A stretch of DNA of 35,308 bases. It comes from a virus. The DNA is taken from positions 1 to 35,308 of IMG/VR virus record IMGVR_UViG_3300042861_000443; one strand, 5' to 3'. Below, one piece after another: positions 1 through 35,308 of this stretch. The notes under the pieces were generated by a model. It was not told the DNA's origin. It did not search any database and saw only the letters and a list, made by a program, of their open reading frames with translations. Each line of letters begins with the position of its first letter. Position 1 is the first letter of the stretch. A program made the position numbers and the translations under genes.

Positions 1-680
1 TGGTTCAATGCAACAACTAACTTTTGATGCAATTCCTCAGTCAAAAAATCTGTAACAAACTTATATTTCTTTGCTAATCGTGCAAATACTTTTGTTCTTT
101 CTCCATTGCTTCTAACGTATGTTTTTTGTTCAATGTCAAAGGCAGGATTAGAAGCATACATTGGAAGTCTAATTGCATTTCTTCTATTTTCAGCATTGGG
201 ATAATAAAATCCAAAAGCATCCTCATTGTTAGTGTAAGTAATCCTACTTGTAAAGCATTTATCAACTGAGTATTTAAAACAAGTTATTGATTCTATTGAC
301 AAATATGCAGGTGGTTCATCTTTTAAAAAATTAAATTGTAATGTAAAGCAATCTCCATCATTCAATCCATTTAATAAACTTGAAATGTCAAATTGCAAAA
401 ACATTATGTAAGTATTGGTTGATATTGTTGCAATATCCTTGCCCACTGTTGAAATTGTGGTCAATCCGCTACTTGTTTGCCTCCTTACTTGAAAAGCACT
501 TAACAAATCAGCTGAGGTTGCATAATCATTTGAAATAACTTTAAACTGAAACTTTAAATCTCCTGCTTCACATATTGGTAAACAAGTATCAACAACAACT
601 CCACAATCATTGTCAGTAATAAATTCTTGCTCATTAAATCTTACAAAGCTATTCTGTAAATCTATAAGGCTTGTAGCCAT
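1..680 (-). CDS. Variable tail-linked protein, copy A (3' end outside window)
   Basis: Function not recognised. The frame starts at an ATG whose A overlaps the stop of the upstream 727-aa tail gene (TAATG) and runs off the window after about 226 codons. The first 41 residues and the last 50 or so visible residues are nearly identical to the 280-aa protein at 34448-35290, while the middle differs strongly. Conserved features are cysteines at DCGVVVDTCLPIC near the N-terminus, a CFKYSxDKCFTSRITY motif and a NEDAFGF motif. Its position directly after the tape-measure and tail-tip genes suggests a virion component of the tail end, perhaps one exposed to the host. Copy A is one codon longer than copy B over the shared part. 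It may be an alternative allele of copy B rather than a second gene. Confidence 0.75.
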   Translation of the reverse strand, partial: MATSLIDLQNSFVRFNEQEFITDNDCGVVVDTCLPICEAGDLKFQFKVISNDYATSADLLSAFQVRRQTSSGLTTISTVGKDIATISTNTYIMFLQFDISSLLNGLNDGDCFTLQFNFLKDEPPAYLSIESITCFKYSVDKCFTSRITYTNNEDAFGFYYPNAENRRNAIRLPMYASNPAFDIEQKTYVRSNGERTKVFARLAKKYKFVTDFLTEELHQKLVVALN

Positions 681-2863
681 TATTCCATAATTGCGTGGAG
701 TAGCGTAAACTTTGCCATTCCTTGATTCGGGTCATAAGTAGCGGTTAATAAATAACCATTAAATGTAATATCGTTGCAGTCAAATGAATAAATATTTTCA
801 TAAACATCAACCAACATTTCATTCATAAATTGATTCATCGTCAAAGGTATTGAAAATTCATAAATAATTGGCAAAAAATAAGGTGCTGCATTTGCACTTA
901 CATCAAAATCTGCTGTTACTATGTTATCATTTTCGGCTATTGCTGCATCCTCTAAATCACATTGCCCAGTCATTCTACCACTTGCAATAAAGTTACCGTT
1001 TGATGAATTAAATACTAATTCTTGAGGTGAATAAAGGCATAAACGATTAAACCAATTTAATAAATTTCTAATTGGTGTTAATCTGTAATTGTATCTTGTT
1101 GATGGACTTACAATATTTGTTGGAGATGTTACTCCTTGCACTGCATTTGAGCCATCAATGTTTATTACAAATGTATCACTATCATATCTCCAATCGCTTG
1201 AAAATGGACTTTTTCGCCTTGTTATCTCAATGGTATATCCTGCAGTGATAAATTGGCTTACTAAGTCAAGTGTTTTATCTGAATTACTGCCTTGCCGTGA
1301 ATACTTTCTCATTGTATTCATCTCGTCAAGTCCATTATACTCTTCGGATTCCCAATTACTATAACCTACATTTACTTTCCCAAATAAAAACTCTTTTGCA
1401 TGGCTAATCTTTACTTCATCAACTGCCCCCAATGATATTGTATTTGTTTGTTGATAGAACTGTTTAGCCTTGTCAATTATTAAGTCGGTGCCAGATATTC
1501 CCCAACCTAAATTAAATATCTTTGAGGTGTTTCTAAATAAATTTTCCCAACTAAGAAATAGGTTACTTGTATCGGGTTTTCTTCTTAACTTTAAACCATT
1601 AGTTATGATATGGTCAGCCATACATTCATCATTGCATTGTACATCGTAGCAATCTCCTACAAGTGCTGTTGGCAAAAATTCAAATGTATCTTTTAAGTTT
1701 ACGCCTTTGATAGTTGTTTCAGGGCAACTTGTGTTTATTGCCATTTCTACATAAGATGTATTGTCATATTGCCAATCGAATTGCATATTTTTACAATCTT
1801 CTGTTTCTCCATCTGCTACATTGTAAGTCGTTTCAAAAAATATAAAAAGTTTTCTGTTATTTGCAAAACTTGGAGGAGAATAGTTGGCATAAGAAAAAGG
1901 AATTGATACGGGAGTCATGTCATCTGTTACTGCATAAGTTCCCGTTATCATATTAACTGAATAAATTAAATTTATATTATTGAAGAAATCTAATTCATAC
2001 AATTTATAAATTATAGCCGTAATACTTGCATTAAGTGTTGATTGAACTACAACCGTTCCGCTAATATTAACATCTAAACTATATTCATATCCAGGTTCAA
2101 GACATAACTCTGTCAAACTAATATTGTCTAAATCTCTTTCCCAAATAGTATAAGCTAAAATTTCATCAGTTTCCCAATTGGGTTGGTCAAACATTTGTTC
2201 TGTTGCACATTGAAATGTTTCTCCCGTTGGGCTGAGAAAATTAAAAGCAGGTATTTCTTGTATTTCAGTAACTCTTAATGCTAATGAATGATACAACCAA
2301 CCAATTGCAGGAAAGGCATCAAAGTCTTGAGTTGATAATGTAATTGAAAATTGATATGTTAAACTTGGGTCAGGAACTGCCCTATTCCTAATAACTATAT
2401 CTTGACCTCCCAATGTAATATCTACCTCTGCAAGTGGTGTTATTTCGTTTCCATCTATATCCGTTGTCGTTGCTAAGTCTATATCTTGCGACATTCTTAC
2501 CATCAAATCATTTAAACAACTATTGGCATTTACCGCAATCTCAATCATACACATATCACCACAAGTACGCTTATAGGTATTGAAATCGAATTTAAACGTA
2601 TCTAACAACTGATATGCTTCGGCTTCGCATTGATACTCTACTTTTAAAAAAGCTATTGAATCAGCTCCCGTAGTATCATAAATTGATTTTAACAATACAT
2701 AGGCATCCTCAATAAATTGAAAGTCTGTATTCTCAATGGTCTTAATAATTCCATGATTCTCAAAGTTTCTCGTTAATCCAATTGTCAATGCATCCCATCC
2801 AATAGGCTCAATAATAATTGTTTCATCTAAGTTACTTTCAATTATTGTAAACTTCCAATTCAT
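680..2863 (-). CDS. Large tail-tip or baseplate structural protein (727 aa)
   Basis: This is the gene immediately after the tape measure. Its ATG overlaps the tape-measure TGA (ATGA), so the two are probably translationally coupled. In siphophages this position holds the distal tail or baseplate-hub proteins that bind the tape-measure end and carry host-contact parts. The protein is rich in beta-forming residues, has no coiled coil or membrane segment, and contains several cysteines (for example CGDMC near residue 102 and CYDVQCNDEC near 415) that could form disulfides or bind metal. The C-terminus ends in HAIME, and the same coding sequence reappears at the last bases of the window. No catalytic motif was seen. 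The exact role (distal tail protein, hub or tail-associated lysin) cannot be fixed from sequence alone. Confidence 0.75.
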   Translation of the reverse strand: MNWKFTIIESNLDETIIIEPIGWDALTIGLTRNFENHGIIKTIENTDFQFIEDAYVLLKSIYDTTGADSIAFLKVEYQCEAEAYQLLDTFKFDFNTYKRTCGDMCMIEIAVNANSCLNDLMVRMSQDIDLATTTDIDGNEITPLAEVDITLGGQDIVIRNRAVPDPSLTYQFSITLSTQDFDAFPAIGWLYHSLALRVTEIQEIPAFNFLSPTGETFQCATEQMFDQPNWETDEILAYTIWERDLDNISLTELCLEPGYEYSLDVNISGTVVVQSTLNASITAIIYKLYELDFFNNINLIYSVNMITGTYAVTDDMTPVSIPFSYANYSPPSFANNRKLFIFFETTYNVADGETEDCKNMQFDWQYDNTSYVEMAINTSCPETTIKGVNLKDTFEFLPTALVGDCYDVQCNDECMADHIITNGLKLRRKPDTSNLFLSWENLFRNTSKIFNLGWGISGTDLIIDKAKQFYQQTNTISLGAVDEVKISHAKEFLFGKVNVGYSNWESEEYNGLDEMNTMRKYSRQGSNSDKTLDLVSQFITAGYTIEITRRKSPFSSDWRYDSDTFVINIDGSNAVQGVTSPTNIVSPSTRYNYRLTPIRNLLNWFNRLCLYSPQELVFNSSNGNFIASGRMTGQCDLEDAAIAENDNIVTADFDVSANAAPYFLPIIYEFSIPLTMNQFMNEMLVDVYENIYSFDCNDITFNGYLLTATYDPNQGMAKFTLLHAIME

Positions 2864-5124
2864 TTCCTAAATTTTTTGTTTAGATATTCATTCTTGCCAT
2901 TCTCAGTAATCAAAAACTTTCTAAATCCACTTTCATCCATATTTATATTGGTAGTGCTTTTGTTTTTGCTAAACAACCTATCTAACTTATCATAGTCAAT
3001 AGCTACTGAACTATTAACATACACTGGGCTATTGTAATCGTGTGAAATATTGTAGTTTCCTTTTGATGCTTCCAATAATAATTCATTGGCAATACTTGGA
3101 CTTACCTTTTTATCAAAAATTAAATCTAAGGCAGGGAAATAGCTTTCTTTTGTCTTTGTAGGGATAACCATTTCTCCTTTCGATAGATAGGCAAGTATTG
3201 AATCGCTTGTATCTGTTCCTGGTCCTTCAACTCCTTTTGTTCCTTTGGCAAACTTTGGTATCGGTTGATTCTTGATGGCAGCAATTTGTAAGGTTGTTAA
3301 TGTTGCTATTCCTACTGCTGCAATACTTGCTGAAATCGGATCCATTGTTGCGTATGCCTTAGTGATTGCTATTGCTCCATTGATACTTGCTTGAACTACA
3401 TCCGCTTGTCTTTGCTTTCGTGCCGCCTCAGTTTTAATTCTTGCTATTTCTCTTTGGGTATTCCTCTCGATAGCTTGTTGCTGTGATGCTGAAAGCTCAC
3501 GACCTTCTAATTGTTTACGTTGTTCCTCCTCTGCTGCGGCAACTTTTAAATCTGTTTCTTGTTGTAGATTTTGTTCTATTGTGCTAAATGTAAATGCCGC
3601 TGCATTTTCTAACATTTGAAAGGCTGTCTGCTGTGCTAATTGCCTATACTCTTCTTCTTTCTTTGCCTTTTCTTCTAAGTATTTTGTATCAATATCAGTT
3701 TGCTTTTTCTTTAAATCCTCGTAATCTTTTAACTCTTTTTCTACTTGAGCATAAATTTCTTCTGATGTTTGATAACGACCTTCTGAGGCAATTCTGCTGT
3801 ATATTTCATCAATCTCGAGACTGCTTTTTTGATATTCTTTTTGAATGTCTAACTGCTTATAGTAATTCTTTTTTAGTTGTGATGTTGAATCAACATCCTC
3901 CATTGCTCTTTTGTTGGCTTCTTCTGTGGCTTTGGCTTCTGCCTCTGCTCTTTTTCGTGCTTCTTCTTCTGCCTTTTTTAAGGCTTCTGCGTCTGCTGTT
4001 GCTTTTACTTTTGCTTTTTTCTCTTGTTGGTCTTTTAAATCTTTCTTTTCCTTTTCATCCCACTTTTTATTTATTTCATCCCTTTGCTTATTATAAAGTT
4101 CTAAATTTACTCTTGTTTCAGCATCAAATGACTTTTGACTTTGTCCTGTTTCTTTTTGAGCTCTTAATCTCTCCCTAAACTCTTGGTCATAACCTATTTT
4201 AAGTGCTTTTAATTCACCTTCCTTACTTCCTTGCAATAATTGTTGCCTTTTCTTTAATACATTGGCATAAACATCAGCATCTTTTTCATACATCTTACCC
4301 AACCTTTCCTGAATTTTCTTTGCAGAATCTTCAGTGCTACTCATTTCAACCACTAAATAGGCTATCCCTGCTATTATTAATGAAATACCAGCAGTTGCAG
4401 CAGCCATAGCAGCACTAATCTCAACTCCCATTATAGTAGCACTTTTTCCTGCTAATCTTTGTGCTACTGATAAATATGTTGTTTTTAATATATTTTCGTC
4501 AGTTACTAATTTTGCTATCTCTTGAACACCCGTTAGCAATGCCATTGCTGACTGAACTTTCAATAATGTTTTTTCTACCTTCTCATTTTCTCCACCAAGC
4601 AATCCTATTGCACCCTGAGTAATTGCTACCCCTGCTGCTAATGCTCTAAATCCTTCCACAACTCCATCAATCCTCTTGGTATCGCTTGACAATGCCTTAA
4701 TCTTTTGATTGACATCGCCTAAATGGTCAGTAAGTTCTGCCGCTCTCTTTGTGGCTTCGGATAATTGTTTTGCATCCAATCCACCACTCGCAATCTGTGT
4801 TTTTAATTCTTTAAGTTCTTGTTTTAATGTTTTGCTTTTCTTTCCTGCCCCTTCCATCTCCTTACCCATCTCAGCAAAATGTTCAGCAACTCCTTCTAAA
4901 ATTCCTGCTTGGATTTCTGCTTTAATACTTGCCATTTCATCACCAAAGTTTCCTGCTTCCTTTGTTGTGGCTTTTAATGTGTTAAGATATTTAGCTTGTG
5001 ATTGATTTATTTCATCAATCTTTCTTGCATCTTCCTCAGTAATCTTGCCAATAAGTTTTAGTTGTTCAACCGCAGGTTGTAGTCCTGTGGTGTCGGCAGT
5101 AAACTTTATAATTACGTTTTCCAC
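2860..5124 (-). CDS. Tail tape measure protein (754 aa)
   Basis: The tape measure sets tail length and occupies the tail lumen before DNA ejection. The start is a GTG that shares its first base with the TAG of the frameshifted chaperone extension upstream (TAGTG). No nearby in-frame ATG fits as well. The N-terminal part is helical. A hydrophobic stretch at roughly residues 165-260 (including AAMAAATAGISLIIAGIAYLV) could form membrane segments. A long charged Lys/Glu/Ala-rich coiled coil follows at about 270-580. The C-terminal part has a FAKGTKGVEGPGTDTSDSI motif followed by LSKGEMVIP, which I associate with tape measures of Bacteroidota phages. At about 0.15 nm per residue, 754 aa would predict a tail near 110 nm. 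The coiled-coil composition creates long empty frames on the other strand that are not genes. Confidence 0.9.
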   Translation of the reverse strand: MENVIIKFTADTTGLQPAVEQLKLIGKITEEDARKIDEINQSQAKYLNTLKATTKEAGNFGDEMASIKAEIQAGILEGVAEHFAEMGKEMEGAGKKSKTLKQELKELKTQIASGGLDAKQLSEATKRAAELTDHLGDVNQKIKALSSDTKRIDGVVEGFRALAAGVAITQGAIGLLGGENEKVEKTLLKVQSAMALLTGVQEIAKLVTDENILKTTYLSVAQRLAGKSATIMGVEISAAMAAATAGISLIIAGIAYLVVEMSSTEDSAKKIQERLGKMYEKDADVYANVLKKRQQLLQGSKEGELKALKIGYDQEFRERLRAQKETGQSQKSFDAETRVNLELYNKQRDEINKKWDEKEKKDLKDQQEKKAKVKATADAEALKKAEEEARKRAEAEAKATEEANKRAMEDVDSTSQLKKNYYKQLDIQKEYQKSSLEIDEIYSRIASEGRYQTSEEIYAQVEKELKDYEDLKKKQTDIDTKYLEEKAKKEEEYRQLAQQTAFQMLENAAAFTFSTIEQNLQQETDLKVAAAEEEQRKQLEGRELSASQQQAIERNTQREIARIKTEAARKQRQADVVQASINGAIAITKAYATMDPISASIAAVGIATLTTLQIAAIKNQPIPKFAKGTKGVEGPGTDTSDSILAYLSKGEMVIPTKTKESYFPALDLIFDKKVSPSIANELLLEASKGNYNISHDYNSPVYVNSSVAIDYDKLDRLFSKNKSTTNINMDESGFRKFLITENGKNEYLNKKFRK

Positions 5125-5126
5125 TA

Positions 5127-5860
5127 TTTCTTATTAGCGGTTCTATTTAGTTGTTGGCTCTTCGCTTCATTTGCGAAAAAAAAGAAATCGTACAAATTTA
5201 ATGAATTTATTTGATATGTAGATGGAAGAAAGTTCATTACTATTAATTTCAATCGTTCTCGGCTTTCAATTCCTCCTCTAACAGAATCAATGTATGAGCC
5301 ACTTTCTGCAAACTTTCTATTTTGTCCACCACCCTCAAATACGTTAGGGAACTGTCTGCGTATGTATTTAAAAACGGTATCAATTTCTTTAAAGGTTCGT
5401 GCAAAAAAAAACCATCCCCATATTTTTTCCAACTTTCAATCTTATGCTTATTGTATTCGTGGTCGTATCTCAATACACTTTCTTTGTCATCAATAAAGGC
5501 TACTGAGGCAACTTTATAGATAATCTCTGGGCTTATGATGTACTTCAATCGTTCCTCAAACCTGGCTATCTCAATGAACATATTTTTTAAGTCTAAAGAT
5601 TTACCATTCTTTACCTCAGTGCATTTCTTCATTACTTCGATATGATTGAGAATGTAATCTCTTGTAACTCCATTTTGCAATTCCTCAAAAAATATTAAGG
5701 CATCCAATCCACGTTGGAATGGCATTGAATTTTTATCTTTAAATTCGTAGTATTTTACTTTATTACACTCGAATGCAAACTCTAAAGTAAATCCATCTTT
5801 TACGATTACATTAGAACTCGGATTCAAGCTCTGTAATCGCTTTTTTATCGCTCCAAACAT
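5127..5860 (-). CDS. Frameshifted long form of the tail assembly chaperone (G-T-like fusion, 245 aa)
   Basis: This is the product predicted if ribosomes shift by -1 on the T9 run at 5403-5411. The first 152 residues are those of the 203-aa short form, followed by 93 residues beginning FARTFKEID. The extension frame stays open to a TAG at 5124-5126, whose G is the first base of the tape-measure GTG start. In lambda and many other siphophages, the gene before the tape measure is expressed as a short G protein and a -1 frameshifted GT protein. GT joins tail tube subunits to the tape measure. The gene order, shift direction, slippery sequence and extension ending on the next start codon all match that arrangement. 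The extension has no homology I recognise. Polymerase slippage on T9 would give the same protein. Confidence 0.7.
5249..5860 (-). CDS. Tail assembly chaperone, short form (203 aa)
   Basis: This is the zero-frame product of the chaperone gene, a soluble mostly helical protein without signal peptide or membrane segment. It starts MFGAIKKRLQ and ends EEELKAEND. Identification rests on its place directly upstream of the tape measure and on the frameshift architecture, not on a recognised domain. In other siphophages the short form binds the tape measure during assembly and is absent from the virion. The first 50 nt overlap the end of the 67-aa gene upstream, so the two are probably coupled. The slippery codons are GGT TTT TTT TTG, encoding GFFL at residues 150-153. 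Confidence 0.75.
   Translation of the reverse strand: MFGAIKKRLQSLNPSSNVIVKDGFTLEFAFECNKVKYYEFKDKNSMPFQRGLDALIFFEELQNGVTRDYILNHIEVMKKCTEVKNGKSLDLKNMFIEIARFEERLKYIISPEIIYKVASVAFIDDKESVLRYDHEYNKHKIESWKKYGDGFFLHEPLKKLIPFLNTYADSSLTYLRVVDKIESLQKVAHTLILLEEELKAEND
5403..5411 (-). promoter_or_regulatory. Slippery T9 site for -1 ribosomal frameshifting
   Basis: On the coding strand the sequence is GATGG-T9-GCACG. In the zero frame it reads GGT TTT TTT TTG, which contains the heptamer T_TTT_TTT of the X_XXY_YYZ type. Slipping back one base gives TTT TTT TTT GCA in the frame that ends at the tape-measure start. The 9-nt homopolymer also permits transcriptional slippage. Confidence 0.7.
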
Positions 5861-6014
5861 TGTCTTTTTTTATTTGATATTGGTTTAATTTCTTATAAAC
5901 TTTTACTTCTGTTGATGCGTTTGCAAATCTATGATATTGGTTGTTGCCTTGACAGCCGCAAGAATGACCTTGAGCAACAAATCCATTATTATTTAAGATT
6001 AGCAACCAATTCAT
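5811..6014 (-). CDS. Small Cys/His-containing phage protein (67 aa)
   Basis: Function unknown. The ATG directly follows the stop of the 115-aa membrane protein gene, and the 3' end overlaps the chaperone start by 50 nt, so it sits in a coupled chain leading into the tail genes. It contains the motif GHSCGCQGNNQYHRF at residues 16-30, whose two cysteines and two histidines could bind a metal. The C-terminal half is Lys-rich. I have an impression of similar small proteins next to tail genes in other Bacteroidota phages but cannot confirm it here. Confidence 0.6.
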   Translation of the reverse strand: MNWLLILNNNGFVAQGHSCGCQGNNQYHRFANASTEVKVYKKLNQYQIKKDNVWSDKKAITELESEF

Positions 6015-6362
6015 TTAATCTCTGTAAATTATTGAGGTTAATATTTTATTAAGCCCACTCAAAGCCATACAATAGGCAAACATCCAAAAGTAACCATAAG
6101 GTTGTCCATCGTAAACAAAGAAAGCAAATGGAAATCCATAGAGTAGTATCATACAAGGAGGGCAGTTATAAAGTGGCTTTGTTATCCAAAACCATTCATC
6201 GCCAATCAACTTTTCAAATCGTTCTGTTATCGGCTTAAAAATCATTCCATCTCCTGCAAATATATTGTGAATACCAATTATTGCAAGTGAATTGAATAAT
6301 AGTAAAATAAAGACTTGAAATGCTTCAATCTTTGTGTTTAGAATCCATAGTTGTTCTTCCAT
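6015..6362 (-). CDS. Membrane protein with KPLYNCPPCM motif (115 aa)
   Basis: A predicted integral membrane protein. There is a hydrophobic segment at about residues 14-36 (AFQVFILLLFNSLAIIGIHNIF) and two more at about 69-83 and 89-108. A CxxC pair in KPLYNCPPCM lies between the membrane segments and resembles the CPxC motif of DUF1360-type membrane proteins, though I would not assign that family. It lies between a small structural-type gene and the tail chaperone. A virion membrane protein, superinfection-exclusion factor or ejection-related protein are all possible, and nothing in the sequence decides between them. Confidence 0.6.
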   Translation of the reverse strand: MEEQLWILNTKIEAFQVFILLLFNSLAIIGIHNIFAGDGMIFKPITERFEKLIGDEWFWITKPLYNCPPCMILLYGFPFAFFVYDGQPYGYFWMFAYCMALSGLNKILTSIIYRD

Positions 6363-6390
6363 TGTTTTGTTTATTTTGGTTTATATTTTT

Positions 6391-6765
6391 TTATGAACAA
6401 CAAGGCACATTTTCAGTTCTTATTGCTGCATCTATCAATACCTTAGTAAAGTTTAAAACTATTTGAGAATAATCGTTTTCGCAAAGTGTTAAAATAATTG
6501 GTGTACATAGGTCAGTTAATTCAAATATCTGAACTATTATCTCTCCGGTGCCATCGTTCCAAAATCCACTTAACAATCCATCTTTAGACAATGATAGAGT
6601 GCCTCCTGCATTAGTTGTTATCCTTGTCTTTAAGACCATACCATTGGCAAAGGTAAACCTTACTTCATAAATTGTTGTTGCCTCTAAATCTAAGTTTAAG
6701 GCGATGAAATCAATACATCCCGGTACATCTTGTTTGTATGTTGCGTTGCAATTAAGTAGTGCCAT
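6391..6765 (-). CDS. Small Cys-rich protein, probable virion component (124 aa)
   Basis: Function unknown. The composition suggests a beta-rich fold, with cysteines near the N-terminus (NCNATYKQDVPGC) and a CC pair close to the C-terminus (VPCCS). It has no signal peptide and no membrane segment. The style resembles the Cys-containing structural proteins elsewhere in this window (the variable end gene and the paralogous pair at 25148-26324). It is close-packed with the methyltransferase gene upstream. A minor tail or neck protein is the likeliest guess. Confidence 0.55.
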   Translation of the reverse strand: MALLNCNATYKQDVPGCIDFIALNLDLEATTIYEVRFTFANGMVLKTRITTNAGGTLSLSKDGLLSGFWNDGTGEIIVQIFELTDLCTPIILTLCENDYSQIVLNFTKVLIDAAIRTENVPCCS

Positions 6766-6768
6766 ATT

Positions 6769-7320
6769 TTATCTTTTTATTCCCCAAAAGTACAAATCTT
6801 GAGGATATTCTAATCGTGTTTTAAATTGATAAATTAAAAAGTCTTTTTCAAAATTGAAGTTGCCAAAGAAATTGCCCTCAGTTAAATTCATGTAGTAATC
6901 TTCCCAATCTTCGGCTTTACTTGTAAATGGTGAATCGCTTGGAGATGTTCGTTTTGTTCCGTGTTCAGGTCTGCCTGTGGTGGCACAAGTAAATAAAAAT
7001 AAACCTCCACTCTTTAAAAGATTGTCGATTACATTTCTTACCGTTTCTCTCCAATGTTTATCATGTTCAAAACACTCAGTAGAAATAACAACATCAAATT
7101 TGTGGTTCTCAGCAGGTTTAAATTCGTGTCCTTTGCAAACAATATCCACATTCTTGCCTTCTCCAATATCAATGCCAGTGTAATCGTAATTCTCAAATAG
7201 ATAACGGTTGTTTCCGTTTATATCTAAGCTACCAATGTCTAATACGCTAACTCCTTTAAAAAAGTCAGGCATAAATTCTTTAACTGATTTGCAAAAGTTG
7301 ATTTGCTCTTGATGGGCCAT
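6769..7320 (-). CDS. Class I SAM-dependent methyltransferase (183 aa)
   Basis: The protein carries the class I methyltransferase core. The SAM-binding motif VLDIGSLDINGN lies at about residues 25-36, with an acidic residue ending the next strand (YTGIDIGEG) and a post-II motif FDVVISTECFEH near residue 75. GGLFLFTCATTG follows near 105. This is the Methyltransf_11 type, acting on small molecules, sugars or lipids, and it lacks the DPPY or NPPY motif of DNA adenine methyltransferases. Its ATG overlaps the stop of the GT2 glycosyltransferase gene (TAATG), so the two are probably co-translated. A joint role in building or capping a glycan is inferred. The methyl acceptor is unknown. Confidence 0.75.
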   Translation of the reverse strand: MAHQEQINFCKSVKEFMPDFFKGVSVLDIGSLDINGNNRYLFENYDYTGIDIGEGKNVDIVCKGHEFKPAENHKFDVVISTECFEHDKHWRETVRNVIDNLLKSGGLFLFTCATTGRPEHGTKRTSPSDSPFTSKAEDWEDYYMNLTEGNFFGNFNFEKDFLIYQFKTRLEYPQDLYFWGIKR

Positions 7321-7937
7321 TATTGATATTTTTCTATGTAAATTCTGTTATCTTCAAATTGAATCATCCCGAACTCAGGAAGTCTTGTTGTGGTGCTTAT
7401 ATCACTTTCAATCTTGCATCCGTATAGCTTTTTGGCTTTGCCTTTTGCATATTTGATTAGGTAGTCATCACCACAAGCTATCTTCAAGTCAAATGGAATA
7501 TCTACATAGTTAGATTTGTGTATGAACATTGCACATCCAAATCCATAAGGTCGTTCAACTACATCGGTAAGATTCATTGATACGGATTGTTTTAAGGCAT
7601 AATTCTCAAAGCACATACCAACTACTCCAACATCTGTTAACTTATCGTTTAAGAAGCTAAAAACATTAGTATCGATTAAAATATCATCGTTAAGGATGGC
7701 AATGTTATCATTGTCAGCAAGTTTAACTCCATAATTCCACGACTCATTTACAAATAAATTTTCAACCCTTTTATCAATATAAAGTTTGGTGTTGTAAATC
7801 AATAACTCTTTTTCTAACTCGCTTCTTTCATTTGAAATTATAGTTATATCATTCACCAACTCGCAATCTATTAGCGATTGAATTAATGGCTTTATCTTGT
7901 CAGACTTCCAAAGGGTAGGGATAATTACTGAAAACAT
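7320..7937 (-). CDS. GT2-like glycosyltransferase (205 aa)
   Basis: This is a short GT-A fold glycosyltransferase. The N-terminus MFSVIIPTLWKSDKI is the typical first beta strand of family 2 enzymes. The metal-binding acidic cluster is LNDDILID at about residues 81-88, and a later GDDYLIKYA stretch could hold the catalytic acid. It lacks membrane segments. It lies between the large terminase and a methyltransferase, an unusual spot in the packaging and tail module. Modification of virion proteins or of host surface sugars is possible. Donor and acceptor cannot be read from sequence. Confidence 0.75.
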   Translation of the reverse strand: MFSVIIPTLWKSDKIKPLIQSLIDCELVNDITIISNERSELEKELLIYNTKLYIDKRVENLFVNESWNYGVKLADNDNIAILNDDILIDTNVFSFLNDKLTDVGVVGMCFENYALKQSVSMNLTDVVERPYGFGCAMFIHKSNYVDIPFDLKIACGDDYLIKYAKGKAKKLYGCKIESDISTTTRLPEFGMIQFEDNRIYIEKYQ

Positions 7938-7954
7938 ATTTTAATTGTTGTTTG

Positions 7955-7988
7955 CAAACTTACTAATTTTTTTTAATCTCTAATCAAA
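7955..7988 (-). promoter_or_regulatory. Weak Bacteroidota-type promoter candidate before the GT2 gene
   Basis: A TAAGTTTG box (7955-7962) fits TAnnTTTG and lies 17 nt before the GT2 ATG. The nearest TTTG (7985-7988) is 22 nt further upstream, longer than in the two strong promoters of this genome. It overlaps the end of the terminase gene. Confidence 0.25.
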
Positions 7989-9217
7989 AACTTTGAACAA
8001 AATGTATTACAAGCGTATCTAAAGGTATCTAAGGCATCGGATTGTTGGGCAGGGTCGTTTCTATCTGCCTTTTTAATTGAGCCATCAGGCAATACCGTAA
8101 CATTCTCAAAGTCGAATTGCAATGGCTTGGTGTTATCTTTATCCAATAGAACATTACCTCTACTCAATAGGCTATTTACTAAAACTCTGTTATCTGCTAA
8201 TCTTGGATTAACTACCGGCACCATCATTTGATTATTTGATAGATTTAGTTTAGCTCGAATTATCTTGTAGTAATTCATATTGTCTTGAACCATTGCAGAA
8301 GTTGATGAACCACTTGCATCGCCTGTAATCAAATAAAGTGTGTTTCCGTACTTAGTTTTAATCACATCGCAAAGTTCGTAAATATCTGAATTAGCAAGTT
8401 TAATCGTTTCGATTACTCTTATCGTGTCAAAGGATGGGATTTGTAATACTGAGCAGGAAATTGGATTTTTGTTAAAGTCAAATGATAGTATTATCTCTAA
8501 GTTTTTTAATATTTCTACTTTCTGCAAATGTTTATTAGGCTCAAAAGCATAGGCCCAAAGCATAGTATCTAAGGTAACATCCTCAGCCAGGTACTCACAA
8601 TTAAAATACATCGGATCAAGTGTTGCCTTTGCTGAATCTATCTCTTGAGCATCCATAAATGGGTTATCGTAAGTTGTAAACTTCCACCCCTGCCATTCAT
8701 GGTTATACTTTTCGTCTGTTGACCTTTTAAACAACTCTTTGAAATATGTCTTACCAAATTGAGGAGTAGATAAAAACCAACAATCACCAATGTAATCTGT
8801 TAGGGTTGCTCGGATTGTTCCGTTCCAAGCTGTTTTAAGTTTCTTAGCTTTTTCGCACTCGTCAATAACTACTCTTTTATATTTTCTTCCTCTACCTGAG
8901 TCGGGTTCGTCTAATGACCACATATCAATAACACCTCCCGTTATCAATCTAATTTGTTTTAACTGTTCATTCTTTTGCTTGATGGCATCGCCAAGTATCT
9001 TTACAATGTCAATCCAAAAGTCGTTTAAGTCTTTGTATGTAGGGCAAAAATAAGCAACTGGGAATCCATCCAATGCAGGTTCAATAATTAGTTCTTTGGC
9101 TATGGATGTCTTTCCAAATCTTCGGCCACATTTCAAAACATTGAATCGCCTTTTTGTTTGCATTATCAACTCTTGGTTGATATGCCTTTTTTGAAGTTTT
9201 ACGATTATCTCACTCAC
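7973..9217 (-). CDS. terL: Large terminase subunit (packaging ATPase/nuclease, about 414 aa)
   Basis: This is the motor that cuts and packages phage DNA at the portal. A Walker A-type motif CGRRFGKTS lies about 30 residues from the start and a Walker B motif RVVIDECEKA at about 116-125. The C-terminal half has RNase H-like nuclease acidic motifs, in ILSFDFNKNP and LITGDASGSS, and a distal acidic stretch near DALDTFRYA. The length is typical of terminases without extra domains. I chose the GTG at 9217. A TTG at 9223 would add two residues, and the first in-frame ATG (9163) would cut into the conserved VKLQKRH lead-in. It overlaps the small terminase gene by a few bases. Confidence 0.9.
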   Translation of the reverse strand: MSEIIVKLQKRHINQELIMQTKRRFNVLKCGRRFGKTSIAKELIIEPALDGFPVAYFCPTYKDLNDFWIDIVKILGDAIKQKNEQLKQIRLITGGVIDMWSLDEPDSGRGRKYKRVVIDECEKAKKLKTAWNGTIRATLTDYIGDCWFLSTPQFGKTYFKELFKRSTDEKYNHEWQGWKFTTYDNPFMDAQEIDSAKATLDPMYFNCEYLAEDVTLDTMLWAYAFEPNKHLQKVEILKNLEIILSFDFNKNPISCSVLQIPSFDTIRVIETIKLANSDIYELCDVIKTKYGNTLYLITGDASGSSTSAMVQDNMNYYKIIRAKLNLSNNQMMVPVVNPRLADNRVLVNSLLSRGNVLLDKDNTKPLQFDFENVTVLPDGSIKKADRNDPAQQSDALDTFRYACNTFCSKFLIRD

Positions 9218-9458
9218 GAACAACTTTTATAAGTAAATCACTTTTACTTTCAATGTCTGCTTTAATATCTGTTGGAATTAGCTTGGCAGCAATCTTATAA
9301 AATTCAGTTGTGTTGTTTCTTCCCCAAATTAATAGATTTGCTTTTGGGTCTGCTTGTAGCTTTTCAAAAACATCAAAAACTACTTCTTTAACTGATTTAG
9401 TTATTTTGTTTTTTGCTCCTTTCGGTTTTCCCGAATTGCCTTTCTCAAATTTTGCCAT
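9210..9458 (-). CDS. terS: Small terminase subunit-like DNA-binding protein (82 aa)
   Basis: A short basic protein directly upstream of the large terminase and overlapping it. The N-terminus KGNSGKPKGAKNKIT matches the GNPGRPKGxKNK-type lead seen in many phage small terminases and DUF5681 proteins. The rest is predicted helical (VKEVVFDVFEKLQ, NTTEFYKIAAKLIP). At 82 aa it is small for a terminase subunit, but the gene order supports the call. It is preceded by a 123-nt intergenic region with a promoter-like sequence and two direct repeats. Confidence 0.7.
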   Translation of the reverse strand: MAKFEKGNSGKPKGAKNKITKSVKEVVFDVFEKLQADPKANLLIWGRNNTTEFYKIAAKLIPTDIKADIESKSDLLIKVVRE

Positions 9459-9495
9459 TCGTATTTAATCGTATTTATCGGCTATTGCCATACTG

Positions 9496-9523
9496 CAAAT
9501 ATACAAATTATTTAATTGTCAAA
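9496..9523 (-). promoter_or_regulatory. Candidate promoter for the terminase operon
   Basis: A perfect TATATTTG box (TAnnTTTG) lies at 9496-9503, 37 nt before the small terminase ATG. A TTTG lies at 9520-9523 with a 16-nt spacer, shorter than usual, so the assignment is tentative. This region separates the replication genes from the packaging genes. Confidence 0.35.
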
Positions 9524-9531
9524 GATTATTG

Positions 9532-9580
9532 TTTGTTTTGTCAGTTTATAACCTTACTTTTTTTATTTGTTTGTCAGTTT
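9532..9580. repeat. Pair of direct repeats TTTGT(T)TTGTCAGTTT
   Basis: Two near-identical repeats at 9532-9547 and 9566-9580 differ by one T and are spaced 33-34 bp apart, about three helical turns. They lie between the stop of the DnaB gene and the terminase promoter candidate. An operator or protein-binding site is possible. Confidence 0.45.
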
Positions 9581-9581
9581 G

Positions 9582-11024
9582 TTAAAAAGCATCGTTGCCT
9601 AAATTGTTAAATGAATTGTTTACTGGCAATGGATTGCTTTTTGTTTCAATCGGTTGTTTGTAAGCATCTTCAAGGTCGTAAAACTTAGTGTAAGTTCCAT
9701 TCCATCCAATAGGCAATTTACAAGTGCTGCCATTGCGGTGCTTTTCAATCATTATTAATGCCTTGCCTTCTGTTGAATTGCCTTCTGAATCGTGAAAAAT
9801 ATTATAATACTCAGGTCTATAAAGAAAAATAACCATGTCGGCATCTTGCTCAATATTTCCTGAATCTCTTAAGTCTGAAAGTTGAGGTATCTTTTCGGCC
9901 CTTGTTTCTACGGTCCTACTTAACTGACTTAATACTATTATTGGAATGTCTAACTCTTTGGCAATCTGTTTTAAATTAGAAGTAATATATCCTATTTCAT
10001 CATTTTTATTTCCTTTAAAATCTCGGCCTTCACTCATTAATTGGAGGTAGTCAATAATAATTAACTCAATCCCTAAATCTCGTTTCATCTTTCGAGCCTT
10101 TTGTCTAAAGTTAAATATTTTTAGGCTCCCATTGTCATCAATGTATATTGGTGCCTTTTGTATTTTTTTTATTAAATCCAATGTTTGGTCCCTCTCATAG
10201 TCTTTTAATCCATTGCGAAGGTAGTTTGCAAGAGGGATGTTTACTTCTGCTGCGGTTATTCTTGCCACTAATTGATTGGAGGCCATTTCTAAACTAAATA
10301 TTGCGGTGGGCTTGTTTAATACTGCAGCATTTCTTGCAAGGGATAGGGCCAAACTTGTTTTACCCATTCCGGGCCTTGCGGCTAAAATTATTAAATCTGA
10401 CTTTTGCCATCCTCCTGTTTGCAAATCTATGTTTTGGAATCCTGTACTTATTCCACTTATGGAACCAGTTATTTTGCTAATTTGTGCGGTCCTTACCATC
10501 ATTTCATTAAATGAATCCTCAAATGTTGCTGCCTTTTCAACTACAATAAGTTTGGCAGCTTTATTGACTTCTTGCTCAAATTCATCTATAACTTCAAATA
10601 CATCTGTTTCATCTGAATAAGATTTCTGCAATAAGTTACTTGAAACGTTTATCAAGTTTCTTTTTAAGGCAACCTCAAAAACTGCTTGTATCTTTTCTCT
10701 AAGTATTTGGTCCGTAACGTGTCCTATCTTTTCGGTAAGTTGGACCAAGTAATAAGCACCTCCAATAATATCTAATTTACCAATCTGTTTTAGTTTTTGG
10801 CTTACTGATATTAAGTCAATGTTTATATTGTTGTTTTTTAATTCGATTATTGCCTTAGCAATTTTTTTAGATTGGTCCTTGTAAAATATATCGGGTGAAA
10901 ATATATCAAGACTTAAATCTAATGTTTGGGGTTGGACCAATATGGCACCAATAACAAATTCTTCTGCTTCGATATTTTGTGGAGGCAATTTGCCTAATTC
11001 TAAATCTGTATTTTGTTTTTTCAT
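9582..11024 (-). CDS. dnaB: Replicative DNA helicase, DnaB family (480 aa)
   Basis: A hexameric 5'-3' helicase that unwinds the phage fork. The N-terminal DnaB domain begins LPPQNIEAEEFVIGAIL and a RecA-like ATPase domain follows. The Walker A motif is RPGMGKTS at 217-224. Later motifs include IFSLEM, the Walker B-like IELIIIDYLQLM, LSQLSRTVE and the arginine-finger region DLRDSGNIEQDADMVIFLYR. Length and motif order are those of full-length DnaB, with no intein. The gene immediately upstream encodes a winged-helix protein that may load it (4-nt overlap). It is the last gene of the leftward early cluster. Confidence 0.95.
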   Translation of the reverse strand: MKKQNTDLELGKLPPQNIEAEEFVIGAILVQPQTLDLSLDIFSPDIFYKDQSKKIAKAIIELKNNNINIDLISVSQKLKQIGKLDIIGGAYYLVQLTEKIGHVTDQILREKIQAVFEVALKRNLINVSSNLLQKSYSDETDVFEVIDEFEQEVNKAAKLIVVEKAATFEDSFNEMMVRTAQISKITGSISGISTGFQNIDLQTGGWQKSDLIILAARPGMGKTSLALSLARNAAVLNKPTAIFSLEMASNQLVARITAAEVNIPLANYLRNGLKDYERDQTLDLIKKIQKAPIYIDDNGSLKIFNFRQKARKMKRDLGIELIIIDYLQLMSEGRDFKGNKNDEIGYITSNLKQIAKELDIPIIVLSQLSRTVETRAEKIPQLSDLRDSGNIEQDADMVIFLYRPEYYNIFHDSEGNSTEGKALIMIEKHRNGSTCKLPIGWNGTYTKFYDLEDAYKQPIETKSNPLPVNNSFNNLGNDAF

Positions 11025-11683
11025 TTTTTTGTAGTTGCAAAACTTAGTGAGGTTGTTTTTACTTCTGCAGGTTTATTTTGGGCACCAGCAAACTTTAATT
11101 CATTTGCGGACCAAGTTTCTAATCTTCTTTCTAAATTCCAAGTTTGTTCAAGTTCTTGTTTAAATTTAGTTCCTGACTTGTTTTCTTCGGTCCAATACTT
11201 GTAAAAGTTATTTAGTAGGTCCTTACCATATTTATTTAAAAAAGGTTGGAGGGAGGAATAAAATTTTAATTTTCGCTCTTGTATATTGTTTATTGGTTTA
11301 TTAGTTTCATTGTTTAATAGTTTATTTAAGTTCCCTTTCTGTTCTTTGTTCTGTTCCTCTTCTGTTCTTAGTTTTGTTCCTGTTTTATTCTTAGTTTTAT
11401 TCTCTAAATTAAGAATAAAAACTTTAGGTTTTTTTGAGTTTTTTATCCCCTTAGTATATTCAATTAACTTTTCATTATGGAGTGTTTCCATACAAGCATA
11501 AAAAGTATTTTTTGAAATACTTGCAGTTTGACAAACATATTCAAAATGGCACACAAAAGGATTTAACCAGTTAAGATTATTGCAGTAATTTAATAGAGCA
11601 AAATATGTCGCTATTTCACTTGATGAAAATTGTTTATCCTCAGCAATTTTCCAAAATCCATTAATTTGGGATATGTAATTCAT
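11021..11683 (-). CDS. Winged-helix replication protein, probable helicase loader (220 aa)
   Basis: The N-terminal 90 residues look like a winged helix (SEIATYFALLNYCNNLNWLNPF, then TASISKNTFYACMETLHNEKLIEY). A Lys/Asn/Thr-rich linker follows at about 95-140. The C-terminal part FLNKYGKDLLNNFYKYWTE then FKQELEQTWNLERRLETWS resembles the C-terminal domain that I associate with replication proteins of Bacteroidota phages. Overlap with dnaB suggests coupled translation. By position it could be an initiator or a DnaD/DnaC-like loader. The gene is preceded closely by the HNH endonuclease gene. Confidence 0.7.
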   Translation of the reverse strand: MNYISQINGFWKIAEDKQFSSSEIATYFALLNYCNNLNWLNPFVCHFEYVCQTASISKNTFYACMETLHNEKLIEYTKGIKNSKKPKVFILNLENKTKNKTGTKLRTEEEQNKEQKGNLNKLLNNETNKPINNIQERKLKFYSSLQPFLNKYGKDLLNNFYKYWTEENKSGTKFKQELEQTWNLERRLETWSANELKFAGAQNKPAEVKTTSLSFATTKK

Positions 11684-11685
11684 AA

Positions 11686-12165
11686 TTATTCTATATTATT
11701 TAGTTTTGCAAATTCTCCAAATTGTTTTAATGCAGCTTTATTGTATGCCAATGCAGCATCTTTTTCGCTGTTATATCTTCCTAAACTTTTAGTTCTATTG
11801 TTAAATGTTATTTGAGATTGCCACTTATTTTTTCTTTTTTCCCAATATACCCCTTTATATTTTGATGAAGTATTAGGAATTGAACTTTTGTTTGCTCCAT
11901 TTTCAGAATGTGTTGCAATTCTTAAATTATTTCTTTTGTTATTTAATCCATTACCATCAATATGATCAACCATTTTTTTATCTCCTTTTTCTAATCCCAT
12001 TATAAGTCTATGAACCAAAGACAGCTTCCCATCTATCATGCAATAAGCATAATTATTTAATCTAGTTCTAAGCACTCCAACCTTTTTATTTTGTATTAAA
12101 AAATAATCATTTTCGTCTATAAGTAAACAATAATTATTTTCTTTAATATTTAATATTACTTCCAT
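11686..12165 (-). CDS. Free-standing HNH homing endonuclease with AP2 domain (159 aa)
   Basis: The HNH core runs VHRLIMGLEKGDKKMVDHIDGN then GLNNKRNNLRIATHSENGANK, at about residues 51-93. The C-terminal SSKYKGVYWEKRKNKWQSQI and GRYNSEKDAALAYNKAA form an AP2-type DNA-binding domain. This is a standard phage homing endonuclease layout. It sits between a ParB-like gene and the replication protein, is not inside a recognisable intron, and is preceded by a structured element with a T8 tail. Such genes are mobile and nick near their own insertion site in related phages. It is probably dispensable. Confidence 0.9.
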   Translation of the reverse strand: MEVILNIKENNYCLLIDENDYFLIQNKKVGVLRTRLNNYAYCMIDGKLSLVHRLIMGLEKGDKKMVDHIDGNGLNNKRNNLRIATHSENGANKSSIPNTSSKYKGVYWEKRKNKWQSQITFNNRTKSLGRYNSEKDAALAYNKAALKQFGEFAKLNNIE

Positions 12166-12173
12166 AATTTATT

Positions 12174-12239
12174 AAAAAAAATACCCCCAAGTTGTTGAAA
12201 GTTCCGCCCGATTACTCGGCTTCCAACCCCTTGAGGGTA
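12174..12239 (-). terminator. Nested hairpin with T8 tract (terminator or structured RNA)
   Basis: On the minus strand an outer 10-bp stem (TACCCTCAAG with CTTGGGGGTA, one U-G pair; 12230-12239 with 12182-12191) encloses a 7-bp stem (GTTGGAA with TTTCAAC, one G-U pair) and an inner CCGA-GTAA-TCGG hairpin. Eight Ts follow at 12174-12181. The wobble pairs only work in the minus-strand transcript, which supports an RNA function in that direction. It lies just before the HNH gene. It could end transcription after the ParB-like gene or act as an attenuator. Confidence 0.65.
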
Positions 12240-12246
12240 CGATTGT

Positions 12247-12283
12247 GTTATGTATGAATCATTGGCGGAATCAATGATATAAC
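12247..12283 (-). ncRNA. Bulged hairpin upstream of the T8 terminator
   Basis: ATCATTG and CAATGAT form a perfect 7-bp stem with a 7-nt loop. Outside it, GTTAT and ATAAC pair across a 6-nt one-sided bulge. Together with the nested hairpin that follows 7 nt downstream, this gives a compact multi-stem RNA between 12182 and 12283. I know no RNA family that matches. Confidence 0.4.
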
Positions 12284-12326
12284 TTCTAAATTTTAAGAAC
12301 GGTTTTGCAAGATTACGGATTATTTT

Positions 12327-13052
12327 TTAGTAACGCAAATTAATTTTCTCTCTTCTTCTATAATTAAATATTTCTTCAATTAAAACAATGTATGCAGAAG
12401 TAGTAGGGCAATCCTTTAATGAAGTAGGTTGTTGTTTTAATTTCTGAATAAACTCATTCATATCAAAACTTTTGTTTTTAAACATTCCCAGCATAGCAAA
12501 AACAAATCCTCTTCTTTTCCATCCATTATAATATGGCGATACTAAAGCTATTTTTTCTATGTTTTTTTTGGCTTCTGCAAGGTTTTTTATCTTAAATGTA
12601 CCATTGAAAAATTCTTCATTTTTACCGCCTTTAGATACTCCGCAAAGCAATGTTAATGTTTCGTTGTGTCCAATGTTATAATCTTCTTTAAATGCCTTAT
12701 ATTTAATGTAATCGGCATAACCTAAAGAACAATATCCCTCCAAATAATCATCCATATTCCAAGTCTTAGAATTTTGGTTAAGAATGTGTACTTGAGATAA
12801 TCCGTAACCTTTGCATATTACATAATGCAATGGCAATTTCAATTCTTGGATAACATCAAATCGGTGTTGCCCATCAATAATTTCATACTTTTCATTTACA
12901 ATGATTATCGTAAATAAATAGTTTTCACTCATTGACTTTTTTAGTCTGTTAATGTGGATTAAATTTTTATTTCTGTTGCCATCAATTGACTTAAACAAAA
13001 AGTAATCTGTTGTTGTGTGAACTTGGTTAGGTTGATTTTGATTGTTGTTCAT
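12327..13052 (-). CDS. ParB/Srx-like nuclease-domain protein (241 aa)
   Basis: The N-terminal third contains the ParB-type core IIIVNEKYEIIDGQHRFDVIQELKLP, with the signature IDGQHR at about residues 58-63. The remainder is a helical domain that I do not recognise (YADYIKYKAFKEDYNIGHNETLTLLCG). There is no partner ParA gene, so plasmid-style partitioning is unlikely. In phages such proteins can be CTP-dependent DNA-binding proteins or nucleases acting in replication or host takeover. The gene follows a conserved A-rich leader (AATTACTAACAATTA at 13064-13078). Confidence 0.7.
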   Translation of the reverse strand: MNNNQNQPNQVHTTTDYFLFKSIDGNRNKNLIHINRLKKSMSENYLFTIIIVNEKYEIIDGQHRFDVIQELKLPLHYVICKGYGLSQVHILNQNSKTWNMDDYLEGYCSLGYADYIKYKAFKEDYNIGHNETLTLLCGVSKGGKNEEFFNGTFKIKNLAEAKKNIEKIALVSPYYNGWKRRGFVFAMLGMFKNKSFDMNEFIQKLKQQPTSLKDCPTTSAYIVLIEEIFNYRRREKINLRY

Positions 13053-13082
13053 TTTTTTTGTTTTAATTGTTAGTAATTGTTT

Positions 13083-13364
13083 TTAGTTTATTTGTTTAAC
13101 TTTTCTTTTTGCAAAAAATCCCTTCAACTCAGGATGTTCAGCCTCGTACAACCTCGCATAGTAAGGAGTATAATTGTTGTTTACCTTAAATCCATCCTTT
13201 TTGATTTCATCGTGCTTAGTGAACCTCACAATGTGCAATACTCCATCGGATGAATACTTTTTAAATCCTCTGTTTATTAATTGAGCAATTACTTCTTTGT
13301 AATACTCGTAAACCTTTGGATATTTGGCGTGATAATCAATAAATTTTTGTGGGTAGTTTTCCAT
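13083..13364 (-). CDS. Conserved small phage protein (93 aa)
   Basis: Function unknown. It has a helical N-terminus (YYKEVIAQLINRGFKKYSSDGVLHIVRFTKHDE) followed by NNNYTPYYARLYEAEHPELKGFF. I recall this arrangement from Bacteroidota phage recombination clusters but cannot name a domain. It lies 2 nt after the NinB-like gene, which suggests co-expression with recombination genes. Basic and Tyr-rich, so nucleic acid binding is possible. Confidence 0.6.
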   Translation of the reverse strand: MENYPQKFIDYHAKYPKVYEYYKEVIAQLINRGFKKYSSDGVLHIVRFTKHDEIKKDGFKVNNNYTPYYARLYEAEHPELKGFFAKRKVKQIN

Positions 13365-13366
13365 AA

Positions 13367-13861
13367 TTAATAATTAATTGTTTGTTGTTCTTCGGGATTA
13401 GGTAGTGTTATTCCAAGAAAGTCTTTGGCCCAAGTAATTAGGTTATCTACAAAATCAATAAATTCTGATTTGGTTAAGGTAGCAGTTGATCCAATCTTGT
13501 CATAAGGTTCAACTTTTTCAATGTCGTGAATTTCGCCAGTGCTAACATCAACATAGATTCCATCCTCCAAAGCTAAGATTACTGATTTGCCATTTACAAC
13601 ACTTATAAAGCGTTTTAATTTCAAAAACTTATATTTTACAAGTTCGTGCATTTCATCCTTGCTATGGCCTAATTCTTTGCTTAAAATGTCGATATAAACC
13701 CAATAGAGTTTATTCTGCTGCAAACTTCTTGAACTTCTTTGTTTTTCAATTGTGATAACCACTCTTTTACCCTCCAAGTGTTTTAATTCTTGGAGGATAT
13801 TTTGAGTTGTGTTTTTTTGCAACTTGCCATCTTTAACGGTGCTGAAAAAAGTTGATTTCAT
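13367..13861 (-). CDS. NinB-like recombination protein (164 aa)
   Basis: The central motif RSSRSLQQNKLYWVYIDILSK matches the RSxxQNxxxW core of lambda NinB and similar proteins. A region with ELGHSKDEMHELVKYKFL follows, and the end KSEFIDFVDNLITWAKDFLGITLP then PNPEEQ is typical of this group. NinB proteins (Orf family) bind single-stranded DNA and help recombinases load at SSB-coated DNA. The gene overlaps the Gp157 gene by one base, and lies in a cluster with the ERF annealing protein and DUF3127 protein. Confidence 0.65.
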   Translation of the reverse strand: MKSTFFSTVKDGKLQKNTTQNILQELKHLEGKRVVITIEKQRSSRSLQQNKLYWVYIDILSKELGHSKDEMHELVKYKFLKLKRFISVVNGKSVILALEDGIYVDVSTGEIHDIEKVEPYDKIGSTATLTKSEFIDFVDNLITWAKDFLGITLPNPEEQQTINY

Positions 13862-14358
13862 TACTTTATTTGAATGTTTTGATTTACTTGCAACCTTGCA
13901 CCGATAACTACTTCGCCTTTCTTGATGGCTTCTTTAATGGCTGTTTTATCAATTGTATAAGTTGTTTTTTCCTTTAAGAATTGTGCAGGAATATCAGCCT
14001 CATTATCAATTTCAACTGATTCTGATTTGCGAAAAGATATTTTTAAGGTAGGAGTTTCTAACTTGTTAATCTGATACAATTGCATTGCATTACTTACAGT
14101 TGTTTCTAATCTCTCAATGGTTTTTAGCCTCGCCTTTTTAAGTTCTCCTAATCGCTTAATTTCGGCATCTATAATTGATACATCGCTTTCCATTTGCTTA
14201 ACTACAAATCCATAGCCCCTTGCTTTTTGTTCGAGTTGCTCCTGGTTGATTGTAAGTTGCAATTCAAGTTCGGGAGAACATTCTCCTCCCGATTCGATTA
14301 GTTGATTTGCAAGTTCTAAATACTCTTTTTCGATTTTATAAATATTTAAGTTGCTCAT
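13861..14358 (-). CDS. Siphovirus Gp157 family protein (165 aa)
   Basis: Matches the Gp157 family by its coiled-coil N-terminus (YLELANQLIESGG, LTINQEQLEQKARGYGFVVKQMESDVSIIDAEIKRL), central KKARLKTIERLETTV and C-terminal sheet region (KISFRKSESVEIDNEADIPAQFL, TYTIDKTAIKEAIKKGEVVIGARL). Length is typical. The family usually sits next to single-strand annealing genes and has been linked to phage resistance in streptococci, but its biochemical role is unclear. Here it lies between ERF and NinB-like genes. Confidence 0.85.
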   Translation of the reverse strand: MSNLNIYKIEKEYLELANQLIESGGECSPELELQLTINQEQLEQKARGYGFVVKQMESDVSIIDAEIKRLGELKKARLKTIERLETTVSNAMQLYQINKLETPTLKISFRKSESVEIDNEADIPAQFLKEKTTYTIDKTAIKEAIKKGEVVIGARLQVNQNIQIK

Positions 14359-14359
14359 T

Positions 14360-14893
14360 TTACAAAGTTGTTAAAAGGGTTTCTACTTCTTTTGATAAAC
14401 GATATTTGGCTTTGATTTTATCAATTGTGCCATCACCTTGCAACCATTCCTTTGCCTTTGCAAATTGTTCACTATCTTTATTTAACCATGCCTTTTCAGC
14501 TTGTGCAGGTTGCGGTGTTGGATTACTTGCTTTGTTGCCATCGTCATCTTCTGCTCCAACATTTACCAAAGATTGCAAACCGTATCTTCTTGCATAGGTT
14601 ATCCCTGAGCCTTGCGATTGAGCATCGTTTTGTTTGCTGTAAATGATTTCAGTTAGTGCTTCGATACTTTCTCCACTTTCGTGCAAAAGGATTGTTTTAA
14701 TAAAGTTTTTGCCATCAATAAAGGCAGTTGGCTGAAGTACCACAATACCATTGTCGTTAAGGTGTGGCATACACGCTTCCCGGATAGAGTTAAGGTCAGC
14801 GTAGGTAGAGCGGAAAAATGGATTTTTAGCATCTTTTTTAGCTGTTCCCATTTCTTTTTGAGCCTTTAATAAGGCGGTTGCGATTAGTTTCAT
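14360..14893 (-). CDS. erf: ERF-family single-strand annealing protein (177 aa)
   Basis: A recombinase that anneals complementary single strands. Family hallmarks are AKKDAKNPFFRSTYADLNSI, LNDNGIVVLQP, LLHESGESIEA, then GSGITYARRYGLQSLVNVGAEDDDGN. A flexible Pro/Gln linker leads to a helical C-terminal tail. I chose the ATG at 14893, 14 nt after the upstream stop. A TTG at 14923 would add ten residues and overlap that gene. It works with the adjacent NinB-like and DUF3127 proteins in recombination-dependent replication or repair. Confidence 0.9.
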   Translation of the reverse strand: MKLIATALLKAQKEMGTAKKDAKNPFFRSTYADLNSIREACMPHLNDNGIVVLQPTAFIDGKNFIKTILLHESGESIEALTEIIYSKQNDAQSQGSGITYARRYGLQSLVNVGAEDDDGNKASNPTPQPAQAEKAWLNKDSEQFAKAKEWLQGDGTIDKIKAKYRLSKEVETLLTTL

Positions 14894-14907
14894 AGTTGTT
14901 TTCGTTG

Positions 14908-15159
14908 TTAGTTGATTTTCCAAATTTCAATAGTGTTGTAATACTTTTCTTTGTGTTCACGACCTCTAATGTTGATGTGGGCAGTTACTTCTTCACCTGC
15001 TGATTTGCTATTAAACAAATCAATAGTTTTGTTAGATACTTGGCAGCTTATCTTTTGAGGATATTCGCCAGATGTTTCGATTACAATTTCTCTTTTTGAG
15101 AATTTATCGGAGATATACTCTATATCTCCGATTTTTACAATTGTTCCTTTTAATTCCAT
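14908..15159 (-). CDS. DUF3127 protein, probable SSB-like OB fold (83 aa)
   Basis: The sequence MELKGTIVKIGDIEYISDKF, then KREIVIETSGEYPQKISCQV and VTAHINIRGREHKEKYYNTIEIW, fits DUF3127. The family is common in Bacteroidota and is thought to have an OB-like fold. Its place right before ERF, and the absence of any other SSB candidate in the window, suggests that it serves as the phage single-strand DNA-binding protein. That role is inference. Confidence 0.8.
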   Translation of the reverse strand: MELKGTIVKIGDIEYISDKFSKREIVIETSGEYPQKISCQVSNKTIDLFNSKSAGEEVTAHINIRGREHKEKYYNTIEIWKIN

Positions 15160-15176
15160 TTTGTTTTTTTTTGTGA

Positions 15177-15527
15177 TTATTTACGTGTGTTGTAATATAC
15201 TTCGTGTTCTTCAATGACTTCAAATACTTGCTGCAACTTGTCGTATAGTTGCTCAATCCTTGCATTCTCAAGTAAATTAATAGTCATGTATGAATGTCTA
15301 TCTTCCTCGATTGGTTCACCATCAAATTGAGTAAGTCTGTCAATCCTATCAATGTACTCAAATGTTAATATGCCATCTTTTACCCAAAAATCTACATGCT
15401 GATTGTCGGGAAAATGAAAGCCGTTCATAACTCGTGCCTGTCTGAACATTGCTACCTGAGCAATTGTTACCAATGGCAAATAAGGGTCGATTGTTGTTTG
15501 TGTTTGTGTTTTTTCTAATGTGTTCAT
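15177..15527 (-). CDS. Hypothetical early protein (116 aa)
   Basis: Not recognised. A soluble acidic protein with a Thr/Gln-rich N-terminus, a central FHFPDNQHVDFWVKDGILTFEY segment and a helical C-terminus (INLLENARIEQLYDKLQQVFEVIEEHEVYY). Probably in one operon with DUF3127 and ERF downstream and the 77-aa gene upstream, from the promoter at 15848-15878. Confidence 0.6.
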   Translation of the reverse strand: MNTLEKTQTQTTIDPYLPLVTIAQVAMFRQARVMNGFHFPDNQHVDFWVKDGILTFEYIDRIDRLTQFDGEPIEEDRHSYMTINLLENARIEQLYDKLQQVFEVIEEHEVYYNTRK

Positions 15528-15581
15528 AGTTGTTGTTTTTGATTGTTAATGCAGTTGGTTGGATGCTGCTCCCCTTTTTAT

Positions 15582-15815
15582 TTATATTTCTAAAGTTTGT
15601 GTGGGCTGAATTAATCCACTTTGAATTAATAAAAACGATGTTTTTAAATTAGAATCTTTATAGTTAGATTCAACATCTGACCAATTTTTAAATGTTTTGC
15701 CAAATTGCATGTGTCTTGGTAATGAAGTTTTAGTAACTACTATGTAAGTTTTACCTATCATTACTGACCATGTGTTTTTCCCGAATTGTAAGTTGTAAAT
15801 TGTGTAAGTTGTCAT
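15582..15815 (-). CDS. Hypothetical small protein, first gene after the second early promoter (77 aa)
   Basis: Not recognised. It begins MTTYTIYNLQFGKNTWSVM and has a mixed alpha/beta composition with no cysteine. Its interest is positional: it is the first gene behind a promoter nearly identical to the one at 19226-19257, 32 nt downstream of the -7 box, so it is likely to be strongly expressed early. Confidence 0.6.
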   Translation of the reverse strand: MTTYTIYNLQFGKNTWSVMIGKTYIVVTKTSLPRHMQFGKTFKNWSDVESNYKDSNLKTSFLLIQSGLIQPTQTLEI

Positions 15816-15847
15816 ATTGGTTTTTTTTAATTGTTAATTGTTGAGTA

Positions 15848-15878
15848 CAAAAGTATATAAATATATTAATATATCAAT
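15848..15878 (-). promoter_or_regulatory. Early promoter 2, Bacteroidota type
   Basis: On the minus strand ATTG (15875-15878), 19 nt, TACTTTTG (15848-15855), matching TTTG-N19/20-TAnnTTTG with one mismatch in the -33 box. The spacer holds the 15-nt core TATATTAATATATTT (15859-15873), identical to that in the promoter at 19226-19257, and CAACAA follows in both. Confidence 0.65.
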
Positions 15879-15932
15879 ACTATGAATAAAAATAAATTGT
15901 AAATAATTGTTAATGAGGCTAATTAATTTTAG

Positions 15933-16523
15933 TTAGCCTAATTTTTTATTCAATAAATCGTACTTTTTTTTGATTTCAATAAGTTCCTCCCTCGTATATT
16001 TGTAATCTCGTTTGCCATCGCTTTCACTTTCCAACTGATCCACAAAAGCAATCCCAAATCTTTTAATCAATCCCTTCCGATATTCAAGCAAATTGCCTGA
16101 CTTTCCCATATTACAATACTTATTACACTGCTTATGGCAATTACGTTCATCAAACATCAATGCTGAGTATTTTCCTGCCTCAAAGTAATGGCCACCTGCA
16201 TATTGAACATCTCTTGTAGTGCCACAACTTATGCAAGGCAATTCTGCATCCCTAAGCCTAATAAATTTTTGAAATGATTTTTTTGCATCACTTTCATAGT
16301 CTGATAATGTTTTGAGTTTTTCTCGCTGATCCTTATCCTTTTTCTTTTCTGCTTTGGCAATTATCTTCTTTGCCTTTTCTTTGGCCTCAGCTTGTTTTTT
16401 TTGCCCCTCTGGTGTATGTATCAACCAAGTTATGTAATGCGATTGATTGACTTGTTTTTGCCCTAATTTAGTAGGTATAAACTCAGTACCGCAACCACAA
16501 TTACATATCTTACTTTTTGCCAT
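15933..16523 (-). CDS. ninG: NinG/Rap-like recombination nuclease (196 aa)
   Basis: Lambda NinG (Rap) family, a structure-specific endonuclease or Holliday-junction-linked recombination protein. The N-terminal zinc-binding segment KICNCGCGTEF is followed by a Lys-rich helix. The conserved core has DAELPCISCGTTRDVQYAGGHYFEAG, then FDERNCHKQCNKYCNMGKSGN and YRKGLIKRFG. The HNH-like His and Cys residues are intact. The ATG at 16523 lies 2 nt after the stop of the previous gene. Upstream in-frame codons would only extend it into that gene. Confidence 0.9.
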   Translation of the reverse strand: MAKSKICNCGCGTEFIPTKLGQKQVNQSHYITWLIHTPEGQKKQAEAKEKAKKIIAKAEKKKDKDQREKLKTLSDYESDAKKSFQKFIRLRDAELPCISCGTTRDVQYAGGHYFEAGKYSALMFDERNCHKQCNKYCNMGKSGNLLEYRKGLIKRFGIAFVDQLESESDGKRDYKYTREELIEIKKKYDLLNKKLG

Positions 16524-16525
16524 AG

Positions 16526-17068
16526 TTAAGCACTTACCAGCATACTTTCTAATCTCTCCTGCCAATATACTATCCCATTGATAAATGTTTCTGCCTCTAA
16601 ACATTTATTGCTAAGGAATGGCAACTTTTCGCCATCGTCAGTTGTGATTAAATATTGGCCCAAAATTGTTTTATGTATTATAAATCCCTTGTAACCAAAT
16701 CTAACTTTTCCACCCTCCCAATTATGCTCAAAGGCAACTGCTAAAGCATCAATCAAGGCTTTGTTCTCAGGCAAATAGCCATCCATTGCCTTGTCGTACA
16801 TCTTGCCATAATGGATAATTGTAGCGTGGTCTTTGCCGATTAGTGAGCCATACATATCTAAGCTAATATAATCCTTAAACTTAAAATAAGCCATGTAGCC
16901 TATAACTTGTCGCTTCATTACGATTTGTCTGAGCCTACTTTTGTTCACAAAAATAGTTTCAAAATCCGTTCCAATGGAATCCAAAAGGTAATCTAAATAT
17001 TCTCGGATTTCACCCTCGATAATGTTGTACTCTCTTTTTTCTTTTAGTTTTCTTCCTGCTTTTTGCAT
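16526..17068 (-). CDS. Protein with DnaA domain IV-like DNA-binding region (180 aa)
   Basis: Residues about 38-95 resemble DnaA domain IV. RLRQIVMKRQVIGYM parallels the RQIxMYL helix, and SLDMYGSLIGKDHATIIHYGKM parallels SLxxIGxxFGxRDHTTVxHAxxKI. The AAA+ domain of DnaA is absent. The C-terminal 70 residues (GGKVRFGYKGFIIHKTILGQYLITTDDGEKLPF) form a separate beta-rich domain that I do not recognise. It may bind the phage origin or host DnaA boxes. The conserved leader AATTACTAACAATCA (17081-17095) precedes the start. Confidence 0.7.
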   Translation of the reverse strand: MQKAGRKLKEKREYNIIEGEIREYLDYLLDSIGTDFETIFVNKSRLRQIVMKRQVIGYMAYFKFKDYISLDMYGSLIGKDHATIIHYGKMYDKAMDGYLPENKALIDALAVAFEHNWEGGKVRFGYKGFIIHKTILGQYLITTDDGEKLPFLSNKCLEAETFINGIVYWQERLESMLVSA

Positions 17069-17086
17069 TGTTTTATTTTTTGATTG

Positions 17087-17320
17087 TTAGTAATTCATTG
17101 TTAATTGTATGTCTATGCTTAATTTGTCAGCGTAATGGCACATTAAAAAAAAGTCAATTTTTCCTTGTTCAAATTCGTTCAGTTTCTTTCTGCTTACTCC
17201 AAGCCAGTCAGCCATAAACTCTTGAGAGAATTTAGACTCTTTACGTTCCTTAATTAATAATGTAACTATTTCGTTACATTGCTTAAATACTTGTAACTTT
17301 TCGGTTACATCTTTATTCAT
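17087..17320 (-). CDS. XRE-type helix-turn-helix regulator (77 aa)
   Basis: A Cro/CI-type HTH with SKFSQEFMADWLGVSRKKLNEFEQGKIDF at about residues 29-57. Conserved helix-2 and helix-3 positions are present (SQEFMADWLGVS, KKLNEFEQGK). It has no C-terminal protease or oligomerisation domain. Codons 4-22 contain two palindromes of the form TGTAAC-N6-GTTACA, and a 17-bp palindrome lies 22 bp before the start, so autoregulation is likely. Without an integrase it is probably a transcription timing regulator rather than a lysogeny repressor. Confidence 0.75.
   Translation of the reverse strand: MNKDVTEKLQVFKQCNEIVTLLIKERKESKFSQEFMADWLGVSRKKLNEFEQGKIDFFLMCHYADKLSIDIQLTMNY
17259..17309. promoter_or_regulatory. 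Two TGTAAC-N6-GTTACA palindromes inside the HTH gene
   Basis: Site 1 (17259-17280) has 8-bp perfect arms, AATGTAAC and GTTACATT. Site 2 (17292-17309) has 6-bp perfect arms, TGTAAC and GTTACA. Spacers are 6 nt in both and the centres are 31 bp apart, three helical turns. This is the pattern expected of a paired operator for a dimeric HTH protein, although it lies within coding sequence. Confidence 0.55.
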
Positions 17321-17329
17321 AAGTTATTG

Positions 17330-17359
17330 ATTAATAATTAATACTACTAATTGAGTAGT
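17330..17359. promoter_or_regulatory. Adjacent palindromes upstream of the HTH gene
   Basis: ATTAAT-N-ATTAAT (17330-17342) abuts ACTACT-N5-AGTAGT (17343-17359), 10 bp before the HTH start codon. Possible operators. The arms differ from the intragenic pair. Confidence 0.4.
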
Positions 17360-17436
17360 TATATGAAATGCCTTGCTGACCGTTTCCAATTGAAGTTCCG
17401 TAAAGAAAAAACAAAAAGAAAAAAGCCACCGCACTT

Positions 17437-17799
17437 TTAAAATTCTTCTTCATAGTCTAATTCTTTACCAGTTAATGCAAAGTATAAGTTTTGTAATTGA
17501 TGAATGTATTGAATAGGTAAATCTAAATCATTCGCATATACCCCATTTAATTGCCAAACATCAACATTGTTTAAAGTCCAAAAAATAGCGTTTGTTCCAT
17601 CTTTTTTAAATGCCAATTTTAATAACCATTCTTCTGTTAATGGTATGGGTTCAAATTCAATATCGATAGGAGATTTATCCCATCCTGTTAAGTGCATTAA
17701 ATTATGTATGTTTATTGGAGTAATTTGTTTAAATATTATATTAGTTTCATTATCACTAACATAAACCAAATTTCCAATTCTTAATTCGCTTGCTTTCAT
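17437..17799 (-). CDS. Conserved Bacteroidota phage protein, MKASELRIGN type (120 aa)
   Basis: The N-terminus MKASELRIGNLVYV, the middle PIPLTEEWLLKLAFKK and the C-terminus IQYIHQLQNLYFALTGKELD form a pattern I recognise from many small proteins of Bacteroidota phages and prophages. No function is known to me. It is soluble and probably alpha/beta. It lies in the string of small early genes behind promoter 1. Confidence 0.75.
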   Translation of the reverse strand: MKASELRIGNLVYVSDNETNIIFKQITPINIHNLMHLTGWDKSPIDIEFEPIPLTEEWLLKLAFKKDGTNAIFWTLNNVDVWQLNGVYANDLDLPIQYIHQLQNLYFALTGKELDYEEEF

Positions 17800-17825
17800 T
17801 TTTGATATTTTTTATTTATGTAATT

Positions 17826-18083
17826 TTATTCTTCGGGGAATAATTTTGAGTAAAACTTTTTAAATTCTACATCTAAGTCAAAATCTATATTCTGTTTACC
17901 TTTAAATATTCCAGCTATAAAAAACTCTTTCATTTTTCGTTGCTCAAAAGTTAGTGTTTCGTCAAATATTTCATCAAGCGACTTGTCTTTATCAATATCG
18001 TTTTCTAACTCCTTTTCAAAGTTTTGCAACACCCATATCATCATGTGTTGTGTAGGTGTTTTTAATTCGTTATTTGTTTCCAT
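17826..18083 (-). CDS. Hypothetical acidic early protein (85 aa)
   Basis: Not recognised. It is strongly acidic and helical (NFEKELENDIDKDKSLDEIFDETLTFEQRKMKEFF), with no cysteine. It overlaps the upstream gene by 14 nt. Small acidic early phage proteins are often host-directed inhibitors, but nothing here shows a target. Confidence 0.6.
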   Translation of the reverse strand: METNNELKTPTQHMMIWVLQNFEKELENDIDKDKSLDEIFDETLTFEQRKMKEFFIAGIFKGKQNIDFDLDVEFKKFYSKLFPEE

Positions 18084-18345
18084 CTTTTATAAATTTAAGT
18101 TTGTTATCAATATCTTTTTCAATCCATCCAATTATCTTGTAATTTTCTTTCTCCCATTCTTTGCTCCAATGAGTACCCATTTGATTAATTGTAAATATTT
18201 GACCATTTGGGCTGTCAATTAGTAAGCCTCTTTTGGGGAATAAAAACTCCATTTCATACCCACTTGCAAAACTCATTATTGAAAACGTAGCATCATCAGG
18301 TGCATTTTCAATAAGTCTTTTTAATTCTTTAATTTTCATTGCCAT
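18070..18345 (-). CDS. Hypothetical early protein (91 aa)
   Basis: Not recognised. The N-terminus MKIKELKRLIENAPDDATFSI has the look of small Bacteroidota proteins that begin with 'KELKxLIxxxPDD'. An ATG two codons further in (18339) is an equally good start. The C-terminus KDIDNKLKFIKDGNK is basic and overlaps the next gene. It begins about 45 nt downstream of the attC-like region. Confidence 0.55.
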   Translation of the reverse strand: MAMKIKELKRLIENAPDDATFSIMSFASGYEMEFLFPKRGLLIDSPNGQIFTINQMGTHWSKEWEKENYKIIGWIEKDIDNKLKFIKDGNK

Positions 18346-18416
18346 CGCTTTTTTTCTTTTTGTTTTTCTGTTTAGTGTTCCAATTTGGCTTTATCGTAAA
18401 TAATTCGGCACTTCAT

Positions 18417-18495
18417 ATAACACGGGTTTGGCAAAATGGCTTTCCGACACACAAGCCAACGCTAAAAGCCACTTCGCCAAGCCCGAAACCGTTAT
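18417..18495 (-). repeat. attC-like 79-nt hairpin 3' of the zinc-ribbon gene
   Basis: Three nested stems are visible. ATAAC (18417-18421) pairs with GTTAT (18491-18495). CGGGTTTGGC (18423-18432) pairs with GCCAAGCCCG (18476-18485) with one mismatch. TGGCTTT (18437-18443) pairs with AAAGCCA (18465-18471). Spacers are unequal, leaving extra unpaired bases on one arm. Terminal AAC/GTT, total length and position a few bases after the stop codon all resemble an integron attC site. It is also clearly richer in G+C than its surroundings. Confidence 0.5.
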
Positions 18496-18498
18496 AAG

Positions 18499-18735
18499 TC
18501 ATTTTGCAATGTTTCCGCACTTATCACAAATTTGATGTTCAAAATCGGCTGTTACGGTTCTGCCAACTGCACCTCCTTTACATTTGCAAAACGAACTTAT
18601 AACAAGCGGTTGGCGCAATGCTGCGTACTCTTCCATTAATTCAGCAAGTTCGTTAACGTAGTATGTTTTACTACTATTAGTGTAACAAGTCGCTTTTGTT
18701 ATTCCTTTGTTTTTTAAAAATTCTATTGCTTGCAT
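18499..18735 (-). CDS. Cassette-like gene for a zinc-ribbon protein (78 aa)
   Basis: Not recognised by name. MQAIEFLKNKGITKATCYTN and YYVNELAELMEEYAALRQP are followed by a C-terminal SFCKCKGGAVG...HQICDKCGNIAK. The spacing C50-x-C52 then C70-xx-C73 suggests a zinc ribbon. I used the ATG at 18735. A TTG at 18774 would extend the frame into repeat sequence. The gene is flanked by direct repeats, has an attC-like hairpin right after its stop, and has a further inverted repeat running from upstream of the start into codons 40-46. It looks like an inserted cassette rather than a core phage gene. Confidence 0.6.
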   Translation of the reverse strand: MQAIEFLKNKGITKATCYTNSSKTYYVNELAELMEEYAALRQPLVISSFCKCKGGAVGRTVTADFEHQICDKCGNIAK

Positions 18736-18789
18736 TCTATTTAAGTTTATCGTTAATAATTCGCACTGCGCCAACCGCCAAAACGTTAT
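18599..18789. repeat. Second AAC/GTT-ended inverted repeat spanning the start of the cassette gene
   Basis: ATAAC (18599-18603) with GTTAT (18785-18789), and a perfect 12-bp pair GCGGTTGGCGCA (18606-18617) with TGCGCCAACCGC (18767-18778). The arms have the same layout as the hairpin at 18417-18495, but the loop is about 150 nt and contains the N-terminal coding part. Confidence 0.5.
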
Positions 18790-18839
18790 CAGATTGACTT
18801 ATCATACATTAAAGGCTATAATCATAGTTAATGAATGAT

Positions 18840-19034
18840 TTACTCTCCATCCAATTCTTTGTCAGCATTTTTCTTTTTGAACGATTTGAACTCAGGATGG
18901 CTTTCTATAAATATCTTGCCAAATGCTTCTCCTTTTTTCAGGCTACTGCTTGGCTCTGTTGCCTTGTAGATAATTGAGTTCACAAATGCTGATTGCAATG
19001 GACTAATTACAAATTGTATTTTTTTCTTGGACAT
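18840..19034 (-). CDS. Hypothetical early protein (64 aa)
   Basis: Not recognised. A small basic protein, MSKKKIQFVISPLQSAFVNSI then SLKKGEAFGKIFIESHPEFKSFKKK. It starts two bases after the stop of the first early gene, so it is probably co-transcribed from promoter 1. No motif seen. Confidence 0.55.
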   Translation of the reverse strand: MSKKKIQFVISPLQSAFVNSIIYKATEPSSSLKKGEAFGKIFIESHPEFKSFKKKNADKELDGE

Positions 19035-19035
19035 A

Positions 19036-19203
19036 TTAATTGTGTTTGGTGGTTATTCCGTTGTGAGTTGTTTGCCAAATTTTAATCTTTTTTTCTTCTT
19101 GCTTTGGCTCTTGAATTGAGTATCTATCTCGGTGAGATGTACACCATTCATACTTCAATAGTAAGTTGTTTAGGTAGTCTGTAATTTGATTTAGTTTTTT
19201 CAT
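19036..19203 (-). CDS. First early gene, hypothetical (55 aa)
   Basis: Not recognised. The ATG at 19203 (MKKLNQITDYLNNLLLKYEW) lies 22 nt downstream of the -7 box of a strong promoter. A longer frame to 19341 would run through that promoter and a terminator, so I rejected it. The C-terminus is polar and rich in Lys and Thr. As the leader gene of the early operon it may be a host-takeover peptide, which is only a guess from position. Confidence 0.6.
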   Translation of the reverse strand: MKKLNQITDYLNNLLLKYEWCTSHRDRYSIQEPKQEEKKIKIWQTTHNGITTKHN

Positions 19204-19225
19204 ATTAGTTTTTGTTTGTTGATTG

Positions 19226-19257
19226 CAAAAATATACAAATATATTAATATAAACAAA
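19226..19257 (-). promoter_or_regulatory. Early promoter 1, Bacteroidota type
   Basis: On the minus strand TTTG (19254-19257), 20 nt, TATTTTTG (19226-19233), a full match to the TTTG/TAnnTTTG consensus. The spacer contains TATATTAATATATTT (19237-19251), shared exactly with the promoter at 15848-15878. The 12-bp palindrome TATATTAATATA inside it could bind a regulator. Confidence 0.75.
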
Positions 19258-19304
19258 ATTATTTTTAATTAACTGATATTCAAACAAATTAATTTTATAG
19301 AAAC

Positions 19305-19330
19305 GAAAAAACCCACCTATTAAAGTGGGC
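19305..19330 (-). terminator. Intrinsic terminator, distal copy, end of late transcript
   Basis: CCCAC (19325-19329 in minus sense) pairs with GTGGG (19312-19316) across a TTTAATAG-type loop, followed by a run of six Ts on the minus strand. Confidence 0.65.
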
Positions 19331-19394
19331 TTTCCGAACAATCAATTACCAGTCTATGAAAACTAATTGCACAAATGTAGGAATTATTTTTAAA

Positions 19395-19421
19395 TAAAAA
19401 AGCCCCAAGTTAATTGAGGCT
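19395..19421 (-). terminator. Intrinsic terminator, proximal copy, after the spanin gene
   Basis: AGCCTCAA pairs with TTGGGGCT with one mismatch, followed by six Ts on the minus strand. It lies 40 nt after the spanin stop and 65 nt before a second terminator. The tandem pair insulates the late operon from early promoter 1. The remaining part of 19204-19460 holds only promoter 1 and AT-rich spacer. Confidence 0.65.
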
Positions 19422-19460
19422 AAATAGCAGTCCAACTGAATCTGTCAGTTTATTAGCCAT

Positions 19461-19988
19461 TTATTTAAAAAATTGGGTAAAATTATTTTTTTTTACCTTC
19501 CAAATTGCAACAAGGGTAAACGCTACTCCTGTAATGATTAATAACCACCACAACCAATTAGGCAATGAAGTCTTTTCTACTTTTCTAACTTTTTTTACCT
19601 CAATACTCTTATTTTTGCTTTTTTGTTCAATTAAGGTATTTTTTTCAACCTTATTTTGCTCTTTTATTGCAACTAATGTATTCCCTTGACCTTTTTCAAC
19701 CTTATTTGTTTTTACTTTGGTTTTTGTCGTTGTGGTGCGTTCTTTTACCACTCCACTATCATTCATAACCTCAAAGATTGTAACCTCGCTTAAATCGAAA
19801 AATTCTGTTTTCGTATCGGTGGTGAAAGTTGATATTATTTCTTTTTCACTTTCGACCTCAGCAACTGAATCAACTTTTACTTCTTGCTCAGTTTTAGTTT
19901 CTTCCTTAGATTTTTCTTTGCGTAAATTCTTGATGACATTGCAACTAATCGTTGTTGCTATCAGTAGGACCAGGATTAATTTTTTCAT
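19461..19988 (-). CDS. Probable unimolecular spanin (175 aa)
   Basis: The N-terminus MKKLILVLLIATTISC is a lipoprotein signal with the acylated Cys at residue 16. The C-terminus has one transmembrane segment (LPNWLWWLLIITGVAFTLVAIW, split by position at about 142-163) followed by a short basic tail. The 125 residues between are Lys/Glu/Thr/Val-rich and likely extended. A lipoylated N-terminus in the outer membrane and a C-terminal inner-membrane anchor is the topology of u-spanins such as T1 gp11, which fuse outer and inner membranes in the last step of lysis. It lies at the end of the lysis cluster, before two terminators. A conventional membrane-attached lipoprotein is the alternative. Confidence 0.7.
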   Translation of the reverse strand: MKKLILVLLIATTISCNVIKNLRKEKSKEETKTEQEVKVDSVAEVESEKEIISTFTTDTKTEFFDLSEVTIFEVMNDSGVVKERTTTTKTKVKTNKVEKGQGNTLVAIKEQNKVEKNTLIEQKSKNKSIEVKKVRKVEKTSLPNWLWWLLIITGVAFTLVAIWKVKKNNFTQFFK

Positions 19989-20185
19989 AAGTTTTTATTT
20001 ATAAATTCTTGTATAAATTTTATTGTTTGACTTGGTGTTGCTTTTGGCTTGGCCTCATAAAACCAATTTAATTCAGTTATCAAGTTATGCTCAGTTTGAA
20101 ATCCTAAATTAGCCTTGTCAATATATTGCAAATGTTCAAATAAATGCTCTTGACTTTCAAACTCTGTTATTAATGTTGTTTTCAT
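19985..20185 (-). CDS. Hypothetical protein before the spanin gene (66 aa)
   Basis: Not recognised. It begins MKTTLITEFESQEHLFEHLQ at an ATG overlapping the stop of the upstream gene (TGATG). The frame extends to a TTG at 20200, which I consider less likely. It is acidic, helical and soluble. Its stop overlaps the spanin start by 4 nt (ATGA), so translation is coupled. Confidence 0.6.
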   Translation of the reverse strand: MKTTLITEFESQEHLFEHLQYIDKANLGFQTEHNLITELNWFYEAKPKATPSQTIKFIQEFINKNL

Positions 20186-20421
20186 CAATCCTTTATCCAA
20201 CTTGACAATATAAATATTTTATTTTTTATTCTTTGCATTTCTTCATTCGTAAATGGACTTTCCATAAATGGCTCAGATGCAAATACTGTTCTTTCTAAAT
20301 TTACTTTTTGCGATTCCAATAAATTGCTAAGCACAACTACCCACTCCCTAAATTCATCAATAGGAATAATCTCTGCCTCTGCTTTTTCTTTTGGCTTTCT
20401 TGATTTTGTTGTTACCGCCAT
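20185..20421 (-). CDS. Hypothetical protein (78 aa)
   Basis: Not recognised. A Lys/Glu-rich N-terminus (TTKSRKPKEKAEAEIIPID) precedes a helical region (FREWVVVLSNLLESQK) and a tail ending FILSSWIKD. No signal peptide or membrane segment. It lies 2 nt after the metallophosphoesterase gene in the late operon. Confidence 0.55.
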   Translation of the reverse strand: MAVTTKSRKPKEKAEAEIIPIDEFREWVVVLSNLLESQKVNLERTVFASEPFMESPFTNEEMQRIKNKIFILSSWIKD

Positions 20422-20423
20422 AA

Positions 20424-21479
20424 CTATCTAATTTTACCATTGATAATTCTAAGGTTAGTTACTTCAAAGTTTCCCTCCTCATCCACAACTCTAATGTGGG
20501 CAAATCCGTGAGTATATTTATTAATCGGTGCATAGTCTGGGTGCAATTCACTCAAACAAGCAACACTCCAACAAGTTACTACCTTACCGTTAATATTAGG
20601 CTCTGTGTGTTCACTTGATTGGTGATGGTGGCCACAAATAGCATTATCCTTAGCTTTTAAATACAACCCTCTTGCAATGTTGACTGGGGACATTATACTT
20701 GTGCCTAATTCGTGTCCGTGCAAAGCAGTCAACTTGCCTATGTGAACTATCTGCTTATCGGGTATCATTGTTATATCGTGGTCTGCTAACTTTAAGATTG
20801 ATTCTAAATTAAATTCACTCAATCCTAATAAGTCTGGTGCTTTTTCAATCAAATAATGTTCCCATCTCACATCGTGGTTTCCTAATTTGTAGAATATTTT
20901 TGCAAGTGGAAATATCTTCCTAAGAATGCTTAAAAAATCTCTTGTAGTTTTTATTTCAGTGCCTAAATCTCTTTTGCGTGGATCTTTCTGAAATCTTGAT
21001 ATTGCATAAAAATCAATCAAATCCCCATTAATAAAAATTGTATTTACCTTTTTTTCAAACCCATACTTCAAAGCAATATTTAAAGCCGTTAACGAATAAT
21101 AGGGCAAATGAATATCATTAATAAATAAGATGTCGTTGCACTCTTTTGGTAGCTTGTATGCCTCGTAATGTGTTTCTAAACTGTTAGGAAGTCCGTATGT
21201 ATTGCGTTGTTTACCTGTAACATTTTCAGCTAACGATAAAAACTCATTTTGATTGTCAACTTCTTTTTTAATTTCCTTTACAAAACTCTCAACTTGTTTT
21301 TGTTGGTTGTTCGGCTTTCCCGAACTACTTTGATTGCAGTATCTTTTTGCAGCACATCGGATTTGATTGTATTCATCTCTGTTAGATGTCCAATAAACTC
21401 CTAACTCATTAGCTACTTCTCCCGGTGATAGATTCGGTTTTTTTGCTAATACACCTAAAATTTTTTCTTTGAATTTCAT
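20424..21479 (-). CDS. Calcineurin-like metallophosphoesterase with N-terminal HTH (351 aa)
   Basis: All metal ligands of the family are present: DIH at 122-124, GDLID at 152-156, GNHD at 200-203, HGHE at 254-257 and GHHH at 283-286. The first 50 residues (LGVLAKKPNLSPGEVANELGVYW) form a winged-helix-like domain, followed by a polar linker to about residue 85. The enzyme should hydrolyse a phosphodiester or phosphomonoester. The HTH suggests that it acts at DNA, as SbcD-like or phage nuclease proteins do, but no SbcC partner exists. It overlaps the upstream membrane gene by 4 nt. Its presence inside the lysis cluster is unexplained. Confidence 0.85.
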   Translation of the reverse strand: MKFKEKILGVLAKKPNLSPGEVANELGVYWTSNRDEYNQIRCAAKRYCNQSSSGKPNNQQKQVESFVKEIKKEVDNQNEFLSLAENVTGKQRNTYGLPNSLETHYEAYKLPKECNDILFINDIHLPYYSLTALNIALKYGFEKKVNTIFINGDLIDFYAISRFQKDPRKRDLGTEIKTTRDFLSILRKIFPLAKIFYKLGNHDVRWEHYLIEKAPDLLGLSEFNLESILKLADHDITMIPDKQIVHIGKLTALHGHELGTSIMSPVNIARGLYLKAKDNAICGHHHQSSEHTEPNINGKVVTCWSVACLSELHPDYAPINKYTHGFAHIRVVDEEGNFEVTNLRIINGKIR

Positions 21480-21760
21480 AAGTTTTCATTTGGTGGATTA
21501 TCTTGTTTTTTGTTTTTTTCTGATTGAAGTAAATTAAATCCTGCTGCAATAAATAAAGGCGAAATAAATAAAATAAAATCCGTAATACTTGCTTTAAGCA
21601 CCACCAAAATAAAGAAAGTCCAATACATAGCAAGAATGGTAGTAACAAACAAGCTACGCTCAATTTTTTTGCTACTAAGGAAACTTTTTTCACTGCTAAA
21701 AGTTCTGTAAAAATCTCTTAAAGTATTTAACGAAATATTTTTAATAAATGTTCGCCACAT
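21476..21760 (-). CDS. Small membrane protein, holin candidate (94 aa)
   Basis: Two likely transmembrane segments, at about residues 37-57 (SLFVTTILAMYWTFFILVVL) and 60-78 (SITDFILFISPLFIAAGFNLL), with a basic N-terminus and a charged C-terminal tail (QSEKNKKQDNPPNENL). Size, topology and its place right after the endolysin candidate fit a class II-type holin. The start shares a base with the upstream stop (TAATG). The family is not recognised, and three other small membrane proteins nearby are competing candidates. Confidence 0.6.
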   Translation of the reverse strand: MWRTFIKNISLNTLRDFYRTFSSEKSFLSSKKIERSLFVTTILAMYWTFFILVVLKASITDFILFISPLFIAAGFNLLQSEKNKKQDNPPNENL

Positions 21761-22227
21761 TATGCTAATGGGATTATTTTTTTATCAACTATTGTAATTT
21801 CCATTTCGCTGTATTTCTTTAGCAAAAACATCAATTCTTTAAACGCTAACCTGCTTTCTGAAATCCAATCCTTAGATTGATTTTTGCCTACCAAAATACA
21901 ACCCTTGCTATCTTTAGGACCATTGCCGGGATGAATTAAAATGTATTTATAATCTTTTACATTCAATAAATGTGGTGTGTTTATTTTAAATCCTGGTGAA
22001 TACCTAAACTCCATTTCATACGTTCCGCTTGGTATTGCAGTTTCTCCAAATACTTTTGCTTCTCCCTTATCGTCTAAATCGCCATCTCTATTCCAATCTC
22101 TGCAAGTATCTTCCAAAGTATAGCAAATAAATTTAGGATAAATAACTTGCAAATCTTTGTAGTAAAGTTTACCAATTGTTGATTTGTCAGTGTAAACTTC
22201 TCTCTCTAAAATTAGGCTTATTTTCAT
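21760..22227 (-). CDS. DUF5675 protein, endolysin candidate (155 aa)
   Basis: The segments TLEDTCRDWNRDGDLDD, ETAIPSGTYEMEFRYSPGF, then LLNVKDYKYILIHPGNGPKD and SKGCILVGKN fit DUF5675. The conserved IHPGN...KGC pattern near residues 97-110 resembles the catalytic His and Cys of L,D-transpeptidase (YkuD) folds. The family often sits in phage lysis regions of Bacteroidota. No other lysozyme, amidase or peptidase was found in the window, so this is the best candidate for the cell-wall enzyme. No signal peptide. Overlaps the previous gene by 4 nt. Confidence 0.75.
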   Translation of the reverse strand: MKISLILEREVYTDKSTIGKLYYKDLQVIYPKFICYTLEDTCRDWNRDGDLDDKGEAKVFGETAIPSGTYEMEFRYSPGFKINTPHLLNVKDYKYILIHPGNGPKDSKGCILVGKNQSKDWISESRLAFKELMFLLKKYSEMEITIVDKKIIPLA

Positions 22228-22454
22228 AAATTAGTTTTTGCATTCATTTGTTTTGCCTCTTCCTCCAACATCCTCAAATTTGCCTCACTCTCTGTTATCA
22301 CTTCAAATAATTCATCGTAAGAAATATTTTTTGTAACTCCATTTAATATTAGCTTTGCTTCCCTCTTTTCGGGATAGTTGGCAATTACTCTATAAGTTCC
22401 GTTTTTGTAGATTGCCTGTGGCCCTTGTGTGTAGTTTCTTGGTTCAATTTTCAT
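22224..22454 (-). CDS. Hypothetical small protein in the lysis cluster (76 aa)
   Basis: Not recognised. The N-terminal half is beta-rich (YKNGTYRVIANYPEKREAKLIL), the C-terminal half a charged helix (DELFEVITESEANLRMLEEEAK). No signal or membrane segment. Both ends overlap neighbours by 4 nt, so it is translated within the coupled lysis operon. Confidence 0.6.
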   Translation of the reverse strand: MKIEPRNYTQGPQAIYKNGTYRVIANYPEKREAKLILNGVTKNISYDELFEVITESEANLRMLEEEAKQMNAKTNL

Positions 22455-22816
22455 AGTTGTTTTGTTAATTGTTTTATTGTTAATTTCATTTCTTCATGTT
22501 CGTCTTGAATTTTTTCAAAGTGTTGCATAATCGGCTCCATCCTTTTGATAGCATTTTTCGTGTCGCTAATAAACCCGGCATCATTGTGTAATTTTTGTGT
22601 AACAACTGCTTTAAACTCTGCAAAATCTTTGATTAGTTGGTCAATCTTGTAAGTGTTAAACGCTTCCAACTCCTTAACTTTATCGTGAATTATTAATCCA
22701 TTTTGTTCAAGTTTTTCAACCCTCCTAATTATGATGTCGTAAATTATTTTTACTAAGCCAAAAGTAACTCCTAAAATTAAGGTAACAATACCAAATGCTA
22801 TTGAGGATGTAATCAT
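22451..22816 (-). CDS. Single-TM coiled-coil membrane protein (121 aa)
   Basis: An N-terminal transmembrane segment (IAFGIVTLILGVTFGLVKIIYDI, about residues 6-28) is followed by a long coiled coil to the end (RVEKLEQNGLIIHDKVKELEAFN, DEHEEMKLTIKQLTKQL). The layout resembles i-spanin-like or holin-accessory proteins, or haemolysin XhlA-type proteins. No lipoprotein partner gene is adjacent, and the u-spanin candidate lies further downstream. Confidence 0.6.
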   Translation of the reverse strand: MITSSIAFGIVTLILGVTFGLVKIIYDIIIRRVEKLEQNGLIIHDKVKELEAFNTYKIDQLIKDFAEFKAVVTQKLHNDAGFISDTKNAIKRMEPIMQHFEKIQDEHEEMKLTIKQLTKQL

Positions 22817-23202
22817 AATCTAAGAGTAAAAATGTATTTAAAATGTAATTCAAATGTAGCCCCAAATAAGGCTCTTAATAATATAAGATGTACGATTGCC
22901 TCCCTAAGACTAAAATCTTGCAAGGAAACAAAAAATAACGCTAAAAAAAGTGTGTTTAAAAATATGAATTGCATCAAGTGCCATCCATCGGTAAGAAAAA
23001 CAAACAAGGTAGAACTAAATGGATAATCTTCGCCTAACTCAGGCTTTCCATCCCGCCATTTGTTTTGCCAACTATATTCACTATTCCAAAATCTATGGCT
23101 TAACTTTGAAAATATACTTTCGTAAAAATGAAAGTTAAGTTTGTCCATCGCTGCCTTTGCAATCGCTGAAAACATTACAAGTATGTAGATGTGGCTAATC
23201 AT
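22813..23202 (-). CDS. Membrane protein (129 aa)
   Basis: Not recognised by name. Hydrophobic segments occur at about residues 2-18, 77-95 (LMQFIFLNTLFLALFFVSL) and 101-118. A hydrophilic aromatic-rich loop lies between (HRFWNSEYSWQNKW). It overlaps both neighbours and is part of the block of small membrane proteins after the fibre gene. A role in lysis or superinfection exclusion is possible. Confidence 0.6.
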   Translation of the reverse strand: MISHIYILVMFSAIAKAAMDKLNFHFYESIFSKLSHRFWNSEYSWQNKWRDGKPELGEDYPFSSTLFVFLTDGWHLMQFIFLNTLFLALFFVSLQDFSLREAIVHLILLRALFGATFELHFKYIFTLRL

Positions 23203-23365
23203 TAATTATAGCGTATAATACCATTGCAAAAAAATGTATCACTAATGCAAATGCTATTAGTAAAGCTGTAATTCCAAAGGCATCCTTAGTTATAACTAAG
23301 TTGATTGCAAATATTAACAATATCGCTATTAATATTTCCCACTGATATGTTCTCCAAGTTTTCAT
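23195..23365 (-). CDS. Small two-TM membrane protein (56 aa)
   Basis: The ATG at 23365 gives MKTWRTYQWEILIAILLIF. A TTG at 23380 would add five residues but overlaps a promoter-like box. Two transmembrane helices are predicted (EILIAILLIFAINLVI and ITALLIAFALVIHFFAMVLY), separated by a short loop, with both ends probably cytoplasmic. It is a holin candidate by size. Confidence 0.6.
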   Translation of the reverse strand: MKTWRTYQWEILIAILLIFAINLVITKDAFGITALLIAFALVIHFFAMVLYAIIND

Positions 23366-23377
23366 AGTTTTTTTTGA

Positions 23378-23406
23378 CAAATATAATTAATTAATCGAAA
23401 GTCAAA
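23378..23406 (-). promoter_or_regulatory. Candidate promoter for the lysis operon
   Basis: TATATTTG (23378-23385) fits TAnnTTTG exactly. TTTG-like CAAA on the plus strand (23403-23406) gives a 17-nt spacer. The -7 box is 12 nt before the ATG at 23365. It lies across the end of the small 55-aa gene. Confidence 0.35.
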
Positions 23407-23558
23407 ATTTCAATTTGCTTTTTTAAATCTTCCATTGTTTCAAAATCAGTATCTACAATATGTACAAGCCTTATACAACCTCCCAATTCACAATGCACAG
23501 ATATTTCATCTACTTGCTCAAAAAAATTACTTGTTACTTCTAAATTATTTATTTTCAT
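23391..23558 (-). CDS. Small acidic protein between fibre and lysis genes (55 aa)
   Basis: A short intact frame fills the gap between the fibre gene and the membrane-protein genes. It begins MKINNLEVTSNFFEQVDEIS, has a CELGGC pair and ends EDLKKQIEILTFD. The ATG lies 7 nt after the fibre stop. The composition is normal for a soluble protein (mixed strand and helix) and codon use resembles its neighbours. Function unknown; possibly a fibre chaperone by position. Confidence 0.55.
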   Translation of the reverse strand: MKINNLEVTSNFFEQVDEISVHCELGGCIRLVHIVDTDFETMEDLKKQIEILTFD

Positions 23559-23565
23559 ATCTAAA

Positions 23566-25137
23566 TTAATTAATCATTATGTATCTACAATTACCATTGT
23601 CTGAACTTGAACCTAATTGAATTGAAACTACTATGTATTGGTCTATTGTCCAATCTATATTCATTGTTGTTTCTGCTACCGCTGTAACCGCTTCTTCAAT
23701 TGAATTGGCTGTTGTTGCCGAAGTAACTATGCTTTCTGTTGCAGATTCAATAGAGATGTTTCTCATTGTAGCAAAAGAACGGGTACTTGCTATTTGTGCA
23801 GGAGTAGTAGCCAATAATATAGGTGAACCCGAAATATTTGCTACTGTGTTTACATAAACCCTTGCTGTAATCGTTCCTAAGCCACTTGTTCCTTTTATAA
23901 TTCTTGTGGTAAGCATTGGAACATCACCAACCACAAATGTATTGGCAGGTACTAACATTGCCTTACAAAATGTATTTGAGGTTGTTCCTGTTACTGCGGT
24001 TCCTAAACCTGTTGATTGAAGTGTTTTTCTTTTAGCATTCAATTGCGTTTGAATTGCAGAAGTAACGCCTTTAACATAAGATAATTCTGTTAAACTTGGC
24101 TCTGTTGCTGTGTCAAAATGAATAGGCAATCCGTTGGCATCTGACTTCAATGCCCTTGCTGCGGTTATTGCTGCAACATCGTCAATTACTTGTGCTGCGG
24201 TAAAGTATGCCAATCTATTAAGTGTGCCTGCTCCTGTTATTGCATCAACTGGCGTTCCATCTAAATTTATAACCCAACTTGCAAATGTTCCGCCTCCTGT
24301 GTGATGTTGAACGTCAACAATAAGTTGACCAGTCGTAGAGTTATAGCTCGTAACTTCACCGTGCATGTGGTTACTTGGGTCATAAACTATCAATACTTCT
24401 TGTAAAGGAATGTAAGATAAGTTAGCATCAACGGTAAATGTCTTGCTTCCATTGCCTATTAAAACACTTGATAGTGATGTGGTCTTATATCTATCCGATA
24501 ATGAATTAATAATAGGTGCTGCTGCTGTGCCTGTTACTGATATGTTTGTTCCTGCATTTACTGAGGTAACCGTTCCTGCATTACCTCCAATAGAACTGAC
24601 TGCTAATGTTGTAAGGTTGGTTAATACAATCCTATCGTTTGTCGGGTCGTAGTATCTATGGTAGTTCGCTGTGTTTTCTGCATTTCTGAATATTTCAGAA
24701 GGATAATCTTTGGCGTATAAAAAAGAATATCCTCCCGCAGTATAATTAGCACCTACTGAACCACTTTTAATTGTTACATTCCTTAAATTATCTCCAAATG
24801 TAAAACCACTTGCATCTTGCTCAAAATTATTATGGTTACAAGAAACTCCTAATACATTTGTCGTTGCCCTTGCTTGAAAAATATTCCTTACACTACCCGC
24901 CCCAAGCGTGGCAGTAACACCCTTGTAGAATATATTTGCGTTTGAATCTTTGGTGTAGACAATCGTATCATTTACCGCCTTGCTTGTTGGTACTTTTGTA
25001 TCTGTTGTGCCTAATGTAGTTTCTACATCGTCAACCCAAAATACTTGACTATCGAATGAATCTCCAAATTGTGCCTGAGTTGGAATATCTCCCGTTTCAA
25101 AAAATGTTTTTATTGTACTTCTATTTTGTTGTGCCAT
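23566..25137 (-). CDS. Tail fibre or adhesin (523 aa)
   Basis: The N-terminus STIKTFFETGDIPTQAQFGD resembles the lead segment of many fibre proteins of Bacteroidota phages and probably anchors it to the virion. The body is Thr/Ser/Ala/Asn-rich and beta-prone. A GTVTSVNAGTNISVTGTAAAPI motif at 188-209 is typical of phage fibres. Lysine is rare in the second half, and the last 110 residues (repeated TSATTANSIEEAVTAVAETT) end in a possible receptor-binding head. It is expected to bind the host surface. The lysis genes follow directly. Confidence 0.8.
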   Translation of the reverse strand: MAQQNRSTIKTFFETGDIPTQAQFGDSFDSQVFWVDDVETTLGTTDTKVPTSKAVNDTIVYTKDSNANIFYKGVTATLGAGSVRNIFQARATTNVLGVSCNHNNFEQDASGFTFGDNLRNVTIKSGSVGANYTAGGYSFLYAKDYPSEIFRNAENTANYHRYYDPTNDRIVLTNLTTLAVSSIGGNAGTVTSVNAGTNISVTGTAAAPIINSLSDRYKTTSLSSVLIGNGSKTFTVDANLSYIPLQEVLIVYDPSNHMHGEVTSYNSTTGQLIVDVQHHTGGGTFASWVINLDGTPVDAITGAGTLNRLAYFTAAQVIDDVAAITAARALKSDANGLPIHFDTATEPSLTELSYVKGVTSAIQTQLNAKRKTLQSTGLGTAVTGTTSNTFCKAMLVPANTFVVGDVPMLTTRIIKGTSGLGTITARVYVNTVANISGSPILLATTPAQIASTRSFATMRNISIESATESIVTSATTANSIEEAVTAVAETTMNIDWTIDQYIVVSIQLGSSSDNGNCRYIMIN

Positions 25138-25147
25138 ATTTATTTTT

Positions 25148-25741
25148 TTATCCTACTATAAATGTACTTTCTATTATCATAACTCCTATTCCCTCTGTGA
25201 TTGGTGGAACTGATACACACTCAAATATACCATCCGCAATCTCGTATATTGTCGGAAAGTTATCAGAAGTCCACTTGCTTGAGCAACTCCAAATAACCTC
25301 CTGCTTTAAATCGTTTTTAATTTCATTCTTTGGAACTATCGTACAAACTCTATTTGTTACGTGCATCTTTGTTTCAGTGCAAAAGATTACATAGTAATTT
25401 CTTGAACCTCTCAAAGCGTTCCAATGTGCTACATTGCCCTCATAATTTGGTATAAAAAAATCCAAACTAAAGTTATAAGCCATCAATGTTTCTTCTGCCT
25501 TAGCAAATCCTCTTCCAGTAATTGCTGCACCTCCACTAAACTCTCCATTTACAAATGGATAAACAAATATCTTATTGTCATCCCTGCCATCTACCCATAC
25601 ATTTACATTTTCAATGTCAGCAATCAATGTAGAATAATAACTCCTATGCACAAATGCAACTGACCTTACTCTGCCTAATTCAACCTCACAACTCTCGCAA
25701 TCGTGAGTAGATATTTCATTGCAATTTGATGGATAGTACAT
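25148..25741 (-). CDS. Paralogue 2 of the YYPSNC structural protein pair (197 aa)
   Basis: Clearly related to the 179-aa protein upstream: YYPSNC near the N-terminus, CESCEVELGRVR (CGGCGVELARVR in the other), the TLIAD, GSRN and NDLKQEV segments, and KWTSDNF all align. It has an extra C-terminal 20 residues (PPITEGIGVMIIESTFIVG). A strong terminator separates the two genes, so this copy should be made in smaller amounts. It could be a minor tube, terminator or baseplate variant. Two N-terminal cysteine pairs may bind a metal. Confidence 0.65.
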   Translation of the reverse strand: MYYPSNCNEISTHDCESCEVELGRVRSVAFVHRSYYSTLIADIENVNVWVDGRDDNKIFVYPFVNGEFSGGAAITGRGFAKAEETLMAYNFSLDFFIPNYEGNVAHWNALRGSRNYYVIFCTETKMHVTNRVCTIVPKNEIKNDLKQEVIWSCSSKWTSDNFPTIYEIADGIFECVSVPPITEGIGVMIIESTFIVG

Positions 25742-25751
25742 ATTAATTTAA

Positions 25752-25783
25752 TTAAAAAAAGGGGTAAATAAATACCCCTTTAA
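25752..25783 (-). terminator. Strong intrinsic terminator between the paralogues
   Basis: A perfect 9-bp stem AAAGGGGTA/TACCCCTTT with a 6-nt loop is followed by seven Ts on the minus strand, directly after the stop of the upstream paralogue. Confidence 0.85.
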
Positions 25784-25784
25784 T

Positions 25785-26324
25785 TTACGGAACATAACAA
25801 GTAAAAACATCTGGAGTATCAAACTCGTCAGAAAAATTATCTGATGTCCATTTAACTTGAACATCCCACACAACTTCTTGCTTTAAATCGTTAGCAATTG
25901 GATTGGTTGGTATAATTGTAACAGGTTCATCTGATATTCTCAAAATAGTTTCTGAAGCATAAGCAAAATGAAAATTTCTACTTCCTTTGATAGAATTGTA
26001 AAAATTTCTATTTCCTGCATAGTTTGGATCTTTAATCATAGCAGTAAACAAGTAAGCGTTTAGAGTTTCCTCTGAATCGCCATAACCTTGCCCCATTTGT
26101 GGAGCTCCGCCATCGTACTCACCTTGTGTTTCAGGTATTACAATGATTGCACCACTCGCTATTCCTGCGTTCCATACTGCTGGATTTTCAGCATCAGCAA
26201 TTAATGTTGGGTAGTATGTTTTATTGATGAAAGCTGCTCTTCTTACACGAGCTAACTCTACACCACAACCACCACAACTATGCTCTTGAATATTTTCATC
26301 GCAATTTGATGGATAATAAGCCAT
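25785..26324 (-). CDS. YYPSNC structural protein, major tail tube candidate (179 aa)
   Basis: Not assigned to a named family. N-terminal YYPSNCDENIQEHSCGGCGVELARVRRAAF contains four cysteines in a possible metal site, followed by a beta-rich body. The gene lies after the head-tail connector genes, where siphophages keep the tail terminator and major tail tube, and a strong terminator follows it, as is usual for highly expressed virion genes. The adjacent paralogue is about 40-45 percent identical by eye. An alternative is a pair of neck or decoration proteins. Confidence 0.65.
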   Translation of the reverse strand: MAYYPSNCDENIQEHSCGGCGVELARVRRAAFINKTYYPTLIADAENPAVWNAGIASGAIIVIPETQGEYDGGAPQMGQGYGDSEETLNAYLFTAMIKDPNYAGNRNFYNSIKGSRNFHFAYASETILRISDEPVTIIPTNPIANDLKQEVVWDVQVKWTSDNFSDEFDTPDVFTCYVP

Positions 26325-26333
26325 TTTTTTAAA

Positions 26334-26909
26334 TTAACATTCGCAAATAACACGACACCCTCTGCGATAGGTGGCTTTGATATTATATCGGATTGCAATC
26401 AATCCATATTCAACACCAACTCTCACCTTGGCGTTGCTTTTGATTTCATCTTTATAAATCTTGGTTGTATCTAATTCGTGTGATATCAGTTCAATTTGGC
26501 AACTATCAATCTCATTGCTCTCACACTCTGATTTTGATAATACGCTTGGAATTGCACTTATAAATATATCCTTAATTGTTTCAAGAGAAAATCCTGTTTT
26601 AATTCTATTTGTATAGGCAACTAACTTAACATCTGTAATTTCTTCAACTTTGTTTTGTTTATTGCCATAATTATTTTCTATTGTGTTGTATGTGCCTGTG
26701 GTATTTCTTGAATACCAACTAAGATTAAAGTTGTCTTTTAAAGCAACTTCAATTATTTGTCCTCCTTCAACTTTGCCAGGATAATATTCTTCACCACTAT
26801 AATACAATTCAGTTAATCCAAATGCTTTAATAGGCTGTAACGTGGATATGTCCTCCATTACTGCAAGTATTTTTGTATCTATTAAGTCAATTAAATTAGC
26901 TAAATTCAT
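26334..26909 (-). CDS. Neck or tail-completion protein (191 aa)
   Basis: Function inferred from order only: it lies between an HK97 gp10-like protein and the tail tube candidate, where tail terminator proteins are found. The N-terminus NLANLIDLIDTKILAVMEDI is helical, the rest is beta-rich, and the C-terminus CRVICEC has clustered cysteines. Start and upstream stop overlap by 4 nt. Confidence 0.6.
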   Translation of the reverse strand: MNLANLIDLIDTKILAVMEDISTLQPIKAFGLTELYYSGEEYYPGKVEGGQIIEVALKDNFNLSWYSRNTTGTYNTIENNYGNKQNKVEEITDVKLVAYTNRIKTGFSLETIKDIFISAIPSVLSKSECESNEIDSCQIELISHELDTTKIYKDEIKSNAKVRVGVEYGLIAIRYNIKATYRRGCRVICEC

Positions 26910-27346
26910 TGCATTATTAATTTAGTTTCTTCGTTTGCTACTATCTGAGCAATGTCTTGTTCTTTGATTGTCAAATCCCAAATTTTACCATACTTTTCTT
27001 CCATCCAAGTAGCTTTGTCAAATGACAATGGAGTAGAAAAAGAGATGTTATAAGATGTTTGTGTGCCGCCTAAAACATAGCTATTTTCTAACTGCCTTGT
27101 TAGTGAAATTACTACATCTGAATCCGCTGTTCTATTGTATTTTTTTTGTCTTAACTTTAAATAAGAATTAGAGTAAACACCTATCTGACTATCTTTTGAA
27201 TTTTTGCCATCAACGTGAATCCTTTTTCTCATTTCAGGCATTAAGGCAGTTGCTACCGCCCTCGATACCGTTTGAGGATTTGCAAGTTGTTCAAACTTGC
27301 CCAAAATTTCGCCAATTACAGAAGTAAGATTTGATGTTATTTCCAT
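26906..27346 (-). CDS. HK97 gp10-like neck protein (146 aa)
   Basis: A small protein with an N-terminal helix (VIGEILGKFEQLANPQTVSRAVATALMPEMRKRIHVDG) that resembles gp10/gp22-type head-tail joining proteins. YLKLRQKKYNRTADSDVVISLTRQLENSY follows. The ATG immediately follows the stop of the upstream connector gene. The family call is by pattern and position. Confidence 0.6.
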   Translation of the reverse strand: MEITSNLTSVIGEILGKFEQLANPQTVSRAVATALMPEMRKRIHVDGKNSKDSQIGVYSNSYLKLRQKKYNRTADSDVVISLTRQLENSYVLGGTQTSYNISFSTPLSFDKATWMEEKYGKIWDLTIKEQDIAQIVANEETKLIMQ

Positions 27347-28363
27347 TTATGGTAGTTGTGGAAAAAATTGAATTTGGTTATCACATTGTAAGCACCCATC
27401 ACAATCGAATTGTAAGCCACTTAAAGCATTTTTAAACGCTTCTTCGTATCTCGTTTGATACAATGCTTGTAATTCTGTTGCTTCCTCCTTTAAAACGGTT
27501 GTCATAAAGTTTACCCTTTCAGAATATTGCCTTTCAACCATAAATTCAACACCCAACAAATACCAAAATGCTTCTGCAAATAAAAGTTTATTGTTACAAG
27601 CCGCTGCATCAAATGAACATCCAACCGTAATTACTGCTTGTAAACCTACAATTAAATTGTTGTAAGTTAATGTGCCACTTACCTTGTCATCTGTGCTTAC
27701 AAATCCATTTATCTGCCCACATTCTGAACTATAACAATAATCACAAGCCTCTGCATAAAGTCCATTGGAATCATTGCTCAAATAACTTAGTGAATTAGCA
27801 ACTTGCCTAAATCCTATTCCTAATTGTGCAACATCAAATGTCTTGTTGATTGGAACATTATTCCATCCCGTAGTCATTGCAGTAACATCAATTGTTTTTG
27901 TAAATAAAACTTCTTTTGTCAAGTAGTTAAAGAAAACAATATTTTGAGTTGTTTCTGCTGTTCCTCCAACCTTGTAATATCTTACAGATTGAATTGATAT
28001 ATTTTGAAAAGGGCTTAACCTCCAATTTTCTGTATTGCTCCAACTTAAATTAATTAAAATCCCTTTAAACAAAGAATCTGCAACAATTGAAGTATTATTT
28101 ATATCGGATATGTCAACCGTTCTTATTACTCTCCTTAGCTTATACCTTGTAGATAAATAAGAAATAATATTATTTTTTATCGCTGCTTCTGCCCTTTCAT
28201 TTACATTATCCCAAACACCTAAATAAGTGCCTTGTTCACTATTCGCAACATCCTCAAATGCTTTTAGTGAAATACCGGGTAGGCTATTCAAAGAATAAAC
28301 ACTACCCGGAGTTTCAGTAACTGAGCATCCTTTTAGATTTATTAAACCATCAAAGCAGCTCAT
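27347..28363 (-). CDS. Structural protein after the capsid, connector candidate (338 aa)
   Basis: Not recognised. It follows the major capsid gene by 5 nt. It is beta-rich with a helical region near the C-terminus (EATELQALYQTRYEEAFKNAL), then a Cys cluster, FDCDGCLQCDNQ, near residues 323-330, a possible metal site. The mid part includes YCYSSECGQ. A head-completion or adaptor role fits its location. No enzymatic motif. Confidence 0.6.
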   Translation of the reverse strand: MSCFDGLINLKGCSVTETPGSVYSLNSLPGISLKAFEDVANSEQGTYLGVWDNVNERAEAAIKNNIISYLSTRYKLRRVIRTVDISDINNTSIVADSLFKGILINLSWSNTENWRLSPFQNISIQSVRYYKVGGTAETTQNIVFFNYLTKEVLFTKTIDVTAMTTGWNNVPINKTFDVAQLGIGFRQVANSLSYLSNDSNGLYAEACDYCYSSECGQINGFVSTDDKVSGTLTYNNLIVGLQAVITVGCSFDAAACNNKLLFAEAFWYLLGVEFMVERQYSERVNFMTTVLKEEATELQALYQTRYEEAFKNALSGLQFDCDGCLQCDNQIQFFPQLP

Positions 28364-28368
28364 AGAGA

Positions 28369-29481
28369 TTAAGAATTAGCTGCTGTGTAACGTAATGCAC
28401 CATTGTTACCAGTTAATCTGTCTGACGCTTGGAAAGCATTTGAAGGCACTTGCCATAAAGCAAATCTCTTAGACATAATTAATGAATAACCTGCATCAAG
28501 TGTTACTGTTTCGTAACCAACTGTTGATTCTTGTGGGCAATCCAATTCTTTCAATTGAAAGTCAATGTACATTAATGGAAGAATACCATCAGCACCCGGC
28601 ATATTTAATGGAATAGCCATATTCCAGAATGTTGAAGTACCTAATTTCTTAGCTCTAAAACCTCTGTATCTATCTAATTCAACCATACCAAATGTACCCG
28701 GCATAAATACACCAAATTGATTTGTTCCAAAAGATGAAGCTGCATTGATGTCGTGGTAGTAATCAAATTGATTAGCACCTGCACCATTGTTTAATGGAGA
28801 GTATTGAGTTAATGCAGGAATTTTTGATTGAATCATTGCTGCATTTATCAAACCACTACCAACAACAATTGGAGTTCCTTGTCCTTCATTGAAAGCGTAA
28901 TCATTCAACAATTTAGTGTAACCTTCTGTGAAAAGATTAACTGTTGAATCGTCATTAAAGTTTACTGATACCGCAGTATTGTTTCCTGTTACAGCGTTTG
29001 TACCCCAAACTACTTGACCTAACAATGTTTGGTCAATTTTGCTTACAAATCCATTCATTGCGGCCATTAATCCAGCTAAGTGTTCTTCCATAAATGGAGT
29101 TGGTGCTGAACCAATTGCTACTGAACGAGATGCTTCATCACAATATTTTGCAATTGTGGAATCGTTAAAATGCAATCCAAATTTAACTATTGAAGTTGTA
29201 TCAATTGTTATTTCTGAATATGCTTGAACCAAGTCAATATCACAATTGTCAGCAGTTGCCATTTGAGAAGGTACTGTTCTGTTGTAGTATTTTAATCTCA
29301 AATCTTTGATGTGTCCAGCAGTATTTGCTAAACTAAGTGAATCTTGAATTGGTGTTGCGTTTGCTCCTTTCTCAAGGTTTGCTTTTAGAAAACCTGATGG
29401 AGTTATTTTGTGTTCTGGTGCGTTTTCTCCTATGATGAATTTCATGTGTTGGAGTACCGCTGGGCAATAACCTAAAGCCAT
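28369..29481 (-). CDS. Major capsid protein (370 aa)
   Basis: Length, position after the scaffold-like gene and composition fit an HK97-fold major capsid protein. Typical stretches include the helix around YCDEASRSVAIGSAPTPFMEEHLAGL, the NDYAFNEGQGTPIVVGSGL segment and the C-terminal LDAGYSLIMSKRFALWQVPSNAF. Few lysines in the core and no signal peptide. No N-terminal cleavage domain, so maturation would rely on the separate scaffold. There is no clear terminator after it. Confidence 0.8.
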   Translation of the reverse strand: MALGYCPAVLQHMKFIIGENAPEHKITPSGFLKANLEKGANATPIQDSLSLANTAGHIKDLRLKYYNRTVPSQMATADNCDIDLVQAYSEITIDTTSIVKFGLHFNDSTIAKYCDEASRSVAIGSAPTPFMEEHLAGLMAAMNGFVSKIDQTLLGQVVWGTNAVTGNNTAVSVNFNDDSTVNLFTEGYTKLLNDYAFNEGQGTPIVVGSGLINAAMIQSKIPALTQYSPLNNGAGANQFDYYHDINAASSFGTNQFGVFMPGTFGMVELDRYRGFRAKKLGTSTFWNMAIPLNMPGADGILPLMYIDFQLKELDCPQESTVGYETVTLDAGYSLIMSKRFALWQVPSNAFQASDRLTGNNGALRYTAANS

Positions 29482-29498
29482 TTTGTTGTAGTATTAAA

Positions 29499-30389
29499 CT
29501 ACTCTTTGAAACCTTCTAAAGCAATATCAATTTCGCTTAGGGCCAAATTTGTAGCTGCGTTCTGTTTTGGAGGATTTTGGCCTCCGTTGTTTCGGTTAAA
29601 ACCATTGTTAGTAGGTGGATTTCCGCCACTTACTTTTAAAAATTTGTTTTCGGCCAAAGCCATTTCTGTGAGAGAATCGAAGGAAATTTCTTTCCCTGCG
29701 TCAAAGATAAGTAAATCTTCGTTATCTTTTGAAACAAGTTTTAATTTTCCTTCAATATTTTTTAAAACTGCATTCTTTTCAGCAAGTTTTTTATTGACAA
29801 ATTCCTTTGCAATTTTTATTTCAATCTCTTTTGCAAATTGTCCGGGTAAGTTTTTTGACCCAATAATAGAATCAATATTCATTTCTAAAAATTGATTTTC
29901 ATACCTTTGAGTAACCTCGTTTACTGCTGCAATCTTTTCATCTTCCTTTTGTTTTGCAACCTTTGAAAGTTCAGCCGCTAACTCATTTATCTTTTTTTCT
30001 AAGTCTGCTTTTTCGCCTTTGTTTCCGCTATTACTTTGCTTTTCTTTTAGTTCAGCAATCTTTTTAACGGTCTTTTCAAACTGTGAATAAGTAGATGTGT
30101 CGGCTAATACTTCGGCTTTCATTCCATCGTCAAATCCGTACTCATCAAAAAAGGCAGCAATTTTTTTATTTATTGGATCAAGTGCATTTCCGTAAAAATG
30201 TTTTTTTAACTCAGGAGAATTTTTTGCTTCTTCTTTAGTCAATACATTTTTGTTAATCTTTTCAATCAAAGAATCCGATATTTGAATTTTTGACAAATCA
30301 GATTTAGATAGTAAATCAATCAAGTCTGTGTCTTTGGTATCAATCCCTGCTTTTTCGCATAATTGAACAAAATAATCTGTTATAATCAT
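29499..30389 (-). CDS. Scaffolding-like protein (296 aa)
   Basis: A highly charged, helical protein directly before the capsid gene. A coiled coil runs at about residues 100-175 (KKIAELKEKQSNSG, EKKINELAAELSKVAKQKEDE). A Gly/Asn/Pro/Gln-rich linker at about 255-280 (GGNPPTNNGFNRNNGGQN) precedes a C-terminal helix (NLALSEIDIALEGFKE) that could bind capsid subunits. This matches internal scaffold design. The start is the ATG at 30389, since the longer frame begins at TTG. A leader AATTACTAACCAAT (30401-30414) precedes it. No protease motif was found. Confidence 0.7.
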   Translation of the reverse strand: MIITDYFVQLCEKAGIDTKDTDLIDLLSKSDLSKIQISDSLIEKINKNVLTKEEAKNSPELKKHFYGNALDPINKKIAAFFDEYGFDDGMKAEVLADTSTYSQFEKTVKKIAELKEKQSNSGNKGEKADLEKKINELAAELSKVAKQKEDEKIAAVNEVTQRYENQFLEMNIDSIIGSKNLPGQFAKEIEIKIAKEFVNKKLAEKNAVLKNIEGKLKLVSKDNEDLLIFDAGKEISFDSLTEMALAENKFLKVSGGNPPTNNGFNRNNGGQNPPKQNAATNLALSEIDIALEGFKE

Positions 30390-30412
30390 TGTTTTTTTGT
30401 ATTGGTTAGTAA

Positions 30413-30466
30413 TTATTTTCCGCAACCTTTACAGCCGCCTTTGGGTTTTTGAACTGGATATTTCAT
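30413..30466 (-). CDS. Micro-ORF encoding a 17-aa CxxC peptide
   Basis: ATG at 30466, 2 nt after the stop of the 119-aa gene, encodes MKYPVQKPKGGCKGCGK and stops 24 nt before the scaffold ATG. The tight fit between two structural genes and the CKGCGK end suggest that it may be translated, either as a metal-binding peptide or for coupling. No homologue known to me. Confidence 0.35.
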   Translation of the reverse strand: MKYPVQKPKGGCKGCGK

Positions 30467-30468
30467 AA

Positions 30469-30828
30469 CTATTTTTTTAAGGTTTCTTTTTTGGTTGTTT
30501 CCTTACTTTCCAATACTGCCAAGCGTTCCATTAGTGCTTGGTTTTGGCTCATTAGCATAGCCATCACATCATTTGATTGTTGGCTTACTGCACCTTTCTT
30601 TTTAGGTGGGTTTAAAATTTCATGGGCTTCATAAATGCCTAACTCTGCGGCTTCGTGCAAACTTAATTCTACCTCTTCAATCAAAAACTTTTCTCTTTTT
30701 TCGTTAGAAAGTTTCTTTTTGTGTTCAGAATAAAAGTCACGATTTGTTTTGTTTAAAGGAACATAATTAACTATTCCTTTGTCTGTAATTTTCAGCCTCA
30801 TAAATGTAGGCTCATTTGTTTGTGTCAT
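30469..30828 (-). CDS. Small head-region protein (119 aa)
   Basis: Not recognised. The N-terminal half mixes strand and helix (FMRLKITDKGIVNYVPLNKTN). The centre is a charged helix with HEAAELGIYEAHEIL. The C-terminal AMLMSQNQALMERLAVLESK is a short coiled coil that could oligomerise. Between minor head and scaffold genes, so an assembly factor or minor capsid component is likely. Confidence 0.6.
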   Translation of the reverse strand: MTQTNEPTFMRLKITDKGIVNYVPLNKTNRDFYSEHKKKLSNEKREKFLIEEVELSLHEAAELGIYEAHEILNPPKKKGAVSQQSNDVMAMLMSQNQALMERLAVLESKETTKKETLKK

Positions 30829-30881
30829 AAATTATATTTATAAGTTTTGCCAAAGTTATTGATATTATCTATAAGTACAAA

Positions 30882-31814
30882 TTAATTTTTCCCAATTGAC
30901 TTTCTAATTGATTGAGGCACTAAGTATGTCGGGATTGCATACGCTTGATGTCCGCAGTTGTAACCGCCTCGATAAATAGGAAAGTTGCTTGTGTTGGTAT
31001 CGTCATACATCCCTTGAGGCAATCCTGTTTTATCGTATATTTGACCTTTCATCTCTTTAAACTCAGCAAAGTTTCCTTTTATTATTTGTGCCAACTCTGA
31101 CCTATGATAATATTCTTTTTTTGTTAGTGCCTCGCAAAATGTTCTTGTAGTTTTGATGTTGCTTCCTACATACCTATACCACTCCCAACCTAAGTCTAAA
31201 CTTGTAATCTCATTTACTTGTGCATTGTATTGGTTTAAGGCATCGGTTGTTATCTGTTTAGTAAACTTTACAAAACTGCCATCAATAGGCCCTGCATCTG
31301 AACTATATCCGTTTATGTAGTTGTTAAGTTCACCGCTTAACTTTGAGTAGCTTCCTCCCGTTGTTACATAGGTATTTATTATTTCTCTTACTGGATTAAT
31401 AAAGTTTGATTGCAACCCTGCCTCCGTAAGTCCATCAATAACTAAAGATACTGATTGCTTCCTTACTTCATCAATAACTTTTGATGGAGTAAATTTTGAT
31501 TCTATTGCCTTAAAATAGTTGTTGTTTAGCTTTGTTACTAAGTCATACAATTTACTAAACTTTGCAACCGCTTCTAAGTAATCGGTATCGTCTAAAATTA
31601 TTGTTTCAATCTCATTTTTTAAACTACCAAGTAACTTAACATTCTTAACGGTGTTGGTTATTGTTTCACCCTGTACGGATAGTTCTTTTTGGAATAATAA
31701 TAGCTTATTGTAGATACGTTCTTGAATCTTTGGGATTGCCTCTTGAAAGTCAATTATCCCTTTGTCAATCGCTTCTAAAATAGCTTTTATTTCTTTATCT
31801 CCTTTAGTTGCCAA
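30882..31814 (-). CDS. Minor head (head morphogenesis) protein (310 aa)
   Basis: Gene order (right after portal) and the C-terminal region support this call. WEWYRYVGSNIKTTRTFCEAL, then NFPIYRGGYNCGHQAYAIP, resembles the conserved C-terminus of SPP1 gp7/Mu gpF-type proteins, where Cys and His lie in similar contexts. The N-terminal two thirds are helical. No ATG fits the beginning: the frame opens with TTG at 31814, overlapping the portal stop by 11 nt, and an AAAGGAG sequence lies inside the first codons. Confidence 0.7.
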   Translation of the reverse strand: MATKGDKEIKAILEAIDKGIIDFQEAIPKIQERIYNKLLLFQKELSVQGETITNTVKNVKLLGSLKNEIETIILDDTDYLEAVAKFSKLYDLVTKLNNNYFKAIESKFTPSKVIDEVRKQSVSLVIDGLTEAGLQSNFINPVREIINTYVTTGGSYSKLSGELNNYINGYSSDAGPIDGSFVKFTKQITTDALNQYNAQVNEITSLDLGWEWYRYVGSNIKTTRTFCEALTKKEYYHRSELAQIIKGNFAEFKEMKGQIYDKTGLPQGMYDDTNTSNFPIYRGGYNCGHQAYAIPTYLVPQSIRKSIGKN

Positions 31815-33537
31815 TGTTATCTCTTATAATTGTTTCAACTTTATTCTTTGCAGAAATTTCAGCTTGTTTTACTGCTGCATAGCCTTGTAAAGTCTTTAAT
31901 TTTTCATCCCTTGTTTTCATTCCAAAGTTTGCAACTTCCTCATAGGCTTTTTCTATAAAATCATAAATGTAAGTTGATAATATTTGGTCTTGCTTGGTCA
32001 TTGTATTTGATGCAAACATTAATGCTTTTTCTTCTTCACTCTTTCCACTTGCAGGATCAAGTTTCATTGCATCAATTTTTATTTGTTGCAACCTCACATC
32101 GTTAGGAAATCTCTTTTTTATAAACTCTATTTCCATTTCAGAAAGCACTGCATCATTTAATCCCGAATCTTTAGCGGTTTTAATTTCTTGTACTAAAAAA
32201 TCAGAACTAAGGATGTCAAATGTATTAGGCACAATAACAATAGGACACATCATTTTTATAATGTCGTTGCTATAAATTTGGTTATACCTCCACACCGCAA
32301 CATAATAAGCACTAAATTCAATTATTCTCCCTAAGTCCTTAGCAATTGCATAGAAAGTATTGTTTGTTTCATCTCGGTCATAAGCCTTAGATACTCCACT
32401 AACAGCAGCAGGAACTAACTCTAAAAACTGCATATTAATAGCACTCAATGCTCTGTTTCTATGTCTATCAATCCTTGCATCTTGCAATTTGGCTATTTCA
32501 GTATCTTTTTGAATGTAACCCATTGGAGGAGTTGGTGCCGGTGTTTCACCCATATTGGTTTTGGCAGGTCTTACTCTTAATGGTTCGTAAGGGCTAAATG
32601 AAACATATCCATCTTTGCACTTTGTATTTGTGCAAGGTACTTTCTGTTGGTCTTTTAAAAGAAATCCGCTTCCATTACAACTGCTGCACTCCTCACTCTG
32701 ATAAATCCATTGCTGACTATGGATGTGCATAACTATCTCAGCTTGTAAATCGCTAAATTCAACCGTTGCAACATTTAACCAGGGCAACATCGCCTTTAAT
32801 CTGCTTTGGTATTCAGTTCCTAAATCCTCTGTCGATTCTACTAAACCTCCCAACCTAAAAAAACACGCCTCCCCACTTAAATTAGGGATAGACTTTTCAA
32901 TTCTCCATACACCTCTTTTATCCATTACCCACTTTGCCCATTGAATTTTATCTACTGAGTAAAGTTCTCTTGAATGTTCACCTCTATAAACAAAAGATTC
33001 TCCTTCACTAAAATAAATAATTTTATCGGTGTTAATAATATAAGGATGTGGCTCAATATAATTGGTGTTGTCTTCGTTTCCTTCTTCTGTTATAGGTTGA
33101 TATCCCCAAATCAAACAAATGCCATTAGCATCAATTAAATACTGCTTTAGCATTGTGCTAAAAGTATAGTTCATTATTGACTGCTTTCCTTTAAAATCTG
33201 TTTCTAAATATTCTGGCAATTTTTCGCCATCTGCAATTTGTGTAAATTCTTTTTGGTCGGGATATTTGATGAAAAATCCATCCGCTCTGTGAATCTTATT
33301 TAAGGAAGCTAAAACCCTATCAAATACTTCTTGAAATACGGGTTGATACGTTTTTTCTCTGTATTCCTTAACCATTTGTGCCTCGTTTGGCCTACGTTCA
33401 TCAATTAGCTTTTTAGGATATTCGTTGTCTGAATAGTATTTAAAGTTTGTATATTCCTCATCCTCCATGTGAGGTTTTTTGTATATCTCTGCTATTGCAT
33501 TAGCATCAATTATTTTGTAGTTTTTTTCTAATTCCAT
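31804..33537 (-). CDS. Portal protein with zinc-finger-like insertion (577 aa)
   Basis: Placed before minor head and capsid genes, with length and mixed alpha/beta composition of a portal. The N-terminal part has VFDRVLASLNKIHRADG and a wing domain with EPHPYIINTDKIIYF. The C-terminal part has the long helices around FLELVPAAVSGVSKAY and MEIEFIKKRF that are usual in portals. Residues 284-307 hold CSSCNGSG...CTNTKC, half of a DnaJ-type CxxCxGxG zinc finger, which is unusual for portals. The portal forms the dodecameric DNA channel and docks the terminase. Confidence 0.75.
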   Translation of the reverse strand: MELEKNYKIIDANAIAEIYKKPHMEDEEYTNFKYYSDNEYPKKLIDERRPNEAQMVKEYREKTYQPVFQEVFDRVLASLNKIHRADGFFIKYPDQKEFTQIADGEKLPEYLETDFKGKQSIMNYTFSTMLKQYLIDANGICLIWGYQPITEEGNEDNTNYIEPHPYIINTDKIIYFSEGESFVYRGEHSRELYSVDKIQWAKWVMDKRGVWRIEKSIPNLSGEACFFRLGGLVESTEDLGTEYQSRLKAMLPWLNVATVEFSDLQAEIVMHIHSQQWIYQSEECSSCNGSGFLLKDQQKVPCTNTKCKDGYVSFSPYEPLRVRPAKTNMGETPAPTPPMGYIQKDTEIAKLQDARIDRHRNRALSAINMQFLELVPAAVSGVSKAYDRDETNNTFYAIAKDLGRIIEFSAYYVAVWRYNQIYSNDIIKMMCPIVIVPNTFDILSSDFLVQEIKTAKDSGLNDAVLSEMEIEFIKKRFPNDVRLQQIKIDAMKLDPASGKSEEEKALMFASNTMTKQDQILSTYIYDFIEKAYEEVANFGMKTRDEKLKTLQGYAAVKQAEISAKNKVETIIRDNIGN

Positions 33538-33538
33538 T

Positions 33539-33577
33539 TTAGTAGGTATCTAACCATTTTTTTTTATTGTATCGCAT
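33539..33577 (-). CDS. Micro-ORF of 12 codons just before the portal
   Basis: MRYNKKKWLDTY, stop one base before the portal ATG. It may serve translational coupling. The start lies within a 12-bp palindrome GCATAATTATGC (33574-33585). Very short, so chance is possible. Confidence 0.2.
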   Translation of the reverse strand: MRYNKKKWLDTY

Positions 33578-33594
33578 AATTATGCAAAATACTT

Positions 33595-34446
33595 TTACAT
33601 ATTTGACCTATTAGCATCCCATTTTTTCTTTTGTTGTGCCTTTAAGATATAGTGCATATTAAACATTTTACTATAAATCGTTGCTAAAATATCGTAATTT
33701 GTTCTTTGTAATTCTGATATTGCATTGCCTCCAATACTTAATCCGCAATAACCATCATCTCGCATATCTTTAATCCTTTTTTGGTTTTTGGAATCTTGAT
33801 TATACCAATAGATAGGGTTGTAACCTTCTAAATGTGGTTTTGTGTTAGTTTGAGCCATCGATATAAATAAAGGCAATTCATCAGCAACACATCCTGCAAA
33901 ATTTGTAGGTTGTACTTTTAATGTTTCAAAGTTTTCTGCCCATTTAGCCATTGCTGGTTGACCTTTTTTCCACCATATAAATTCTGAATGTATTTCATAA
34001 ATTTCTTGATCTTCTAAGTTGTATTGTTTCACAACTTCATTCATATCTGCCCAAATAGAAAACTTATTGTTTTTGCCTTTGTTTTTTATTGTGAAATCTA
34101 ACCCTTTTAATTTTTCAATTTCATCATTTATAACAAAGTTGTTGATTAAAATAACATCGGCATCAATAAACAAAGTGTAATCATACGGAGTTAGTTCATC
34201 CATGTGTGCTTTAGCTTTAATGTAGCACGTTTCATTATCTTTTAATGTATAGCAATGTTTTGGAATCTCTTTTATTTCTGTAAACAATGCTTTATAATTA
34301 TCATCTAACCTACTAATTGTATCGGGTTGAGTAATTAATGTAATTGGCAAGGTGCAATTGTTTGCACGAATTGACATTGCTAAATTTGCTGCCATACTTC
34401 CATAGTTTTTATGGCCTATGGCGATTAAAAGTATTCCTATATTCAT
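33595..34446 (-). CDS. GT-A glycosyltransferase (283 aa)
   Basis: The N-terminus NIGILLIAIGHKNYGSMAANLAMSIRANN and DYTLFIDADVILINN at about residues 90-104 show the nucleotide-sugar domain and the DxD metal-binding motif of a GT8-like enzyme. SEFIWWKKGQP and GCVADELPLFISM follow. No membrane segment. The ATG at 34446 begins 1 nt after the upstream stop; a GTG at 34455 would overlap it. It lies between a tail gene and the portal, and with the GT2 enzyme and methyltransferase could glycosylate virion proteins. Acceptor unknown. Confidence 0.75.
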   Translation of the reverse strand: MNIGILLIAIGHKNYGSMAANLAMSIRANNCTLPITLITQPDTISRLDDNYKALFTEIKEIPKHCYTLKDNETCYIKAKAHMDELTPYDYTLFIDADVILINNFVINDEIEKLKGLDFTIKNKGKNNKFSIWADMNEVVKQYNLEDQEIYEIHSEFIWWKKGQPAMAKWAENFETLKVQPTNFAGCVADELPLFISMAQTNTKPHLEGYNPIYWYNQDSKNQKRIKDMRDDGYCGLSIGGNAISELQRTNYDILATIYSKMFNMHYILKAQQKKKWDANRSNM

Positions 34447-34447
34447 T

Positions 34448-35290
34448 TTATCCACAATTATTATTTATTTCGTTAAATGGTGTTTCATAGACTTGAAAAT
34501 CGGCAGGCCATACATTCATCCCTTGCATAATACTTGGGAAGTCTTGGTTATATTCATTTTCAAAAGTACACTCTAATTGATAGTCTGTTGATGTTGCTAT
34601 TAATACTGTGTCGTGGTTCAATGCAACAACTAACTTTTGATGCAATTCCTCAGTCAAAAAATCTGTAACAAACTTATATTTTTTTGCTAATCGTGCAAAT
34701 ACTTTTGTTCGCTCACCGTTACTTCTAACGTATGTTTTTTGCTCGATGTCAAAGGCAGGATTAGAGGCATACATTGGAAGTCTTATTGCATTGAAAGTTA
34801 AGGTACTTGGATAGAAAAATCCAAAAGCATCTTCATTATTTCCATAAGTAATTCTGCTTGTAAAACACTTATCTTCTGAATACTTAAAACAAGTTATTGA
34901 AGTTTTGGATAAGTATGCAGGTGGTTCATCTTTAAGGAAATTAATCTGTATTTGAAAGCAATCACCATCATTCAATCCATTTAACAATGTACTACCTTCA
35001 AAATTTAAACGGATTAAATAAATTGTTCCGCTTTGCAATACTGCCGAATCAACAAATCCAGTTATTGTTGTAAGTCCACTTGATGTCAATCTTCTTACTT
35101 GCAAACCTGCTTCAATTGCTGCTGCATTTGCATAATCGTTTGTATTTAATTGAAATTGAAATCTTACATCTCCTGCTTCACATATTGGCAAACAAGTATC
35201 AACAACAACTCCACAATCATTGTCAGTAATAAATTCTTGCTCATTAAATCTTACAAAGCTATTCTGTAAATCTATAAGGCTTGTAGCCAT
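34448..35290 (-). CDS. Variable tail-linked protein, copy B (280 aa, complete)
   Basis: A complete version of the gene at 1-680. The N-terminal 41 residues are identical to copy A, residues 42-175 are diverged (FVDSAVLQSGTIYLIRLNFEGSTLL against KDIATISTNTYIMFLQFDISSLL, shown in part), and the region from AIRLPMYASNPAFD to KLVVALN is again identical. The C-terminal 55 residues (HDTVLIATSTDYQLECTFENE to NNCG) are seen only here. Paired cysteines and beta-rich composition suggest an extracellular or virion protein. Bases 35291-35308 encode the last codons of the tail-tip gene, as after copy A, so this looks like the same locus. Confidence 0.75.
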   Translation of the reverse strand: MATSLIDLQNSFVRFNEQEFITDNDCGVVVDTCLPICEAGDVRFQFQLNTNDYANAAAIEAGLQVRRLTSSGLTTITGFVDSAVLQSGTIYLIRLNFEGSTLLNGLNDGDCFQIQINFLKDEPPAYLSKTSITCFKYSEDKCFTSRITYGNNEDAFGFFYPSTLTFNAIRLPMYASNPAFDIEQKTYVRSNGERTKVFARLAKKYKFVTDFLTEELHQKLVVALNHDTVLIATSTDYQLECTFENEYNQDFPSIMQGMNVWPADFQVYETPFNEINNNCG

Positions 35291-35308
35291 TATTCCATAA
35301 TTGCGTGG

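Follow-up and report, generated by a model that had tools for sequence, protein, structure and literature searches.

The block described here is very probably a pair of gene cassettes, part of an integron-like system of Bacteroidota phages, which is a phage-borne variant of the integron and not a classical one. It lies in what we call the window, i.e. the whole stretch of DNA analysed, which corresponds to the full length of one IMG/VR record (35,308 bases) and is possibly only a fragment of its phage. The assignment of the system to Bacteroidota hosts is based on named relatives (Flavobacterium, Polaribacter, Cellulophaga). Since the majority of the longer ORFs of the window are on the minus strand, the whole block is described in minus-strand orientation.

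In that orientation, a flank conserved in the lineage (18789-18839) stops exactly at the TAAC of the first cassette. This cassette opens with an attC-like site of 189 nt (18600-18788; box TAAC at 18785-18788, box GTTA at 18600-18603), whose loop holds a start codon and an N-terminal segment. Its ORF (18499-18735) comprises this loop-encoded segment (MQAIEF...), the 3' arm, read as ALRQPLVI, and a zinc-ribbon segment (CKC...CDKC), whose body unit spans GTTA to about the next TAAC (18498-18603). The second cassette has an attC-like site of 77 nt of the short-loop type (18418-18494), then a leader (18346-18417; box GTTA, then TATGAAGTGCCGA..AAAGAAAAAAAGCG) and a gene for a protein of 91 amino acids and unknown function (18070-18345), for which only weak PHROG matches were obtained, all of unknown function. 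A further TAACG is present at 18065-18083, only a few codons after the start of the following gene (METNNE...), and this gene recurs in two other loci (L339 and L340), behind other genes.

Folded as single-stranded DNA, the core of the 77-nt site, from TAAC to GTTA, reaches -20.7 kcal/mol, compared to -9.3 ± 2.1 for shuffled sequences (z -5.5, with 0 of 200 shuffles as good). The 189-nt site has inner arms of 16 nt that are 94% complementary (z -2.7, 1 of 200 shuffles as good); it starts ahead of the cassette 1 ORF and finishes within it, a layout matched in the loci L153 (202 nt) and L155 (185-199 nt). We also observe a direct repeat of 25 nt (84%; 18383-18407 and 18739-18763), and a G+C content of about 0.39-0.46 across most of the block, compared to 0.20-0.38 in its surroundings. 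A sequence-only reading had described an attC-like hairpin after the stop codon of a zinc-ribbon gene, a second inverted repeat beginning before this gene and ending inside it, direct repeats and a higher G+C content, and had inferred a single captured cassette of integron type. The hairpin is real, folding far better than shuffled sequence, and the second repeat, the direct repeats and the G+C content held as well. Nevertheless, the hairpin after the zinc-ribbon stop codon is part of the cassette of the next gene, and the second repeat is itself a full site, with the N-terminus of the protein encoded in its loop. As a cassette is a hairpin with the gene that follows it (see below), the block contains two of them. 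Searches of the window element against Rfam and for tRNAs gave nothing, and only chance matches were found in plasmids.

Comparison with other viral sequences shows that these sites form a family. The 18-nt word from the 3' arm of the 77-nt site is present in 100 viral-contig stretches and also in Flavobacterium muminviruses, adjoining methyltransferase genes. The common layout is TAAC, 5-6 nt, a stem of about 12 bp, a loop, the other strand of the stem, 1-2 nt and GTTA. Phage contigs contain hundreds of such hairpins, whereas control box pairs yield almost none: a box-and-stem scan with fixed thresholds, run on 1.43 Mb of fetched loci, returned 170 instances of the two-box geometry, compared to 0-3 for each of eight control box pairs. 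About half of the 170 hits came from loci selected by the 18-mer search, so that some loci were chosen by one arm sequence; the recombinase loci discussed below were fetched by protein alone. The spacer measures 5-6 nt at the 5' side of the gene and 1-2 nt at the 3' side, and this asymmetry gives the site a polarity. Two stem positions are consistently not Watson-Crick pairs (C.A at position 3 in many sites, G.T at position 12 in 77%), which recalls the strand-marking extrahelical bases of attC, although the phage sites show mismatches and not bulges. The outer bases of the box follow the consensus GTTA[TG]NNG, departing from GTTRRRY, while the AAC/GTT core was preset by the scan itself. The length of the terminal loop is very variable. 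A minimal site of 48 nt with the recurring loop TCGTTTTAATG is seen in many arrays (L022, L222-L224, L017 and others) and in Polaribacter phage P12002L (L104, 30008-30056).

The mobile cassette is shown by sequence comparison to be an attC-like hairpin followed by one gene. When the same gene follows the site and the upstream flank differs, the hairpin is common to 56 of 95 site pairs and unrelated in 31; when the same gene precedes the site and the following gene differs, the hairpin is common to only 1 of 46 pairs. Moreover, the loci L173 and L174 share four blocks, 98.8-100% identical but in a different order, each of which extends from one TAAC to the next. This linkage and these block boundaries define the mobile unit, and they overturned our first assumption, namely that the hairpin is the 3' end of the preceding cassette, as in the classical layout. 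The 31 pairs with the same gene and an unrelated hairpin indicate that exchange occurs at the 3' box too. Consistent with this, the leader GTTATATGAAGTGCCGAC... is found behind many hairpins of unrelated sequence and ahead of many different genes, and one methyltransferase start, GTTAGTGGCAGTACTTTTG, lies behind several unrelated hairpins. Exchange at the 3' box is not explained by simple one-box recombination and counts against the explanation we prefer. The movement, recent gain or loss and shuffling of cassettes are all inferred from sequence comparison, as no recombination was observed experimentally.

The same kind of exchange is seen at the site of the window itself. The gene upstream of the block is found at 89-100% identity in sixteen viral loci, and in 12 of these, 43-48 of the 50 nt preceding TAACG are identical to the window, whereas the figure for the 80 nt after TAACG is only 28-41. 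Eleven distinct first arms are thus found at the identical point, the one of the window and ten others among the 12 relatives, a comparison at the same site that the sequence-only reading had suggested. These swaps, together with the precise movement of blocks elsewhere, support its proposal of a captured mobile cassette. Its statement that no integrase gene is present also held: a PF00589 search for tyrosine recombinases gave no match in the window or in 11 related records, some of which are fragments; the search did give matches in each of two positive records and in 14 genomes that served as controls. It would therefore seem that the lineage of the window has an array but no enzyme of its own, with the caveat of the fragmentary records, and this lack counts against the explanation we prefer. 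No attI-like site was recognised in the window; within the conserved flank (18789-18839), TAACTATGATTATAG is similar to the attI-like TAACTATTATATG but is located at the opposite end of the array.

The hairpins also take part in the coding sequence. Among sites of 101-140 nt, a loop ATG opening a frame of at least 40 codons past the box is found in 182 of 302, compared to 6 on the reverse strand, and the genes starting in this way fall into 155 groups. In each of 9 comparisons between different hairpins that precede one gene, the frame is preserved. Most hairpins of this size thus hold the start codon of the gene in their loop, with a frame that runs through the 3' arm; the compatibility of the frames is shown by comparison, translation has not been shown experimentally. 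These data bear on the possibility that the hairpins are mobile elements of the MITE or REP type between genes, or transcription terminators, without any cassette function. Indeed, one hairpin type adjoins many different genes, and hairpins follow stop codons. Nevertheless, hairpin and gene move as one, the in-frame loop start codons far exceed those of the reverse-strand control, and a bare element would leave its neighbours unchanged, whereas at the site of the window the following sequence changes too. This possibility is all but ruled out.

In the case of the window, an entire N-terminal segment, MQAIEFLKNKGITKATCYTNSSKTYYVNELAELMEEYA, is encoded by the loop; conceptual translation of the 3' arm gives ALRQPL, and the GTT of the box is the valine that opens the zinc-ribbon part. 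The zinc-ribbon unit recurs in L153, where the DNA is closely similar from GTTATAAGTTCG to TGACTTATAACGGT and unrelated on both outer sides: a different hairpin with a different N-terminal segment precedes it and a different hairpin follows it. The exact zinc-ribbon DNA was not found in viral contigs; a protein search with the zinc ribbon recovered L153-L156, and this protein has no Pfam or PHROG match. A bolder reading, which in our view is as likely to prove wrong as right, is that these phages have a specific class of integron in which the recombination site doubles as a translated joint, with a start codon and N-terminal segment in the loop and a coding 3' arm. Besides the movement of whole genes, exchange at the 3' box would then pair N-terminal and C-terminal modules anew and in frame, giving chimeric proteins in a manner similar to exon shuffling. 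If true, this would be a new way of making proteins by recombination.

Five Xer/IntI-like tyrosine recombinases were found in phage records of the hairpin family and served as queries that retrieved 80 viral loci and 80 genome loci. Hairpins lie nearby in 56 of the 80 viral loci; the other 24, and most genome loci, have no detectable array, which counts against the explanation we prefer. Comparison of these 56 loci shows a clear association with the recombinase: 213 hairpins on its strand lie upstream of it and 1 lies downstream, the opposite strand having 4, although similar amounts of sequence were scanned on each side (228 and 246 kb). Directly before the recombinase gene the arrays stop at an attI-like site that is conserved, TAACTAYTATATG, and in each phage a different cassette end adjoins this site, TAACTAYTATATGTA. 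The attI-like motif precedes 41 of 65 viral recombinase genes, compared to 20 of 1300 background windows. Furthermore, in eight contigs with an identical recombinase (900/900 nt) the arrays differ, and the differing arrays diverge at, or no more than 2 bases from, the attI-like TAAC. The catalytic residues R, K, H, R, H, Y are invariant in the five recombinases, which are about 265-310 amino acids long. Their TIGR02249 scores are 145-168 bits, below the cut-off of 265, with matches split around the insertion, and alignment with IntI1 shows that the IntI-specific insertion is absent; the relationships of these enzymes rest on such HMM scores and on this alignment. One viral contig of 169 kb (L165, IMGVR_UViG_3300043411_001575) carries many sites in several stretches together with a recombinase, and may represent either a phage of large size or a piece of bacterial DNA.

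An alternative is that these are ordinary cassettes of bacterial integrons, class 1 or sedentary chromosomal, picked up by phages and moved by the IntI of the host. In its favor, the AAC/GTT core and the hairpin logic are the same, and IntI1 recombined one attC of P12002L with attI1 (PMC9892861); this phage has short hairpins of the present layout beside methyltransferase genes, but their link to the site tested with IntI1 is unconfirmed. Against it, the arrays adjoin phage-encoded recombinases without the IntI insertion, a scan of the genome_contigs collection with one common 3'-arm pattern gave no match, and the boxes (GTTA[TG]NNG, not GTTRRRY), the asymmetric spacers and the reversed gene polarity differ. 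Moreover, few hairpins are found near the bacterial and archaeal relatives of the recombinase: the 80 genome loci show a weak form of the same polarity (16 hairpins upstream, 0 downstream, 3 on the opposite strand; control boxes 0-2, 1-2 and 0-5, respectively), and the attI-like motif is found in 1 of 72. We consider this alternative very improbable. Among these relatives (L245-L324), several are from Pacearchaeota, and some have one or two sites upstream (L268, L297, L300, L323).

Precise exchange is also seen in cultured phages, the Polaribacter phages Freya_1 to Freya_10, which were obtained on one host strain, range from 44.0 to 48.9 kb, and were described without the words integron or cassette (PMC8776804). 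We compared five isolates, Freya_10 (L335), Freya_8 (L336), Freya_5 (L337), Freya_2 (L338) and Freya_1 (L334). Relative to Freya_10, the blocks missing upstream of the integrase amount to 902 bp in Freya_8, 3198 in Freya_5, 4100 in Freya_2 and 4942 in Freya_1, and Freya_1 lacks 842 bp relative to Freya_2. Every junction has AAC, which is joined to AACACCCCTATAAC just before the integrase in Freya_1, _2, _5 and _10, and a matching hairpin is present at 2 of the 3 cassette starts inspected. From this comparison we infer precise excisions from AAC to AAC beside the integrase. As cultured isolates of a single phage, they provide a natural gradation in the size of the cassette array. A similar site precedes the integrases of Leef_1 and Ingeline_1, without clear arrays.

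These junctions speak to a further alternative, namely that conserved hairpins recombine by homology, or that replication switches template between them, with no site-specific recombinase involved. In its favor, the arms within one type show conservation across 18-20 nt, hairpins are able to promote a switch of strands, and exchange between gene and hairpin occurs at the 3' box too. Nevertheless, most Freya junctions have just AAC or CAAC in common (one pair has 11 nt), exchanges occur between hairpins unrelated in sequence, and the positional link to the recombinase and the attI-like site is strong. This alternative therefore also appears highly unlikely.

The preferred explanation remains a cassette system of the phages themselves. 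Its mechanism is inferred: the phage-encoded recombinase, beside the attI-like site in relatives, would most likely be the catalyst, acting on the hairpin folded as single-stranded DNA, cutting at the AAC/GTT box and moving cassettes between arrays and into attI. As the window phage has no detectable tyrosine recombinase, it would need one in trans, and this phage and its close relatives probably receive cassettes from co-infecting or resident phages.

Such a system shares with integrons a tyrosine recombinase beside an attI-like site, an array of small co-oriented cassettes, hairpins that resemble attC in their AAC/GTT boxes, conserved stem mismatches and variable loops, an inferred crossover at the box, and a cargo of methyltransferases, acetyltransferases and small unknown proteins. 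It differs in the lack of the IntI-specific insertion in its recombinase of about 265-310 residues, in cassette genes that point toward attI, whereas classical ones are transcribed away from intI, in a hairpin at the 5' end of the gene, often giving the start codon, whereas classical attC is at the 3' end, in its boxes (GTTA[TG]NNG, against RYYYAAC and GTTRRRY) and spacers (5-6 and 1-2 nt), and in being phage-borne. Taken strictly, an integron has an attI beside the integrase where cassettes join, which relatives show, and precise gain, loss and shuffling of cassettes, which comparison shows for Freya, for L173 and L174, and for the window site in 12 relatives. The IntI-specific domain, which is the defining feature of IntI and the basis of detection by IntegronFinder (PMC9668308), is absent, and the blocks are hairpin-first from TAAC to TAAC, with genes toward attI; the system thus works like an integron yet fails two strict tests, and the integron origin proposed by the sequence-only reading is not shown in the strict sense. 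The window fits the definition of a CALIN, an attC array of at least two sites without integrase, in having no PF00589 match and two attC-like sites, whose attC status rests on likeness.

Sites of attC type and CALINs have already been reported in phages, with 17 CALINs and few integrases (PMC9892861). Our sites share with them the location around methyltransferase genes, P12002L included. They differ in their number, which runs into the hundreds, and in being accompanied by a dedicated family of phage recombinases, an attI-like site, defined boundaries of the cassettes and loops that are coding. Searches with class 1 attC boxes yielded just a few sites, largely very alike, a set too small to test a canonical attC model fairly. 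In the reverse-oriented integrons of Spirochaetota (mentioned in PMC9668308), recombinase and cassettes also run in the same direction. In those integrons it is intI that is turned round, attC staying at the 3' end of the gene; in the phages it is the cassette genes that are inverted, attI keeping its classical position at the 5' end of the recombinase. Archaeal integrons similarly lie outside the classical bacterial range, but their IntIs reportedly retain the IntI-specific domain, unlike the phage recombinase (PMC9668308). Short ORFs inside attC aid the translation of the next cassette (reviewed in PMC8876359), whereas the phage loop start codon is fused to the gene of the cassette itself. 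We found no description of the present system in the literature searched, which did not cover preprints and most subscription journals.

Integrons have so far been known chiefly as bacterial platforms, and a separate version owned by phages and common in Bacteroidota viruses would escape tools keyed to the IntI-specific domain. It could account for the fast replacement of small accessory genes (methyltransferases, Mom, Lar-like anti-restriction proteins and many unknowns), which may let phages answer host defences, and the cultured Freya phages permit it to be tested directly. Few of 128 cassette proteins match Pfam, with 17 families hit, which include DNA methyltransferases, Mom, MT-A70, GNAT and a Lar-type restriction alleviation protein, and the PADLOC matches are foremost to methyltransferases. 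The remaining cargo consists of small unknown proteins, both genes of the window among them.
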